Source of the DNA: Sphaerochaeta pleomorpha str. Grapes
GTDB lineage: Bacteria; Spirochaetota; Spirochaetia; Sphaerochaetales; Sphaerochaetaceae
Assembly (NCBI RefSeq): GCF_000236685.1
Contig: NC_016633.1
Coordinates: 1,054,001 to 1,118,000, forward strand
DNA: 64,000 nt
Direction: 5' to 3'
The first letter of the stretch is position 1, and every line of letters starts with the position of its first letter. The translations under genes and the position numbers were made by a program. Below are positions 1 through 64,000 of the stretch, piece by piece. The notes below the pieces were generated by a model that made no database searches, was not told the DNA's origin, and saw only the letters and a list, made by a program, of their open reading frames with translations.

Positions 1-3000
1 CAACTTCTATTGACACAACCTCACCTTATCAACCGGAATTCGTCTGGAATTTCTCCGGCCTTGACTACACCCCCTGGGTAAAGGAATATAGGATTTACCT
101 CAACGGGAATTACCTTGGGTACACAACGGCAAATAGCTATAGCGTGAGCTCCCCACTTTCCCCAGGTACCGCCTATAGCTGGTATGTCATGCCAATAAAC
201 AAAGACGGGACGCCCTTCTTCTCATCCCCCTCAGCCCTGTCAAAAAGTTTTACCACCAAAAACCATGACCAACTGGAAATCCGACTTATCTCCCCGAATT
301 CGAACGCAACGCTTCTTACAGGTGAATCATATACTTTCGAGGGGATTGCAACCTTCTTTGATGAAGCCACGCAAAAAAGTGCAACCTGGAAAATAGGTAC
401 TGAAAGTAAAAACGGGACAGCGATCAACTACACACCCACCAAACGCTATACGGCCAACTCACTGGTAGCGCAACTCAACGTGACAGACTCGCTGAATTTG
501 AGCAAGAACTCTGCCAATCTGTATTGCACGGTACTTGACCCTGCAATAGCGATAGAGGGAGGAAGTTTCCGTACCATTAACAAAGAAGTATCCACTTGGT
601 TGTCCATCGACTCGCAGAAAACCAGGGACCTACAAAAGGTCGAATGGTTCGCCAATGGCGAACTCTTGGGGACGGGAAACCAGATCAACCCCTCCTTTTC
701 GGAAAGCAAATCCTATGATATCTATGCAGAAGGAACCAGTATTGCCGATTTTGATGGCAAAACAAAGAGTGTGCAGTCACCCACGATTAAGGTTACCGTT
801 GTAGGGGAAGGTCCCGTAATCTCGATTACCCGTCCGACTTTTGTAGTGGAAGTCCCGGTGGGCAATTCCCTTGAACTGCTTTCTGAAATTTCCCACGAAA
901 ATGAATTGAGTTCGGTTACCTGGTCCATGACGGGAACAGAAAACGGAAATCTGGGGACTTCACCCTCCAGGGCAACGTTTACACCAAACAAAGAGGGAGA
1001 ATATACCATTTCTGTCCAGGCAGTGGATATCCATGGCAAGGATGCCACGGCTTCGATCAAGGTTATGGCCATAGATCCCAAAATAAGTTTGACCAGCCCG
1101 ACAGCAAACACGGTCTTTGCCCTTAATTCCATATTGACTCCGGTTATACAGGCGCCCAATGCAAAGAGAATCACTTGGTTTGTAAACAACAGGGAAATCC
1201 CAGGGACTTCCCTTGCCCTTTCCTCTTTCGGGATAGGCACCTACGAACTGTATGCAAGGGCATCCTGGGATGCCGTCGATTCACAGGGAAACCCAAAGGT
1301 TTTCACCAAGGACTCTTCCAAGATTACCTTTACTGTTAAAGATTTGGTGCCACCCTCTGTCACGATACAATTCCCTCGAAACGACATGCAGCTGAAAACA
1401 GGGACTACCTATACTTTGCAAGCCTCAGCCCAGAGTTCCTCGCTTCGTCAATCCTGGTGGGAAGTCGAGGGGGTAAGACTCGGCTCAAATACGTTTACCC
1501 CTTCCCCTTCTTTGGGAAAAAAGGTCCTGACCCTCACCTACAAGGCGCTGAACAGTGACGGCATTATTGGGTCCAAGAGCGTATCAGTGAAACTTGCAAA
1601 CCCTGCAGTCTATCTTACAAAACCTGCCTCTTCCTCCTTCCTGGTAGGATCTACCATCCCAATAGGGGCCTCGGTCGTTGATGGGGAACTCTTTTGGGTC
1701 GTAGATGACAAAGAAATAGCAGACTGGGATAAAACCATAGGGACAACAGGAAATCACACCATACAGGCAGGATGGTCCCTCAATGCGGTGGATTCCAACG
1801 GAAACCAAAAAACCTTCAAGGAATTATCAGAAAAAGCCACTGTGACCGTTTTCAGTGACAAACCGCCCCAGATTATAGCAAAAACCCCAAGTGAAGACAT
1901 TATCCACCAGCTTTTTGATGTCCCGGTTATCTTTTCAGTGACAGCGTCCAGCGAGAATACCCTGGAACAAACCAAATGGAACATCTACAGCGAGGGAACT
2001 TCCATCCGCGAGGTTTCAGCTACCAGCATTTCCCACAGGAGTTGGGCTCCTGGCCTCTACACGGTGAAAGCAGAGGTTTCCGATGCCCAAAACCTTTCTA
2101 CTTCTCATGAATGGACAGTAAAAATCATCAATCCGAAAGCAATTATCACTTTCCCTGAAAGGGGAATGACGTTCGCAAAGAACCAGGTTCCCGTCCCAGT
2201 AGTTTCTACAGAGGATGTGAGTTCTTACACCCTTACGGTGGATGGAAAACCAGCAGGTCCCGATTTCAATTGGAATGGGCTTGCACTCGGAAATCATACC
2301 CTTGTGGCAACCGGTTCCTATTCGGTATTGGGCAAATCAGGCTTGCAGCAAACAGCCGGTCATACCGTTTCCTTCTCCATCGAGAACAGGACACCCCCAT
2401 CCTTCGAAGCTGAGGGTTTCCATGACAACGACAGGATTGTCGCCGGCCTCAGGTACAATTTCCAGGCTTCGGTTTCGAATGGAGAAACCCTACAATGGTT
2501 TAAAAACGGTTCTCTTGTCAGCTCCTCGAGACAATATTCCTTTACCCCTATTGCTTCAGAAAAAACCATCGAGCTGAAGCTGAGAGGAAAACTGAACAAC
2601 CTTACCGTGGACAAGACCTACAACCTGAACGTCATAGACCCCTTTGTCAGCATCACGATTGCGAAAAACCTATCGATAAACAACCTCTATGCCCCGAATA
2701 CCCCCATCCCTTTGCAATATGAAGGAAGGGATATCGACAGAGTACAATGGAGAGTCGACCTCAGACCCTACACAGGACAGTCGGTCAGCTTTAGCCCGGG
2801 AATGCACAGTATTGATTTGGAAGGGTATGCCACCCAGGTCAGGCTCCCAGACGGAACGCTTGGCGATTATATGCCTACAAATACTAACGGCATAACAGGA
2901 AAAGACATACAGGTAGCAGAGGTCTTCAGGGCTTGGGACCTTTCATTTGAAAAAAAGGCATACACTGGAGAACCGTTAATGGTGGCAGTCACAACTACCA

Positions 3001-6000
3001 GTGACGAAAACTTCGGAGAACTTATCGATTCTTTGACCTACCTGGTGGACGGAAAGCTCTACAAAGAAGAGAAAAAACCTTTGCTCAAGAGCATTACGGT
3101 CAGTGGATTGGCAGCAGGTCCCCATACTATCGGGGTCATCTCTACCGATATCTTCAACAACCAGTGGAAGATCGAAAAACCGGTCATGCTATACAACCCC
3201 CTTACTCTTTCGATCTCCCGCCCGACAGAAGGGGAACGGATTTCTCCCGATACCAATATAGTTGCATCAATGCAGATAGAAAGCGGAAAACCTGAACTTA
3301 TAACCTGGAGGAACGGTTCCTCAATTCTTGCAAACAGCAACAATGCAACGGTTTCCGTTGGGAAACTACCAGCAGGTAGGCAGACTCTCTCGGTAAGTGC
3401 ACGGGACCCCTTGGGAAAAATCGTCTCAGCCTCGGTGAGATTTGAGGTACAGAGCGATTTCCAGCTCAATCTCATCCAACCGAATCGTTTTTTGGAAACC
3501 TTGGTCGGTAACCCAGTGACGTATCTGGTTGGGGTAGACAAGGTTGCAGGTTCAACAGTGAATCTCAGTGATGCAGCGAAAGACATCCATTGGCTGGTAA
3601 ATGGACAAGATACCAATCAGACAGGTCTTTCCTATGTCTTTGATGCAGAGCAAGTCGGCCTCTTTACCATCCAGGCCCGGTACTCCTCCAACAATATGGT
3701 CAGGACAACGGCCGAACAGAAGATCACAGTAAGGGATATTGCCCAACCTGTGATTACAAAACCTCTCAATGGTGAAATGTTCACGTATCTGCCTATGCAG
3801 AGCATTCCTTTGGAAGCACAAGGAGAACAAGGGGCAACGTATACTTGGATGATCGGCGATACTGTCATTGCAATGGGTGCAAAGACCTCCTTCAATCCCG
3901 AAGGCCGGACAGGACTTCAGCAAATCCGCCTCGTGAGCACCTCTTTCAACAAGACCAAAGAAAGTCTTGCATCCATACATCTCAAGTTGAACACCGCACC
4001 AAATCTCGATCTCAGCGTTCCATCGATTCAGTATACTGGCGATACTCTCGCTTTGACAGCGTCTGCTTTTGACGTTGAGGACAAGGTAACAAACCCGAAC
4101 ATTACCTTTAGCCTGGATGGAATCCTTTTGCAAAACCATACGCAAAGAATCCTCTCCGATGCAGATATCGGGGCCCATACGCTCACCGCAAGTACTACAG
4201 ATTCTTCTGGCACGACCACCACCAAGCAGGCCGTTTTCAACGTAGAATCGAATCGTATCCCCTTGGCTATCCAATCGCCACGGGAGGGGGAAACCTATTA
4301 CAAGGAATTCGCGATACCGCTGATTGCCTCGTTAGGGGAAGGAGGAGGCCCCAGTGCAAAGAATGGGACCTTTACCTGGACTGTGCAGTACCTTGACAAC
4401 CCAGCGGTTGCGAAACAGGTTCTGAGTGGTAATTCGCTCTCCTTCACCGGTAAATCCTTGGGCAATGCAGAGGTTATCCTCTCCTTTGTCGATGGAAAGG
4501 GAAAGGAACGGGCACGTCAGAAAGTGTCCTTCCAGATTAAAAGCGAACCGTTGAAACTCAGTATAAACTGGCCCCATGGCTCGGTTGTGAATGCCTCGCA
4601 GGCTTTGCATCCCCAACTGTTAGGGTTGCCGGACAACGTAGGGAATGGGACTGTTTTTTGGAACCTGAATGGTATGCCCCTTGCCTCTATCTCGGACCTG
4701 AAGGCTCCCGATTTCCCTGGTTTCTATACCCTTTCATCCCAATATGTCACTGAAATCTCCAGCGACAAAGCCTCGATTGGATTCACGGTCAATGGCAAAC
4801 CCTCAATCACGATAACCAGTCCCCTTGCAAGCGAACCCTATAAAGCCGGGTCCCCTGTGGTTCTCTCGGCCAAGACAGAGGACGACCAGAGCCTTATACC
4901 CACCATCGTTTGGACCAAGGAAGACCAGACAATCCTCGGGGAAGGAAATCCTTTGATCCTAGAATCCCCGGAGGCAGGACTAACAAAAATTACAGCTACT
5001 GCGACAGATAGCTACGGGGCGAAAGGAATGGCAACGGTTACGATGCAAGTCTACAATCCGATCTCGGATATAACCTGTTTTGTAAACAATGGCCAACCTA
5101 CCTATCTTGTTGACCAGAATACCCCACCCCTTACCCTGAAGACCCTTTTCAGCGGAGGGATAAATCCCCTGGTGACCTGGCGCCTGCAACAGGATAACAG
5201 GTACATGGAGAAAACCGGCAAGGAGGCCTACTTCGTCTTTGGGGAACTTTCCCAGTTTGCGAGGAACCCTGCCATGCTTACGGTCCTGGTCACCGACACC
5301 AGTACAGCAGGTGGTACAAGCGGGGAAATCTATAGGAAAGATTTCCCGATACTGCTGACTTCAGAGGCAACTGCCATGATTACGAGCCCCATAGCGGGAG
5401 ATGTACAGCGTATCGGTACTGATGTACCGCTGCAAATGGCATTGACCGGTTTCAAGGCTCCATTGTTCACGATTATGGTAAATGGCAAGGTGGTGAACAC
5501 AAAATTTGAGCCCCTTGAGGGGAATCTGCTCTATCAGGGTATCCTGGAGAAGTCCCTGTTCTCTGCAGAGGGGGTCTATGAGATAGTGGTGACTGTAAGC
5601 GAAAACGGAATAGTGAAATCCGATGCACTGAGCCTAAACCTCTATGGGATGCGCACCGGAATCTTCGTGGACGATGCCCCGCAAGCTTTTGCCCTATCAG
5701 GCGAATCCAAACGTATTGAAGCGGTTGTCTCTAACCTTCCCACCATGGATGCAATCCAGTGGAGAACCGATTTGCAGGCAGAACCTGTGGCAACCGGGCC
5801 AATTCTGGATCTCAAGGAGGCAGGTCTAAAACCAGGAAATCGTTCGATTACCGTAGAAGCTCTCTCAGGCGAAGAAGTTTTGTCCTCGTTCACGTTCCCG
5901 TTAAAGGTTACCGGTTTGATGTCCATCAAGGTAGAACCCGATGAAAACCTGATGATCCTCATGCGTGGGGCAAAAGTGAAACTTTCCGCTTCGGCGCAGG

Positions 6001-6503
6001 ACACAGAAGGTAATGAACTACCACAGGAAGCAATCACCTGGACTTCCCATCTCGATGGCCTGGTTGCCACGGCAAAGGTACTGGACTTCTCCCTCCTGCC
6101 CAATCTGAAAGCAGGGGTGCATGTGTTCACCATAACGGCAACAGGAATCGATGGGTCAACCGTTTCTGTTTTGAAACAGGTTCAAGTCAATGTCGAAGCA
6201 GCACAGCCGGTGCAGGACCAAATGCAAGCCAGCGGCAATGGCGGGCAGCCGAACGGAATCCAAATACCGCAGGGGCCTATCCTGAATATGGAGCCACCTC
6301 CGGTCATGGATTTTGGGGCGGGAACCCCAATCCAGAATGCTGCTCCCCCGTCATACTTCAGTGACCCCTTCGGTCCCGGACCCGGGGGCAATCCGATACC
6401 TAACGATCTTTCTTCCGGCATGTCAAGCTTCTTCAATTCGTATGGGGGTGGCATGGGAGGATTTGGCGGCAACATGGGCGCTTTCGGCGGACCAGGATTC
6501 TAA
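1..6503 (+). CDS. Giant Ig-like repeat envelope protein (5' end outside window)
   Basis: The frame is open from base 3 to the TAA at 6501-6503 (about 2,166 residues visible), so the gene starts upstream of the window. The first ~60 residues resemble a fibronectin-type domain (YRIYLNG, then PGTAYSWYV). After that come roughly twenty beta-sandwich repeats of about 90-110 residues. Each opens with a pattern like 'I-T/S-x-P-x-x-G' and carries a central 'W-x-V/M-x-G' strand, as in Ig-like and PKD-like folds. The last ~80 residues are low complexity, rich in Pro, Gly, Asn and Met, and end in GG-M/F repeats with a terminal Phe. No membrane segment is visible. Family knowledge suggests a cell-surface or periplasmic structural or adhesive protein. 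The next gene starts 12 bases downstream with a strong ribosome site, so the two are co-transcribed. The biological role is unknown. Confidence 0.85.
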
Positions 6504-6515
6504 GGAGGAAGAACC

Positions 6516-9089
6516 ATGAAAAAGAAAGTCTTTCTATTGTTAGTGCTTGTGAGTTTTTCGCTCTCCTCCCTCTTTGCCTTCCAAGTGGAGGTTCCCAACG
6601 AGGTCCCTGCTTTCCGCAATCTGGAGCTTACCCTTGAACCAGGCCCCAATGACGGGACAGTCGACCAGGCCCGTTTCTACTTCCAGATGGAGGGAAAACG
6701 GGAATACCTGTATGTTGAGTTCACGCAAGATAAAGGAAACTGGACTGCCTTGGTTCCCTTTACGTACCTGACAGGGGAAGAGCTGGTCTACTATACTCAG
6801 GTGAAGACTACTGAGGGTACGTTTATCCGCGACCCCCAGATTGGTACAAAGAAAGCCCGATTGTTGCAGGATACGACAGCTCCGACACTCAAACTTGTCT
6901 CTCCCCAGGCTTTTGAGCTTGCATTGGACAAGAAGCAGCTTGTTGTATTTGAAATCATTGACGAAAGTGCCCTAACCAGCTTTGAAATCTTCCTAGAGGG
7001 GGAACCCCTTATGGAAGCGGGGGTATTCCAGCAATATCTTTCCTTCCTGATCCAACCAGCAAAAGCGGAAGATGCAGTTATCAGCATCTCAATGATAGAC
7101 AAGTACGGCAATGCAAAGCAGGAAGAGTATATCTTCGCCATCACAGGGGAGAAAGCACCCTTCTTCGTTGCCGATGGGAAACTGCTGGGGGAAATGCAGG
7201 CAGAATACATCCTGAGCATGGGCGAAGGTACGAATACAACCAAAATCAACGAGGTAGTTTCCGATACCGAGCAACAAGTGAACCTTTCTTTCGAAGTCGG
7301 GGGAGAAGCCTATCTCAAGGCTGGTCCCATTGCACTGGAGTTGAAAGCTATCCTGAAAGACTCCCTTTCTGTCTTCGATATCCTTGAAGCCTACCCGAAC
7401 ACCCTTACAGCAGATTTGCAAAATTTTATCAACCTCTGGCATCCATGGAATTTTGCCGAGGAATTCGATTACACAGGGGAGGTCGCCAGAGGGTACGAGA
7501 ACGACAATACATTCTCGGCCCAGCTGTCCTTTTTCGGTCCTGTCCTGACCTATACCCTTGGGGACCAGAAGGTGAATTTCCAGAAAGAAACGGTAAAAGA
7601 TCTTTCGCTGCGAGGGACCTCGCTCGCCATCGACCTCCCGTTTCTCGACCTAGTAATCAGCAAGGGACTCACGGATTTCGGATTATATCAGATTGCCTGG
7701 CCTCAGAATTTTTTCGGTCTCAAATTTGGTTTAAAGGCAAAAAAATTTTGGTACCTGCAGACAAACCTCTCCTTCATCAGCTCCCTGCAGGGACGATATG
7801 AGGATTTAATCGTCGCAGAAAGCACCTCTGCAATCGGAGATCTCTATGGCCTGGACTCGATTCCTCCTGAGGAAAACCTGGTATTCGGCCTGGCAACAGG
7901 AACGGAAAACAATTTCTTTACCCTCGATGCCAGTTTTGCCCTTACCCTCTATGTTGATGATGCAGGATCTATCATTGACAAAGACAAACTTGCTTCTGAC
8001 ATAAACGATGGATTTGGCATCGATCTCGCCCCCTATCTGCTCTACGTCGACAAGATAAGCAGTGTTTTTCCCGTACTGGACTACTTCCCCTTCACCCTTG
8101 GGCTTGCGGTTGATGCAGTGAACCGTGACCTCTGGGGACTTACCTATGGGGCAGATCTGGCAATCGACTCGATAGGTTTGAAAACCTGGTTCAGGAAGAC
8201 CGATGCATCCTTCAGGAGCCTGGGTTCGGCTGTGGTCACAGATGTCTGGGATATCGGCGGAACCTGGGAACGGGAAATTGCCGGTTTCAACGTGAATCTC
8301 GGGTACGATTGGAAAATGGATACCATTCCCGACATTCTTTTCAACGAAATAATACCGATTGTCAAGCCAAGCCTCGCCCCTAGCGCAGACCCGACAGAGA
8401 ACGACATCTCCAACATCGTGCATACTGCACAGGCAGGAATTGACACTCCTTCCTCAAATCTCCTGGGAAGTCTCAGTTCAGATTATTCCTTCGAATGGGC
8501 TACGACAAACGCGAAAGCATTAGCCGGACAGATTACTTCCGAATCAGTGGCTAGCAATGCCATTTTGAATTCCTCAAGCAACGATACTATTGCCCAGCAC
8601 ACCGGTGATTTCCGGTGGAAGAGCGGCCGTTACAAAATGAGTGACCTCAATCTCTCCCTCGGGGCAAAGACCAAGGACTCCTATATTACAAAGGTGATAA
8701 CCGATGGAGTTTTTGACGGATCAACCTTCTGGGAATTCTCCTATGGGGTATCGACCTCGTTGAAGTTCCGCTCCTACTCGCTGAGCCTGGAATTCGAGAA
8801 GGAATGGAGCACAGAGACAGACAGCCTGACAGCGTATGGATATGACGGAAAATTCTCGATTGCGAATACTTTCTTCGATACCATCTCCTTATCAGGTAGC
8901 CTGGACCAGGCATATCAAGGCGTAGCGTTGCAGGCATACAGAATTGCGACAAACCTTGCACTGGAAAAAAGATTCGGGAAACTTTCAACCTCAACCATGG
9001 TGGAAATAGGATTCTATGATTCGAAGATTTCAGACATCGATGATGCCCTCACCGGGGCTTTGACGGTAAAAGGGACGTTCTCCAAATAA
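6516..9089 (+). CDS. Exported partner of the Ig-repeat protein, probable envelope protein
   Basis: 857 residues with a clear Sec signal peptide (MKKK, a hydrophobic core, SLFAF at about residue 22). Residues ~23-110 look like a small beta domain. Residues ~111-215 form an Ig-like domain beginning DTTAPTLKLVSP, similar in style to the repeats of the preceding gene. The remaining ~640 residues are rich in alternating polar/aromatic strands, as in outer-membrane or surface beta proteins, but the C-terminus (TFSK) lacks the usual terminal Phe of a barrel. The start is fixed by AAGGAGG 9 bases before the ATG. The spacing to the upstream gene and the strong terminator after the stop make this the last gene of a two-gene (or longer) operon. 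I do not recognise a named family. Confidence 0.8.
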   Translation: MKKKVFLLLVLVSFSLSSLFAFQVEVPNEVPAFRNLELTLEPGPNDGTVDQARFYFQMEGKREYLYVEFTQDKGNWTALVPFTYLTGEELVYYTQVKTTEGTFIRDPQIGTKKARLLQDTTAPTLKLVSPQAFELALDKKQLVVFEIIDESALTSFEIFLEGEPLMEAGVFQQYLSFLIQPAKAEDAVISISMIDKYGNAKQEEYIFAITGEKAPFFVADGKLLGEMQAEYILSMGEGTNTTKINEVVSDTEQQVNLSFEVGGEAYLKAGPIALELKAILKDSLSVFDILEAYPNTLTADLQNFINLWHPWNFAEEFDYTGEVARGYENDNTFSAQLSFFGPVLTYTLGDQKVNFQKETVKDLSLRGTSLAIDLPFLDLVISKGLTDFGLYQIAWPQNFFGLKFGLKAKKFWYLQTNLSFISSLQGRYEDLIVAESTSAIGDLYGLDSIPPEENLVFGLATGTENNFFTLDASFALTLYVDDAGSIIDKDKLASDINDGFGIDLAPYLLYVDKISSVFPVLDYFPFTLGLAVDAVNRDLWGLTYGADLAIDSIGLKTWFRKTDASFRSLGSAVVTDVWDIGGTWEREIAGFNVNLGYDWKMDTIPDILFNEIIPIVKPSLAPSADPTENDISNIVHTAQAGIDTPSSNLLGSLSSDYSFEWATTNAKALAGQITSESVASNAILNSSSNDTIAQHTGDFRWKSGRYKMSDLNLSLGAKTKDSYITKVITDGVFDGSTFWEFSYGVSTSLKFRSYSLSLEFEKEWSTETDSLTAYGYDGKFSIANTFFDTISLSGSLDQAYQGVALQAYRIATNLALEKRFGKLSTSTMVEIGFYDSKISDIDDALTGALTVKGTFSK

Positions 9090-9099
9090 TAGGGTAAAG

Positions 9100-9141
9100 A
9101 AAGCCCCCTCCTGTTGGAAAAATCCAAAGGGAGGGGGCTTT
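9100..9141 (+). terminator. Rho-independent terminator of the Ig-protein operon
   Basis: Perfect 12-bp inverted repeat AAAGCCCCCTCC (9100-9111) / GGAGGGGGCTTT (9130-9141), with a nested TTGGA/TCCAA stem in the loop, 10 bases after the stop codon. The T stretch is short. Confidence 0.88.
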
Positions 9142-9285
9142 GTCATCTAATGGGTATATTTTCTTACCAAAAGGCTTACTATCTTTTAAAAAAACCTTAA
9201 TTATTTGCTATAAGCGCAATTTTTTGTATTAAATTTTACTTATAATTCATTTTTTTACACATCTCATTTCTTTTAAATAAATTTC

Positions 9286-9314
9286 TTGACAGATTTGAAA
9301 ATCAGTCTGAATAT
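9286..9314 (+). promoter_or_regulatory. Sigma-70-type promoter of the symporter gene
   Basis: TTGACA at 9286-9291, 17-base spacer, GAATAT at 9309-9314, preceded by about 100 bases of A/T tracts that could act as an UP element. It lies 42 bases before the start codon. Confidence 0.65.
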
Positions 9315-9356
9315 GGGGAGTCTATTTTATTTCCAACTAATCAGGAGAGAGAAAAC

Positions 9357-10802
9357 ATGAATGTTACGATTATTGCAATTGTAATTCTGTACATGCTGCT
9401 TATGCTTGCAATTGGTTTTTATTCCTCGAAGAAAATCAATTCAAACACCGATTTCATGGTTGCCGGTCGTAGACTTGGCCCCTTGTTGATGGCAGGAACC
9501 CTTGCTGCAACAGAGATCGGTGGAGGAAGTTCCCTTGGTGTTGTAGCAAACTCCTATGGCTCTTGGGGAGCCAGTTCTGCTTGGTACATCATCGCAATGG
9601 GTATTGCCTTTATCATCTTGATTCCGTTAGCCCCGAAATTCAGGGCCTCGGAAGTAAAGACCGTGCCTGAATATTTCAGACGCAGGTATGATAAATTCTC
9701 CGGTGGTTTCAGCGGGATTATCATGCTCATGGCCCTTATCGGCTTGACAGCTGGTCAATTCAAGGCTTCTGCCTCGATTCTCGAGGTTATGCTTGGCATC
9801 GACTACACGACTTCCTTAATCATCGTGACTGTGGTCATTACCGTGTATGCAGTCATGGGAGGCCTTTGGTCCGTTACCCTGACCGATTTTATCCAGGTTT
9901 TCCTCATCGTAATCGGAATGACTATTGCCATCCCCTTTGCCTTGAAGCTGGCAGGTGGTTGGACTACTGTCAGACAGACCGTGCCTGCAGATCATTTCAG
10001 CCTTACCAAAGGCATCGGAGGCTGGGGTCAGATCGCAGGGTATGTAATCATGTATGTGGCGACCTTCTCAGTCGGACAGGAAGCGGTTTCCCGCTACTAT
10101 GCTGCCCGTGATGGGAAAGCTGCCATCCAGGGATCGATCCTCGCAGCAATCGTAAACTTCGTGTTCGCCTTCATCCCGGTAATCCTCGGGCTGTGTATGC
10201 TTAGTCTCTTCAACCAGGGAAGACTCGATGCAAGCGTTATCGACGCCTTGAAAACGAATACTCGATACGCCCTTCCTGCCTTGGCTGTCGTCTCTATGCC
10301 TGCCGTGGTAACGGGAATCCTGTTTGCAGGAATCATAAGCGCTACCATGTCCTCTGCAGACTCCGACCTGCTTGGTGCCGGTTCGATTTTCAGCAACGAC
10401 ATCTATCGCGTCTTCCTCCGCAAGGAAGCCACGGACAAGGAAGTCATGCTGGTCACCAAGATTACCATGGTACTGGTAGCTTTATTCTCTCTGGTAACGG
10501 CTTTGTATGCCAATAACATACTCACGTTGCTGGCCTTCTCGTTCACCCTGCGGGCAGCAGGAACGTTTATCCCCTATGTAATGGGTCACTTCTGGAAGAA
10601 ATCTTCCAGCGCTGGTTGTATCTCCTCGGTACTGCTTGGAAGCACCGTGTTTTTCCTGATGGACAAACACCTCATTCCTTCCATTCCCAAGGTAAACAAC
10701 ATTATCCCTGCCCTTGCAATCAGTCTTATATTGTTCGTTGTCTTCTCGCTTTTATTCCCCCCGAAGGAAGAAAGAACTTCGCTGGTACCTGAAAAAGAGT
10801 AA
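9357..10802 (+). CDS. Sodium:solute symporter (SSS/SLC5 family)
   Basis: 481 residues, the usual length for the SSS family, with about 13 hydrophobic segments. The N-terminus shows the family pattern: a first helix, then the loop SNTDFMVAGRRLGPL and a glycine/serine-rich second helix (EIGGGSSLG). These transporters couple Na+ entry to uptake of small solutes such as amino acids, sugars or pantothenate across the inner membrane; the substrate cannot be read from sequence here. The start has an AGGAGAG ribosome site 8 bases upstream. It is a single-gene unit with its own promoter and terminator, convergent with the ammonia-lyase gene. Joint action with that enzyme is possible but unsupported. 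Confidence 0.9.
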   Translation: MNVTIIAIVILYMLLMLAIGFYSSKKINSNTDFMVAGRRLGPLLMAGTLAATEIGGGSSLGVVANSYGSWGASSAWYIIAMGIAFIILIPLAPKFRASEVKTVPEYFRRRYDKFSGGFSGIIMLMALIGLTAGQFKASASILEVMLGIDYTTSLIIVTVVITVYAVMGGLWSVTLTDFIQVFLIVIGMTIAIPFALKLAGGWTTVRQTVPADHFSLTKGIGGWGQIAGYVIMYVATFSVGQEAVSRYYAARDGKAAIQGSILAAIVNFVFAFIPVILGLCMLSLFNQGRLDASVIDALKTNTRYALPALAVVSMPAVVTGILFAGIISATMSSADSDLLGAGSIFSNDIYRVFLRKEATDKEVMLVTKITMVLVALFSLVTALYANNILTLLAFSFTLRAAGTFIPYVMGHFWKKSSSAGCISSVLLGSTVFFLMDKHLIPSIPKVNNIIPALAISLILFVVFSLLFPPKEERTSLVPEKE

Positions 10803-10827
10803 TCGGTCAGTTTTTTATCCCATAGAT

Positions 10828-10866
10828 AGAGCCGTCGCAATGGTCAATGTTGCGGCGGCTCTTTTG
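10828..10866 (+). terminator. Terminator after the symporter gene
   Basis: AGAGCCGTCGCAA (10828-10840) pairs with TTGCGGCGGCTCT (10850-10862) with one G-U pair, followed by TTTTG. It lies 25 bases past the stop. Confidence 0.85.
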
Positions 10867-10876
10867 CATTGGACAT

Positions 10877-10905
10877 AAAAAAAGAAGCTACCATCAGATA
10901 GCCCC
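10877..10905 (-). terminator. Terminator after the ammonia-lyase gene
   Basis: On the minus strand GGGGCTATC-TGAT-GGTAGCTTC forms a 9-bp hairpin with three wobble pairs and is followed directly by seven T residues, 25 bases beyond the stop at 10930. Confidence 0.8.
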
Positions 10906-10929
10906 TTTCAATGCAATGCTTTTTCTCTG

Positions 10930-12174
10930 TTACCTGTTGATCCAGTATTCCTTGGGAACAGGATTTGCCCCTTCCCAGATTACCTGCCTGAAGTGCACAG
11001 GGTCGGTATTCCCTTCGGTATTGATGAAAAGAATCTGACTGTTCTCGTCGATGTGGAGCGCCTTTCGGAGACCAGAAAGCCGTTCTTCCTGCATAATCGA
11101 AGCAAAAGCCCCTAAGGTAACGGCCCCGCTTTCCCCACTGATAATGAACGGGTCACCTTTCAGGGGGGTAGCATACATTCGCATTCCCTTGGCTGCAATA
11201 TAGTCGGGAACCTGCACAAAGGCATCGGCATCTTCTTTGAGAATATCCCAGGCCATGGGACTTGGATCCCCACAGGCAAGACCTGCCATAATGGTATCCA
11301 GAGCCCCGGTTACAGTATGGGGTTTGCCATCGTTTGCCTTGGCACTTTCAAACAGGCAGGGGGCCTTATCGGGCTCGACAATGATACAGGTAGGGGCATC
11401 CTGTCCGAACAGGGCATGATAGAACCCTACGACAGAGGCAGCAAGGGCACCTACCCCGGCCTGTACGAAGACATGGGTCGGCTTCACGATTCCCTGGCCA
11501 CTGAACTGTTCCTGGGCCTCGGCAAGCAAGGTGAGATATCCCTGCATTATCCAGGTAGGAATCTCGGTATAGTTGTCCCAGCTGGTGTCGCTGATGATGG
11601 TCCAGCCATTCTTTTCTGCATCAATGGCTACTTGGCGAACTGCATCGTCATAGTTTCCGTCGACTACCACTACGGTAGCCCCGTTGCTCTTGATCGCATC
11701 GATTCGCCTCGAGGTCGTCTCGGAGTGTACATAGATTACACATTTGAACCCAAGCTTCTGGGCAGCCCAGGCGATTCCGCGCCCATGGTTTCCATCGGTT
11801 GCGCTTGCAAAGGTAATGTGTCCGACTTTCTCTTTCACTTCATCCGAGGCGAGGTAGGCAAAGGGAGTGTCTTCCCCAAGAATCCCAAGCTTGCTCTGCA
11901 AGTACCGGTACAGTGCAAAAGAACCGCCGAGTACCTTGAAGCTGTTTAACTCAAGACGGCTCGATTCGTCCTTGGTCCAGATCCCGCCTACGCCGAACAT
12001 GGCAGCCAAATGCGGAAGCCCCTGCAATGGGCTCATTTTATATCCGGGGATTTGTTTATGGAATCGCCTTGAGGTCTGCGCATTCTTCATAGAGAAAAGC
12101 TTCGAGGCAAGTTCGACGTCCTTGACGTCATGGTTAGTGATAATCCAAGAGATATCTTGTTTAGTATCAGTCAT
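10930..12174 (-). CDS. dpaL: Diaminopropionate ammonia-lyase
   Basis: 414 residues from the chosen ATG at 12174, which has GGAGGG 4 bases upstream; a longer reading from TTG at 12186 would place that ribosome site inside the gene. It is a fold-type II PLP enzyme. The motif SRLELNSFKVLGGSFA contains the Schiff-base lysine at about residue 80, and TDGNHGRGIAW is the substrate/phosphate loop typical of the DpaL/YgeX branch. The family converts 2,3-diaminopropionate to pyruvate and two ammonia in the cytoplasm. Length and motifs agree closely with the family. The gene is monocistronic, convergent with the symporter, with its own terminator. Threonine/serine dehydratases are the nearest alternative, but the NSFKVLGG signature favours DpaL. 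Confidence 0.93.
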   Translation of the reverse strand: MTDTKQDISWIITNHDVKDVELASKLFSMKNAQTSRRFHKQIPGYKMSPLQGLPHLAAMFGVGGIWTKDESSRLELNSFKVLGGSFALYRYLQSKLGILGEDTPFAYLASDEVKEKVGHITFASATDGNHGRGIAWAAQKLGFKCVIYVHSETTSRRIDAIKSNGATVVVVDGNYDDAVRQVAIDAEKNGWTIISDTSWDNYTEIPTWIMQGYLTLLAEAQEQFSGQGIVKPTHVFVQAGVGALAASVVGFYHALFGQDAPTCIIVEPDKAPCLFESAKANDGKPHTVTGALDTIMAGLACGDPSPMAWDILKEDADAFVQVPDYIAAKGMRMYATPLKGDPFIISGESGAVTLGAFASIMQEERLSGLRKALHIDENSQILFINTEGNTDPVHFRQVIWEGANPVPKEYWINR

Positions 12175-12552
12175 TATACCCTCCAAAGGGAAATTTGTTC
12201 ATAGTTAATTTTACCCTATTTACTACCTATTTCATTAATTTTTCAAGTACTTATTACCGATATAATGAATTTTTTATAAAATTTTTAAGGAATAGCCAAA
12301 GAAAATAAAAATTTAATAAAATGATTGCAAGAACCGCAAAAATGAAAAACAGGCAAAATCAGAGACCACAGGGACAGGCATCCAAACCAATGATAAATCC
12401 CGTATAGACTTTTCTCAAGGTTTTCATCGGCTGAGGATTCCATCCTACGACGAACGAAACCCCAAAAGTCGTCTCCAACTCTTGGGGTTCTATACATCAT
12501 AAAGTATCTATAGGGACAGGTCTCGGTTGACTATCGGCCTGAAACCTGGTCA
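12175..12552. other. Intergenic region, 378 bases
   Basis: AT-rich leader of the ammonia-lyase gene near 12190-12290. Further right is an 8-bp inverted repeat AACCCCAA (12458-12465)/TTGGGGTT (12482-12489) that may end transcription from 12553 on the minus strand. A minus-strand frame at 12285-12500 has neither a ribosome site nor recognisable composition and is not called. Confidence 0.6.
12458..12489 (-). terminator. Possible weak terminator after the small barrel-like gene
   Basis: Eight-bp GC-containing inverted repeat with a 16-base loop, 64 bases after the stop. There is only TTT after the minus-strand stem, so assignment is weak. Confidence 0.35.
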
Positions 12553-13107
12553 CTAAAACCGGTAGCGCATTCCTACCTGTGCTATAAATTGCAACTGCAA
12601 CTGCTTGATAAAGGAAGTATCTGCATACTCCCAGAAAGCACCATAACCGAATTCTATAGGCAGGGAAAAATGGTCGAAAAATAAGATTTCCACCCCAAAA
12701 CCACCACCTACGGCAAGACTAGGTTTGAAGGGCCCCAGTACATCACTGTATTCATCTACTGTTTCGATGGAACCCATATGGTTGATTGCAGTGAATATAT
12801 AGAGTTGGCCAAGAAACCAATCGTCGTAGCAATCGGAATAGATTGTATGTTGATATTCCACTCCCACCACGTAATCGAGGTAGGAACCCCAGGTCGCATC
12901 TCCATTGAACGAAAGGCCAACGGTTGTCTGCAGGGCATCCAAATCAGAGATGCGCTTCTGATAACTGAGACCATAACCGGAAAGCTGACCAATCTGGGCT
13001 CCGATACTCGAGGGATACTTGGTAAGGATTTCGTTCCCTGCCGAGAAAAGCGATACGGAAACCAATAAAAGGCATGTGATAGCCAAGGTTATTTTTCTTG
13101 TTTTCAT
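12553..13107 (-). CDS. Small outer-membrane beta-barrel-like protein
   Basis: 184 residues with a Sec signal peptide (MKTRK, hydrophobic core, SLFSAGNE at about 22-25). The mature part has short alternating strands rich in Gly and aromatics (GYGLSYQKR, LPIEFGYGAFW) and ends in VGMRYRF. A terminal Phe preceded by alternating hydrophobics is the classical outer-membrane insertion signal. It follows the ApbE lipoprotein gene by 39 bases and is probably in the same transcript. No strong ribosome site is visible. Its function is unknown; a similar-sized exported protein also accompanies the other apbE of this window (39787). Confidence 0.75.
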   Translation of the reverse strand: MKTRKITLAITCLLLVSVSLFSAGNEILTKYPSSIGAQIGQLSGYGLSYQKRISDLDALQTTVGLSFNGDATWGSYLDYVVGVEYQHTIYSDCYDDWFLGQLYIFTAINHMGSIETVDEYSDVLGPFKPSLAVGGGFGVEILFFDHFSLPIEFGYGAFWEYADTSFIKQLQLQFIAQVGMRYRF

Positions 13108-13146
13108 GTAGGTACATTACCATGGCTTTCAACCATACAACAAGTA

Positions 13147-14205
13147 CTATTTGTCTGAAAGCGTATATTCTCCATTGGTAATCGAATAAGGAATCTTTCC
13201 CTCTTTAATACCTTGGGAAAGAAGGATTTTCTTATCCTTTGTGAAGAAAACAGCTTCAACCTCGGGTATGGCATCTATCATAGCCATCCCCTTCTCATAG
13301 CCGAGGGCGTAGACCGAAGTAGAGAGTGCATCGGCAAGAAAAGAACGAGGGGTTATAATACTCACGCTGGTAAACTCAGACTCCACAGGATAGCCTGTCT
13401 TGGTATCGAGGATGTGGTGATACACTTTCCCGTCCTGCTCGAAGAACCGCTCGTAGGGTCCGGAGGTAACCAACGACTGGTCGACCAGCGAGAGAATCAT
13501 GACATAGCCTCCCCTATCCTGGTCAGGATCCTGAATCCCTATCTTCCAGGGAGTTCCGTCCGGTTTGCTACCCATGGTCAATACATTTCCGCCTAGGTTT
13601 ACAATGGCACTTTTGACGTTATATTTGGAAAGAACCTTTGCAACTTCGTCCGCGGCATACCCTTTGGCAATGCCACCAAGATCGAGAACCATGTTTTTAT
13701 CTGCTAGGCCTATGGAGTGGGTGGCACTATCCATCAAAACCCGTTCATATCCGATGAGAGGCAGAAGCGAATCGATTTCATCCTGGGGTGGTTTCCTCGG
13801 GTTATCTCCCCCGATGTCCCAGGCCTCGACCAAAGGCCCAACGGTAGGATCGAAGGCACCTCCACTCAATTGGGAAATGGCGAGGGCTTCCTCGACTACT
13901 GCATAGGTGTCTTGAGAAACCTCCTGCAACCCTTTCCCTGCCTTGGCATTGATCGCCTCCAGTTCGCTGGTTACCTTGTGCAGGCTCATCTTAGCCTCTA
14001 TTTCGCTTATTCTCGCAAAAGCGGCAGCAAAGGCTTCCTCTGACGGATTGTCATAGATAGTTACCTTGCATACAGTGCCGAGCAATAGTAGCGACTTGGC
14101 TTGGGGCTCTACCGGTTTCTTCGTGCAGGAAGCGAGCAACAACAAAAAAGAAAGACATCCGATAGCTAGTATAGTTGGCAATAGTTTTGTTTTATTGTTT
14201 TTCAT
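13147..14205 (-). CDS. apbE: FAD:protein FMN transferase, lipoprotein ApbE
   Basis: 352 residues. The N-terminus is a lipoprotein signal (LLLLASC, acylated Cys at about residue 27), so the enzyme should be anchored outside the inner membrane. Family landmarks in order: [11 protein letters not shown], an [16 protein letters not shown] segment, [14 protein letters not shown] (FAD-binding region), a GGNVLTMG turn, [11 protein letters not shown] and the Mg-binding [14 protein letters not shown] helix. ApbE covalently attaches FMN from FAD to a Thr/Ser of target flavoproteins such as NqrB/C, RnfG or FMN-binding-domain proteins. No target gene lies next to this copy; the neighbours are GH31 upstream and a small barrel-like protein downstream. 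Confidence is high for the activity, low for the partner. Confidence 0.93.
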
Positions 14206-14321
14206 AATTCTTATAGAAAAGCATTATGCGACTATCTGTAGGATAATGCAACCAAGCAAACCAACTGCAGCCAACCATCTGTTGTCTTACCAGCTGAGAT
14301 GCTAACTCATCGACCCTTGCC

Positions 14322-16085
14322 TCATCTTACATTTGTAAACAGAGAAAGGCCTTTCAAAAATGCATGCTCAAAATCCAATTTCAGAAACACGCCGATATGC
14401 CCAAGATCATAGGTACGCCTCAGATGACACGGGCCGTTCAGAATTTCCTTTGTGCCACTTTCCAGCCAAGAGCCTTGCGGAAGATAGATTTCCCGTTCCC
14501 CATCCCCTTGGGTGAGTATGGGAGCAATAAGCAAGGAACGACCGAACAGATACTCATCCTCAATCGCGCAGGCCGTATCATCTTCAGGATAAGAATAGAA
14601 CAGAGGCCTCATCAGAGGCTCCCCATGAAAAACCGAATAGGCAGCCTCGCTCTCGATATAGGGTAGCAACTCCATTCTCAGGTTGCTGAATTTCCTGCAG
14701 ATAGCAAGGATTGAATCATCGTTATAATGCTTTGCCATATTCCAGGGGCTCCGGTCGTTGACTGCCTCACTTTGTGTTTGGGAGAACTGTCCTCCCAGAG
14801 GCTCAGAATGCCATTGCATGACAGGCCAGAACGTTGCAAGCATAAACGAGCGGAGATAGAGTTCCGCCGAAGGCAAGGGGCCTGCAAACCCCCCGATATC
14901 GAATCCCCAGAACGGGATCCCTGAAACCGAGGCATTCAAACCTGCATGCAGGATACAGGGTAGTTCTGGCCAAATCGACAACTGGTCCCCCACCCAGTGC
15001 AGAGGGGTAGCTTGGGAACCCACATAGCCTGAACGGGAAAACAGTATCCGGTCCTTTCCTATTGCCTTGGCATACGCTTTCGTGTAGGAAAGCGGATATT
15101 CGTTTTGCATGGTAGTACCATCACTACCGTCATGGAAACGAACCTCATCCGTGTAAATGAACTCCCCGCCGTCGGTCTTGAACCCATCGACTCCCATTTC
15201 GAGAAGGTATTCCCTTCTTTTAAACCACCACTGGCATAAATGGGGATTCGTAAAGTCCGGGACCATACCACCGGCGAACCATTTTCCTTTGGGAATATGA
15301 TAGGGAGTACCGTCTGGATTGGTTACCACCAGCGCATTTGCAATCGCCTCCTGGCAATCTGCCTCGTGGATCGAATGTACCTGGCCTGCATCGAGTTTTT
15401 TGAGAACCGGTATCTGCCAGAGGATGAGATGGAGTCCCTGACGGTGCAAAACTTCAATCATCTTTTTAGGATCGGGCCACAACCCCTCGTTGAACCTATA
15501 GAAGGTCGCCTCGTCGCTCCAAGCCTCGATTACCAGCACTGTTGCGGGTATTGCATACGTAGCAGCTTTTTCAGCCTCTTTAAGCACCGTTTCCTGGTCA
15601 TTCCATCGATTGGCACTCATCCATGGGCCAAAGGCCCAAGAAGGGGGAAGGACTGCCTTTTCCTGCAAGGATAAAAAACCGGCAAGGATTTTTTGGGGGT
15701 TTCCCGAGAAGAAATACACACCATCGTCACAGACAGGAAGGACAATCGTTACCCTTAGCCCATTTTTCGTCCGCCTGGATACAAAGGTGCAGACCAATCT
15801 GGTCTGGAGAAAAAAGCCCAAAGAGTCGGTAAGAAAGAAGGGAACCGGCAGATACGTATCCTGCCCCTGTTGGGTAAAATGCTCGACAACCTGGTTTTTT
15901 CGCTGCAAACCTTCCTGATTGAAGGCATCAAACCGTTCACCGAACCCCCAGATACCCTTTGCACGGGGGATGGTAAACTGGATTTGCATCTTTCCATCCT
16001 TGTTTGTCCAGGAAAAATGGGAAAGCTCTATTTGCCTTGCTATGTATTCCAGATTGACTGGCTCCAGATTCCAATGTATGTTCAT
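14322..16085 (-). CDS. Glycoside hydrolase family 31 (alpha-glucosidase/alpha-xylosidase type)
   Basis: 587 residues. GH31 catalytic landmarks: WGFGERFD near residue 47, GPWMSANRW near 153, catalytic nucleophile Asp305 in GFKTDGGE, and acid/base Asp367 in HWVGDQLS, followed by GIPFWGFDIGGF. The KTDGGE form resembles alpha-xylosidase and related branches more than the WTDMNE of many alpha-glucosidases. No signal peptide, so it acts on imported oligosaccharide in the cytoplasm. Its ATG overlaps the stop of the upstream permease by 4 bases (ATGA), and GGAGG lies 10 bases before it, so it belongs to the ABC operon. Exact linkage specificity cannot be read here. Confidence 0.92.
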   Translation of the reverse strand: MNIHWNLEPVNLEYIARQIELSHFSWTNKDGKMQIQFTIPRAKGIWGFGERFDAFNQEGLQRKNQVVEHFTQQGQDTYLPVPFFLTDSLGFFLQTRLVCTFVSRRTKNGLRVTIVLPVCDDGVYFFSGNPQKILAGFLSLQEKAVLPPSWAFGPWMSANRWNDQETVLKEAEKAATYAIPATVLVIEAWSDEATFYRFNEGLWPDPKKMIEVLHRQGLHLILWQIPVLKKLDAGQVHSIHEADCQEAIANALVVTNPDGTPYHIPKGKWFAGGMVPDFTNPHLCQWWFKRREYLLEMGVDGFKTDGGEFIYTDEVRFHDGSDGTTMQNEYPLSYTKAYAKAIGKDRILFSRSGYVGSQATPLHWVGDQLSIWPELPCILHAGLNASVSGIPFWGFDIGGFAGPLPSAELYLRSFMLATFWPVMQWHSEPLGGQFSQTQSEAVNDRSPWNMAKHYNDDSILAICRKFSNLRMELLPYIESEAAYSVFHGEPLMRPLFYSYPEDDTACAIEDEYLFGRSLLIAPILTQGDGEREIYLPQGSWLESGTKEILNGPCHLRRTYDLGHIGVFLKLDFEHAFLKGLSLFTNVR

Positions 16086-16912
16086 CCTTTTATTCCTCCG
16101 ACCTGCAATCCAGTAGAAAAATAGCGTTGGGAAAAGGCATATACCAAGAGAAGGGGTATCATTGAGATCAGCGAGCCAGCCATCAGCAAATCAAACGAAG
16201 TCTTGAACTGACCGCTTAACGAATTGAGAATGATAGGAAGCGTAAAATGGTCCCTGTCTGTCATCAGCACCAACGGGAGCAGATAATCATTCCAGGCATC
16301 CATACCCAAAATAATAGCAAGGGTGATCAAACTGGCCTTACACATAGGCAAGACTATCAAGACAAAACTTTTCCATAGCCCTGCCCCGTCAATGGCCGCA
16401 GCATCGAGATAAGCATTGCCAATCCCCATCATCTGCTGGCGAAGCATAAAGATGGCAAAGGCTTTGAAGGCACAGGGCACGATGAGGGCAAACAAGGTAT
16501 TGGTCAGATGCAGTTCATTCATGATCAGATAGAGTGGAATGAATATCACCTGGGAAGGAATCATCATGGAGGCGAGAAACAAAAGAAACAGCATAGAACT
16601 TCCCTTGAATTGTATCTTCGAGAACGCAAAGGCCGCCATGGAGGAGCTCACCAATGCAATGAGGACTGAACCTGAAGTGACTAACACAGAGTTCATAATC
16701 GAACGAAACATACCATCCAGGGCGAAGAGCTTGCGATAAGCCTGCAAGGTCGGTTCCTTGGGAATCCACTCGATGGGAACTGCCAGCAAAGCCCCACTGC
16801 TCTTGAGTGAGGTAGAAATCATCCACAGGAAAGGAACAATGGCAAAAAATGAAAACAGAATTGCAAACATATGATATGAAACAAATTGCCAAATTGATTT
16901 TTTACATATCAT
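16082..16912 (-). CDS. Carbohydrate ABC transporter permease, MalG type
   Basis: 276 residues with six predicted membrane helices. The EAA-type cytoplasmic loop reads LDAAAIDGAGLWKSFVLIVLP, which contacts the ATPase. Family CUT1 permease, partner of the gene upstream. It overlaps that gene's end by 11 bases and the GH31 start by 4, showing tight translational coupling. No ATPase gene is in the operon, so a shared MsmK/UgpC-type ATPase elsewhere is likely (inference from other CUT1 systems). Confidence 0.93.
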   Translation of the reverse strand: MICKKSIWQFVSYHMFAILFSFFAIVPFLWMISTSLKSSGALLAVPIEWIPKEPTLQAYRKLFALDGMFRSIMNSVLVTSGSVLIALVSSSMAAFAFSKIQFKGSSMLFLLFLASMMIPSQVIFIPLYLIMNELHLTNTLFALIVPCAFKAFAIFMLRQQMMGIGNAYLDAAAIDGAGLWKSFVLIVLPMCKASLITLAIILGMDAWNDYLLPLVLMTDRDHFTLPIILNSLSGQFKTSFDLLMAGSLISMIPLLLVYAFSQRYFSTGLQVGGIKG

Positions 16913-17828
16913 AATTCACCCACTTCTTCTCCATCGATTTCTGCAGGATGGTAAAACACATGATCACGGCAAACAGAACCCAGGAATAGGCTGCAGCATA
17001 CCCCATCTTCCCGTAACGGAATGCGTACTTGTAAATTCTTTCCACCATGACTATGGTAGCCCCGTTGGGGCCCCCTTCTCCATCCTTGGTCATTACCATC
17101 ACCTGCGGGAACAGCTGGAAAGCATTGATCAACGATAACATCACTACATAGAACGTCACAGGAGAAAGCAAAGGAATGGTAATATGCCAGAAGGAAGTCC
17201 AACTAGAAGCTCCATCGATTTCTGCAGCCTCATAGTACTGCGGATTTATGGAACGCAGTCCGCCAAGGAATATCATCGAATAGAAGCCAATGTCTTTCCA
17301 GAGCGAAGCCAAAACGATGGATGGCATAGCCCAGAGTTCACTCTGCAACCAGAGAGGCCCGGTTATGCCAAAAAGGGAAAGGCCATTGTTGATAGGTCCA
17401 TAAGTTGGGCTGAGAAGCCATTTCCAGATCAAGGCGCCAGCAACCCAGGAAGTCAAAACAGGGATGTAATATAAAACCCGGTAACTATTTGCTCCATTTC
17501 GGGGCGAGTTGATTATTGTGGCTGCCTTAAGCGAGATCAAAAGCATCAAGGGCAGGTATACTATGATGAAATAGGCATTATGACTAAGGGCTTTCCACAT
17601 TTCCTGATCCCTCAGGATCTGGGAAAAATTCTTCACCCCGTTAAAATGAGACTGCACAAAACCGAAAAACCCATGGGTAAGGCTTACCGGGGACATTCCA
17701 GTCCAATCGGTAATGCTGATAAGAGCGGAAACAACAATCGGCAAAAGCGAGAATAAAACCATACCAATCAGGCTTGGCAACAAAAACGGAAGGGCAACCA
17801 AAAAACCCGATCTTGAGCGCATCCTCAT
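16902..17828 (-). CDS. Carbohydrate ABC transporter permease, MalF/UgpA type
   Basis: 308 residues from the ATG at 17828, chosen because AGAGGAG lies 7 bases upstream and the protein then starts with the basic MRMRSRSG before the first helix; an upstream alternative adds 23 non-membrane residues. Six helices; EAA loop YEAAEIDGASSWTSFWHITIPLL is canonical. CUT1 inner-membrane permease that forms the heterodimeric channel with the next gene. Its stop overlaps the partner by 11 bases. Confidence 0.92.
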   Translation of the reverse strand: MRMRSRSGFLVALPFLLPSLIGMVLFSLLPIVVSALISITDWTGMSPVSLTHGFFGFVQSHFNGVKNFSQILRDQEMWKALSHNAYFIIVYLPLMLLISLKAATIINSPRNGANSYRVLYYIPVLTSWVAGALIWKWLLSPTYGPINNGLSLFGITGPLWLQSELWAMPSIVLASLWKDIGFYSMIFLGGLRSINPQYYEAAEIDGASSWTSFWHITIPLLSPVTFYVVMLSLINAFQLFPQVMVMTKDGEGGPNGATIVMVERIYKYAFRYGKMGYAAAYSWVLFAVIMCFTILQKSMEKKWVNYDM

Positions 17829-17900
17829 GGAATACTCCTCTTTCCAGATTTGCCGCCAGGGAAGATTCCCATGACGGCATACTGTTATACGTATCAATAT

Positions 17901-19166
17901 TTACAGGTTGATTTTTGCCTCAAGCTCTGCCTGACAGGCTTTGAGTGCCTTTGCCGCATCCATTTTCCCGTAGGTAATCTGTGAGAGATAGCCACCGATG
18001 ATTGCACTCATTTCTGCCTGCTGGTTAACAACCGGAGGGGTTACCAGATAGTTGAGACTTTCAAATACCGCTTTGCGGTTTGCAGGGGGTGTAATCGCGA
18101 GATAGGCTTCAAGTACATCCGGATAGGTTACCGGGGGTAGTTCCCACGATGCCCCGACCCTAAGATTTGCAGCTTCGCGTGAACCGGCGAGGAAGGCTGC
18201 AAGCTTTGCAGCTTCAACGGGGTGCTTGCCCGTCGAACTCACCACATAGGCATTGGAGAAGAAGTGACAAGCCTTCTGTGTGTTACCCGGTTCGATAGTT
18301 ATATCCCAGGGGAAGGAACAATTCGCGGTAAAATCGCTGAATGCCCAAATGCCGGTGACCAACATTCCGAGTCTTCCGCTCTTAAACAGGTCCCAGTCAC
18401 CCATGCCACCCATCTGCGCTTCGGTAGGCATAATATTGCTCAGGGTCTGCCAGCTTGCCATCCTTGCCGCGGTTGCAACATTGGCAGGGGTATCGACGGT
18501 AAATTTCTTTCCATCGGCAGTCATGAGACTGCTACCATTCTGCTTTGCACCTTTGTAAAACTCATGGAACGTCAACGGACGATAGAAACCATAATAATCT
18601 TTCCCGTAGGCGCGGATTTTCGCACCGGCCTGCTCGACTTCATTCCAAGTCCAGTTGTCGGTAGGATAGGCGATCCCGACTTTGTCAAACAGAGCTTTGT
18701 TATAGAACAGGACAACGTTGGAGAAAGAGTTTGGAACCCCATATTGCACACCGTTGTAATCAAATGCCTGCAAAGCGGTCTTGTTGAAACCGCTGGTGTC
18801 ACCCAGTTTTCCCTCAAGGGAGAGAAGAACCCCCTGGCTTGCATAGGAAACAAAGTTCTCATAGTTCAACTCGAACAGGTCGGCTGCATTGCCTCCAACC
18901 ACTTTACTCTGCAACTGGGTGAAGTAATCGCTGTACCCGATACTCTGCAGATCGACCTTGATCGTAGGGTTCTGTTTCTCGAATTCGGCAATCATTGCTT
19001 TCAAGGCAGGTCCCGAGGCATTGCTGTCTGTTCCTGAAAACTGCTCGAGTCTGAGGGTGACAACCTGCGAAGCCTGTTCTTTTGTCCCTTGTGCAAAGAG
19101 TGCACACGCACTGACCAAGACCAGAGCCAGCATCATTACAGTTTTTCCAATCGTCCTTTTTTTCAT
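17901..19166 (-). CDS. Carbohydrate ABC transporter solute-binding protein
   Basis: 421 residues from the ATG at 19166, which has GGGAGG 9 bases upstream and gives a clean signal peptide (MKKRTIGK, hydrophobic core, SACALFAQG). An upstream frame extension is rejected. Type CUT1/family-1 binding protein: TLRLEQFSG near the mature start, DLFELNYEN, NKALFDKVG, GRLGMLVTGIWAFSDF and QQAEMSAIIGGYL are typical of this fold. It binds an oligosaccharide in the periplasm and delivers it to the two permeases downstream. First gene of the transporter operon; its leader (19167-19295) holds two short inverted repeats. Confidence 0.93.
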   Translation of the reverse strand: MKKRTIGKTVMMLALVLVSACALFAQGTKEQASQVVTLRLEQFSGTDSNASGPALKAMIAEFEKQNPTIKVDLQSIGYSDYFTQLQSKVVGGNAADLFELNYENFVSYASQGVLLSLEGKLGDTSGFNKTALQAFDYNGVQYGVPNSFSNVVLFYNKALFDKVGIAYPTDNWTWNEVEQAGAKIRAYGKDYYGFYRPLTFHEFYKGAKQNGSSLMTADGKKFTVDTPANVATAARMASWQTLSNIMPTEAQMGGMGDWDLFKSGRLGMLVTGIWAFSDFTANCSFPWDITIEPGNTQKACHFFSNAYVVSSTGKHPVEAAKLAAFLAGSREAANLRVGASWELPPVTYPDVLEAYLAITPPANRKAVFESLNYLVTPPVVNQQAEMSAIIGGYLSQITYGKMDAAKALKACQAELEAKINL

Positions 19167-19211
19167 TCCTTTTCCTCCCAAAACATGGTATGGAGGGTAT
19201 AAGCCCACCAG

Positions 19212-19228
19212 TTGTACTTGCTGTACAA
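19212..19228. promoter_or_regulatory. Operator-like inverted repeat in the transporter leader
   Basis: TTGTAC-TTGCT-GTACAA, perfect 6-bp arms, 46 bases before the binding-protein start. A second repeat TCACTAT (19241-19247)/ATAGTGA (19260-19266) is nearby. Neither matches the ACTTAAACGTTTAAGT operator. Only a degenerate AACGTTT at 19266-19272 recalls it, so regulation of this operon by the local LacI is uncertain. Confidence 0.35.
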
Positions 19229-19295
19229 ATCAAAATGAACTCACTATACTTGTTTCGGCATAGTGAACGTTTCCGACAAACACTTTGCAAACCCT

Positions 19296-19320
19296 CCCGG
19301 CATTGGCCTACAATGCCGGG
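19296..19320. terminator. Strong hairpin between lacI and the transporter operon
   Basis: CCCGGCATTG (19296-19305) and CAATGCCGGG (19311-19320), perfect 10-bp stem, 5-base loop. The T run (ATTTTT) is on the plus side; on the minus strand, the direction of lacI, only AGGGTTT follows. It probably still ends lacI transcription. Confidence 0.6.
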
Positions 19321-19355
19321 ATTTTTCTTATCCGGATGCCTTCCCTCCTCTTATG

Positions 19356-20384
19356 CTAAAGCTCTCGGACCGAAGAGCGCTCAACCAACGTCACGGGAAG
19401 CACAACCTTTTGTTTTTCCCCATAGCTTCCCTTTCTCTCCTCAATTATCAGATGGGCTGCCTTCGCCCCCTTCTGGGAAACATTCTGTCGTATCGTAGTC
19501 AGTGCAGGGTCACAGTTCTCTGCAATCCAGCTATCGTCAAACCCGATCACGGAAAAGTCTTCAGGTACTTCCTTGCCTGTCTTTTTCAAGCCTCGTATCA
19601 ATCCGACCGCCAAAATATCTGCAGAGGCAAAAATTGCAGTGGGAGCATCTCTGTCTTTCCCCAGCTCCTCTCCGAGCTGCAATCCATATTCGTAGCCCAC
19701 TGTCCCCGAATAGACCAAAGTTGGGTCAAAGGGAACCTCTGCCTGTTCCAAGGCATCGCGGTAGCCAAGGAAGCGCTCGTAGTTGACGCCTTTCTCCTTG
19801 ATAATCCCTGAGGCAAACCCAATGCGCCGATGGCCTTTCTTCAGTAGATGTTCAGTAGCAAGCCTACCGCCCAGGCGGTCATCGATTGAGACGGTATGGA
19901 AAGCCAGGTCCTCGCAATAGCTGTCAACAAGGATGACCGGTATTGCCAGGCGCTTGAGATCTGTATAATAGGCTTCAGGATACATGCCAACGATGATGAT
20001 CCCATCCAGGCTCCTGGTCTGTGCAACTTCAAGGTAGCTCTGGTCTACATTCGTGCCACTGATAAGCACATGGTAGCCAGCCATTCTGGCTTCATATTCG
20101 ACACTTGAAAGGAATTCCCCATAGAATGGGTTTGCGAACATGAATTTTTTTCCAGGTTCTGTCTGTGGTATCACAACCCCGAACAAATGAGACCGGTTGG
20201 CTACCAGGGCCCTCGCAGAAAGATTGGGAACATAGCCTAGACGCGTTATTGCTTCCTGCACCCTTTCGATGGTTTCCACTGCTATGGACTGGTCTTTCCT
20301 TTTGTTGATAATATAGGAGACCGTGGCGACGGAAACCCCTGCCTCCTTGGCGATATCTTTCATATTAATTCTTTTTTCAGCCAT
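19356..20384 (-). CDS. LacI-family transcriptional regulator of the glycoside locus
   Basis: 342 residues, family length. The N-terminal helix-turn-helix is explicit (MKDIAKEAGVSVATVSYIIN), followed by the hinge VPNLSARALVANRS and a periplasmic-binding-protein-like effector domain (HLFGVVIP, DGIIIVGMYP, FASADILAVGLIRGL, VIGFDDS). It binds a palindromic operator as a dimer and releases it on sugar binding. A perfect 22-bp palindrome lies 37-58 bases before its start directly after the -10 box, so autorepression is expected. A matching site controls the enzyme genes upstream. AGGGG lies 6 bases before the ATG. The effector is probably a glucose-containing disaccharide or its product (inference from neighbours). 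Confidence 0.94.
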   Translation of the reverse strand: MAEKRINMKDIAKEAGVSVATVSYIINKRKDQSIAVETIERVQEAITRLGYVPNLSARALVANRSHLFGVVIPQTEPGKKFMFANPFYGEFLSSVEYEARMAGYHVLISGTNVDQSYLEVAQTRSLDGIIIVGMYPEAYYTDLKRLAIPVILVDSYCEDLAFHTVSIDDRLGGRLATEHLLKKGHRRIGFASGIIKEKGVNYERFLGYRDALEQAEVPFDPTLVYSGTVGYEYGLQLGEELGKDRDAPTAIFASADILAVGLIRGLKKTGKEVPEDFSVIGFDDSWIAENCDPALTTIRQNVSQKGAKAAHLIIEERKGSYGEKQKVVLPVTLVERSSVREL

Positions 20385-20420
20385 AACTTACCCCTGACAA
20401 CATATACATAACCGATTCTG

Positions 20421-20442
20421 ATTACTTAAACGTTTAAGTAAT
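20421..20442. promoter_or_regulatory. LacI operator (site 2), perfect 22-bp palindrome
   Basis: Perfect inverted repeat centred at 20431/20432; core ACTTAAACGTTTAAGT identical to the site at 24461-24476. It overlaps the last two bases of the lacI -10 box, as expected for autorepression. Confidence 0.88.
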
Positions 20443-20469
20443 TGTATATCCACTCCACCCATCCGTCAA
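20441..20469 (-). promoter_or_regulatory. Promoter of lacI
   Basis: Minus strand: TTGACG (20469-20464), 17-base spacer, TACAAT (20446-20441), with the operator starting at the -10. Same -35 and -10 hexamers as the enzyme promoter at 24486-24515. Confidence 0.8.
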
Positions 20470-20481
20470 CAACTATTTCCA

Positions 20482-22659
20482 TCAGCGAGTATCCTTACCT
20501 ACAAGGGAGACTTCATTCCCGGTTATATCGATGCGATATCGGTGGCCATGTACCTGCACGGTAAAATGCAAGCCCTTCCACCCGAGCGGTAACCGTGCAT
20601 CCAACGTTACCGCTCCCTTACTGTCAGCCATAAGCTGGGCACAACCCAGTACGATTGCCTGCCACGAGGCACCATAGGAGCCTATATGCAATCCTTCTGA
20701 AGCAGTATTGCCCATCAGATCTTCCAAGTCGAGAAACATGCTTTTTGTGAGATATTTTTCGGCTTTTTCCATTTCTCCTATCTGGAAAGCACACAAGGCA
20801 TGCATCCCCCAGCTAAGAGTCGAATCGTGGGCAGTAATCGGTTCGTACCAGTGCCAGGCTGCTTGCTTTTGTTCCTTGGTAAAAACAGAGGGAAGCATCG
20901 TCGAAAGAAGAATGACATCCGGCTGTTTCAGGATCTGATACCGTTGCAACCGGTCGAAGCAAATGGAATGGTAGAGCGGCTCGTCATTGTGCTTGAGATC
21001 AGACAAGGCAACAGGTTCAAGCAGAGAGAACGTATCATCCTGGGCAAATGTACCTTTCAACGCATCATAGGGAACCCTTGCTTTCTCGATAATCTGTTTC
21101 CAAAGTGATCGTTCTTGCAAAGAAGGATAAGCAGTACCATTTTTGAGCGTAGCCCCCTTCTTTAGAATATCCAATGCCAGTTGCAGGTTATATTTTGCCA
21201 TGGTCACCGTAAACGTATTGTTCTTGGTCACCCCAGCATATTCATCGGGACCTTTGACAAACAACAGTTCATACCTATCGGTTGCCTTTTCATAGGTAAA
21301 GCGGCTTGCCCAGAAACGTGCTGTCTCTATATAGAGCGTAGCCGCTTCTTCTCGTTCCCAAGCCTCCTGACCCTGTACCCTCGCATATTCACCCATTGCC
21401 CACGCGATATCGGCAGTTACATGGATTTCACACTTGCCGATATCCCAGGACTCACACTGCTCGCTTCCATCCAAAGAACACATCCAAGGATACCTTGCAC
21501 CCTCTGCATTGTGTTTCAAGGCATTCTCTTTAGCTGCGCCTAGCGTGTGCAGGCGATAATCCAGCAGGCTCTTTGCTGCCTCAGGATAGCAATACAGATA
21601 AAAGGGAAACATAAACACCTCGGTGTCCCAGAAATAGCATCCCTTGTAACGGCCATGGGAAAGCCCCCTCGCCCCGATGGAAACAGAAGCATCCTGGGCA
21701 CTGCAATTCTGCAATAGTTCAAAGATTGCGAAGCGTATGGCACATTGGTCAGCCTCCGGTCCCTCGATGGATATATCGCAATCGTCCCAGAGGCGAAGGA
21801 GAAATTCCTTTGAGCGAGCAAACAAAAAGGAAAAACCCCTTTCAGAATTTTGTATGAAGGTTCTTGCCTGCGCTTCCTTTTCTTTGGCTGAAAAGCAGAC
21901 AGGCTTGGTCGAAACAGAGACAATGAATTCAAAAGAAACCGTCTTCCCTTTTTCCAGAAGCAGAGAATGGGAAACCTTGACTTTTGCACCTTGTAAAAAT
22001 TCCTGCTTTGTCGAGGGAACCGAACAATGGTCAGAGGCAAAATACAGGCAATGAAACAGGCCTGTATTGGTTGTTGCCTCCAGTGTTCGAAACGATTGGA
22101 AAGCCTGCACCTCCACATTTTTCAGCAAATAGAGCATTTGTTCATTTTTGATTGTCTGGTCATCATGGATGGGAAGGTTTGCAACCGTACCGTCAAGACT
22201 ATGGGATACACAAAGGGAAACAGGCTTTTCCTGCGCTTCTACAATAATACGCTCTGCGCAGAGACTGGTATCATCGAAGGAGAAAAACCGTTCGACGGTG
22301 ATGCGCACCCCAAGCTCTTGCCAGGTTCGGCTAACCAATCCTGTTTTGAGGTCAAGGGTCTGCTTGAAATCCTGCAAATCACTTTGGGAAGTGCAAATGT
22401 GGCCATCAATTTCGATTGCAACCAATAAGGGGTCGGGAAGGTTTACCAGATCGGTAATCCCGGGTTTTACATAATCGAAGACCCCTGCCTTGAAAAGGCC
22501 ATGGGTTGCAGGGGTGTAGGAATCCCCACAAAACACCGCGCGTCTCCCCATTGCCCCGTTTCCTTGGAAAAAGATGCTCTCAAAGAAAGATTTGTTTTCC
22601 ATGGACCAGAAATCGGTTTCAATCGACCATTGGTGATAGTGCAGTTTTCCTCTAGGCAT
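20482..22659 (-). CDS. Glycoside hydrolase family 65 phosphorylase
   Basis: 725 residues, normal for GH65. An N-terminal beta-sandwich (residues ~1-280) is followed by an (alpha/alpha)6 barrel. Signatures: YKGCYFWDTEVF near 338-349, the catalytic acid Glu473 in VKGPDEYAGVTKNN, and the phosphate-site motif KQPDVILL near 600. These enzymes phosphorolyse alpha-linked glucose disaccharides (maltose, trehalose, kojibiose, nigerose) to beta-glucose 1-phosphate plus a second sugar, saving ATP. GPDEYAG deviates from the common GPDEYH, so the specificity is open. The start overlaps the upstream gene by 8 bases. It is cytoplasmic and served by the ABC importer downstream. Confidence 0.9.
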   Translation of the reverse strand: MPRGKLHYHQWSIETDFWSMENKSFFESIFFQGNGAMGRRAVFCGDSYTPATHGLFKAGVFDYVKPGITDLVNLPDPLLVAIEIDGHICTSQSDLQDFKQTLDLKTGLVSRTWQELGVRITVERFFSFDDTSLCAERIIVEAQEKPVSLCVSHSLDGTVANLPIHDDQTIKNEQMLYLLKNVEVQAFQSFRTLEATTNTGLFHCLYFASDHCSVPSTKQEFLQGAKVKVSHSLLLEKGKTVSFEFIVSVSTKPVCFSAKEKEAQARTFIQNSERGFSFLFARSKEFLLRLWDDCDISIEGPEADQCAIRFAIFELLQNCSAQDASVSIGARGLSHGRYKGCYFWDTEVFMFPFYLYCYPEAAKSLLDYRLHTLGAAKENALKHNAEGARYPWMCSLDGSEQCESWDIGKCEIHVTADIAWAMGEYARVQGQEAWEREEAATLYIETARFWASRFTYEKATDRYELLFVKGPDEYAGVTKNNTFTVTMAKYNLQLALDILKKGATLKNGTAYPSLQERSLWKQIIEKARVPYDALKGTFAQDDTFSLLEPVALSDLKHNDEPLYHSICFDRLQRYQILKQPDVILLSTMLPSVFTKEQKQAAWHWYEPITAHDSTLSWGMHALCAFQIGEMEKAEKYLTKSMFLDLEDLMGNTASEGLHIGSYGASWQAIVLGCAQLMADSKGAVTLDARLPLGWKGLHFTVQVHGHRYRIDITGNEVSLVGKDTR

Positions 22660-24436
22660 GGAAAGCGTTCTCCTCTAGCAAAACGTACGCTACATATCCG
22701 CTGCAGGTAGCAAAGGCTTCCCCTGTAGTGCAAAGCCCGGTCGTCTCATCGATACTCTCACAGGCAATTCCATTGTCCATGGGAGCTGCCAGAAGTTTTT
22801 GAAGGGCAGCCTTATCATGGAAGACCCGTATCGAATTGGCCAGGCTCAAGACCCAGGGATGCGGGGCATGGGGGCATCCAATGGAACCAAAAGGATAACC
22901 AGCGAAGGAATAGCGGTAGGAAGGGTCGGTAATCGTTGCGACGGATTTCTTGAAATTCGGGTCCTCTAGGCTACAAAACCCAAAAGTAGGAAGCAACATC
23001 AGACTCCCTGGGGGTTCATCATAGATGTCATACGCCCCATCTTCAGCAACCGACCAGACAAACTGTCCTTCGCGTATACAATGGTCATAGATGGCATGCT
23101 TCACAATCTTTGCCTCTTCTCTCCACAAGCTGGATTTTCCAGCGTAATCCCATTGGGAGAAAAGAGTGAACAGTTTCCAGACCAACACATTGTCATACGT
23201 CAGGTAGGGATGCACATGCATATCGTCAGTTGGTTGCAAAAACGTCTCATACAGCTGCAACTTGGAGTTCTTTTTCTTTGACAACAATGCCTCGATCCTG
23301 TCAAATAAGTGCTGAGCCCACCCTTCTTGCAGGATTGCACGGTCGCCAGTAGCACGAATATAGGAATCGAAGCCAAGGACAGGGGCACAGAGTTCATCCA
23401 ACTCGAAGCCAGGTTCCAGCACAGTGCCATCGATATACCTGCTATGGATTCCCACATTCCTGGCCTGACGGGTCGAAACATACTCAAGGATTTCCCGGGC
23501 AACAGAGGCATCACCACAGATTATAGAGGGCAGGGCCCAAAGCAAGCTGTCACGATCCCAGTAAGATGCTGAGACATAGTAAAGAGGGCTTCTGGTTGTC
23601 ACCACAACCCGTTCCTCTGAATCAATTGTCTTTCCGGTGGCAAAGAAAAGCGCATAGAAAAGGTTTCTGTTCAAGACCTCTTCCATCCTTTTGTCTGCAA
23701 CTCTCTGCAAACACTTCTGCAAATAGGCTCGCGTGTCCTGCAACAGACTCTTTGTCGTCCATCGCTGCATCTCCCTTGCACTGGTAACTGCCGCTACTTC
23801 CTCGTAGCCAAAGCCACAGAACCAAGAAATCTCATCAGCTGCCCCTGGGAGCAGGCAACAGGAATATTCGGAAGAAAAGGAAAGGCCATCGGTGCGTTCT
23901 TCCCAACTCCACTTGGTTTTCTGTGAGGAAATCGGGGCAAAGGCAAGGAGCGGAAAACCGTGGCGGATATCGAATACCGGTCCATCAGTCCAAGAAGAGG
24001 AGTAGGCGTGCAGCGTCCCTTCAAACTGTTTTTCTTCGTTGATGCAATGATAGAGGCTTCCCCAATTTGCCTGTAAGGAGACTGTACAATCAAGGTTCTC
24101 CCTTCCGTTGTTTTGCACTAAGATGCCATAGACAAACCCCCTATGGCCCACCGGGGCATAGATGGTTATCGAAATGGAAAACCCATTTCCCAGAGTGAGG
24201 CTGGCACTGGGTATCCAATAATCGAGCAATTTCCACTGCAGGGAAGCGAGGTCAAGCAGTGCTCCCCCAATTTTAATGCGAGGGACCATAAAGGGATGAT
24301 TCTCAGTTCCCCGCAGGTCCAGCAACCCTTTGCTTCCCATGTGGAGAAAGGTTATATCCTTGATTCCTGCATTCCTAGTCTCAATCTGTGGCAAAGAGAT
24401 ATATTCGTTTCCTGTTGGGTACCGTTCTATCTTCAT
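22652..24436 (-). CDS. Probable (alpha/alpha)-barrel glycosidase, family not assigned
   Basis: 594 residues from the ATG at 24436, selected because AAGGA lies 9 bases upstream and because the LacI operator would otherwise fall inside the gene. An N-terminal beta domain (~1-230) precedes a helical part with VSASYWDRDSLLWALPSI near 300, an aromatic/Arg-Asp motif seen in six-hairpin glycosidases (GH15, GH63, GH125 and relatives), then HSRYIDGT, FELDELCAPVLG, and EPPGSLMLLPTFGF. No signal peptide. Gene order and shared operator tie it to the GH65 enzyme directly downstream. It may trim or hydrolyse the same imported glycoside. I cannot place it in a named family with confidence. Confidence 0.75.
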   Translation of the reverse strand: MKIERYPTGNEYISLPQIETRNAGIKDITFLHMGSKGLLDLRGTENHPFMVPRIKIGGALLDLASLQWKLLDYWIPSASLTLGNGFSISITIYAPVGHRGFVYGILVQNNGRENLDCTVSLQANWGSLYHCINEEKQFEGTLHAYSSSWTDGPVFDIRHGFPLLAFAPISSQKTKWSWEERTDGLSFSSEYSCCLLPGAADEISWFCGFGYEEVAAVTSAREMQRWTTKSLLQDTRAYLQKCLQRVADKRMEEVLNRNLFYALFFATGKTIDSEERVVVTTRSPLYYVSASYWDRDSLLWALPSIICGDASVAREILEYVSTRQARNVGIHSRYIDGTVLEPGFELDELCAPVLGFDSYIRATGDRAILQEGWAQHLFDRIEALLSKKKNSKLQLYETFLQPTDDMHVHPYLTYDNVLVWKLFTLFSQWDYAGKSSLWREEAKIVKHAIYDHCIREGQFVWSVAEDGAYDIYDEPPGSLMLLPTFGFCSLEDPNFKKSVATITDPSYRYSFAGYPFGSIGCPHAPHPWVLSLANSIRVFHDKAALQKLLAAPMDNGIACESIDETTGLCTTGEAFATCSGYVAYVLLEENAFHA

Positions 24437-24459
24437 CGGTGGAATCCTTATAGTAGCAC

Positions 24460-24477
24460 TACTTAAACGTTTAAGTA
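24460..24477. promoter_or_regulatory. LacI operator (site 1) of the enzyme operon
   Basis: Perfect 18-bp palindrome TACTTAAACGTTTAAGTA, 8 bases past the -10 box and 23 bases before the start codon, covering the expected transcription start. Core identical to the site before lacI. Confidence 0.9.
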
Positions 24478-24485
24478 ACATGAAC

Positions 24486-24515
24486 ATTGTAAGCTTCGAT
24501 ACTAAAATACGTCAA
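24486..24515 (-). promoter_or_regulatory. Promoter of the GH65 enzyme operon
   Basis: Minus strand: TTGACG (24515-24510), 18-base spacer, TACAAT (24491-24486). The operator follows immediately. Confidence 0.8.
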
Positions 24516-24559
24516 GACTTTTTTCATATACCCTACAGGATTCTCATCTACAATTTTGC

Positions 24560-24588
24560 TTGACTTTCGAACCCTGCTCAATTACTCT
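24560..24588 (+). promoter_or_regulatory. Possible promoter of the exporter operon
   Basis: TTGACT (24560-24565), 17 bases, TACTCT (24583-24588). The -10 is poor; the tandem repeats start at its last base. Confidence 0.4.
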
Positions 24589-24619
24589 GTAACAAGTATT
24601 ACATGTAACAGGTATTACA
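24588..24619. promoter_or_regulatory. Two tandem 16-bp operator-like palindromes
   Basis: TGTAACAAGTATTACA (24588-24603) is followed without a gap by TGTAACAGGTATTACA (24604-24619), differing at one base. Each is an inverted repeat TGTAA-N6-TTACA. They end 22 bases before the first gene, an ideal position for repression of the exporter operon. Confidence 0.8.
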
Positions 24620-24641
24620 TATAAATAAAGGGTACAATACA

Positions 24642-25190
24642 ATGGAAGATCAACAATGGCTCTTGCTCAATTTTACACTCCCTAAAGAACCTTCCCGGGT
24701 CCGGGTAAGCGTGTGGAGAAAATTGAAAAAAAAAGGTTCGATTAACATCGGGCAATCCATGTGGATTTTACCGGTCAGTGATCCACATCTTTTGTTTTTC
24801 ACCGCGATCAGTGAGGAAATCACCCAGAACAAAGGAACAGCCTTTCTGCTTACAGCAACGTTCATCAAGGAAATCAATGCCCCGGACGTGATAGAACTCT
24901 TCAATTCCGCCAGAAATGAGGAATATACGGAGTTCTTGGAGAAATGCGAGGATTTCTCCGATGAGATAGAAAAAGAGACAACGATTGAAAATTTTTCCTT
25001 TGGGGAACTGGAAGAAAACGAAGAGGAATACAAGAAACTCAGTGAATGGCTCCAGAAAATACTTGAAAGAGATTTCTTCTCCTCTTCGGTAGGCCTCCAA
25101 GCAAAACAGCAATTAGGCAAATGCCAGCAACTGCTTGAGGAGTTCAGCTCAAAAGTCTATAGCTCATCCGAAGAAGAAGGGGCGATCTGA
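24642..25190 (+). CDS. ChrB N-terminal-domain protein, putative sensor or regulator
   Basis: 182 residues. The first ~85 residues match the N-terminal domain of chromate-resistance protein ChrB and PaaX-like regulators: WLLLNFTLPKEPSRVRVSVWRKLKKKG, then MWILPVSDP. The rest is acidic and helical (FGELEENEEEYKKLSEWLQ), probably coiled, and ends in SSSEEEGAI. The C-terminal ChrB domain with its metal-site residues is absent. The gene is first in an operon with two ABC exporter genes (2-base gap) and sits behind tandem palindromes. In ChrB the N-terminal region takes part in regulation of efflux; a similar sensor role here is inference. Confidence 0.7.
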   Translation: MEDQQWLLLNFTLPKEPSRVRVSVWRKLKKKGSINIGQSMWILPVSDPHLLFFTAISEEITQNKGTAFLLTATFIKEINAPDVIELFNSARNEEYTEFLEKCEDFSDEIEKETTIENFSFGELEENEEEYKKLSEWLQKILERDFFSSSVGLQAKQQLGKCQQLLEEFSSKVYSSSEEEGAI

Positions 25191-25192
25191 AA

Positions 25193-26938
25193 ATGGCAAG
25201 GTTACCTATAGCACCAATCAAGGAACCGGGAAAGATACTCAACTACTGGAAAAAAGAAAAACTGATTGTCGCATGCATCGTCTTCTTCGGGCTGACCTTC
25301 AACACCTTGACAATCCTAGGGCCCATCTACCAAGGGAAACTCATCGATGCGATTGTCCAAGGTAATAATCTGAAAGCACTGCTTCAGCTTGCGGCAACTT
25401 TCATCCTCTTGGTCGTAACCATCCAGCTTTTGCGGTACTACAAACGCTTTTTCATCCGTCGTTTTGCCAACAACACCAGTGCTACCATGCGCCTGATGGT
25501 CTACAACAACATCATGCATAAGAGCATGACTGAGTTGGAAAAGGAAAATGCAGGGAATCTCATGACCCGGGCAATTTCAGATGTGGATCTGTGTGTCGAG
25601 GGCATGCGCAAGTTCACTACCGAAATCTTCGATACCGGGGTGTTGATGACCGCCTACCTTGTCTCCCTGTTCGTATATGATTACAAGGTAACGTTTTTTT
25701 CCTGCCTGTTCATTCCCCTTGCAATGTTCATTGCAGAGAAGCTCAAAACCCTCATGTACAGGTATTCTCTGGCCTACCGGCAAAAAAGCAGTGAAATCGC
25801 AAGCCTTACGTATGACTCTCTGGAGAATGTACTTATGTACCGTGCAAATGGCATGGAAGGGGCCAATGCAGTCAGGTATGCTGCAGAACTGGAAGATTTA
25901 CGCAAGAAAGCAACGAAGGCAAGCATCCTGGAAAATACTATGCAACCTATCTACAACATCATTGCAATGATCGGGGTGGTCACTGTGCTCTACCTTGGCG
26001 GTGGCAAAGTCATTAGCGGCGAATGGACCCTTGGGGTATTCGTAACCTATATGACCATGTTTGGAGCCTTGGCGGTAAAGGCAAGCAAAGCTGCCAAGCT
26101 GTTCAATTCCGTACAGAAATCACAGATTTCCTGGAAACGGATAAAACCGTTCCTCGGTGAATACCAAACCAAAGAAGCGGTTCAAATCGAAGACACGTTG
26201 CAAACGAAACTAGAAGTCCTTGGCCTTGGCTTCACCTACCCCACCGGCAATGATGCCGTGTTACAGAATCTCAGCTTCTGTGCCAGAAGCGGTGAAATTA
26301 TCGGGATAACAGGGCCAGTTGCCTCAGGGAAATCAACCTTGGGCTTGGCCTTGCTTGGCCTCTACCCCTACTTGGGAACTATCAAGATCGACGGCAAGGA
26401 ACTGAGAGACTACACGGAGGCCCAGAGAAGCCAGATGATTTCCTATCTGGGGCATCAGAGCCAGCTACTCTCCGATTCCATATACAACAACATCACCATG
26501 GGAAGCAAGAAAGACATCTCGCAGGTTTTGCAGGATGTCTGCTTCGAGGAAGACCTTTCCAGCATGCAAGACGGAATCCACACGCTGGTAGGCAGCAACG
26601 GCATCCGGCTCAGCGGCGGACAGATGGCAAGAATCGCCCTGGCAAGGGCACTTCTGGATAAAAAGAAACTCATCATTCTTGATGACCCCTTCTCTGCAGT
26701 GGATAGGAAAACAGAAGGTACCATCATTGAAAATCTCAAACGACGATATACAGACAGCATCATCCTTATCATTTCGCATCGCCTCGCTTGGTTCAGCTCG
26801 TTGGACAGGATCATTCTTATCAAAGGATGCAACAACACAGAATACGGGACACACAGCCAACTGATGGAACGTTCACCATTCTACGCAACCATTTATCAGT
26901 TGCAGAATACCCAGGGAGATGAGAGAAATGAAAGCTAG
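25193..26938 (+). CDS. ABC exporter half-transporter, subunit A of a heterodimer
   Basis: 581 residues: six membrane helices (~20-300) then an ATPase domain. Walker A GPVASGKS at 374-381, signature LSGGQ at 473-477, Walker B IILDDP near 494-499. The residue after Walker B is Asp498 where active exporters have the catalytic Glu. This marks the degenerate-site subunit of a heterodimeric exporter (TM287/288, BmrCD, LmrCD type). Its intact LSGGQ would complete the consensus site on the partner. The family exports drugs, lipids or peptides from the inner membrane. Overlaps the next gene by 11 bases. Confidence 0.92.
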   Translation: MARLPIAPIKEPGKILNYWKKEKLIVACIVFFGLTFNTLTILGPIYQGKLIDAIVQGNNLKALLQLAATFILLVVTIQLLRYYKRFFIRRFANNTSATMRLMVYNNIMHKSMTELEKENAGNLMTRAISDVDLCVEGMRKFTTEIFDTGVLMTAYLVSLFVYDYKVTFFSCLFIPLAMFIAEKLKTLMYRYSLAYRQKSSEIASLTYDSLENVLMYRANGMEGANAVRYAAELEDLRKKATKASILENTMQPIYNIIAMIGVVTVLYLGGGKVISGEWTLGVFVTYMTMFGALAVKASKAAKLFNSVQKSQISWKRIKPFLGEYQTKEAVQIEDTLQTKLEVLGLGFTYPTGNDAVLQNLSFCARSGEIIGITGPVASGKSTLGLALLGLYPYLGTIKIDGKELRDYTEAQRSQMISYLGHQSQLLSDSIYNNITMGSKKDISQVLQDVCFEEDLSSMQDGIHTLVGSNGIRLSGGQMARIALARALLDKKKLIILDDPFSAVDRKTEGTIIENLKRRYTDSIILIISHRLAWFSSLDRIILIKGCNNTEYGTHSQLMERSPFYATIYQLQNTQGDERNES

Positions 26939-28673
26939 TCTGGTCAAGAATTCCATCATCAACGTCTGTAAAGCCAAAAAAGGAACCTGCCTAGTCCTGG
27001 TAATTGCCATCTTCGGAACAGTCTTCGCAAGCCTGGTTCCTCCGCAGGTTTTGAAACTGGTCATCGACAAGAATCTCGTCCCCAAGGTTCCGCAAGGGTT
27101 GCTTGCCTTGGCCCTGCTCTACCTGGGTGCCCTGCTTTGCATCGGACTGTTCGATTTCACCAAGGAAGCGGTTATCACGGTTCTGGGACAGACGATAACC
27201 AAGGAAATCCGTTCCGAGATGATGGATAAACTGGAAACCATCCCTGCAAGTTATTTCTCGTCCCAGAACGCCGGGGAAATCGTCTCACGGTTTACCAATG
27301 ATGTGGATTCGATCAATGCCATGTTCTCAAGTGGGATTGTGGGACTGGCAATCGACTGTTTCAAGATTATTGGGATTGTAATTTCCATCTGGTTGTTCAG
27401 CAGCCAGCTCGGTCTTATTGTCCTGGTATTGCTACCGGTAATCTTTCTCATCTCGCGCCTCTTCCAGAAAAGCATGCTCAAAGCCCAATTGGAAAATCGC
27501 AGGGTAATCGGAAGGGTAAACAACCATATCGGTGAAAGCATCAAGAACATGCTCATGATCAAAAGCAATAGCAAAGAGCGCTATATGGAAGAGACCTATA
27601 CCAAGTATCTGCAGCAAAACTTCAAGACAATCGAAAAGGTGAATTTCTTCGATTCTGTCTTCCCCCCGATCATCCAGATTACAAGGGCCTTGGTCATAGC
27701 ACTCATTGTGGTCCTTTCTTCAAAAGAGTTACACTTTTTAGGCATTACCCTGGGAATGGTGGCGGCTTCCATCGACCTGGTATCAAACCTCTTCATTCCG
27801 ATTGAGAACCTTGGCATGGAGCTGCAGAATATCCAGTCTTCAATCGCAGGCAGCCGACGTGTCGATGAGTTCTACAGGGAAAAGGAAGACGACAGCAAGG
27901 ATACCACCATAACAGCCAAGGCAATTCTCTCACAGAAAACTACGGCTAACCTTGTATTCGACCATGTCAGTTTCCATTATGACAAGGGCGTTGAAATCCT
28001 TAAAGACATTTCTTTGAACATACAGGATCGGGAAAAGGTCACGTTGGTTGGCAGGACCGGAGTCGGAAAATCGACATTGTTCAAGCTGGTTCTGGGTTTG
28101 CTCAAACCGACCAAAGGAAGCATAACCATCAACGGGGTAGACGTATATGCAATTCCTAATAGCGAGAAGCGCAAGCTTTTCGGATATGTCGACCAAGGTT
28201 TCCAGATCATTGTGGGAACCATTGGGGAACAAATCAGCCTGAAAGACCCTTCCATTACCAAAGAACAGATAGAAAGGGCCCTCGAGGTGGTCGATCTTAC
28301 AGAATATGTGCACTCGCTGGAAAAAGGAATCGACACCCCGGTTAGTGACAACTCCCTCTTTTCCCAGGGTCAGAAACAGTTGCTTGCGATTGCAAGGGCA
28401 ATTGTGACCGACCCCCCGATTCTCCTGCTTGACGAGATAACGGCAAACCTTGATTCGGTAACCGAGGCAAAGCTTACTGCCGTACTGCAGAAAACCAGCC
28501 AGGAGCACACGGTGCTTTCCATTTCCCATAGGCTTTCCTCCCTAGTCGACTGTGACACCATGGTCATCCTGGAAAAAGGTAAGGTAAAGAACAGCGGCTC
28601 GCCTCAAAAGCTCATGGAGGAAGACGACTGGTTCAGAAGCCATAGGGAGCTGGAGAAGCTGACAGGAAGGTAA
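26928..28673 (+). CDS. ABC exporter half-transporter, subunit B of a heterodimer
   Basis: 581 residues from the ATG at 26928, with AGGGAG 9 bases upstream (an ATG 9 bases earlier abuts that site and is unlikely). Membrane domain ~15-310, ATPase domain after. Walker A GRTGVGKST near 375-383, signature degenerate as FSQGQ (478-482), Walker B LLLDE with catalytic Glu near 503. The pattern complements the upstream subunit exactly: one consensus and one degenerate ATP site in the dimer. The substrate is unknown. The operon ends at its stop, without a clear plus-strand terminator. Confidence 0.92.
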   Translation: MKASLVKNSIINVCKAKKGTCLVLVIAIFGTVFASLVPPQVLKLVIDKNLVPKVPQGLLALALLYLGALLCIGLFDFTKEAVITVLGQTITKEIRSEMMDKLETIPASYFSSQNAGEIVSRFTNDVDSINAMFSSGIVGLAIDCFKIIGIVISIWLFSSQLGLIVLVLLPVIFLISRLFQKSMLKAQLENRRVIGRVNNHIGESIKNMLMIKSNSKERYMEETYTKYLQQNFKTIEKVNFFDSVFPPIIQITRALVIALIVVLSSKELHFLGITLGMVAASIDLVSNLFIPIENLGMELQNIQSSIAGSRRVDEFYREKEDDSKDTTITAKAILSQKTTANLVFDHVSFHYDKGVEILKDISLNIQDREKVTLVGRTGVGKSTLFKLVLGLLKPTKGSITINGVDVYAIPNSEKRKLFGYVDQGFQIIVGTIGEQISLKDPSITKEQIERALEVVDLTEYVHSLEKGIDTPVSDNSLFSQGQKQLLAIARAIVTDPPILLLDEITANLDSVTEAKLTAVLQKTSQEHTVLSISHRLSSLVDCDTMVILEKGKVKNSGSPQKLMEEDDWFRSHRELEKLTGR

Positions 28674-28676
28674 TCC

Positions 28677-28698
28677 AAAAAAAGAGGTATCCCCTCCT
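28677..28698 (-). terminator. Possible terminator after the esterase gene
   Basis: Minus strand: a short GGAGG...CCTCT stem (one G-U) followed by seven T residues just past the stop at 28700. Confidence 0.45.
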
Positions 28699-28699
28699 T

Positions 28700-29578
28700 T
28701 CAATCATAGGACAAGAATTCGTCAATCTGCGCGGGCACTTCCTTCGCTTCCTTGGAAGGAAACAACACCCAGTCATGCATCAAACCTTCACCGAGCACCA
28801 AGGAGAGTGAGGAATCTTTGGCTTTTCCAACCTTTTCCTGCAAGAGCAGGCAATCGGGAAAGAAAATCTCATGGGTTCCTGCATAGAGCAGGATTTCCCC
28901 CAGATTGTCCAGGGTGCCAAAAAGAGGGGAAAGAAAAGGAATCGACAAATCATCCCCTCCGCTGTACAGGCTTGCAGCATACCGCAGGCCCTCGACAGAA
29001 AGGACGGGGTCGATCGGATCATAGTCAGCAATCTGTTTATTTTGCAGAGCTAGATCGAGCCAAGGGGAACACAGGACTGTCTTTTTGGGAAATGGCACAA
29101 TTTTTTCATCTCTGAGTGCCTGTAAAAGAGCCAAGGCCAAACCACCCCCGGCAGAATCACCAAACAGGAAGAACGTATGGTCAGGATACCTACGGACAAC
29201 CTCCCGGTATGTTTCAAGAACCATGGCTTTGGTTGCTTTCCAGGTACTTTCAGGGGCTAGGGGGTAATCGACGAAAGAAATGGTCAAAGGGTACTTACTG
29301 GCCAAGGCCCGGATAAGCCTGCGATGGAAGGCCGAGGCCTCAACTACATACGATCCTCCATGAAAAAATAACAGGTGCCTGCCATCGGGAGCTTTTCCGC
29401 TGACCGTCGTAACACATTTTCCCTGGGCTTCAAAGGTATCGAGGGTAAAACCAGATTTAAAATGTCTAGCATCCATCACCCCGTTTCCCCGGGGAGGATT
29501 CTTATAAAGCCTGGATGCAAGGTCTTTGCCTTTTATCAGTTTTAAAAAGGACTGGGCTACATCGGTGGTCGCACTCAT
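28700..29578 (-). CDS. Alpha/beta-hydrolase esterase, hormone-sensitive-lipase family
   Basis: 292 residues. Oxyanion motif HGGSYV near 95, nucleophile elbow GDSAGGGLA near 143, acid in the DPVLSVEGL region, and catalytic His in GLMHDWVLFP near the C-terminus. HGG together with GDSAGG identifies the HSL/family IV carboxylesterases, which cleave short acyl esters. No signal peptide, so it is cytoplasmic. Single-gene unit between the exporter and the HipBST module; no functional link is visible. Natural substrate unknown. Confidence 0.9.
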   Translation of the reverse strand: MSATTDVAQSFLKLIKGKDLASRLYKNPPRGNGVMDARHFKSGFTLDTFEAQGKCVTTVSGKAPDGRHLLFFHGGSYVVEASAFHRRLIRALASKYPLTISFVDYPLAPESTWKATKAMVLETYREVVRRYPDHTFFLFGDSAGGGLALALLQALRDEKIVPFPKKTVLCSPWLDLALQNKQIADYDPIDPVLSVEGLRYAASLYSGGDDLSIPFLSPLFGTLDNLGEILLYAGTHEIFFPDCLLLQEKVGKAKDSSLSLVLGEGLMHDWVLFPSKEAKEVPAQIDEFLSYD

Positions 29579-29627
29579 TTTTCCTATCCCCTATTTTCCT
29601 AATCATAGGCATTTGATTTGCTATCGT

Positions 29628-30587
29628 CTAGGTTTGGCCAAGAATTGACAATCTCTCGGAAAGAAGACTTCGCATGCGTTCTTTGAGCGTTTCGGATGCA
29701 AAACTTGTTTCGATGGTTTCTATGAATTCGTTTTCAAGACCAAGGAGACGGTTTATAAGATTTACTGCTACCTTGTCATATAAATGAAAATTCTGAGCCA
29801 ATTTCAAGAAATCAAGTCGGTTAAGATGTGCTTTTTTTTCCCCTAGGGTAAGCGCTGTTTCTTCCTTGTCAGAGCTCATGATCAGTTGTACGGGCAATAA
29901 GTCATAGAAGGGGGAAAGCACATATTTTTCAAAGTCCTCGGCTATCAATGAAAAATTTTTCAAATGCATATCGGAATTTCCTGTCATGAAACAAAATATA
30001 AGAAGGTAATATAAATTGGCAAGATCAAGATTCGGACGGTAGGACCACCGGGAAACAATCTTTGCGCATTGCTCATAGGAACCCTTGTATTTATCCTCTG
30101 TTAGACGAGATGAGAGTTGACAGAAGTCTTCCATTGGAATCCTGTGTATTTTGCCTTGGATTACCCGCCTGTCTATTCGCTTGGTTATATAGGCTAGACT
30201 ACCGTCAGAAAGTCGCATCATTGCATGCGGAACAGTTTGTATACCGGCAACATCTGCCATCCGCATAACCAAATCCTCCGCCTGGGGCAGTTCCTTAAAA
30301 TCTACCGAATTTGGTTTTAGAATGTACCCTGCAGGTACACCTACAAGCGTCAAACGAGAGGGATTGCCTCTTTTGCCATCAAGCAAATGCAGGGAAAGCT
30401 TTTTCTGGGCTCCGGGAACAGTGATTCCCATTCCAGTGGATTTCTTTGCAAGATCCTCAATCATGGTTTCTGACAATTCCAACTCAGGGATGTTTTTCGT
30501 ACCGAAAAATTTATTACTACAGGCACCATGCCACTGGTTTGAGGTATCCACTTCTAAGGGCTTCCCACAATATAGACATCTTTGCAT
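29628..30587 (-). CDS. hipT: HipT-type serine/threonine kinase toxin
   Basis: 319 residues, close to E. coli O127 HipT (about 335) and shorter than HipA (about 440) because the first HipA subdomain is encoded by the separate gene upstream. A Cys/His motif (Cys4, Cys7, His20, Cys23) and KFFG open the protein, as in HipT-like kinases. The glycine-rich loop reads GITVPGAQKK (54-63), with Thr56 and Pro58 where HipT carries two phosphorylatable serines. KRIDR 137-141, catalytic Asp206 in GNSDMHLKNF, metal-binding Asp229 in YDLLP. HipT phosphorylates tryptophanyl-tRNA synthetase in E. coli; the target here is inferred. Its ATG overlaps the hipS stop (TGATG). Confidence 0.85.
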   Translation of the reverse strand: MQRCLYCGKPLEVDTSNQWHGACSNKFFGTKNIPELELSETMIEDLAKKSTGMGITVPGAQKKLSLHLLDGKRGNPSRLTLVGVPAGYILKPNSVDFKELPQAEDLVMRMADVAGIQTVPHAMMRLSDGSLAYITKRIDRRVIQGKIHRIPMEDFCQLSSRLTEDKYKGSYEQCAKIVSRWSYRPNLDLANLYYLLIFCFMTGNSDMHLKNFSLIAEDFEKYVLSPFYDLLPVQLIMSSDKEETALTLGEKKAHLNRLDFLKLAQNFHLYDKVAVNLINRLLGLENEFIETIETSFASETLKERMRSLLSERLSILGQT

Positions 30588-30913
30588 CAGATAGCCTCCA
30601 CTGAAACCGCCCCGATACTATCCTTACAGGTGGCTAGCAACAATCCCATTCTGTCCCTTGGATTGAGTTTCCAAGTCTCCAATGATATTTCCAAAAGCCA
30701 CCCCTCGGGAATAAGACCATCGAAGAAAGGGAAAAAGACAGTACTGGTAAACGCTTCTCCCTGCAACGGAAGCGTCAAGCTGACCGGATGTGGAACAGGT
30801 CCGGAAAGATAGGAAGCAGCATATGAGAAGGAATAGCCCTTTTCCGTTTCAGCTATAACTCCTGCAAAAATCCCATCAAAGAATACATTTCCCTGTCGAA
30901 ACGTAGAAATCAT
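30587..30913 (-). CDS. hipS: HipS-type antitoxin (HipA N-terminal subdomain protein)
   Basis: 108 residues matching only the N-terminal 'couple_hipA' domain: GNVFFDGIFAGVIAE, YLSGPVPHPVSLTLPLQ, FFPFFDGLIPEGWLLE and a C-terminal DRMGLLLATCKDSIGAV. In HipA this is fused to the kinase; in the tripartite HipBST systems it is a separate protein that neutralises the kinase. It overlaps hipB by 4 bases and hipT by 1, so the three are translated together. The alternative, a frameshifted two-gene HipBA, is unlikely because the stop and start are cleanly coupled and hipT keeps its own Cys-containing N-terminus. Confidence 0.85.
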   Translation of the reverse strand: MISTFRQGNVFFDGIFAGVIAETEKGYSFSYAASYLSGPVPHPVSLTLPLQGEAFTSTVFFPFFDGLIPEGWLLEISLETWKLNPRDRMGLLLATCKDSIGAVSVEAI

Positions 30914-31140
30914 AGGCCTTCCCCTTCCTTCGGCATTCTCCCAGGAACAGCCCTACTGCCGAACATAGACAAAGCCTGATTCACCTTGTCCAATCGTACC
31001 GTTTCCTTTCCTTGCTCCAGGTCACGGATGAATCTGAGTCCAAGCCCAGAACGCAAGGCAAATTCCTGCTGGGTCAATCCGGCTTTTTTGCGTTCTTCTT
31101 TGATATAAGTCCCGATTGGGTTACGACCACTATTTTCCAT
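30910..31140 (-). CDS. hipB: HipB-type helix-turn-helix repressor
   Basis: 76 residues, one XRE-type helix-turn-helix: IGTYIKEERKKAGLTQQEFA, then LRFIRDLEQGKETVRLDKV. As in HipB, it should dimerise, bind the three palindromes upstream and autorepress the operon, while the HipST proteins associate with it. The start at 31140 has no convincing ribosome site (GAAAGGG is about 14 bases away). The stop overlaps hipS by 4 bases. Confidence 0.88.
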   Translation of the reverse strand: MENSGRNPIGTYIKEERKKAGLTQQEFALRSGLGLRFIRDLEQGKETVRLDKVNQALSMFGSRAVPGRMPKEGEGL

Positions 31141-31149
31141 AGGTAATAT

Positions 31150-31248
31150 TATACCCTTTCGAGTATAATCTGTCTATATATTATATATATTATACCCTAA
31201 AGGGTACAATTCTTAAAATACAAGGAGATCTATACCCGATAGGGCATA
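31150..31248. promoter_or_regulatory. Three HipB operators, consensus TATACCC-N4-GGGTATA
   Basis: O1 TATACCC-TTTC-GAGTATA (31150-31167), O2 TATACCC-TAAA-GGGTACA (31191-31208), O3 TATACCC-GATA-GGGCATA (31231-31248). Each has one deviation from a perfect palindrome. Starts are 41 and 40 bases apart, about four helical turns, so bound dimers would sit on one DNA face. Confidence 0.85.
31180..31209 (-). promoter_or_regulatory. Promoter of hipBST
   Basis: Minus strand: TTGTAC (31209-31204), 18-base spacer, TATAAT (31185-31180). Operator O2 covers the -35 box and most of the spacer; O1 lies in the leader. Confidence 0.65.
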
Positions 31249-31285
31249 CTTTTATGAACAAATACGCCATTTGGAGAAACAAGTG

Positions 31286-31915
31286 TTACTGCAAAGCTTC
31301 TTTGGTATACCCAAGGTCAAGCATCCGGTACAGGTATCTTGAGGCTACCGAGGCATAGGGATGCCACACGGCACAACGCTGTGTTATAGAGGAAATGGAA
31401 AGATCTTCGGTTTTATACAGATACCGATAGGCCTGCAGAAACGCACCGTCCTCATACGGAAGGACATCCATCCGGTCGAGCGCAAAGATCAGGTACATCT
31501 TGGCCGTCCAGGGACCGATTCCCTTAAGAGAGGTTAACCGACTTATCACTTCTTTGTCCAAACAGGTAGCGAGCTCCTTAAAGAAGGAAGGATGCTCCTG
31601 GCAATAGAGCGCTACATCCTTGATAGTCTGCGCCTTCCTGTTCGAAAGTCCTATAGAACGCATCTGCGCTATCTCGAGGCTGCTTATCGTCTCAGTGGTC
31701 AAATTGTAATTGCAAAGCAATTGAAACCGCTTTTCAATTACCTCGGCAACCTTGGAGGAGAGCATCTGAGAGATAACAAGGCCCACAACAAAAGTAAGTC
31801 CTTCTTCAGAAGTGGTATAGGAAAGCTTCCCTACCCGTTCGATTCCCTTTGCGAGGATCGGGTCTTTATTGCACAGGTACTGTATTTCCTCAGAGCTTTG
31901 ATTATATTCGACCAT
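31286..31915 (-). CDS. DNA-3-methyladenine glycosylase, HhH-GPD (AlkA-like)
   Basis: 209 residues. The helix-hairpin-helix reads LTSLKGIGPWTAKMYLIFALDRMDVLPYEDGAF: LKGIGPWTA is the hairpin and the Asp in PYEDGAF is the position of the catalytic aspartate. The N-terminal helical bundle contains VVGLVISQMLSSKVA, as in the family's 'ISQQ' helix. It excises alkylated purines in base-excision repair. No Fe-S cysteine loop is present, unlike Nth/MutY. Ribosome site GGGAAG before the ATG. It follows the HNH gene by 18 bases and may be co-transcribed with it. Confidence 0.88.
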   Translation of the reverse strand: MVEYNQSSEEIQYLCNKDPILAKGIERVGKLSYTTSEEGLTFVVGLVISQMLSSKVAEVIEKRFQLLCNYNLTTETISSLEIAQMRSIGLSNRKAQTIKDVALYCQEHPSFFKELATCLDKEVISRLTSLKGIGPWTAKMYLIFALDRMDVLPYEDGAFLQAYRYLYKTEDLSISSITQRCAVWHPYASVASRYLYRMLDLGYTKEALQ

Positions 31916-31933
31916 TTTCTTCCCTTTTCCCTA

Positions 31934-32491
31934 TTATTCTTTTACGATTCGCCCGCAGGGAAAATCGAGGGCAAACACATCCAGTTTTCCATCCCCGTCC
32001 CAGTCGAGTGTCCCATTGCATTGGTGGCATAGATAGATGGTCTTTAGATATTTCTTTTCCAACAAGGGGGGAACGACATCGCTGAAGGGCTTTGCATCGG
32101 GATGCAACTCTTTCATGAAATGGTAGAGGCCCTTGGTCCCCTTGCTGGAATTGCAACTCTTGCAGGCCCAGATCTGATTATGGATTCCCTGTATATGGTC
32201 GCATGTCCCACAGGTTTTTTTGATAAGCAGAGACTTTGGGACGATATGGTCCCAGGCCAGGTGATCTGGAGAACCGCAGTATGCGCAAACATGTTCAGTT
32301 TCAAGCATCTGCCTGTCTTCGCGCAGGATATCAGACCACTTTTTCTCATCGTCACGCAAAGCGCGAAACGTTTTCTTGATAAACCCGTAGGCTTGTTTCT
32401 TTGACTCCGGCCCAAAGGCAGAGCTGGCAATGATCTTTGCATACTGATAGAAAATGAGTTCTTTGATCGTCGTGACTTCCCGATCGGGCAT
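31934..32491 (-). CDS. HNH endonuclease-domain protein
   Basis: 185 residues. An N-terminal helical region (1-65) precedes the HNH core: CAYCGSPDHLAWDHIVPKS, then HNQIWACKSCNSSKG. Four Cys bind structural zinc; His of WDHI and the HNQ Asn/His are catalytic. A further CHQCNG pair near the C-terminus leads into DWDGDGKLDV, which has the D-x-D-x-D-G spacing of a calcium-binding EF/dockerin loop. Ribosome site GGGAGG upstream of the ATG. Such lone HNH proteins may be housekeeping nucleases or defence proteins; which applies is unknown. Confidence 0.82.
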   Translation of the reverse strand: MPDREVTTIKELIFYQYAKIIASSAFGPESKKQAYGFIKKTFRALRDDEKKWSDILREDRQMLETEHVCAYCGSPDHLAWDHIVPKSLLIKKTCGTCDHIQGIHNQIWACKSCNSSKGTKGLYHFMKELHPDAKPFSDVVPPLLEKKYLKTIYLCHQCNGTLDWDGDGKLDVFALDFPCGRIVKE

Positions 32492-32833
32492 ACTGGCCTC
32501 CCGTTTCTTATGTAGATTCGAGTATATCCCTAATTTTTGGTTTATGTAGGAATTCTTAGGGACTTTTCTTTCGTTTTAGCAAAATAAATAAGGTAGCATG
32601 AGGTTCCTACAAAGAGGCTTGCTTGAGTGCAATTTACTCTAAAAACCTTTCTGGAATTTTTTAGGTGCGTTGAACATCAATTTAGAACAGTGCATCACCC
32701 AAATATACGAATAACAATATGTTCAAAAGCAAATTTTTCCTATCTACCCAATGGTTCTCCAAGCATCTTTCCCGCCCTGGCTTTACCCTCAGCAGTACTG
32801 CATCTTCTCTGTGTTTCTGTTATACTTACCTTC
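32492..32833. other. Divergent intergenic region, 342 bases
   Basis: Between the HNH gene (minus) and proX (plus). Only an extended -10 element near its right end (32818-32826) was recognised. A plus-strand in-frame extension of proX into this region has no family similarity and is rejected. Confidence 0.5.
32818..32826 (+). promoter_or_regulatory. Extended -10 element immediately before proX
   Basis: TG-T-TATACT at 32818-32826 without a matching -35. The expected transcription start falls at or within a base or two of the ATG at 32834, suggesting a leaderless message. Confidence 0.5.
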
Positions 32834-33322
32834 ATGCAAGAACTTATCGAACAGACATTACAGAACTTATCCATAGCGTATCGTCTGGTACATCACCAGG
32901 CTGCCTACACCATGGCGGAAATGGAAGCATTGAATCTGAACCTTGGATGTACACACGTAAAGAACCTGTTTTTACGGGACCGAAAAAGCAGAAAATTCTT
33001 TTTGTTCTGTGTAAAAGGAGACAAACCGGTCAACCTGCAGCTGCTCTCGATCAAACTAGGGGTAGCAGGTGGGTTGAGCTTTGCAAATCACCAGCAGTTA
33101 CAAGACAAACTGGGTCTTATGCCAGGTTCGGTAACCCCCTTGGGAATACTCAACGATGAGAAGCGAGAAGTAACAGTGGTGCTGGATTCAGGATTCACCG
33201 ATACTGAGCTGGTTGGGGTGCATCCCAATGAAAATACAGCTTCGGTACTATTTATGTTTTCAGACTTGGTACGGATCCTTGTCGAGCATAAGACTCCGAT
33301 ACAATATATGGATTTGAAATGA
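32834..33322 (+). CDS. proX: Prolyl-tRNA editing protein ProX (YbaK/ProXp family)
   Basis: 162 residues from the ATG at 32834, the normal length of free-standing editing domains; the longer frame adds 69 unrelated residues. Motifs: HHQAAYTMAEMEAL near the start, CTHVKNLFLRD, FLFCVKGDK, LSFANHQQLQDKLGLMPGSVTPLGI, and a C-terminal HPNENTASVLF. These are the hallmarks of the ProXp-ala/PrdX group, which hydrolyses mischarged Ala-tRNA(Pro). No ribosome site is visible. The stop overlaps the Nudix start by 4 bases. Confidence 0.92.
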   Translation: MQELIEQTLQNLSIAYRLVHHQAAYTMAEMEALNLNLGCTHVKNLFLRDRKSRKFFLFCVKGDKPVNLQLLSIKLGVAGGLSFANHQQLQDKLGLMPGSVTPLGILNDEKREVTVVLDSGFTDTELVGVHPNENTASVLFMFSDLVRILVEHKTPIQYMDLK

Positions 33323-33846
33323 ACGCAAAAAAAGAACGGATTTATCAAGACACCTCCTATACCATCGATGCTGTGAAACTCGAGCTGGACAATGGAATGC
33401 TGTGTGAATTCCCCCTTATCAACCATCCCGGAGGGGTTGTCATTCTGGCAATGAACGAATACCGCCAGATTGCCCTGGTAAAACAAAATCGTTTTGCCAT
33501 CGGGGAGGAGACGCTTGAGCTACCGGCAGGAAAGCTGGACAACAAACCGAATGAAACACCTTTAGATGGTGCAAAACGGGAATTGCGGGAAGAAGTGGGG
33601 GTTTTGGCCAACGACTGGACGTTTCTCGGCCATGTGTATCCATCACCCGGGATCCTCAATGAAAAACTCTGGTTATATTTTGCCAAAGACATCGTCCTCT
33701 CAAAACAAGACCTCGATTTCGACGAAATACTTACAGCAGAATGGATGAGCCTTTCCTCTTTCCGGTCACTGTTGCTCACAGGCAAAATAACCGATGCAAA
33801 AACCCTCTGCGCCTATGCCCTGGCAAAGGAAAAGAACTTTCTTTAG
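33319..33846 (+). CDS. Nudix hydrolase, ADP-ribose pyrophosphatase type
   Basis: 175 residues. The Nudix box runs from PAGKLDNKPNETP to AKRELREEVGV near residues 72-98. The E-x7-REL-x-EE-x-G part is perfect, but seven rather than five residues separate Gly from Glu at its start, a small insertion. GHVYPSPGILNEKLWLYFA after the box is typical of ADP-ribose/sugar-nucleotide pyrophosphatases, which cleave to AMP plus sugar phosphate. It is coupled to proX through an ATGA overlap and closed by a terminator. Confidence 0.9.
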   Translation: MNAKKERIYQDTSYTIDAVKLELDNGMLCEFPLINHPGGVVILAMNEYRQIALVKQNRFAIGEETLELPAGKLDNKPNETPLDGAKRELREEVGVLANDWTFLGHVYPSPGILNEKLWLYFAKDIVLSKQDLDFDEILTAEWMSLSSFRSLLLTGKITDAKTLCAYALAKEKNFL

Positions 33847-33960
33847 CACAACCGGGTTCCCTCCTTTCCAACACCTCCTTCAAGGGGGGCTCTGCTTCCT
33901 TCCCTGGGGAAGCAATTGATGACAACCACTTCCACCAGAGGGTAAAAAACTGCTAAGAAC

Positions 33961-34000
33961 TGCAAAAACCCCCTGTTTTCATACGGTTTTTGCATCTTTT
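33961..34000 (+). terminator. Terminator after the proX-Nudix operon
   Basis: TGCAAAAACC (33961-33970) / GGTTTTTGCA (33985-33994), perfect 10-bp stem, then TCTTTT. Confidence 0.78.
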
Positions 34001-34038
34001 CCTTGAGGGAACTCCTAAACAGTGGTATCACAAGTAGT

Positions 34039-34485
34039 ATGAAATTGAAAAACATATTATCGCCTGCCCTCGTCAAAATGCATCTTGAGGGAAAAACCAA
34101 GGAAGAGATAATCAGGGAACTGTTGGAAGTTCTGGTCGCAAATGGAAAAATTACCGATGTAGAAACTGTTTTTTCCGGGATTATGGTGAGGGAAAAAGAG
34201 ATGTCTACAGGAATTCAGCATGGAGTTGCCATTCCCCACGTAAAAACCAAGGCAGTTAAAAACCTGGTAGCTTGCATCGGTTTAAAACCAGAAGGTGCCG
34301 ATTTCCAAGCCCTCGACGGGGAACCGAGTACCATTTTTATTATGACGGTTTCCCCCATAGACCGCGTAGGACCGCATGTGCAGTTCCTTGCCGAGATCAG
34401 TAAAGTCATCAAAACAGCCGATACCCGTAGGCGTTTGCTTGAAACAAAAACGCCGCAAGAAGTCTTGGCAGTATTCGGTCTGTAG
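34039..34485 (+). CDS. PTS EIIA-like protein, fructose/mannitol (EIIA-2) type
   Basis: 148 residues from ATG 34039; an upstream TTG start at 34003 lacks a better ribosome site. The EIIA-2 domain spans the whole protein: VETVFSGIMVREKEMSTGIQHGVAIPHVK, where His in AIPHVK is the phosphorylated residue. No EIIB/EIIC lies nearby. Instead the gene precedes a cation/proton antiporter by 13 bases, so it more likely regulates that transporter in response to phosphate-relay state or serves as a stand-alone PTS regulator (PtsN-like). This role is inference. Confidence 0.85.
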   Translation: MKLKNILSPALVKMHLEGKTKEEIIRELLEVLVANGKITDVETVFSGIMVREKEMSTGIQHGVAIPHVKTKAVKNLVACIGLKPEGADFQALDGEPSTIFIMTVSPIDRVGPHVQFLAEISKVIKTADTRRRLLETKTPQEVLAVFGL

Positions 34486-34498
34486 GAGAAAAACACTA

Positions 34499-36133
34499 AT
34501 GTCTGAAGAAATGATGTTGTTGGTGATGCAACTGGGAGTAATCCTGCTTGCATCAAAATTTATGGGCTGGTTCTTTTCAAAAAAACTGAAACAGTCAAAG
34601 GTACTGGGAGAATTGATTGCAGGCATGATCATTGGGCCATTCATGCTAGGAGCCATTCCGCTGGGGAAGCTTGGACCTATGTTCCCCATGGTCTCTGGAC
34701 CTATTCCGGTATCAGTCGAACTATATGGCTTTGCTACGATCGGCTCAATCTTTTTGCTGTTCGCCTCAGGTCTCGAGACAGACCTCCCTACCTTTATAAG
34801 GTTCTCGGGAAAAGCCTCAATCGTTGGGTTCGGCGGAGTAATCGTATCATTTTTCCTGGGAGCGGGAATCACCGTGCTCCTGGTTCCTGCCATTCACTCG
34901 ATTATGGACCCCGAAGCGTTGTTTTTGGGAACCATCTGTACGGCAACCTCAATAGGGATTACCGCAAGGATCTTGAATGAGAAAAAGAAAATCTCTACCC
35001 CGGAAGGAGTAACCATACTTGCAGCCGCGGTGCTGGACGATGTCATCAGCATCATCCTGCTTTCCATTGTAGTCGGAATTGCAACGGTGGAGCAGAACGG
35101 GGGAACCATAGCCTGGCATACAATCGGACTCGTGGCAGGAAAGGCCATCGGGTTCTGGGTTCTTTGTATGGTCGTGGGCATTTTCATTGCGCCCCATATC
35201 ACCCGCTCGCTGAAACGGTTCAATTCGTTGGAACTGATTGCCGAGATAACCTTTGGTCTCGCCCTCTTGCTTGCAGGATTGTCAGAGATGGTCGGTTTGG
35301 CAATGATCATCGGAGCTTACATCATGGGCCTGGCCCTTTCCCAGACTGATGTATCCTTTGAGATTTCCGAGCGTATCAATGCGGTAAGCGACTATTTTGT
35401 GTCCATGTTCTTTGCAGTGATGGGCATGATGGTGAACTTTGCCATGATCAAGCCGGTTTTGGGTTTTGGGCTTATCTTTGCCATCGTTGCCTTTATCGGG
35501 AAACTACTCGGATGCGGGCTCCCTGCCTTGTTCGCGGGTTTCAATATCCGTGGGGCTTTCAGGATCGGGGCAGGCATGCTTCCCCGTGGTGAGGTCACTT
35601 TGATCGTTGCAGGTATCGGATTGGCTTCGGGAGCCATCGGCGAAGACATGTTCGGGGTCGCGGTCGTAACCATGCTCCTAGCCTCGGTAGCAGCCCCACC
35701 CATGGTCGTCTTTGCCTTCAAGGGAGGCGCCTCAGGGTACCGCAAATCCCTTGAACATGCCGAAGAAGAAGATATCGTCACCATTGAACTTGAATTCCCC
35801 ACAGAGCGTGCAGCCGATTTCGTCCGTCGCTCGATTACCGAAGGATTCAGGTCCGAAGGGTTTTTCATCAAACGGTTGGAAGGCACCGTCAAGGTATGGC
35901 AGATTCGCAAGGAAGCTACCATATTTACCATCAAGAGCCTCGAAACAAAACTGGAAACGAACTGCAAACGGGAGGACGAGGATTTTGTCAGGCTGATGCT
36001 CTCAGAGACCTTGGTTGACTTCCAAGGCTTCCTCGACGGCATCAAGTCGATGGAAAGTCCCGATATGATGGGTGCAAACCTCTTGATCGAAATGTTCGCC
36101 CAAGAAGATGCAAAACAGGGCAAGCAGGTATAA
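34499..36133 (+). CDS. Monovalent cation:proton antiporter, CPA2 type
   Basis: 544 residues from ATG 34499, with TAGGAG 10 bases upstream. Residues 1-400 hold 12-13 helices in CPA2 order: KVLGELIAGMIIGP near 35-50, FASGLETDLPTF near 90, AAAVLDDVISIIL around 175-190 with the ion-binding DD pair, and LPRGEVTLIVAGIGLASG near 360-380. Residues ~410-544 form a cytoplasmic domain (VTIELEFPTERAADFV, then IKSLETKLETNC) with no recognised nucleotide-binding motif. It exchanges Na+ or K+ for protons across the inner membrane. Co-transcribed with the EIIA-like gene and followed by a terminator. Confidence 0.9.
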   Translation: MSEEMMLLVMQLGVILLASKFMGWFFSKKLKQSKVLGELIAGMIIGPFMLGAIPLGKLGPMFPMVSGPIPVSVELYGFATIGSIFLLFASGLETDLPTFIRFSGKASIVGFGGVIVSFFLGAGITVLLVPAIHSIMDPEALFLGTICTATSIGITARILNEKKKISTPEGVTILAAAVLDDVISIILLSIVVGIATVEQNGGTIAWHTIGLVAGKAIGFWVLCMVVGIFIAPHITRSLKRFNSLELIAEITFGLALLLAGLSEMVGLAMIIGAYIMGLALSQTDVSFEISERINAVSDYFVSMFFAVMGMMVNFAMIKPVLGFGLIFAIVAFIGKLLGCGLPALFAGFNIRGAFRIGAGMLPRGEVTLIVAGIGLASGAIGEDMFGVAVVTMLLASVAAPPMVVFAFKGGASGYRKSLEHAEEEDIVTIELEFPTERAADFVRRSITEGFRSEGFFIKRLEGTVKVWQIRKEATIFTIKSLETKLETNCKREDEDFVRLMLSETLVDFQGFLDGIKSMESPDMMGANLLIEMFAQEDAKQGKQV

Positions 36134-36173
36134 TCGACACGATTGCCTGAGAGCCTATTGTCTCTTTACCCTC

Positions 36174-36200
36174 TCCCCTTGCCAGTGCAGGGGGATTCTT
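36174..36200 (+). terminator. Terminator after the antiporter gene
   Basis: CCCCTTGC-CAGT-GCAGGGG hairpin with one bulged T, followed by ATTCTTTTCT. Confidence 0.7.
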
Positions 36201-36258
36201 TTCTAAAAAGAACATCCTATCCTATTCATTTATGAGGAAGTCTTTACGATTATCCCCC

Positions 36259-36286
36259 TTGACGAATATGAGCCAAAGACTATGAT
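36259..36286 (+). promoter_or_regulatory. Promoter of the folate operon
   Basis: TTGACG (36259-36264), 16-base spacer, TATGAT (36281-36286). It leaves a leader of about 140 bases before folE. Confidence 0.75.
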
Positions 36287-36432
36287 GAGACAAAGCATTA
36301 GATGCCAGAAAATACCAAAGGTTATTCATACTAAACCTGCAATTTCGAATCGAAGGGATTGGAATTCTGCAAGCAAACGGGGAAAATAGGGAAAACTGGC
36401 ATACAAAGCCTTTGTGTATTGGGGAGTTTTGC

Positions 36433-37029
36433 ATGGCAATAGATACAGTTAAGATAGAAGAACATATACGGGGCATTCTACAGGCTTTGGGAGAAAACCC
36501 CGACAGGGAAGGCCTTAAGGCAACCCCAAAGCGTGTTGCCCACATGTATGAGGAACTTTTCGAGGGGATTCAGTATTCAAACGACGATATAGCAAAGATG
36601 TTTGACAAGACGTTTGAAGAGGATCTCTATATTGCTCAAGGCAACAACGAAATTGTTATGATGAGAGACATCGAACTGTTCAGTTTCTGTGAGCACCATA
36701 TGGCATTGATGTACAACATGAAAGCCTCTGTTGCCTATATCCCTAATGGAAAGATCCTTGGACTGAGCAAGATTGCAAGGATTGTGGACATGGTAAGCAA
36801 ACGGTTGCAACTACAAGAGAGGATCGGGTCTGATATTGCCGAAGTCATACAGAAAGTCACAGGTTCCGAGGATGTTGCTGTCATTATCGAAGGACAACAT
36901 GCGTGTATTACCACCAGGGGAATAAAGAACACAAAATCGGTAACCGCGACGACAACCCTGCGGGGAAGATTCCATACTGACCAGAACTTCATGAACAAGC
37001 TTATGCTTCTGTACAGAAAAGAGGTCTAA
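36433..37029 (+). CDS. folE: GTP cyclohydrolase I
   Basis: 198 residues from the ATG at 36433 with GGGGAG 6 bases upstream. The type I enzyme's zinc ligands are all present: Cys86 and His89 in SFCEHHM, Cys158 in [29 protein letters not shown] and the C-terminal RGRFHTD are conserved. It converts GTP to dihydroneopterin triphosphate, the first step of folate synthesis, in the cytoplasm. First gene of folE-HD-folP-folB-folK. Type IB (FolE2) is ruled out by length and motifs. Confidence 0.97.
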
Positions 37030-37047
37030 CCCACTAGAGAGAGGCTG

Positions 37048-37533
37048 ATGTATATGGAAACCGTGGAAAAAATCCTTGCCCATCCCCAGTTCTGGGCCTA
37101 TCTTGAACTGAATGCAGAGGCAGAAAAAGACCGGGTGTATTGCAAGCATGACTATCAGCATGCCCTTGATGTGGCAAGAGTGGCCTACTGCATAGTTCTG
37201 GAAAGACATCTATCAATTGACAAAGACCTGCTCTATGCCACGGCATTGCTTCATGATATTGCAAAGTGGAAACAGTATGCACTGGGGAGCGACCATGCAG
37301 AAGAGGGAGCTGTTCTAGCCGGACAAATCCTTTCAGATATTGGACTTGATAAGGATACTACCGCTAGCATCCTCTGTGCCATTCGAACGCACCGAGCAAA
37401 AGATGGGGAAAAATCCCTGCTCGGTGAGGTGTTGTATGAAAGCGACAAGGCCTGCAGGCCCTGTATTTCATGTAAAAGTCTGAAAGGTTGCAAGAGGTTT
37501 CCGGATGGAAAGAAACCTGCGTTGCAATACTGA
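37048..37533 (+). CDS. HD-domain phosphohydrolase in the folate operon
   Basis: 161 residues (a second ATG at 37054 is an equally good start). HD-domain metal ligands: His in YQHALDVARV, the HD pair in ATALLHDIAKW, and a later His in GSDHAEEGAVLAG and AIRTHRAK. The C-terminus has a cysteine cluster C-x2-C-x2-C-x5-C (ACRPCISCKSLKGCKRF), which could bind zinc or an Fe-S cluster. It lies between folE and folP with short gaps. The pathway step between them, removal of phosphates from dihydroneopterin triphosphate, has no other candidate here. That activity is inferred; archaeal MptB, an HD protein acting on a neopterin phosphate, is a precedent. Confidence 0.8.
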   Translation: MYMETVEKILAHPQFWAYLELNAEAEKDRVYCKHDYQHALDVARVAYCIVLERHLSIDKDLLYATALLHDIAKWKQYALGSDHAEEGAVLAGQILSDIGLDKDTTASILCAIRTHRAKDGEKSLLGEVLYESDKACRPCISCKSLKGCKRFPDGKKPALQY

Positions 37534-37564
37534 CGCAAGGGCAGCATATTTGAAAAGGATATAT

Positions 37565-38383
37565 ATGAACACGAGCATAACGATGGCAGACAAAACATGG
37601 GAATGGGGGAAAAGGACCTATATCATGGGCATCTTGAATGTAACTCCTGATTCATTCTCAGACGGAGGCCGCTATTCCAATAGGGAAATTGCGGTGGACC
37701 ATGCCCTCCAGATGGTGAGTGAGGGAGCAGACATCATCGATATCGGTGGAGAGTCTACCAGGCCGGGGACAACGGTGCCCTTGCCTGAAGATGAAGAGAT
37801 CGAGAGGATTATCCCTGTAATCGCGCGCTTGTCAAAGCAAAGCACCATCCCGATCTCAGTGGATACCTACAAGGCAAAGACTGCAGAGTATGCTGTCAAA
37901 GCCGGAGCCCATATGATCAACGATATATGGGGCTTGAAAAAAGACCCAGAAATGGCCAGCGTTGTCGCTTCCTGTAATGTTCCTATATGCCTCATGCACA
38001 ACCGCCCCAACACAGATTACGACAACCTTATCAAGGACATTCTCCTTGACCTGGAAGAAAGCATAGAACTCGCCATTCAGGCTGGTGTTCGTGATGAACA
38101 CATCATCCTCGACCCAGGTATCGGGTTTGGAAAAACCTGGGAACAGAACCTTCAGGTAATGCGAAACCTGGAAATGTTCAAGACCTTGGGGTATCCCATT
38201 CTCCTAGGGGCATCTCGTAAAAGTTTTATCGGCAAGATACTGGGTCTGGAAGTCCAAGACAGGCTCGAAGGAACCTTATCAGTTACCTCAATCGGGATTA
38301 TGAAGGGTGTTGACATCGTACGAGTCCATGATGTGTTGCAGAACGTTAGGGTTGCAACGATGACGGACAGAATAGTAAGGTAG
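37565..38383 (+). CDS. folP: Dihydropteroate synthase
   Basis: 272 residues from ATG 37565 (AAGGAT 7 bases upstream). Signature sequences: YIMGILNVTPDSFSDGG, IDIGGESTRPG, VDTYKAKTAEYAVKAGAHMINDIWG, LDPGIGFGKTWEQNL, GASRKSFIG and a C-terminal IVRVHDV. It joins p-aminobenzoate to hydroxymethyl-dihydropterin diphosphate; it is the sulfonamide target. The order within the operon and 5-base gap to folB indicate coordinated translation. No obvious resistance-type change was looked for in detail. Confidence 0.97.
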   Translation: MNTSITMADKTWEWGKRTYIMGILNVTPDSFSDGGRYSNREIAVDHALQMVSEGADIIDIGGESTRPGTTVPLPEDEEIERIIPVIARLSKQSTIPISVDTYKAKTAEYAVKAGAHMINDIWGLKKDPEMASVVASCNVPICLMHNRPNTDYDNLIKDILLDLEESIELAIQAGVRDEHIILDPGIGFGKTWEQNLQVMRNLEMFKTLGYPILLGASRKSFIGKILGLEVQDRLEGTLSVTSIGIMKGVDIVRVHDVLQNVRVATMTDRIVR

Positions 38384-38388
38384 GGTCT

Positions 38389-38769
38389 ATGGATAAAATT
38401 ATCATCGAGGATTTACAAGTCTATGCCCACCATGGGGTAGCCCAGGAAGAGAAAGCTATCGGTCAGATGTTCATCATATCGATTGAGATTGGCGCAGACC
38501 TTGATTTGGCTGCCAAAACAGATGATTTGCATGCAACTATCAGCTATGCTGAGGTCTGTGACGAAGTCCAGAACGTGTTGCAGGCAAAAACCTACAGTCT
38601 TATCGAAGCGGCAGCCCTGCAGGTTATCGAGCATCTTTTCAAGACATATCCACTGATTGAGGAAATAAAGGTGCGGTTGAAAAAACCTTGGGCTCCCATG
38701 GGCCATCATCTCAAATATGCGGCTGTAGAACTACAACGCAAGAAGGAAGACAAACATGACTGGCTGTAA
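38389..38769 (+). CDS. folB: Dihydroneopterin aldolase
   Basis: 126 residues, family length. IIIEDLQVYAHHGVAQEEKAIGQ at the start is the classic DHNA motif with the substrate-binding Glu, followed by DLHATISYAEVCDEV, YSLIEAAALQVIEHLF and EIKVRLKKPWAPMG with the catalytic Lys. It converts dihydroneopterin to hydroxymethyl-dihydropterin plus glycolaldehyde. The end overlaps folK by 14 bases. Confidence 0.96.
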   Translation: MDKIIIEDLQVYAHHGVAQEEKAIGQMFIISIEIGADLDLAAKTDDLHATISYAEVCDEVQNVLQAKTYSLIEAAALQVIEHLFKTYPLIEEIKVRLKKPWAPMGHHLKYAAVELQRKKEDKHDWL

Positions 38770-39214
38770 AATGACAGCCTACCTTGCCTTGGGGTCAAAC
38801 CTCGGGGACAGGGAAGAACATTTGAGAAACGCCTTAAAAATGCTCTCCCTGACAGAGGGGATCGAGGTTACAACCGTCTCGACTTTTATAAATACAGCAC
38901 CGGTCGGCTATACCGACCAACCTGATTTCCTCAATGCAGTCGTGGAAATAGAAACTACCTTGGACCCGTATGCCCTGCTTTCCGTGTGCAACGAGATAGA
39001 ACAGGCGTTGAAACGTAAGCGCATCATCCACTGGGGACCAAGGACAATCGATGTCGATATCCTGTTGTTCGGGGATCTAATCCTGGAAGATGAGAAGCTG
39101 ACAATCCCCCACCCAAGGATGCTTGAAAGGGAATTCGTCATGAAACCCTTGTGCGAGATCGCTCCAAAAGCCCTGCACCCGGTCAAAAAGAAAACAATCA
39201 AAGATCTTCTGTAA
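38756..39214 (+). CDS. folK: HPPK, hydroxymethyldihydropterin pyrophosphokinase
   Basis: 152 residues. ALGSNLGDREEHL near the start, NTAPVGYTDQPDFLNAVVEIET, GPRTIDVDILLFGD and PHPRMLEREFVMKPLCEIAP are diagnostic. It adds pyrophosphate from ATP to the pterin made by FolB. The ribosome site (AGAAGGAAGA) is inside folB; a second in-frame Met at 38771 is possible. Last gene of the folate operon. No folC, folA or pab gene follows in the window, and no clear terminator is seen. Confidence 0.96.
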   Translation: MTGCKMTAYLALGSNLGDREEHLRNALKMLSLTEGIEVTTVSTFINTAPVGYTDQPDFLNAVVEIETTLDPYALLSVCNEIEQALKRKRIIHWGPRTIDVDILLFGDLILEDEKLTIPHPRMLEREFVMKPLCEIAPKALHPVKKKTIKDLL

Positions 39215-39786
39215 AGTAACTATCTTTCGGTTCTCCCAGAAACAGATTATGGATGGGAATAAGAAAAAATCTTGCCGGATTACCTGTTTTCGACCCTTTG
39301 GTTGCTATACAGCGAAGTAAAATAGCTCAGTGGAACAACAAAGAAAAGATGCATATCTCAGGGTTTGACACTGAGCGCTTACAAATATACACAGAACATC
39401 AGTCCCCCTTACAGTCTTTCTGCAATACCGAGAAAGTCGATTGAACCTAGCATGGGTTTCCAACTCGACATTCAGTTTTCCACAGGTTTGTTAGAACAGG
39501 GTACTGCCGATTCGGTTGCTACTATCAGGCTACAGAGCAATCACACAGGAGATGAAGATTATTCAGCAACAACATCGTACTGAAGTTGTTGGCAAAGTGG
39601 ATTTTAGCCATACTTGGTGGTAAAACTACCCGCATATGGCATTTTAAACCATCCTATGAAATGGATTTTTCTAAATACCTAGTGAGTTTTATCAATTCCT
39701 GCCTACATCTCCATACTTGGCAAAGTTCTTGCAGACAAGCAAGGGATGAGTATTCATTTCGAATTTAACAATGTATAGGAAAAACT
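39215..39786. other. Intergenic region, 572 bases
   Basis: No gene is supported. Short frames on both strands lack ribosome sites and recognisable composition. No repeat, RNA fold or promoter stood out. Confidence 0.5.
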
Positions 39787-40362
39787 ATGAAAACAGCACA
39801 AAAAAGTATTGTCTGTCTCCTGCTCTTGGTTATTGCCCTCTCTAGCGTTAATGCTGCAGTAACCTGGGAGCCCTACCTTGGCTTTAGCAAAGGTGAAGCG
39901 AAAATTGATGGAGAAAAAATTCCTTTTTTCGAACTTTCCCTAGGAACACCACTTGGGTCAAGGACAACCATTGAAACATTCCTTTTGGCCCAGCCTCTCT
40001 CTGATTTTCCCCATTTTTCTTGCACTGCCAATATTACCGACACTGACAACGCATTTGCACTGATGACCGGGATCAAGACCAGCCTGACGCTCTTCAAGGA
40101 TGCCACCTTCAATCCGATGGTACAAGCCAGTCTCGGACAGATGATCATCGGCAATCTCGAGCCAACAGCAAACTATCCTGAGCTCTCGTATTATTTCTAT
40201 AGCAGCATAGCCACAGGGTTTGCATTGAACTTCTTTGAATCCTTTAAGATTCTCATCCTTTCCGGCTATCGTTTCGCTCCTCATGATCAAGTCATTGGTC
40301 TTGAAAGCAATGCACTCTCTTCAAAATTTTGTTCAATAAGCTTCAGGGCAGATCTAGACTGA
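39787..40362 (+). CDS. Small exported beta-type protein next to apbE
   Basis: 191 residues with a Sec signal peptide (MKTAQKSIV, hydrophobic core, SSVNAAVTW at about 24). The mature part shows alternating strands (WEPYLGFSKGEAKI, FFELSLGTPLGSRTTIETFLLAQ, ILSGYRFAPHD, FCSISFRADLD), suggesting a small barrel or lipocalin-like fold. I do not recognise a family. It is followed after 62 bases by apbE, mirroring the arrangement of apbE with a 184-residue barrel-like protein at 12553-14205. The two small proteins are not obviously homologous by eye. Confidence 0.7.
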   Translation: MKTAQKSIVCLLLLVIALSSVNAAVTWEPYLGFSKGEAKIDGEKIPFFELSLGTPLGSRTTIETFLLAQPLSDFPHFSCTANITDTDNAFALMTGIKTSLTLFKDATFNPMVQASLGQMIIGNLEPTANYPELSYYFYSSIATGFALNFFESFKILILSGYRFAPHDQVIGLESNALSSKFCSISFRADLD

Positions 40363-40424
40363 TTACGACAGCCGCAAAGGCTGAACAAGAAGAGCCAACA
40401 TTGGCTGAGAACAAGGCAGGGCAT

Positions 40425-41426
40425 ATGGAACAACCATCTTGCGCATCAAAAAAATTCTTTGGCATGAATACAGAAATAGAATGCAAACTGTTCGGAGAAC
40501 ATGCTAAAGAGGCAATGCAGGCGATTCAATTGGAACTACACCTTCTGGAGAACCTGTGGAGCCGATACCTGCCTTCCAGCGATATTGGGAAAATCAACAC
40601 AGCTGCAGGCAAAGAATTTGTTACGGTTGCTCCTGAGACATTTGCCTTACTTTCCCAGGCCAAGTCTTTCTCAAAGCTATCAGAAGGGGTTTTCAATGTG
40701 ATGGTTGGTCCCTTGGTTGACCTGTGGGACTACAAACATGCAGTTAGGCCGCCTACTCGGTCAATGGTCAAAAAGGTTTTGCCATTGACCGACCCAGATG
40801 ATTTGGTACTCACAGCAGACAGCTCTAGGGTGGGTCTGCGCAAGCTTGGCCAATCGATTGATGTAGGAGGTATCGCTAAAGGGTGTGCCACAGATTATTG
40901 TGTAGGCATACTCGATGCGTACGGGATTTCCTCCGCTTTCATCAATATCGGTGGAAATGTTGTAGTACGGGGAACAAAACCTGAGGGGAACCCATGGAAG
41001 GTAGGAATACGGCATCCAAGGAAACCTGACTCGATGCTTGGTGTTTTGGATGCCTGTAACACCTCAATAGTAACCTCTGGTGATTACGAACGATTCTTCA
41101 TAGGCCCAAAAGGAAAAAGATGGCATCATATTCTGGATTCAACAACTGGGTACCCTGTACAATCGGCGTTCTCCAGTGTTACCGTTGTGTATGGCAATTC
41201 CCTGGTCGCGGATGCCCTTTCGACACTATTGTTTATGTCAGGGATAGAAACCGGATTGGAAATCCTGTCAAGATTCCCTGGCGCTGAAGCTGTATTCGCA
41301 GATTCCCGACTATGCGTACTGATTACACCAAACCTTGTTTCAAAATTCCATATCGCTGAACCGATGGAACTATCTGTGGTTAAAAGGAAAGAAAAAAATG
41401 AAAAACACAACAAAAAAAAGGAGTAG
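40425..41426 (+). CDS. apbE: FAD:protein FMN transferase (ApbE) without visible signal peptide
   Basis: 333 residues from ATG 40425; a TTG at 40329 could add 32 residues, but neither start gives a hydrophobic signal. Landmarks: FFGMNTEIECKLFG, LWSRYLPSSDIGKIN, FNVMVGPLVDLWDYK, SIDVGGIAKGCATDY, GGNVVVRGTKPEG, HHILDSTTGYP and the metal-site SLVADALSTLLFMSG. The next gene, overlapping by 29 bases, encodes an FMN-binding-domain protein with an SGAT acceptor site, its probable substrate. A cytoplasmic enzyme for a substrate facing the periplasm would be unusual; a missed start or unusual export is possible. Confidence 0.9.
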   Translation: MEQPSCASKKFFGMNTEIECKLFGEHAKEAMQAIQLELHLLENLWSRYLPSSDIGKINTAAGKEFVTVAPETFALLSQAKSFSKLSEGVFNVMVGPLVDLWDYKHAVRPPTRSMVKKVLPLTDPDDLVLTADSSRVGLRKLGQSIDVGGIAKGCATDYCVGILDAYGISSAFINIGGNVVVRGTKPEGNPWKVGIRHPRKPDSMLGVLDACNTSIVTSGDYERFFIGPKGKRWHHILDSTTGYPVQSAFSSVTVVYGNSLVADALSTLLFMSGIETGLEILSRFPGAEAVFADSRLCVLITPNLVSKFHIAEPMELSVVKRKEKNEKHNKKKE

Positions 41427-41853
41427 GAAGATGTTTTGGATTCTCATGATTATTGTATGTGCAATAGTGGCTGTTCTCATTGCCGGAATGTTGCTTGATG
41501 CACCGGGACGCAAAGAAATCGCAGAGCTGACTTTTTCTTCCATCGATTTCGATACCTTGCAGGATGGAACGTATGTGGGAGAATTCAAAGGAACAAAATC
41601 ACATATGCGCGACACTCAGGTTGCAGTCGTGGTTTCCAAAGGTATTGTTTCAGATGTAAAGATTAAAAAAGGCGCCATCGACAAAAACGGAAAAGCGGTA
41701 CCCCTGAAGGGGGACCAAACCATCGATCAGCTTTTTGATTCTGTACTGCAAAAGAAAACCTTCGATGTAGATGTAATCAGTGGCGCTACCCTCACTTCAA
41801 AGACACACTTGAAAGCAATGGAAAACGCCCTGATGCAATCACAGGGAAAATGA
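41398..41853 (+). CDS. Membrane-anchored FMN-binding-domain flavoprotein
   Basis: 151 residues from ATG 41398, with AAGGAAAG 8 bases upstream. One N-terminal helix (FWILMIIVCAIVAVLIAGML) anchors it with the rest outside. The FMN-binding domain (RnfG/NqrC/PplA type) contains DGTYVGEFKG, VSKGIVSDVKI and the flavinylation site VDVISGATLTS, where the Thr of SGAT receives FMN through a phosphoester bond made by ApbE. Probably an electron carrier at the outer face of the inner membrane. No other Rnf/Nqr subunit is nearby. Converges with sbcC, with a 23-base gap. Confidence 0.88.
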   Translation: MKNTTKKRSRKMFWILMIIVCAIVAVLIAGMLLDAPGRKEIAELTFSSIDFDTLQDGTYVGEFKGTKSHMRDTQVAVVVSKGIVSDVKIKKGAIDKNGKAVPLKGDQTIDQLFDSVLQKKTFDVDVISGATLTSKTHLKAMENALMQSQGK

Positions 41854-41876
41854 GTGCAGAAAGCGAAGTCGCGACT

Positions 41877-44800
41877 TTAGGCCTTCACCAGGACAGAACT
41901 TCCCAGATGGCTTTTATTGACTACGATCTGCCTGTCCAACCGTTCCTTGAGTTCGCTCACATGGGAAATGATACCCACCAGACGATTTCCCTGGGAAAGA
42001 GAGACCAAAGTCTGTATGGCCTGCTCCAACGATTCCGTGTCCAAGGCTCCGAACCCCTCATCAATGAAGAGTGTATCTATCTCCACTCCCCCGGCATAGC
42101 TTTGGATTACATCCGACAATCCGAGGGCAAGTGAGAGAGAGGCCTTGAAAGACTCTCCCCCTGACAAGGACTTAGCCGGGCGAACCCGTCCGGTATAGTG
42201 GTCAAGAACCACTATTTCCAACCCAGCCTGGGATCGGAGATCAGACGATTCCTCTTTTCTCAACAAGGCAAATCGGCCGTTTGCCATACGATTGAGCCGC
42301 TTATTGGCCTCTGACAGTATTTGATTGAAATAGGCGGCCTGCACATAGTGTTCGAACGCAATTTTCTGTTTACCTGACAACTCACCGCTTGCCGTCTTGG
42401 AGAGGTTACTGACCAGCAGATAGGTATCGCGGCTTGCCTGAACGTCTGCAAGCTCTTTGGCCAGAAAAGAGGATACCTTCTCGTTTATCCCTAGACGGGA
42501 AGACAGCGTCTGCAGATGTGCATCGAGTTGGTGCTGTTGTTCCTCTCCACCCTCCTTCTTTTGTATCAGTGCTTGCAGGTCCTCTATCCTTAGGTCTTTG
42601 GTTTCCCTCTCCAGCCGTTCAATATCCTGTTGGTTAGCCTTCAAGGCATCGCTGAATTGTGCAATGGATGTTTTCAGCTCTCTAATCTCCTGCTCACTTT
42701 TCAAAGCTGCTTGATAGGCGTAAGAATCTTCGAAACCTGAGGCCTCCACTTGCCTGGAAAAAGCCTCGCTTGCCTTCGTTTCTTCCTTTCGTGCTAGTTC
42801 CAACCGCTCTTTCTGGTCAGAAAGAAGCATCTGGTTGCCATGCTGTAGTTCCTTACATTTTTGGTAGGCTTCTGAACTTTCTTTGAATCGCTTTTTCATT
42901 GCATCCAATACCGATTGCTGTTTTGCAATCACCTTGTTTACTTCGTCTGTAGTATTGTATTCCAGTGATTGTCGCATTGTCGCCAATTCGCCCTGCACCA
43001 TAGCTACAGAAGAACCGAGAACAACAAGGGCTTGCTCCTGTTTTCTCAGTTCATTCGCTTTGTTTGCCAACGATATCTCCAGTTCGGCAAGCAATGTTTT
43101 CAATTGTTTTTTCTGTTCTTCCTGTTTTCGTAATTCTGCAATAGCCTTTTCGTTTTCACTTAGTTGCAGACCTATTGTCTGCAATTTCGCTTCCACTTTT
43201 GAAAAAAGCACGGAGAGATCAGGCTCTGTCTCTTCTTCGATACCCACTACCGTGGCCATTTTGGTTACCAGAGCCCATGATTCCCTGATTTCCGTGCGTT
43301 TTGAAGACATCGATTCACTTGCGTCCTGCAAACTCTGCCTCGCCTTGTCACTTGCCTGTTTCATAGCCTGTAGCTCTGCCTCACGGGGAGCTTCAAATAA
43401 CACCTTTGCTTTGTCCGGATGGATGGTAGAACCACAGACAGGGCAAGGCCTCCCCTCTTCCAGCTGAGCAGCCAGGATTCCCGCCTGTTCCCGGAAAAAG
43501 AGAGCCTCAGCCTCAAGATACGTTGTATTGCTTTCTTTGAAGGCCCCTTCCAATGCCAGGTAGCTTTCTCGAATCTTTGCATATTCCCCTATTCGCTTTT
43601 CCACTGTCTCCAAAGAAGATTGCATTTCAAGCAGATTGCATCTTGTACTCGTGAGGTTTTTATGTTCCTGAAGGCAGGATGCCAGGGCAACTTCTACATT
43701 TTCTCGTTTCTGCAATGCTTCCTGAGTGGTTTCTTTCTCTGTTTGCAACCCTTGCTGGTTGGTTTTTAGCACTTGCAGGTCAAGGTTTCCCTGCGTTTGA
43801 CTAGAAACCAATGCATCCAATTTCTTCTGTTTTTCCTCCATCTGCGCATAGAGCGGAAGCGTCAGGGAAAGTCGTTCGATCAAAGAGGAGAGAGCCTCTC
43901 TGTTTTCCTCTTTTTTCGTTTCTTTTGTATAATCCTCAAGGAGGGTTTCTAGCTCCTGGTTCTGGATAACCAAAGCTTTTTCTGTCTTTTCGATTGCAAA
44001 AAGAAGCTCCTTCACGTTGGCAACTGACGTTTGGTAGGCATCCTGTAAGGGCTTGAGGGAATACAGGGCAATCTCGGCAGAACGAAGGCATACTTCATTT
44101 TTGTGGTAATCCTCGACAGAATCGAGCAAGTCCTGTTTGGTTGTCTCAGCCTTTTTTAGGTCTTTGAACTTCTGGTTGGTATATTCTGCCTGTATCATAG
44201 ATGAAACTAGCTGGGAATGGTGTTGCTTGAGCTCACCTGATAGCGTCCTTACTGTCTGTAAGGCTTCCTTGTCACTTTGCACGAGCGCATGCAACTCCAT
44301 TAAAATGGCAGGAGCATCATGGATGGAAGAAGTACGGCATTTCTCAGCCGATAGGATAGAGGTATCATCTTCAGGACAGGAAATACCGGCTATGTATTGC
44401 AAGATACGCAAGTCGGTATCTTCGCATTGTCTTTTAGCTTCACTTTCCTTCACTTTCAAGAGTTTTTGCACAGTCTGATAGAGTTCTGTATTGAAAACCC
44501 GCCTGAATATCGCTCCCCTGTCTTTGCTGTCTGCAAGTAGCAACTGGAGGAATTCACCCTGGGCAATCATGGAAATCTGCTTGAATTGCCCATAGGTAAT
44601 GCCAAGGATGTCCACGATTTTTGCAGTCACGCTCTGGTAGCCTGTGACTATGTCGCCACTAGGGAGTTTCAATGTTGCGTCGGCAGTCTCGGTTGTAAGG
44701 CCCTCCCCTGTTTTCTTTGGACGCTCATAGCGAGGATTTCTTTCCAGTACATAGAGAAGATTTCTATGTAAGAATGTTAAGGTTACTACTGTTTTAGTAT

Positions 44801-45020
44801 TTGCAGTGGCAAAATCACTGCGGAGCGTGTCGGCAGTACGAATTGATCCGCTTGCCTCCCCATACAGCGAGAAGGCAATGGCATCGAAAATCGTGGTCTT
44901 CCCAGAGCCTGTATCGCCGGTGATCAGAAAAATCCCTTTTCCCCCGAAAGGCGTGAAATCGACCTCAACTTTGTCAGCATAGGGGCCGAAAGCGCTCATA
45001 CTCAGATGCAATGGTTTCAT
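41877..45020 (-). CDS. sbcC: Exonuclease subunit SbcC
   Basis: 1,047 residues, SMC-like. N-terminal Walker A ITGDTGSGKTTIFDAI, AFGPY near the start, QFKQISMIAQGEFLQLLLADSKDRG, then long heptad coiled coils broken by the zinc hook CPVCG near residue 527. C-terminal signature SLSGGESFKASLSLALGLSD and Walker B TLFIDEGFGALD. With SbcD it forms the nuclease that opens hairpins and processes double-strand ends. Start overlaps the sbcD stop by 4 bases. Confidence 0.96.
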   Translation of the reverse strand: MKPLHLSMSAFGPYADKVEVDFTPFGGKGIFLITGDTGSGKTTIFDAIAFSLYGEASGSIRTADTLRSDFATANTKTVVTLTFLHRNLLYVLERNPRYERPKKTGEGLTTETADATLKLPSGDIVTGYQSVTAKIVDILGITYGQFKQISMIAQGEFLQLLLADSKDRGAIFRRVFNTELYQTVQKLLKVKESEAKRQCEDTDLRILQYIAGISCPEDDTSILSAEKCRTSSIHDAPAILMELHALVQSDKEALQTVRTLSGELKQHHSQLVSSMIQAEYTNQKFKDLKKAETTKQDLLDSVEDYHKNEVCLRSAEIALYSLKPLQDAYQTSVANVKELLFAIEKTEKALVIQNQELETLLEDYTKETKKEENREALSSLIERLSLTLPLYAQMEEKQKKLDALVSSQTQGNLDLQVLKTNQQGLQTEKETTQEALQKRENVEVALASCLQEHKNLTSTRCNLLEMQSSLETVEKRIGEYAKIRESYLALEGAFKESNTTYLEAEALFFREQAGILAAQLEEGRPCPVCGSTIHPDKAKVLFEAPREAELQAMKQASDKARQSLQDASESMSSKRTEIRESWALVTKMATVVGIEEETEPDLSVLFSKVEAKLQTIGLQLSENEKAIAELRKQEEQKKQLKTLLAELEISLANKANELRKQEQALVVLGSSVAMVQGELATMRQSLEYNTTDEVNKVIAKQQSVLDAMKKRFKESSEAYQKCKELQHGNQMLLSDQKERLELARKEETKASEAFSRQVEASGFEDSYAYQAALKSEQEIRELKTSIAQFSDALKANQQDIERLERETKDLRIEDLQALIQKKEGGEEQQHQLDAHLQTLSSRLGINEKVSSFLAKELADVQASRDTYLLVSNLSKTASGELSGKQKIAFEHYVQAAYFNQILSEANKRLNRMANGRFALLRKEESSDLRSQAGLEIVVLDHYTGRVRPAKSLSGGESFKASLSLALGLSDVIQSYAGGVEIDTLFIDEGFGALDTESLEQAIQTLVSLSQGNRLVGIISHVSELKERLDRQIVVNKSHLGSSVLVKA

Positions 45021-46168
45021 AGCTCTTTCCCTCCTGCCTGGGCAAACACGTCTTTTAGAACTGCAAGACCTTCGGCTGAGAGTTCTTCATTGTTTTGTTG
45101 CAGGTAAAAATCAGAGAACAGCTCGATAGGCTGTTTTCGTTCGATATCATCCGAGCAAATGGCAGTAGTTCCATTGGTTTGGCTTGTCTTGCTGTTATCA
45201 AAGTCCAATGCCATGAGGTTGGGATAGATTCTGCGCATTTGCCCTATGGCATCGTAGAGTTCTTCCTCATCAGTCAAGATTGCATGGATATAATCCTGGT
45301 TGCCGGAAACATCCTCGGTCCCCATTTGCAGTAAATGGGCAAGGGGCCCTTTGATCTCCCTCACGTCATGCAGGGGAAAAAGGTCCACGGTCCTGATTTC
45401 CCTCGTTCCCTTTTCCTTGAGTTCCACAATGGTAACCGATTTCTTCCCCCTTGCCTCAGAAAAGGAATACTTGAGGGGAGACCCGGCATAACGCAACAAA
45501 CCGTTGGCCAAGGTTTGTGGTCTATGGAGATGACCAAGGGCTACATAATCAAAAAGGATGAAAGCTGAGGCGTCTACATTATCCAACCCCCCGACAGAAA
45601 GGTTTTCTGAGTCCGAATGCTCGGGCATTTCCAACCCATTGGTCACAAACTGGTGGGCAAGGAGGATATTACGCTCTGACGTATCGATCTTTGCAGTATC
45701 GAGGACCATTCTGGCTGCCTCGTCGTAGGTTTCTACCGATTGGTCCAGATAGTGGGACACCACTGCTGGTTTGATAAACGGCAGGAGAAACACATGGACG
45801 TTCCCATAGGCATCTTCCAGCAACGTCTCCTGCAGGGAACCGGTAAAGGCCCCAGCAATGAAAAGACGGTTTTTCCCAAGGATCCGGCTTCCGAATCCCA
45901 ATCGCTCGGGAGAATCGTGGTTCCCGCTTATGATATAGATTGCGGGGCCCATCTCAGTCAAGCTCGTAAGAAACTCGTCAAGAAGCTCCACAGCCTCAAT
46001 CGAAGGCTGGCTTTTGTCATATACGTCCCCGGCAATGAGAACAGCCTCGGCTTTTTCGTCTCTGACGATAGTGAGGATCTGGGAGAGAATGTGACGCTGG
46101 TCTTCGATCATACTGAATTCATTGACGCGCTTTCCAATATGCAAGTCAGCTATATGTAGCAGTTTCAT
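45017..46168 (-). CDS. sbcD: Exonuclease subunit SbcD
   Basis: 383 residues, Mre11-type metallophosphoesterase. Metal-site motifs in order: HIADLHIGKR, LIAGDVYDKSQPS, IYIISGNHDSPERL, LLAHQFV and DYVALGHLHRPQ. A C-terminal capping region follows. It provides the Mn-dependent nuclease activity of SbcCD. First gene of the sbcDC operon. Confidence 0.96.
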   Translation of the reverse strand: MKLLHIADLHIGKRVNEFSMIEDQRHILSQILTIVRDEKAEAVLIAGDVYDKSQPSIEAVELLDEFLTSLTEMGPAIYIISGNHDSPERLGFGSRILGKNRLFIAGAFTGSLQETLLEDAYGNVHVFLLPFIKPAVVSHYLDQSVETYDEAARMVLDTAKIDTSERNILLAHQFVTNGLEMPEHSDSENLSVGGLDNVDASAFILFDYVALGHLHRPQTLANGLLRYAGSPLKYSFSEARGKKSVTIVELKEKGTREIRTVDLFPLHDVREIKGPLAHLLQMGTEDVSGNQDYIHAILTDEEELYDAIGQMRRIYPNLMALDFDNSKTSQTNGTTAICSDDIERKQPIELFSDFYLQQNNEELSAEGLAVLKDVFAQAGGKEL

Positions 46169-46839
46169 GCTCTTTCCTTAGGTTTTGATACGAATAGGTC
46201 CATTCTACCACTTCCCCACCGATTGGCAAAACACTTACGCAATGGGGGATTGATTTCCCCCTGTAAGCTTCTGTCCGTTTTCTATACGAATACCGGGAAT
46301 TGCTACATTCGCATAGATGCCCTTGGCAATGGGTATTGACCGATGAAACCAATATTCCACCACCCTGATAATCGCTGGTTTTCTCTTTTGGTACATGGAA
46401 GCATTGCAGAACGCACCGTTGACTTTTTTCTGCCTCGATTTTGAAACATTGATTGCAGTCATATGGTTAAGGAATCCTGGTCTACGATTGTACCCAGTTA
46501 AAACCTAGGCTCAGTTTTGGTGTAAATAAAGTTTCTTCTCTTGTTTTACAACCTGGTTACCAATGCATGCAAATACACACCTGTAAAAAGAATCCTTCGT
46601 AGCTGTAACATGGTTCCGAAAAGCGCATACTATGCAAAGCATACAAATCAATCAAATTTCTTCTTGACGTACCTACTCCTAGTAACAGTAAAATAGAATC
46701 CATGTATCTTTAGATAGATACCGTAAAGTACAAAGATTATAGAAAACGATCATTTCTCTATAGCCGGGTTGGTTGCCAGAAAAACGGTAACCAAGGCATA
46801 GGTATACGCAAAAAAATAATCGAAGGATTGGGAAAACAG
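46169..46839. other. Divergent intergenic region, 671 bases
   Basis: Holds the promoter at 46664-46694 for the GPH symporter. A minus-strand frame at 46235-46462 (75 residues) reads somewhat like protein but has no ribosome site or recognised motif and is not called. The rest shows nothing clear. Confidence 0.5.
46664..46694 (+). promoter_or_regulatory. Promoter of the GPH symporter gene
   Basis: TTGACG (46664-46669), 19-base spacer, TAAAAT (46689-46694), giving a leader of about 140 bases. Confidence 0.55.
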
Positions 46840-48174
46840 ATGGACACAAACGTACCTGCACGAGAAAAGATCGCATATACCGGGGGGCTTCTCGGACAAA
46901 ACATGTTATACAATTTCATGGCAATGTATATTATGTTTTTTTTCACCGACCTTCTTAAAATCCCTACGCAAAGCGTCACTATCATTATTGTGATTGCAAG
47001 TCTGTGGGATGCTGTCAATGACCTGCTAATGGGCATGGTGGCCGACCGGACAAGCACAAGATGGGGTAAATTCAAACCATATCTGGTAATAGGACCAGTT
47101 TTGATCAGCATTACAACTATTCTCTGTTTTACCAATTTTGGCGGGTCAGCTTCGAATACCGTAATCCTAGGCGCTGTTTGCTATATCCTGTGGGGTATGT
47201 CCTATACTGTATGTGACATCCCCATATGGGCAATATCGTCTGTCATCTCTCCAGACCAATACCAAAGGAACAAAATGGTCACGCTTGGGAAGGTCGGGGG
47301 TACAATCGGTACGGTCATAGTCTCAGTCGGTAGTGTACTGCTCTTGAACGCATTGGGGGGAGAGAGAACGGCAAACGCATATACAAAATCTGCAAGCATC
47401 ATCGCTCTTGTGGGTTGCATCTTGATGATTACCACCGGATTGACCGTAAAAGAAAGGATTCTCCCCGCAAAAAAGGGTGTTCCGTTTAAGAAAAATATTC
47501 ATACAATCATCGATAACAAACCCTTACTTGCCTTGATGGGGTCGTTGCTTTTGGTAAATCTGGTCAACAACCTGCGTCAGGTAAGCCAGATGTACTTTGC
47601 CCTCTATGTCTGGGGCGATGCCGGTTATATCACCTTTATGGGGTTGAGCTTGGTCATCGGGATGTTGTTTGGCATGATTATCTCCCCAAGACTCATACAA
47701 ACCTATGATAAAAAGAAAATATTCATTGTAGCCTGTGTTTTAGGGAGTTTTTTCAGTGCCCTGCCCTTTATTGTAGATGCAACAAATGTGGTGTTAGGGC
47801 TTTTGTCCTTGGGTTTCAGTTTTACCTTTACCGGGATTACCACAATTGTGAGCACTTCCATGCTTATGGATGCCATTGATTATTCGGAATGGAAACTGGG
47901 ATTCCGGGGGGAAGGTATCGTGTTTTCGACCAATACGTTCCTAAACAAATTAAGCGGAACCATCGCAAAATGGTTTCTTGGCCTCAGCATGATCAGCATG
48001 CACTATGTCGAAAATATGCCAATTAACGATACCGTACAGAAGGGATTTGGCTTCATCATGTATATGTTACCGGCAATCTGCTTTTTAGCTACGATTTTAC
48101 CGATACTCTTGTATAAAATGAAGCCCAAGGAAATTAATTCAATACGCGAAGAACTAATGCTGCGAAGAAAGTAA
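46840..48174 (+). CDS. GPH-family sugar:cation symporter (MelB-like)
   Basis: 444 residues from ATG 46840 (GGGA 7 bases upstream; a TTG at 46828 is less likely). Twelve helices. The GPH hallmarks are clear: FFFTDLLKIP in helix 2, DAVNDLLMGMVADRTSTRWGKFKPYLV covering the cation-binding Asp residues and the conserved RWGKFKPY loop, then YTVCDIPIWAISSVIS. It imports glycosides, pentoses or hexuronides with Na+ or H+. The downstream deacetylase gene, 33 bases away, is probably co-transcribed, suggesting that the substrate carries an N-acetyl group (inference). Confidence 0.93.
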   Translation: MDTNVPAREKIAYTGGLLGQNMLYNFMAMYIMFFFTDLLKIPTQSVTIIIVIASLWDAVNDLLMGMVADRTSTRWGKFKPYLVIGPVLISITTILCFTNFGGSASNTVILGAVCYILWGMSYTVCDIPIWAISSVISPDQYQRNKMVTLGKVGGTIGTVIVSVGSVLLLNALGGERTANAYTKSASIIALVGCILMITTGLTVKERILPAKKGVPFKKNIHTIIDNKPLLALMGSLLLVNLVNNLRQVSQMYFALYVWGDAGYITFMGLSLVIGMLFGMIISPRLIQTYDKKKIFIVACVLGSFFSALPFIVDATNVVLGLLSLGFSFTFTGITTIVSTSMLMDAIDYSEWKLGFRGEGIVFSTNTFLNKLSGTIAKWFLGLSMISMHYVENMPINDTVQKGFGFIMYMLPAICFLATILPILLYKMKPKEINSIREELMLRRK

Positions 48175-48207
48175 CAATCATACCAACTACAAGGAAGGAC
48201 AATAAGA

Positions 48208-48954
48208 ATGGATATAAACCAATTTTTTTCCACCCCTGACATCACCAGAATGAAACATATTCTGTGTATCCAGCCCCATCCGGATGACAATGAGATCGGA
48301 ATGGGAGGAATCATTGCAGCGCTTGCAAAGAAAGGATGTACGATTGAGTACCTGACGGTAACCAATGGGGATTTAGGACTCACCGATCCCACTCTTACCT
48401 GTGAGACGCTGGCCAAGTTACGAAGACAGGAAGCAATTGCCGCAGGAAAAAAACTTGGGGTTTCCCAATTTCATTTTCTCGATCACGGTGACGGATCGTT
48501 GGAAAGCATCCCCACCCTTGCAGCGGAAATTGCCAAAGTGATCCGTACCATTCAGCCAGAGGCGATTTTCTGCCCCGACCCCTGGGCACCCTATGAAGCA
48601 CATAATGATCATATTGTTACCGGAAAAGCAGCCAGCCAAGCATTTATCAGTTCTGCTTTACTGCAGTATCCGCGGGGAACAAAGACAAACAGCTGGCAGG
48701 TACAGGCCATAGGGTTTTATTTTACTAATAATGTAAACACAGTAATCGATATTACCGATACCTTTGCCTTGAAATTCGAGGCGATTGCAGAACACAAGAC
48801 ACAGATGAATGACCAGATGCTGGCTTTGTTTACCGCCTATTTCCAGATGCGTGGGCAAAAACTTGCAAGTGGCCACGACTTTTCCTTGGGGGAAGGTTTA
48901 AAAGTACTGCGTCCAGAACATATGCACTGCTTCGCAGAGGCAAATGATATCTGA
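48208..48954 (+). CDS. PIG-L/LmbE-family deacetylase
   Basis: 248 residues with the zinc motif QPHPDDNEIG (His24, Asp26, Asp27 region) and the third ligand in YEAHNDHIVTGKA. The family removes acetyl groups from N-acetylglucosamine-containing molecules (BshB, MshB, DAC, PIG-L). No signal peptide; cytoplasmic. The ribosome site AAGGAAGGA precedes the ATG. Position after a sugar symporter suggests deacetylation of an imported amino-sugar glycoside. BshB of bacillithiol synthesis is an alternative, but the context does not favour it. Confidence 0.88.
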   Translation: MDINQFFSTPDITRMKHILCIQPHPDDNEIGMGGIIAALAKKGCTIEYLTVTNGDLGLTDPTLTCETLAKLRRQEAIAAGKKLGVSQFHFLDHGDGSLESIPTLAAEIAKVIRTIQPEAIFCPDPWAPYEAHNDHIVTGKAASQAFISSALLQYPRGTKTNSWQVQAIGFYFTNNVNTVIDITDTFALKFEAIAEHKTQMNDQMLALFTAYFQMRGQKLASGHDFSLGEGLKVLRPEHMHCFAEANDI

Positions 48955-48995
48955 CTAAAAGACTGTTTCTCCAAAAAACTATCGAGCTACGAATC

Positions 48996-49034
48996 AAAGA
49001 GTTGGGATTCTCCTGACTCTTTTGTGCTTTTTCT
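48996..49034 (+). terminator. Probable terminator after the deacetylase gene
   Basis: 7-bp stem AAAGAGT/ACTCTTT with a loop that can itself pair GGGA/TCC, then a T-rich tail (TGTGCTTTTTCTT). Confidence 0.6.
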
Positions 49035-49444
49035 TCACGCTTTAGATTCCCCCATCTGAGTGAATAACCCTGGTGTTTCCTTTACCACTACTATGGCCTC
49101 TGCTGACTTCTGCGACCGACCAGTGCACGTCGCTTTGACACTCCGTGTACCTTGTCCCCGTCATCACCGATATTGCAGGCTGGGAGACAGGCCGCAGACC
49201 TCCCCGGTTAAGAACAATAACTTTCATCCCATGTAGCCACTGGATTTACCAATTTGACTTCGCGGTCGGACTTCATCACTTTGTGCAGACTCGTCCTGCC
49301 AACCGGCCTTGTATCCAGTTTCTGTTCGTTGGCCCGGGATTTTGCCTCCGGCTTCCTTCACACAGTCACTCGCATGATTGCACTTGCCTTTGGCTAGTAG
49401 TTCTGATATTTCCCATGACCCAGTTATTGCCCATGCCGGGCAAA

Positions 49445-49484
49445 CCAAAAAAGGCAAGCATTCCATTTCTGGTCTGCTTGCCTT
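49445..49484 (-). terminator. Terminator of tRNA-Val
   Basis: Minus strand: AAGGCAAGCA (49484-49475) pairs perfectly with TGCTTGCCTT (49460-49451), followed by TTTT. It begins immediately after the tRNA discriminator base. Confidence 0.9.
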
Positions 49485-49556
49485 TGGGCGATATTGGGTT
49501 TGAACCAACGACTTCCACCATGTCAAGGTGGCACTCTCCCACTGAGTTAACCGCCC
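49485..49556 (-). tRNA. tRNA-Val(GAC)
   Basis: Cloverleaf of 72 bases: acceptor GGGCGGT/ATCGCCC (one G-U) with discriminator A, D arm ACTC-AGTGGGA-GAGT, anticodon arm CCACC-TTGACAT-GGTGG (anticodon GAC, valine GUC codon), T arm GTTGG-TTCAAAC-CCAAT. CCA is not encoded. Confidence 0.95.
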
Positions 49557-49580
49557 GTTGTTCGCGATGCGACAAGACGG

Positions 49581-49609
49581 ATAATAAAGGATATTTCAAA
49601 ATCTGTCTA
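49581..49609 (-). promoter_or_regulatory. Promoter of tRNA-Val
   Basis: Minus strand: TAGACA (49609-49604), 17 bases, TATTAT (49586-49581), about 25 bases before the mature tRNA 5' end. Confidence 0.7.
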
Positions 49610-49687
49610 GAGGGGTTCTGAAAAAAAGTAAATCACTAGCCTAAATCCCAGCAATTCAGTATGTTATCAACAAGGAGTAATAAACCT

Positions 49688-49894
49688 ATGAAAACCGAAA
49701 TTTTGACTTCAGGTATGCATTGTAATGGATGTGAGAATAGAATGGTCAAAGCCCTCAAGGGCCTTGAAGATATAAAGGACGCAAAGGCCGATGCAAAAAC
49801 CGGCAAGGTCGTGATAAAGCACTCCAAGGAAGAGACAATCACGGAGGCAAAAACCTTGATCGGGGAAATTGGCTTTGAGGTACTGAGTACATGA
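49688..49894 (+). CDS. copZ: Copper chaperone, HMA domain (CopZ-like)
   Basis: 68 residues from ATG 49688, AAGGAG 10 bases upstream. A single heavy-metal-associated domain with the binding motif GMHCNGC (GMxCxxC) near residue 9, then the expected beta-alpha-beta-beta-alpha-beta pattern. It carries Cu(I) to the ATPase encoded by the next gene, whose start overlaps its stop by 4 bases. Cytoplasmic. Confidence 0.92.
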
Positions 49895-52086
49895 AAGAAG
49901 TAAACGTAGGAATAGGAGGTATGGTATGTGCCTCCTGCAGTTCTGCAGTGGAGAAGACATTGAACAAGTTACCTGGCATCGATATTGCCCAGGTAAACCT
50001 TGCAACGGAAACTGCCTCGATCAAATTCGATGAGGCCAAATTGACGTTTGAGCAGATTAAAAGTGCTGTAGACAGAATCGGGTATTCTATCATCGAAAAA
50101 GAAACCGAGGCTGAAAAAACTGCAAAAAAAGCACAGGAACTCCAAAACCTAAAGAATCGTTTGATCATCTCTTCGATCCTTACGGTATTCCTGCTTTATT
50201 TTGCAATGGGACCGATGGTAGGCATCAAGGTCCCGTTCACGCCCATAATCCAAGCCTATATCCAGCTGGTGCTCTGTATAGGTACTATGTTCAGCGGTTC
50301 AGCCTTTTTCACAAAGGGCTTTAAGAGTCTCTTCAAGAGAGAACCGAATATGGATAGCCTGGTTGCAATCGGGACGACTGCAAGCTTTTTGTACAGTCTC
50401 TGGGGAATCGTGCAGCTTTCGATGGGAAACCATATGGCTGCCCATGCACTGTATTTTGAAGGCGCAGGGACTATCCTCACCTTGGTCATGCTCGGTCGTT
50501 ACCTGGAAAACCGTTCCAAAGGTAAAACCGGCGAAGCTATCCGGAAACTTATGGAACTTGCACCTTCCAAAGCCACGATACTCAAAGATGGCAACCAAGT
50601 TATTGTTGACGCTGCCTCTGTGGCAGTCGATGACATCGTACTGGTAAAACCCGGGGAGAAGCTTCCAGTCGATGGGGTTGTCCTTTCCGGTGCTTCCTCT
50701 ATCGATGAATCGCTGTTAACCGGCGAGAGTCTTCCCGTTGAAAAATCTTTGGGTAGCAATGTCTACGCTGCGACGATTAACACCACCGGGACCCTGCAAT
50801 ACAGGGCAAGCAAGGTAGGATCTGACACTGCGTTGGCAAATATCATCAATCTTGTCCAGGAAGCCCAGGGCTCGAAGGCTCCTATTGCGCGTGTTGCAGA
50901 CAAAATTTCCGGGGTTTTCGTTCCCGTGGTCATGGGAATTTCAGTACTGACTTTTCTTGCCTGGATGCTTGGTGGTACGTCCTTCGACACTGCAATTATC
51001 AGGGCAGTAAGCGTTCTGGTCATAGCCTGTCCCTGTTCTCTCGGCCTTGCAACCCCGATTGCCATCATGGTTTCTTCGGGCAAAGGTGCAAAACTCGGCA
51101 TTCTGTTTAGGCATGCCGCTGCAATTGAGCAACTCAAAACGGTACAGACAGTTCTTTTCGATAAGACGGGGACTCTCACCGAGGGTAAGCCTGTGGTTAC
51201 CGACATGATCGGTGATGACACAACCCTTCTACTCAGGCTTGCTGCCAGCGTAGAGAACAACAGCGAACATCCTCTTTCCAGGGCTGTTGTCTTGAAAGCC
51301 GAACAAGAACACTATGAACTGTTTGAAACCAAAGATTTCAAGGCTACTATCGGAAAAGGTATCGAAGCCACAGTTGAAGGAATGCAGATAAAGATCGGTA
51401 ACCTGGCAATGATGGAAACCTATGGCATCATTATCGATGCAAAGGCTAACCAACAGTTGCTTGACCTTTCAGACCAAGGGAAAACCCCTCTTCTCGTAGC
51501 TAAGGACGATAAACTTTTCGGTATCATTGCCGTAGCCGATACCTTGAAAAAAGAAACAGCACAGGCAATCGAGATGCTCAGGAGACAAGGCATTAAAACG
51601 GTTATGCTTACCGGCGACAACGAACGGACTGCCAGGGCAATTGCCAAGCAGGCAGGCATAGACGAGTACCTGGCTGGCCAGCTTCCTGGGCAGAAAGAAC
51701 AGACGGTAACCGAATTTGCCAAAAAAGGAACGGTAGCCATGGTTGGAGACGGTATCAACGATGCCCCGGCCCTGGCAAAAGCTGACATTGGAATAGCTGT
51801 GGGTAGTGCCACTGACGTAGCAAGGGAGACTGCCGATGTTGTATTGGTCAGGAACAACCTCCAGGACGTTGGAAAAGCTTTCTTGCTTTCAAAGGCAACG
51901 ATGCGTAATATCCATCAGAACCTCTTCTGGGCGTTCTTCTATAACATATTGGGAATCCCAGTGGCAGCAGGGCTGCTTACCCTCTTTGGCGGTCCGCAGC
52001 TCAGCCCGATGCTTGCAGCCTTTGCTATGTCCATGTCCAGTGTGTGTGTGGTAACCAACGCCTTGAGACTCAACAGGTTCAAGTAG
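49891..52086 (+). CDS. copA: Cu(I)-exporting P1B-type ATPase
   Basis: 731 residues. One N-terminal HMA domain ([14 protein letters not shown] near 7-20), eight membrane helices, actuator motif [11 protein letters not shown], the CPC metal site in [13 protein letters not shown], phosphorylation site [15 protein letters not shown], the SEHPLSRAV His-Pro motif that binds nucleotide in P1B pumps, and hinge [23 protein letters not shown] together with the late helix NxxxYN ([12 protein letters not shown]) fits the Cu+/Ag+ subgroup. It exports copper from the cytoplasm with CopZ as donor. No CsoR/CueR gene is adjacent. Confidence 0.95.
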
Positions 52087-52172
52087 GAAGAAATACCGAT
52101 AGCTAGCATTCTGATGCTAGAAAAATTTGAACCGAGAAAAGCAACTTCTCTCACAAAAAAGACTTTCAGAAC

Positions 52173-52197
52173 CAGCCCTTGGCATTGCCAGGGGCTG
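52173..52197. terminator. Hairpin after copA
   Basis: CAGCCCTTGGC (52173-52183), loop ATT, GCCAGGGGCTG (52187-52197), 11-bp stem with one G-U. No T run follows, so termination is uncertain; it could be a message-stabilising hairpin. Confidence 0.5.
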
Positions 52198-52224
52198 ATG
52201 TCTATCTGAGCGAAAGTAGAAAGC

Positions 52225-52252
52225 TTGAAATCTCACTATTTTCATTTATACT
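52225..52252 (+). promoter_or_regulatory. Promoter of the lipoprotein gene
   Basis: TTGAAA (52225-52230), 16 bases, TATACT (52247-52252), 41 bases before the start codon. Confidence 0.65.
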
Positions 52253-52292
52253 AAAAGTCATATTTGTATATTTTTATTACAGGAGGCCACGT

Positions 52293-52724
52293 ATGTACAA
52301 AAAGATTTCATTAGTCGTGTTCATCGCAATTATCATGTTTCTCTTTGCCGGTTGTGACCCCAGCATTGGACTTGCCTTCGACGACATCAAAGGGGAATGG
52401 GAATTTCCAGCAGATGCCAGTGACGATTACGGACCCCATATCAGCATAATGGAATCAGAGGGAGACAAAATGCTGGACATTTCCTGGTATGATGGATCTG
52501 ATTTTTATTTTTGCTATGGAGACGGGTCTTATGACAATGGAACGTTTTCCTTGACCTATGGCTATAGCATCGACTACTTCGATCCATTAATCACAGATAC
52601 CTCAGGCAGCGGCGCTACCGTAACGGTGACTTTCACCTATGCCAATAGCAAATTGAAAGCTGTTTGCTCAGGGACAGGCCCTCTGAATGGAAAGACTTTC
52701 AACCTTGGGGTATTAGCTCCGTAA
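52293..52724 (+). CDS. Small lipoprotein of unknown family
   Basis: 143 residues from ATG 52293, which has a perfect AGGAGG 6 bases upstream. Lipobox MFLFAGC gives acylated Cys21. The mature part starts with a GEWEFPADAS segment and is built of short beta strands (GDKMLDISWYDGS, NGTFSLTYGYS, ATVTVTFTYANSKLKAVCSG), resembling the small 'lipocalin-like' beta barrels that begin with a GxW motif. No named family was recognised. It ends with a strong terminator. A decayed copy lies 300 bases downstream. Confidence 0.82.
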   Translation: MYKKISLVVFIAIIMFLFAGCDPSIGLAFDDIKGEWEFPADASDDYGPHISIMESEGDKMLDISWYDGSDFYFCYGDGSYDNGTFSLTYGYSIDYFDPLITDTSGSGATVTVTFTYANSKLKAVCSGTGPLNGKTFNLGVLAP

Positions 52725-52751
52725 TCGAGACTCAATAGTGAATCTTATACA

Positions 52752-52787
52752 CAGGAAATCTTTTTCAAGAAAGGTTTCCTGTTTTTT
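52752..52787 (+). terminator. Terminator of the lipoprotein gene
   Basis: CAGGAAATC (52752-52760)/GGTTTCCTG (52773-52781) with one G-U, then six T. Confidence 0.88.
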
Positions 52788-53020
52788 ATTCTATTTTCAT
52801 ACTTTCTACCGAAACGCAGCAAAGTGCCCCAGAGTTTATACTGGCATGCCATCAGATAACAAAACCACCTAAAACAGATATCTGCAGTAATATGCAGCAT
52901 ATTGGTTCTCTCTGTTTCCTCAGGTTCTGCTCTCCTTTGGTAATATCCAATACCTTGGCCCATAAACAATTGGTATTATACTGAAATATGGGTTCATAGA
53001 AATTTTGTTTAGGAGGAAAC

Positions 53021-53451
53021 CTCTATATAAGAATCATTTTATTGATAAGCATCGTATGTGCACTAGCTTTTTTTACCGGTTGTGACTCGAAAATTGGCGG
53101 AGTCAGTTACGACGACCTCCTTGGAACCTGGGTCTTCCCGCCCTATGTACAAGACTGTCCTTTATCTTGGTACAAGAGACTGCAGGAGACAAAACGCTAG
53201 ATATCACCTAGTATGTTGGAACCGATCGCCAGTACTGTCAGGTAGAAGGGACATACAGCCAATGTGAATTCACGGGAACCTATGACTACAAGATAGCCAA
53301 CAACAGTTTGCTATCGATCGGCGATGGCCAAGACCAAAGCATCACAGTAGTCTTTACTGTTTCCGTAGACGAACTCAAAATAGTCTGTTCCAGATAGGGG
53401 CCACTCAATAGGAAAACCTATGGGAAAAAGACACTTTCCCCATACATTTGA
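53021..53451 (+). pseudogene. Decayed tandem paralogue of the lipoprotein
   Basis: Aligned by eye to the gene at 52293: TGCDSKIGG versus AGCDPSIGL, LLGTWVFP versus IKGEWEFP, AGDKTLDIT versus EGDKMLDIS, and GPLNRKTYG versus GPLNGKTFN. AGGAGG survives at 53011-53016, but the start position now reads CTC. The reading frame shifts once between about 53145 and 53165, and two in-frame TAG codons interrupt it (53209-53211, aligned with Trp, and 53395-53397). This is a clear dead duplicate of a lipoprotein gene. Confidence 0.82.
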
Positions 53452-53767
53452 CGTAGTATTTTGAAAATCGTACGTATCTCACAAACCTATCGAGTGTGCC
53501 TGATAGGTTATTTTTTTTTGCTTCACTCAGTCCAAACAGGTTCCTAACCCCATTATTCCCCAGCAATTCAGAATAGAGCGAGTAGTTTCCAATTTCCCAC
53601 CGGATACGACCAGCCAATATTGAGGGCGAACGATGCATAGCCTCCACTTCTTGCCTAATCTTCTCGGTCGTCCAAAGGGAACTGTCTGCCAGTTCTTTAT
53701 CCCTCCCCTTTCCTAATGGAGAGAAACAAAATTCAGCTATTTGCTTTTGATTTGCATTACATTTGCC
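53405..53767 (-). pseudogene. Gene remnant resembling the C-terminus of an ImmA/IrrE-type protein
   Basis: Immediately after the MFS stop, the minus strand is open in the same frame and reads QKQIAEFCFSPLGKGRD, then LWTTEKIRQEV, then HRSPSILAGRIRWEIGNYSLY and GNNGVRNLFGL. The pattern 'A-x-F...P...I-x-x-E...S/H-P-x-I-x-x-G-R' resembles the segment that follows the HExxH helix in ImmA/IrrE metallopeptidases attached to XRE regulators or antitoxins. The helix-turn-helix and HExxH parts are absent and no start codon with ribosome site exists. Family assignment is tentative. Confidence 0.42.
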
Positions 53768-54940
53768 TTATGGCTGGCTCTCCCCACTCGATCTTCCTGC
53801 CCTGTAGACGTTCACAGAAAGCAAAAAACCAAGAAGCAATAACAAAGAAGACAGTAACAAGGCAAGTTTCAAACTGTATGACTCTGCAATGATTGCAACC
53901 AGATAGGGGAATACCATCCTTCCTAAGGTACCACACAGGATATAAAAAACGGAAACGAATGCAGTGTTGGCAGGAAACCAGGAAGAAGCTTCAACAATGA
54001 ACAAGGGTATGGTTGCCCCTGCGCCAAATCCACTGAGCGCGATGGCTCCATAGGCAATGGCCACATTGGGGGAAAGCAAGGCACCGCATAAGGCAACAAA
54101 GGATAAGGCCATCCCTCCGGCTGTAAGCAATAGCGGGTGTAAACCCCTATGGAGCAAAACAGGGGCAATCAGACGCATACAGGCAATTCCAACCCAAAAG
54201 CTCATCATTGTGGCTGCCACCATAGACGGAGTTGCATGAAAAGAGGTTTCTATATAGAGCGGGAGCCAACTGGTACAGGTCTGTTGACTTGCCATATACA
54301 GCATGAGCACCAGGCAATAGAGGAGAAACCTCTTGTTACGAAGGATTACCTTGGCAGGAAGTTTTTCCCGGTTTTCATGCTGGTCTTGGATCTCTTGTTG
54401 CCCTTTTAAGGATCCTTTGTCCCTTTGCAAACCTACAAGGAGCAACATAAGCAACAGAAACCCACAGATAGCATATCCAAAATGCCAGGACGGGCCCTTG
54501 AATGGAAGTATCAGATACCCAGAGGTGAGAGCCCCGAGGCTATAGACAAAATGAAGGATGGGAATATAGGTAGAGCGTTTATCGGGAAAGCGGCCTGCAA
54601 GGTAGGCATTTGACCCGCTATCGACATAAAACCCACCAAATCCCAGACAAGCAAAAATGACAAACAGCATGCTCTTCGAGGGAAAAAAGACAAGGGTCCC
54701 AAGCGCGAGGCCCATGACTATAACCCCGAGCCGTAAGATGGATGCTTCCTTGAGTCTCTTGAGCACAACAGGAGAAAGGATTATTCCCAAAAAGGCACCT
54801 GCTTGGAGGATACTGAGCAACGATCCCATTTGAGAAAGGGGTAAGGCTGTTGTGTCCATAATCGCACTAGCCAGTGTCCCGAATATGGTAACCGAAACGG
54901 AATACACGAAGAACCCCAGAAAAATGATAACCGGTGTCAT
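53768..54940 (-). CDS. MFS transporter
   Basis: 390 residues from ATG 54940, with GGGGAGG 4 bases upstream; a longer frame would run through a terminator hairpin and is rejected. Twelve helices; the N-half contains GIILSPVVLKRLKEASILRLGV (loop 2-3) and GFGGFYVDSGSNAYLAGRFPDKR, the C-half FGAGATIPLFIVEASSWFP. It resembles the FucP/NarK-like or YfkF/YdjE groups of sugar-related MFS carriers; the substrate is unknown. It follows the Rbs-type ABC operon on the same strand but is separated from it by a strong terminator, so expression needs readthrough or an upstream promoter. Confidence 0.88.
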   Translation of the reverse strand: MTPVIIFLGFFVYSVSVTIFGTLASAIMDTTALPLSQMGSLLSILQAGAFLGIILSPVVLKRLKEASILRLGVIVMGLALGTLVFFPSKSMLFVIFACLGFGGFYVDSGSNAYLAGRFPDKRSTYIPILHFVYSLGALTSGYLILPFKGPSWHFGYAICGFLLLMLLLVGLQRDKGSLKGQQEIQDQHENREKLPAKVILRNKRFLLYCLVLMLYMASQQTCTSWLPLYIETSFHATPSMVAATMMSFWVGIACMRLIAPVLLHRGLHPLLLTAGGMALSFVALCGALLSPNVAIAYGAIALSGFGAGATIPLFIVEASSWFPANTAFVSVFYILCGTLGRMVFPYLVAIIAESYSLKLALLLSSLLLLLGFLLSVNVYRAGRSSGESQP

Positions 54941-54951
54941 GCTACCTCCCC

Positions 54952-54975
54952 AAAAAAAGTGGCCCTTGAGGGCCA
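54952..54975 (-). terminator. Terminator of the Rbs-type ABC operon, inside the MFS leader
   Basis: Minus strand: TGGCCC-TCAA-GGGCCA (54975-54960), one C, then seven T (54958-54952). The MFS ribosome site starts directly after it. A second hairpin lies just upstream (CTGCA-x-CCGGG with loop AAAAA, 54995-55021). Confidence 0.9.
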
Positions 54976-55036
54976 ACAGCTACAGTGAAAATGGCTGCAC
55001 CCCGGTTTTTCCGGGATGCAGTGGAGATTCACAATC

Positions 55037-56041
55037 CTAGAATACAGAATCCTTGTCGTAGAACTGGCTGACATTACTCTTGTCTACCAATACGGAAGGA
55101 AGCACAACAGCCGTCGGTGCCTTGGCGGTATTGAAGTCAGAGGATTTCTTGCCTTCGGCAACATCAAGACAGTAAGCGATTGCATCATATACCATGCTCG
55201 GATGGTAGGTTGCAGTTGCTTTTACCAGAGGATCATCATGCATGATCATCTCATAGGCAGCCTTGGAACCGGCTCCGCCGAATACCAGTTTGATATCCTT
55301 GCGTCCGCTTTCTTTGATAGCCTGCAAGACACCGGTCATGACATCGTCGTCCTGACAGAACACTGCATGGATCTCAGGATACTTCTGCAGATAGTTTTCC
55401 ATCAGCTCGAGACCTTTCTGGGTCGACCAGTCAGAAAAATCATAGGCACGGCCACCGGCGAGGTTGACCAAGGAAGCATCCTTGCCCATCTCGTCGAAGA
55501 AGGCATTCATTCTCTCGCCGTCGATAACAACAGGCATTCCGCCCATCGCTACATACTTGGTGAGGTTGTTCTTCTTCATATAGTCGCGTACATAGATTCC
55601 GGAGACTTTGCCCATTTCCTTATTGTTTCCAGCGAGGTTGATATACCCAAAGGAAGTGTCAGTCAAACCACGGTCGACAACAATAACCTTTACGCCAGAA
55701 TCGTGGGCTTCTTTTACCACTGGGGTAAGAGGTGCTGATTCATGGGGAAGGATAACCAGATAATCCATGCCCCAGACCATCAAGTCTTCGACATCGGAAA
55801 GCTGTTTTGCATATCCATCAGCATGCAATACCTTGAACTCATACTTGCCAGGATACTTTGCTTCAAAATCTTTTACTGCCTTTTCAGCCCACCAGCCGAC
55901 ACCACCTGTCCATCCATGATCGGGGGAAGGAACTGCGATACCAATTTTGGGAATGGCATTTTTTGTTTCCGCAGCACCGGCTGCGAAAGCAAAACCAACA
56001 GTCAAAACTAAACAAAGCACGAGTAAAAACGCTTTTTTCAT
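55037..56041 (-). CDS. Sugar ABC transporter substrate-binding protein, RbsB type
   Basis: 334 residues from ATG 56041 (GGAGG 9 bases upstream). Signal peptide MKKAFLLVLCLVL...AAGAAETK. Family pattern: IGIAVPSPDHGWTGGVGWW near the mature start, DLMVWGMDYLVILPHESAPL, KVIVVDRGL, HAVFCQDDDVMTGVLQAI and KLVFGGAGSK. This is a CUT2-type periplasmic monosaccharide or polyol binding protein. Third component of the importer after the ATPase and permease genes; the sugar is unknown. Confidence 0.93.
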   Translation of the reverse strand: MKKAFLLVLCLVLTVGFAFAAGAAETKNAIPKIGIAVPSPDHGWTGGVGWWAEKAVKDFEAKYPGKYEFKVLHADGYAKQLSDVEDLMVWGMDYLVILPHESAPLTPVVKEAHDSGVKVIVVDRGLTDTSFGYINLAGNNKEMGKVSGIYVRDYMKKNNLTKYVAMGGMPVVIDGERMNAFFDEMGKDASLVNLAGGRAYDFSDWSTQKGLELMENYLQKYPEIHAVFCQDDDVMTGVLQAIKESGRKDIKLVFGGAGSKAAYEMIMHDDPLVKATATYHPSMVYDAIAYCLDVAEGKKSSDFNTAKAPTAVVLPSVLVDKSNVSQFYDKDSVF

Positions 56042-56066
56042 CCTTTTTCCTCCAAAATTCCTTTTG

Positions 56067-57038
56067 TTATTTACCATTGTTGTTGTACTGAAGCAGTACA
56101 GCAACAATAATCACAAGACCCTTGACAGCCTGCTGCAGGAAGGCACTGATACCTCCCATGACAAGCATGTTGTTTATGATACCGAGCATAACGGCACCCA
56201 TCATGGTCCCGATTATGCTACCCTTTCCACCGCTCATCAGCGTACCACCGATGACAGCTGCGGCAATCGCATCCATTTCATAGCCCGTGCAATCACTGGG
56301 GTTGATACAATTCAATCTACTCGACCACATCAAGGCAGTTACCCCAACAGTCAATCCGGTTATGATGTAGGGAATCATTTTTACCAGTTTGACATTTATC
56401 GCAGAATACTTGGCTACCTGCTCATTGCTACCCGTTGCACAGATGTACCGTCCAAAAGCCGTGTGGTTGAGCACCACATGCAAGAGTATACCGACGGCAA
56501 AAAAGCACCAGACAGGAATAGGCAACCGCAAGAACACCCCACTCCCGATTCTCCCATAGAGCGTATTCTCAGAGAGAATATTGCCGGCATTGGAAAAATA
56601 CTGGATCAAGGACCTAAAAATGGACATGGTTCCCAGTGTCACGATAAACGGAGCCATCTTGAACTTGGCTACCATGATTCCGTTCAAAGCACCACAGACC
56701 ATACCCAGAACCAAGCTGAATAAAATGGTAAGGGCAATTCCCAGAATTGACTCAGGCCCAAAGAGGTTCAGAAAATAAATCGATATGCCCCCTACAAAGG
56801 CGCACATGGAGCCGACACTTAGATCAATCCCCCCCGAAATTATTACCATGGTCATTCCAAGGCCAATTATCCCCGTATAGGAAATCTGCCGCAGAATATT
56901 GGTAAGGTTCCTGATCCTCAGAAAATTAGGCCATCCGACAAAGGCGGCTATGACAAACAGGACTACAAACGCCATTCCCAAAGAATGATCCTTTATTTTG
57001 AAATCCTTGAAGTAGGTTGCTACAGTCTTCTCACCCAT
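56067..57038 (-). CDS. Sugar ABC transporter permease, RbsC type
   Basis: 323 residues from ATG 57038; it starts 4 bases after the ATPase stop. About 8-10 helices. Family-specific stretches: GLGMTMVIISGGIDLSVGSM, the NGIMVAKFKMAPFIVTLGTMSIFR loop, and GYEMDAIAAAVIGGTLMSGGKGSIIGTMMGA. It forms the homodimeric channel of a CUT2 importer. Confidence 0.94.
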   Translation of the reverse strand: MGEKTVATYFKDFKIKDHSLGMAFVVLFVIAAFVGWPNFLRIRNLTNILRQISYTGIIGLGMTMVIISGGIDLSVGSMCAFVGGISIYFLNLFGPESILGIALTILFSLVLGMVCGALNGIMVAKFKMAPFIVTLGTMSIFRSLIQYFSNAGNILSENTLYGRIGSGVFLRLPIPVWCFFAVGILLHVVLNHTAFGRYICATGSNEQVAKYSAINVKLVKMIPYIITGLTVGVTALMWSSRLNCINPSDCTGYEMDAIAAAVIGGTLMSGGKGSIIGTMMGAVMLGIINNMLVMGGISAFLQQAVKGLVIIVAVLLQYNNNGK

Positions 57039-57042
57039 CTTG

Positions 57043-58560
57043 TTAATTCCCCTTCTTGATCCCGGTAGCATTGAACATAATATTCTCTTCGGTTATTTCG
57101 TCGCCTTCCAGGCAATCGGCGATGTGACCTTCCTTCATTACATAGACTCGGCTGCAAAGTCCGATAATCTCTTCCATTTCTGAGGAGATCAAAATGCAAC
57201 TTATCCCCGACTCAGCCAACGCATGGATGAACTCATAGATTTCACGTTTTGCGTTGATATCGATACCCCGGGTGGGTTCATCAAGTATCAGAATCTGGGG
57301 TTCAGTATCCATCCAACGGGCCAGATACACCTTCTGTTGGTTCCCTCCGCTGAAATACTTGAGTTCCATCTTTTTGGAAGCCGCCACTACCTTGAATTCA
57401 TCTATATAGTGGTTAGCCGACAGATCCTCGGCTGCTTTGTCTATGAAACCATGCCTTACATATTTATCAGGCAGGGAAATCAAGGAAATATTTTTAGGGA
57501 TATCAAATCCTTGGACTATTCCCTTTCCTTGCCGGTCCTCGCTGATGTATCCAAGCTTATGGTCGACTGCATCCCTTGCATTCTTGATTTTCACTATCTC
57601 GCCATTCAGCAAAACAGTACCCTTTTCCAGCCTCCTAAGCCCCATAAGGGCTTCCATCGTTTCGGTCCGCCCAGCCCCTACAAGACCTGCAAAGCCAAGG
57701 ATTTCACCTTTACGCAAGGTAAAACTGACATCCTTGAGCAGGTTGGCAATACAGAAATGGCCTACCTCGAGGATTACGGTATTCTCTGCCCGTTTCAATT
57801 TGGGAGGAAATACCTGGCTGAAATCCCTTCCTACCATTTTCCTGGCAAGGTCATGCTCATCGACCTCTGCAATATCGTCAACGCTGATAAGCTTACCATC
57901 GCGAAATACCGTAACCCGGTCACAAATGGTTTTCACCTCATGGAGTTTGTGGGAGACAAACACCATGGTGACACCCTTTTCACGCAGGTTCCTCATGAGG
58001 TCAAACAGAATTTCTACCTCATGCCCAGTCAAAGTGGTCGTAGGCTCATCAAAAATGAGGATTCGAGCATCGAGGATCATGGCCTTCGAGATTTCGACCA
58101 TCTGTTTTTCAGCGACACTCAAGTCACTGACCAGCTTATCTACGTCAACAGGCATTTTGAGCCTGTCAAGCTGTTCCCTCGCTTTCAATCGCATCAGTTT
58201 CTTGTCGAGCAATAGTCCTTTATGGATTTCATTGCCGAGAAATATGTTCTCATACACCGTCAGTGAATTGATAAGGTTGAATTCCTGCGGAACAATGCCG
58301 ATACCCAGTTTCTTCCCGGTTATATAATCAGGAATATCTACCAACTCGCCGTTGAGCAGTACCTGACCCTCGGTCGGTTGGTAGATTCCGCAGATTATTT
58401 TGATAAGCGTGGACTTTCCCGCCCCGTTTTCCCCGATCAGACCCATTACTTCCCCTTCGCGGATACCAAAGGTAATCTGATCCAAAACACGGACGGAAGA
58501 AAATTCCTTGCTGATTCCATCGAGATAGAGGATGTCTCTTGAATCGACGATTCCTTTCAT
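57043..58560 (-). CDS. Sugar ABC transporter ATPase, RbsA type (two ATPase domains)
   Basis: 505 residues from ATG 58560, which overlaps the isomerase stop by 1 base (TGATG). Domain 1: Walker A GENGAGKST near 40, signature LSVAEKQM, Walker B ILIFDEPT. Domain 2: degenerate Walker A GLVGAGRTE, signature FSGGNQQKV, Walker B ILILDEPTRGID. Two fused ATPase domains with a degenerate second P-loop are typical of RbsA/MglA of CUT2 importers. Partner of the next two genes. Confidence 0.95.
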   Translation of the reverse strand: MKGIVDSRDILYLDGISKEFSSVRVLDQITFGIREGEVMGLIGENGAGKSTLIKIICGIYQPTEGQVLLNGELVDIPDYITGKKLGIGIVPQEFNLINSLTVYENIFLGNEIHKGLLLDKKLMRLKAREQLDRLKMPVDVDKLVSDLSVAEKQMVEISKAMILDARILIFDEPTTTLTGHEVEILFDLMRNLREKGVTMVFVSHKLHEVKTICDRVTVFRDGKLISVDDIAEVDEHDLARKMVGRDFSQVFPPKLKRAENTVILEVGHFCIANLLKDVSFTLRKGEILGFAGLVGAGRTETMEALMGLRRLEKGTVLLNGEIVKIKNARDAVDHKLGYISEDRQGKGIVQGFDIPKNISLISLPDKYVRHGFIDKAAEDLSANHYIDEFKVVAASKKMELKYFSGGNQQKVYLARWMDTEPQILILDEPTRGIDINAKREIYEFIHALAESGISCILISSEMEEIIGLCSRVYVMKEGHIADCLEGDEITEENIMFNATGIKKGN

Positions 58561-59552
58561 CAATTCTCCATGGCTCCGTCGAAATCAACGTTCGAAGGAT
58601 CGAAGTTAATCTTCCGGGACAAAGCCAAAGCCTCGGTAGCCCCGAAAATCCTATCCATCCCGTTGTCTTCCCATTCTACTGACAAGGGTCCCTTGTACCC
58701 GGCGGCATTCGCTTCACGGATGATCATGTCAAAATTGACATCCCCGTGTCCCGGCGAAACAAAGTTCCAACCACGGCGTAGGTCACCGAATTGGATATGG
58801 GAACCCAGAATGCCACTTCTGCCGTCAAGCTTCACATAGCAGTCCTTGATATGGACATGATAGATGCGTTTTGCGAAATCCCGGAAGAAGAGAGCCGGGT
58901 CCAAGCCCTGCCACTGCAGATGACTGGGATCGAAGTTGATACCCAAAGCTGCACGATGCGAGAATTTCTGCAACAATCGTTCGGTCGAATAGTAATCATA
59001 GGCTATTTCGGACGGATGTACTTCAAGGGCAAATTTGACGCCCTGCCTGTCAAATTCGTCAAGGATGGGGGTCCATAGTTCATAGATTTCCTGATACCCG
59101 GCCTCTACCATCATTTCACTGGTAGAAGGGAATGAATAGAGAAACTTCCAGATGGGGGAACCCATGAATCCGGTAACCACCGAACATCCCATATTCTTTG
59201 CAGCCTGGGCGGTATACATCATTTGCTGGATACCCCAGTCCCTGATCGCCTGGTCATTGCCACTCAGTTTCTTCGGGGCAAAGCCTGCAAGCCGCGGATC
59301 ACCAAAGGCGTCGCCTACGCACTGGCCACCAAGATGGTTTCCCAAGGCAAAGCACTGCAGGTTGTATTTCTTCAGGATTGCTTTTTTCTCTGCAATGTAG
59401 GAAGGGTCCTTTGCCCCCTTCTCGACATCCATATGGTCTCCCCAGCAAGCAATCTCGACACCGTCATAGCCAATTTCGCTTACGGTCTTACAAACCTGTT
59501 CAAACGGAAGGTCTGCCCACTGTCCGGTAAAAATCGTTATAGGTCTAGCCAT
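58560..59552 (-). CDS. Sugar isomerase/epimerase, xylose-isomerase-like TIM barrel
   Basis: 330 residues of the AP_endonuc_2 fold. Metal ligands: Glu in FALEVHPSE, Asp/His in INFDPSHLQWQG, His in VHIKDCY, Glu near the end in LSVEWEDN. It starts with TIFTGQWADLPFEQVCKTVSEIGYDGVEIACWGDH. Such enzymes interconvert keto and aldo sugars or epimerise them, often together with a Gfo/Idh/MocA dehydrogenase, as here (25 bases upstream). The cytoplasmic substrate is the sugar imported by the downstream ABC system (inference). Confidence 0.9.
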   Translation of the reverse strand: MARPITIFTGQWADLPFEQVCKTVSEIGYDGVEIACWGDHMDVEKGAKDPSYIAEKKAILKKYNLQCFALGNHLGGQCVGDAFGDPRLAGFAPKKLSGNDQAIRDWGIQQMMYTAQAAKNMGCSVVTGFMGSPIWKFLYSFPSTSEMMVEAGYQEIYELWTPILDEFDRQGVKFALEVHPSEIAYDYYSTERLLQKFSHRAALGINFDPSHLQWQGLDPALFFRDFAKRIYHVHIKDCYVKLDGRSGILGSHIQFGDLRRGWNFVSPGHGDVNFDMIIREANAAGYKGPLSVEWEDNGMDRIFGATEALALSRKINFDPSNVDFDGAMEN

Positions 59553-59577
59553 TGCAAATACTCCTTCTTTCCAAATT

Positions 59578-60720
59578 TTAGCCCAAGGTCACCCATGAAG
59601 CGCCCTGGTTGCTGCTCTCTACACACTTGTTGATAAACACAACCCCATCAAGCCCCATTTCGATACTGGGGAAATCGAGGTCGGAAGGAACAAGGTTTTC
59701 ACCGCTCAGTTTCTTTGCCAAAGCACGGATGTAGGCCTTATAGATATTGGCAAAGGCCTCGAACAACCCTTCAGGATGCCCTGCAGGGATTCTGGAATAG
59801 CTCTGGGCGCTCTCACAGAAAGCATCCCGGCCCCGGCTCCATCGTTGCTGGGGACCATCGGATGGGGTGTAGAGGAAATGGTCGGGGTCTTCCTGGAACC
59901 ATTCAAGGCCACCTTTCTCCCCATAGATCCGTACACGTAGGCCATTGTCATTCCCAAAGGCAATCTGGCTGGACCAGTAGAGGCCTTTTGCCCCTCCCTT
60001 GAATTCCACCATGACCGAGGCATTATCGTCCAGAGTCCGTCCTTCTACGATTCTATCCAGGCGGGCACAGACACGCTCGATTTTCAAACCGGTAATATTT
60101 GCCACCAGATTCTCTATATGGCTTCCGATATCGCCGAGGCAATTGGAAATACCGGCAACCTTTGGATCCATCCGCCAGGGAGCCAGTTTGCTTGTTTCAT
60201 CAACCGGGGTACCAAGCCAACCTTGGGGATATTCGCCATTGACAAATTTTATCTTGCCAAGGACCCCATCACTGACCATCTGCCGCATTTGCTTGACAGC
60301 GGGGTACCCGCTATAGGTGTAGGTAATACCAAAAAGCAAATCTTTTTCCTTGCAGATGGTTACCAGTTCCTGGCTCTGTTCGATCGTCCAGGTGAGGGGC
60401 TTATCGCATACGACGTTGATGCCATTCATAAGAAAGGCCTTGCACACTTCATAATGCGATATGTTCGGGGTAACACAGACGACAAAGGAAATGCCGTCTT
60501 CCCGCTTCGCTTCCTGTTCTGCCATTTCGAGGTAATTGGTGTAAAGCCTGTCAGGAGCAACACCCAATTCGGCTCCGAAGGCTTTCGACTTCTCCGCATC
60601 GCGGGAAAAACAACCGGCGCAAAGCGTTGCCAGACCATCAATCCTGATGGCTTTCCTGTGCACATCCCCGATAAACGCCCCGCTTCCTCCTCCTACCATC
60701 CCATAGTTAAGTGGTTTCAT
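59578..60720 (-). CDS. Gfo/Idh/MocA-family oxidoreductase
   Basis: 380 residues. N-terminal Rossmann fold (YGMVGGGSGAFIGDVHRKAI; Gly-rich NAD(P) site at 9-14), the family motif VVCDKPLTWT where Lys contacts cofactor and substrate, and the catalytic-region CLGDIGSHIENLV with His. It oxidises a hydroxyl of a sugar or polyol. First gene of a six-gene region: dehydrogenase, isomerase, ATPase, permease, binding protein, then MFS. TGGAGG lies 4 bases before the ATG and directly next to a palindromic operator. Confidence 0.93.
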   Translation of the reverse strand: MKPLNYGMVGGGSGAFIGDVHRKAIRIDGLATLCAGCFSRDAEKSKAFGAELGVAPDRLYTNYLEMAEQEAKREDGISFVVCVTPNISHYEVCKAFLMNGINVVCDKPLTWTIEQSQELVTICKEKDLLFGITYTYSGYPAVKQMRQMVSDGVLGKIKFVNGEYPQGWLGTPVDETSKLAPWRMDPKVAGISNCLGDIGSHIENLVANITGLKIERVCARLDRIVEGRTLDDNASVMVEFKGGAKGLYWSSQIAFGNDNGLRVRIYGEKGGLEWFQEDPDHFLYTPSDGPQQRWSRGRDAFCESAQSYSRIPAGHPEGLFEAFANIYKAYIRALAKKLSGENLVPSDLDFPSIEMGLDGVVFINKCVESSNQGASWVTLG

Positions 60721-60730
60721 ATTGCCTCCA

Positions 60731-60746
60731 ATGCACGCGCGTGCAT
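60731..60746. promoter_or_regulatory. Palindromic operator ATGCACGCGCGTGCAT
   Basis: Perfect 16-bp palindrome touching the ribosome site of the dehydrogenase gene. A central CG flanked by symmetric arms is the style of LacI-family operators. A LacI gene begins the neighbouring operon at the right edge of the window. Confidence 0.8.
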
Positions 60747-60949
60747 AATTAGTAAAAAAAACAAAAAGGTAATAAACTCAATAAAACTATGGTACCACAA
60801 ATCTGAAAGTTCGCAAGTGTAAAAACAAGGTAACGGTAACGATAGATTACCCCTGATACCATTGCAAGGGAAAAAGGACAGCCGTCATCTTTGCCTATAA
60901 ACAGTAAGGATTGCAGCTGTCATTAGTAACACGTGAGCGAAACCAAGAC

Positions 60950-60965
60950 CCTCTCGGTAGAGGGA
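60950..60965 (-). terminator. Weak terminator after the DUF898-like gene
   Basis: CCCTC-TACCGA-GAGGG on the minus strand followed by TCTTGGTTT, 17 bases beyond the stop at 60983. Confidence 0.45.
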
Positions 60966-60982
60966 AAGTGGCAAATCATAGG

Positions 60983-61315
60983 TTAAAAATTTTCGTTATC
61001 ACCATGTCCGGCAAAATATAAATTATTTGTCTTCCACCTTTCCAGTCTACAGAATCCCCAGGGAATATAGATGCCTAGAGTGATTATACAAAGAATGATT
61101 ATCAATAACCAAGTTCCAAAAAGCCCTCCCCCAGTACCTTTGAAAACCAATTGCTTATTCTCAATATATGTATTCTTTGCTTTCCATTTCTGGACTGCAC
61201 ATTCTGCCCAAGGATAAAAAAGTCCTAGCGTAAGCGTGGTTAATACCGTTGTCCAAATGCAAAGCCAAAAATACGAACCACCGGTACCTCTGAATTCAAA
61301 TCTTCCAAATGGCAT
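60983..61315 (-). CDS. DUF898-like small membrane protein
   Basis: 110 residues from ATG 61315 (GGAGG 5 bases upstream; a second ATG 12 bases earlier overlaps that site). It contains two similar halves: FRGTGGSYFWLCIWTTVLTTLTLGLFYPW...WKAKNTY and FKGTGGGLFGTWLLIIILCIITLGIYIPW...WKTNNLYF. The G-T-G-G, TLG-(I/L)-Y-(I/x)-PW and RW-x-x-N motifs are those of the YjgN/DUF898 group. Two membrane helices; function unknown. Monocistronic. Confidence 0.82.
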   Translation of the reverse strand: MPFGRFEFRGTGGSYFWLCIWTTVLTTLTLGLFYPWAECAVQKWKAKNTYIENKQLVFKGTGGGLFGTWLLIIILCIITLGIYIPWGFCRLERWKTNNLYFAGHGDNENF

Positions 61316-61731
61316 ACATTCCTCCAAATATTTATGAAGCTATTATTCTATGCTATCAGAGATATTCGGTAAAAACAATGAAACTATAACAGATTTCAGA
61401 CACGGATTTCTGGCAAGGTACGATTCTCAAGGGAATATACTCTGGGGCATGTTTTTTTAATAAAAAGCTTATCATTCCGAACTGTGTTGCTTTGAAGCCT
61501 TTTACGCCCAGGGATTACTTGTACATTTTCAATAGGACCCAAATCTATTGGAATTGCTGTACGTGCCTATCGTAAGACTTCCCTATGATGAAAAAGCCTC
61601 TGGGTTCAGTACTTCCCCTATAAGGGGCGACTTACTGCCATAGGCTAGTTACTAACATCGTCATGCAAACCTATAAACAAGTATTACTTGACCTTAGGGG
61701 AACCCTACAAGCCAGGCTTACCGATCAAGGT
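61316..61731. other. Intergenic region, 416 bases
   Basis: Contains the DUF898-like promoter and a short perfect hairpin sequence CCCCT-ATA-AGGGG near 61610. No gene or clear terminator for the upstream isomerase was recognised. Confidence 0.45.
61345..61373 (-). promoter_or_regulatory. Promoter of the DUF898-like gene
   Basis: Minus strand: TTTACC (61373-61368), 17 bases, TAGAAT (61350-61345), 30 bases before the start. Confidence 0.5.
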
Positions 61732-62565
61732 TCAGTTCCGATCACATTGCTGCAAATACCGTAACGAATCCAATTTTTGTTCATACTTATTGAAAAAGGT
61801 AGTCTCCATCGACTCTATGTCGATACAGCCTTCATACGCATCCTGCGTCAAAATAGCCTTTATGGAAGCCCAATCGGTATCACCCAGGCCGGGCAGAACC
61901 GGGGTTATGGCTTTTCTGGATGAGTAGATGCCAATCTCAGAAAGCAATTGCCTGTTAACCGTGGCATCCTTGCCATGTACATGCTTCACTTTGCCCTTCC
62001 ATCGCAAGAGTTGGGCCAAAGGGTCGAGAAAAGCTTCCACTTGGTGGCAGGGTTCCCATTCCAGGCCCAGTTTCCCGTCATCCAAGGCATTGAACATCAA
62101 AGACCAGGCTTCATCGTTGATCGCTATATTCCAGTTTCCCCGTTTCCAAAGGTCTCCCATGCGGCAGTTCTCAAAAAGCAGACCCTTGCATTCTTTCTTA
62201 TATGCTATCTCAAGAAGGGAAGAAAAGGTTTCTTTCCAAGCTGACAGGGAGTGTTCGACACTGTTACCGGGGACCCGCCCGGCGAACCCGGTTACATATG
62301 GTGACCCAAACAGCGAGGCATGGCTTATGAGTTCTTTCCAGGCAGTGAGCGTCTCTTCATTTCCTAAAGGGTTTCCAAATATGGAAAGGGCTGAAACCTC
62401 TAAAGAAGAGGCTCTAACCAAGTCGGCAAGGTTTTCCAGGTCCACAGGACCAAGGCTTCCCCAGAACGAAATGGCAAGGGTTTCGAAACCGCTACGAGAC
62501 AAAGCAGAGAGGGAATCGGCAGTGATCTCCTCAATTTTCAACAGAGCTCCAATCTTTATTGGCAT
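61732..62565 (-). CDS. Sugar isomerase/epimerase, TIM barrel
   Basis: 277 residues, AP_endonuc_2 fold. Glu in LLFENCRMG, Asp/Glu in LGLEWEPCHQVEAF, His pair in KVKHVHGKDATV, and Glu in GCIDIESMET near the end are the likely metal ligands. It overlaps the stop of the dehydrogenase gene by 10 bases. With that gene it forms a second dehydrogenase-isomerase pair in the window. HVHGKD plus VLPGLGDTDW resembles enzymes acting on keto-sugars from Gfo/Idh/MocA dehydrogenases. The substrate is unknown. Confidence 0.88.
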   Translation of the reverse strand: MPIKIGALLKIEEITADSLSALSRSGFETLAISFWGSLGPVDLENLADLVRASSLEVSALSIFGNPLGNEETLTAWKELISHASLFGSPYVTGFAGRVPGNSVEHSLSAWKETFSSLLEIAYKKECKGLLFENCRMGDLWKRGNWNIAINDEAWSLMFNALDDGKLGLEWEPCHQVEAFLDPLAQLLRWKGKVKHVHGKDATVNRQLLSEIGIYSSRKAITPVLPGLGDTDWASIKAILTQDAYEGCIDIESMETTFFNKYEQKLDSLRYLQQCDRN

Positions 62566-63608
62566 TGCAGCATGTCCTCCAAGACGTTTTGGGCGAATAT
62601 CCCGTCAGCAAGGTCAGGATGGGCCGAAATCCCTGTATCTACCCAACGGGTAAACAGCTCGTAGGTCGAGAGAACAGCAGGTCCTGCGAGCGTTTCTTCA
62701 CGTCCGTCAGTATACACCACAGTGACCGTATTGCGGGATAAGGTTGAATCAAAACGAACAGTAGCCAACGAACCGTGGACAACCAAAGAGAGCGCATCGT
62801 CAAACCCTGAAGCTACCTGGGAACAATGCAGCTTACAGGGAATGGCATCTCCTACAAGCAAGGTTCCCTCATAGTCGACCAGAGCGGGAGGAAGGTCGGG
62901 GGAGGATTCCAAAAAGAAGGTGTCGAAGAGGCTTGGTTCAAGGGAGATGGTTTTTGTATCAACGAGGTCTTTGAGAGTCACCAAGCGTCGGCTTTCCTGA
63001 AAGCTAACTTGGTTGAAGACAAAATGGAGCAGATCGATCAAATGACTGCCAAGGTCTGCAAGGCAACCTCCCCGGCTTACGGAAGGCTGGAGGCGCCACA
63101 TCCAACGCGGAGTGGTTCTCCAATCCCCCCAAGCGGAGGTAAGCACCCAGCTTTGCAGGTAATGTATCTCAACAAGCAAGATATCACCCAAAGCCTTAGA
63201 TAAAACAACGTTTCTAAGAGCATGCATTGCCCCTATATTGCGTTTAGAGAAGTTTATCATAGCAGGAACCCTTGCTTTGCCTGCAGCGTCTCCTATGGCG
63301 TTTACGTGGTCTTTGTTATAGCCAAGTGGCTTCTCGCAAAAGAGTGCAAACCCATGATCAAGTCCTTCCAGGCAACAATCTTTGTGGCTGATATCGGAAG
63401 TGGCACAGGAAATGGCATCTGCCAGCCCGACAAAGGCAGAGAGATTCTCAAAAGAATCAGAGGAGTGTGTAATTCCATATCGTTCACAGAAGGCTTTCCT
63501 GTGTGCACTGTTATGGTCGACCGCCCCAACTATTTCTGTACCTGACTCGATAAACTTCTTGGCCTGGTAGGAGCCCATGCCGCCACATCCGACTATGACC
63601 AGTTTCAT
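62556..63608 (-). CDS. Gfo/Idh/MocA-family oxidoreductase
   Basis: 350 residues from ATG 63608, with TGGAGG 6 bases upstream and a 4-base overlap with the LacI stop. Rossmann motif VIVGCGGMGSYQAKKF, then FCEKPLGYNKDHVNAI with the family Lys, and a GGCLADLGSHLIDLL helix with the catalytic-region His. It uses NAD(P) to oxidise a sugar or polyol and is followed by an isomerase. The arrangement regulator-dehydrogenase-isomerase suggests a small catabolic operon induced by its substrate. Confidence 0.92.
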   Translation of the reverse strand: MKLVIVGCGGMGSYQAKKFIESGTEIVGAVDHNSAHRKAFCERYGITHSSDSFENLSAFVGLADAISCATSDISHKDCCLEGLDHGFALFCEKPLGYNKDHVNAIGDAAGKARVPAMINFSKRNIGAMHALRNVVLSKALGDILLVEIHYLQSWVLTSAWGDWRTTPRWMWRLQPSVSRGGCLADLGSHLIDLLHFVFNQVSFQESRRLVTLKDLVDTKTISLEPSLFDTFFLESSPDLPPALVDYEGTLLVGDAIPCKLHCSQVASGFDDALSLVVHGSLATVRFDSTLSRNTVTVVYTDGREETLAGPAVLSTYELFTRWVDTGISAHPDLADGIFAQNVLEDMLQCQ

Positions 63609-64000
63609 TGAAAACCTCCACATACAGCGGTAGATTTCCTTATCATAAAACCTGTATCTACCCAACGCTGCTCTGGAAGGGTACCTTTTTGGATCATATC
63701 TATGACCATATTTGCGGCAAGCTTCCCCATTTCGGTAATCGGATGGTCGACTGTGGTCAGCGGAGGGGAGCTGGTTCCTGCAAGTTGAAAATTATCGTAC
63801 CCGATAACCGAGATTTCCTGGGGGATCTTTATCCCGTGTTCAAGGCAGGCCTGCATGAAACCGAAAGCCTGGCGGTCACTGGCGGTCATGACCAAGGAAG
63901 GACGTCTACCAAAGGAGGAGAGGGCTTCGAATCCGGAACTCCGTGAAAAGTTACCTTCGACTATCTGAATATCAAGATGGTATTGCGCTGCGAGGGTTTC
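63605..64000 (-). CDS. LacI-family regulator, C-terminal part (5' end outside window)
   Basis: The frame stays open to the window edge; 131 C-terminal residues are visible. The effector-domain motifs are clear: SLVMTASDRQAFGFMQACLEHG, IPQEISVIGYDNFQLAGTSSPPLTTVDHPITEMGKLAANMVI. The DNA-binding domain is beyond base 64000. It is the first visible gene of the operon with the dehydrogenase and isomerase and is a candidate regulator for the palindrome at 60731. Confidence 0.92.
   Translation of the reverse strand, partial: ETLAAQYHLDIQIVEGNFSRSSGFEALSSFGRRPSLVMTASDRQAFGFMQACLEHGIKIPQEISVIGYDNFQLAGTSSPPLTTVDHPITEMGKLAANMVIDMIQKGTLPEQRWVDTGFMIRKSTAVCGGFQ

Follow-up and report, generated by a model that had tools for sequence, protein, structure and literature searches.

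A predicted FolQ2-type HD-domain protein with a family-specific cysteine quartet in a Sphaerochaeta folate operon

We analyzed a 64,000-nucleotide stretch of DNA from Sphaerochaeta pleomorpha str. Grapes (NC_016633.1, positions 1,054,001 to 1,118,000; hereafter the window), whose genome is 3.59 Mb in one contig. The window carries an uninterrupted operon, folE-HD-folP-folB-folK, with all genes on the forward strand (Table 1). The original prediction had placed an HD-domain gene between folE and folP, and its coordinates and neighbors proved correct by Pfam and NCBIfam scores. The ORF is intact, starts with ATG and encodes 161 amino acids. A second in-frame ATG lies at 37054, and residue numbers in the text and table run from this codon, which gives 159 residues. 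The start codon of folE was picked by eye. The HD protein scores above the cut-offs of the Pfam HD model PF01966 (22 bits) and of HDIG TIGR00277 (27.6 bits), while neither Pfam nor NCBIfam holds a more specific family that matches it, and Pfam detected no Nudix domain in it. As had also been predicted, there is no NudB-like gene in the operon, which lacks Nudix genes altogether. Rfam gave no match upstream of folE or between folE and folK, and an RNA element in the operon was therefore rejected.

Table 1. Positions of the folate operon genes and HD protein residues in the window, and of the four FolC-HD fusions. Counts refer to the window protein plus the best 80 of 183 relatives.
Feature	Position	Strand	Evidence
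folE, GTP cyclohydrolase I	36433..37029	+	PF01227 (GTP_cyclohydroI) 222.8 bits; TIGR00063 194.5 vs cut-off 181.6
folQ2-like HD-domain protein	37048..37533	+	PF01966 36.9 bits; HDIG TIGR00277 32.6 bits
C30, not in the tail; fourth cysteine of the proposed quartet	37141..37143	+	81/81
H36, first metal ligand of H...HD...H...H...D	37159..37161	+	81/81
H67-D68, HD pair	37252..37257	+	81/81
H81, putative second-metal ligand	37294..37296	+	81/81; signature per PMC8177086
H113, putative second-metal ligand	37390..37392	+	81/81
D131, last metal ligand	37444..37446	+	81/81
Cysteine tail C137-x2-C140-x5-C146	37462..37491	+	81/81
folP, dihydropteroate synthase	37565..38383	+	PF00809 286.7 bits; TIGR01496 327.3 bits
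folB, dihydroneopterin aldolase	38389..38769	+	PF02152 120.9 bits; TIGR00525 113.9 bits
folK, HPPK	38756..39214	+	PF01288 151.3 bits; TIGR01498 160.4 bits
FolC-HD fusion L102	4609-6483		Pfam Mur_ligase_M, Mur_ligase_C and HD in same protein
FolC-HD fusion L130	4492-6483		Pfam Mur_ligase_M, Mur_ligase_C and HD in same protein
FolC-HD fusion L232	1294-2976		phmmer
FolC-HD fusion L233	1273-2931		phmmer

Outside the operon, a Nudix hydrolase is encoded upstream of folE (33319-33846). Its nearest model is that of the ADP-compounds hydrolase NudE, with 72.6 bits against a cut-off of 169, and genes that by eye are PTS-like and cation-antiporter-like stand between it and the folate genes. Downstream of the operon, the ORF at 40329-41426 reads like an ApbE-type FMN transferase and is followed by one that reads like a small FMN-binding-domain protein (41335-41853).

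FolE is the first enzyme of the folate pathway and makes 7,8-dihydroneopterin triphosphate, which is linear. Removal of the last phosphate, from dihydroneopterin monophosphate, is usually credited to a non-specific phosphatase, and dephosphorylation is the activity of most HD hydrolases. The genome encodes FolE, FolB, FolP, FolK and FolC. We found no PTPS in it, and a PTPS bypass was rejected. Seven Nudix proteins are present, and none reaches the NudB equivalog cut-off of 103 bits, the best score being 31.2 bits for L009. The vacant position in the route of this genome is the dephosphorylation that leads from FolE to FolB.

In 2007, the enzyme that dephosphorylates dihydroneopterin triphosphate was described as unidentified in most bacteria (De Crecy-Lagard et al., 2007, PMC1971073). 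That paper proposes HDIG proteins termed FolQ2, such as CPE1020 of Clostridium perfringens, as alternatives to the dihydroneopterin-triphosphatase FolQ; it places them in folate clusters, mainly of Clostridia, and its table marks the prediction as not verified. FolQ2 is also listed in a folate pathway reconstruction (PMC6593275, 2019), and we found no experimental test or assay of it in the open-licence literature. The window protein is likewise an HDIG protein in a folate cluster and in this respect resembles CPE1020 as described in the 2007 paper. FolQ (NudB) is assigned the same metabolic step and has an unrelated, non-homologous Nudix fold. Thus, the window gene is a spirochaete member of an already proposed, predicted family.

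One scan of genome contigs yielded 183 relatives of the HD protein, and we retained the best 80. Together with the window protein, these form a set of 81 sequences from named genomes, mostly Clostridia, with the gut commensals Blautia and Coprococcus among them; the family also occurs in Slackia, and the clostridial relatives match the HD protein nearly end to end. PF01966 and HDIG TIGR00277 match all 81 members, while the YqeK model TIGR00488 matches only eight of them at E 0.001. A scan of viral contigs found no relatives. One sequence filed as "Bacteriophage sp." (MT835992.1, L052) was rejected as a phage-borne relative, since its gene content looks like that of a bacterial chromosome: by eye it has genes for GyrB-type and GyrA/ParC-type topoisomerases ahead of folC-folE-HD-folP-folB/folK.

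A survey of fol operons for the HD gene had been suggested along with the original prediction. When it was run, 79 of the best 80 of the 183 relatives had folate genes (folE, folP, folB, folK or folC) around the HD gene, the sole exception, L118, lying on a contig of 5 kb. The arrangement folC-folE-HD-folP-folBK was found in 32 of these 80, including L052. Other relatives among the best 80 showed folE-HD-folP-..., folE-folP-folB-folK-HD, folK-HD or folC-HD-folP, and a further order was HD-pabA-pabB-pabC-folE, with the pab genes identified by eye. Because the gene orders are many and different, the link between the HD gene and folate genes does not reflect a single inherited block. Moreover, in four clostridial genomes FolC and the HD domain are fused in one ORF (Table 1), and we saw no folE in the clusters bearing these fusions. 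Fusion and repeated re-association in varied orders carry more weight than a single conserved operon would, and membership of the HD protein in the folate pathway is close to certain.

We also considered whether the HD protein could replace FolE. This was rejected, as all 19 HD-carrying genomes in which no folE was seen beside the HD gene encode a cyclohydrolase, FolE elsewhere in 18 genomes and FolE2 in one. Thus, the HD gene goes with either cyclohydrolase as the source of the triphosphate.

Seventeen positions are invariant in the 81 sequences (the window protein and the best 80 of 183 relatives): E24, R27, C30, H32, H36, R42, Y61, H67, D68, Y75, H81, H113, D131, R135, C137, C140 and C146. 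H36, H67, D68 and D131 supply the H...HD...D ligands of the HD superfamily, in keeping with the PF01966 score, and H81 and H113 supply the two extra histidines, between the HD pair and the last aspartate, that distinguish dinuclear sites. The full motif, H...HD...H...H...D, is diagnostic of a dinuclear HD site, as exemplified by YqeK, and HD enzymes whose substrates have several hydrolysable bonds are mostly multinuclear (PMC8177086). The superfamily also holds phosphodiesterases, oxygenases and a hydratase (PMC8177086). From these residues, the window protein is probably a dinuclear-metal HD phosphohydrolase.

This residue set bears on an alternative in which the HD protein would act only on dihydroneopterin monophosphate, with a promiscuous Nudix protein or other enzyme removing pyrophosphate from the triphosphate. 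The seven Nudix proteins of the genome, with the weak NudB match of L009 among them, could provide such an activity, and HD monophosphatases such as YfbR exist. However, YfbR and the other HD monophosphatase YGK1 are mononuclear (PMC8177086), whereas the family keeps all six dinuclear ligands, and the operon does not supply a Nudix gene. We regard this division of labor as fairly unlikely and favor an HD enzyme that itself attacks the triphosphate.

The original prediction described a C-x2-C-x2-C-x5-C tail that is not part of a plain HD domain. The string is present in the window protein as C134-RP-C137-IS-C140-KSLKG-C146. However, position 134 is a cysteine in only 6 of the 81 sequences (the window protein and the best 80 of 183 relatives) and is usually serine, so we rejected the four-cysteine tail as a single motif. 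The invariant quartet instead consists of C137, C140 and C146 together with C30, which lies just N-terminal of H32 and H36. The invariance of C30 is not a search artefact, since the search pattern that brought in 28 of the best 80 relatives did not include C30, and all 28 keep it. C30 and the tail cysteines are absent from 25 other HD homologues, the majority of which have retained their catalytic residues. C30, C137, C140 and C146 thus act together as a signature of the family. C30 precedes H36 by six residues and C137 follows D131 by the same number; as H36 and D131 are expected to bind a common metal, this geometric argument would place C30 and C137 close in space. The quartet is a likely candidate for a family-specific metal site, with zinc or Fe-S as the natural reading.

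An AlphaFold2 model built from the 81-row alignment (mean pLDDT 95.7, pTM 0.91) shows a single compact domain of about 160 residues, in which the cysteine tail is well folded (pLDDT block means 90-97 over residues 121-150). The closest solved structure by both sequence (E 1e-14) and fold (Foldseek E 4e-5) is 2pq7, an uncharacterized HD hydrolase from an uncultured member of the Thermotogales, and it is the only structure with a fold E below 0.001. It differs from the window protein in that the alignment stops before the cysteine tail and the residue at the C30 position is not a cysteine. The YqeK-family structures 2ogi, 3ccg and 8wmy gave weak fold matches with E about 0.02, although for 2ogi the Foldseek probability was 1.00 and a profile match had E 2e-4. 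YqeK, the HD diiron Ap4A hydrolase (2o08, 2ogi, 8wmy), shares the HD fold and the six-ligand pattern. However, the window protein scores 16 bits against the TIGR00488 cut-off of 70 and falls outside the YqeK family, and the description of YqeK in PMC8177086, in which the word "cysteine" does not occur, has no such quartet.

That the quartet is specific to this family, and missing from HD relatives with catalytic residues, could also fit a regulatory protein that reads nucleotide or redox state through the cysteine site and tunes folate synthesis without catalysis. The invariance of the catalytic ligands in all 81 sequences and a fold of one compact domain, with no regulatory domain, argue against such a sensor, which we consider very improbable; a catalytic role in the pathway remains our preferred reading.

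The co-occurrence sample comprised 243 genomes from the class to which Ruminiclostridium belongs, with a threshold of E 1e-20 for the HD family. The family is present in 46 genomes, always with a score of at least 167 bits. All 46 carry folK, as compared to 27 of the 197 genomes that lack the HD gene (Fisher p 7e-31, uncorrected for kinship, so that the certainty is overstated). In 42 of the 46 genomes, no more than 6 kb separates the HD gene from a folK on its own strand. It is between folC and folP in three; in the last, it is beside genes that by eye are pabA/pabB-like. Conversely, 27 of the 73 genomes with folK lack the HD gene, and in several of their operons folE is directly 5′ of folP with nothing between. 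No replacement phosphatase was recognized between folE and folP in eight such operons read gene by gene, nor did phmmer call a Nudix-like ORF in the 27 regions, so a substitute phosphatase or Nudix protein in these operons was rejected. Within this sample, the HD gene is confined to folate-making genomes, yet folate is also made without it. Since folE adjoins folP with no substitute, the dephosphorylation step can be carried out otherwise. The NudB score is below the cut-off in all of the 28 family-carrying genomes examined for it and passes it in only 1 of 14 control genomes. With so few controls passing, and with 27 of 73 folK-carrying genomes lacking the HD gene, a missing NudB is weak as an argument on its own.

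Two clostridial loci, L201 and L202 (genomes G392 and G421), have folE/folP/folB/folK operons much like that of the window but no HD gene. Ahead of folE, L202 has genes that by eye are queD- and queE-like, and FolE may therefore be shared with queuosine synthesis in that genome.

The absence of the HD gene from 27 of 73 folK-carrying genomes, some with operons otherwise alike in order, would fit a damage-control or salvage enzyme acting, for example, on a cyclic or oxidized pterin phosphate or another side product. Archaeal MptB offers a precedent, as an HD enzyme that opens a cyclic neopterin phosphate, and thus shares with our protein its fold and, in our reading, a pterin phosphate as substrate. 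However, the partner of MptB makes a cyclic phosphate, whereas the FolE encoded here is canonical, with a linear triphosphate as its product, and a core step better accounts for both the FolC-HD fusions and the position between folE and folP. We judge a damage-control role improbable and continue to favor a step in the main route.

In a sample of 26 genomes of the genus Sphaerochaeta (that of the window and 25 others), the HD gene occurs in four, which are the only ones with a folK of the window type (about 150 bits). In three of the remaining genomes folK is divergent (70-82 bits), and 19 have none. The order folE-HD-folP-folB is kept in the three other carriers. Among named genomes, too, the closest relatives of the HD gene include Sphaerochaeta species in which the operon is the same. 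A profile search of 296 Spirochaetota genomes detected no full-length family members outside the genus, other matches scoring at most 52 bits. In a tree of the 81 sequences (the window protein and the best 80 of 183 relatives), the four Sphaerochaeta-type proteins group together (support 98/89) inside Bacillota, within an eight-row group (100/99) that also contains Caproicibacter, Megamonas, Ruminiclostridium and Petroclostridium. The patchy distribution within the genus and this tree position do not support vertical inheritance in spirochaetes. Instead, the nesting of the Sphaerochaeta sequences inside Bacillota and the lack of full-length members elsewhere in the Spirochaetota genomes searched suggest that the operon was acquired by horizontal transfer, most likely from Clostridia.

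Two further genomes of the genus, G007 and G020, carry a different folate-type operon (L153, 84-2445; L156, 76-2462) without an HD gene. With names given partly by eye, it consists of a folE-like gene, a short-chain dehydrogenase, folB and the divergent folK, followed by an AhpD-like gene; the dehydrogenase has the TGX3RXG motif of FolM/PTR1.

The reading that we favor, with moderate confidence, is that the window protein is a FolQ2-type, probably dinuclear HD phosphohydrolase whose dedicated role is in de novo folate synthesis, at the step between FolE and FolB. With two metal ions held by H36, H67, D68, H81, H113 and D131, the enzyme would take phosphate off 7,8-dihydroneopterin triphosphate. 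It would do so either by releasing pyrophosphate, which gives the monophosphate, or by complete removal, which gives dihydroneopterin. The dephosphorylated product would then serve FolB. Near the active site, the quartet of C30, C137, C140 and C146 would hold one more metal, zinc or Fe-S, with a structural or redox function. The original prediction of a candidate missing folate phosphatase draws support from the folate context of 79 of the best 80 relatives, the fusions, the association with folK and the conserved ligands, but the idea itself had been put forward before, as FolQ2. Against the open-licence literature, what is new is the corrected cysteine quartet, the FolC-HD fusions, the indifference to FolE or FolE2, the one-way co-occurrence and the probable transfer to Sphaerochaeta; the accessible part of PMC1971073 mentions neither the quartet nor FolC fusions, and neither Sphaerochaeta nor Slackia.

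A more far-reaching version, which on the present sequence evidence we hold to be speculative and rather improbable, is that one enzyme carries out both dephosphorylation steps, with a [4Fe-4S] or zinc site, built from C30 and the three tail cysteines, linked to its dinuclear HD center. If true, iron or redox state would be connected to the folate synthesis of these anaerobes. Our preferred reading, a FolQ2-type enzyme at the FolE-FolB step, can be approached at little cost, as a compact family found inside the folate operons of dozens of Clostridia lends itself to direct and cheap testing. Confirmation would fill the step of dihydroneopterin triphosphate dephosphorylation and make predictions of folate synthesis in the gut microbiome better. 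It would also extend the HD superfamily by a new class of substrate and a new accessory cysteine site.
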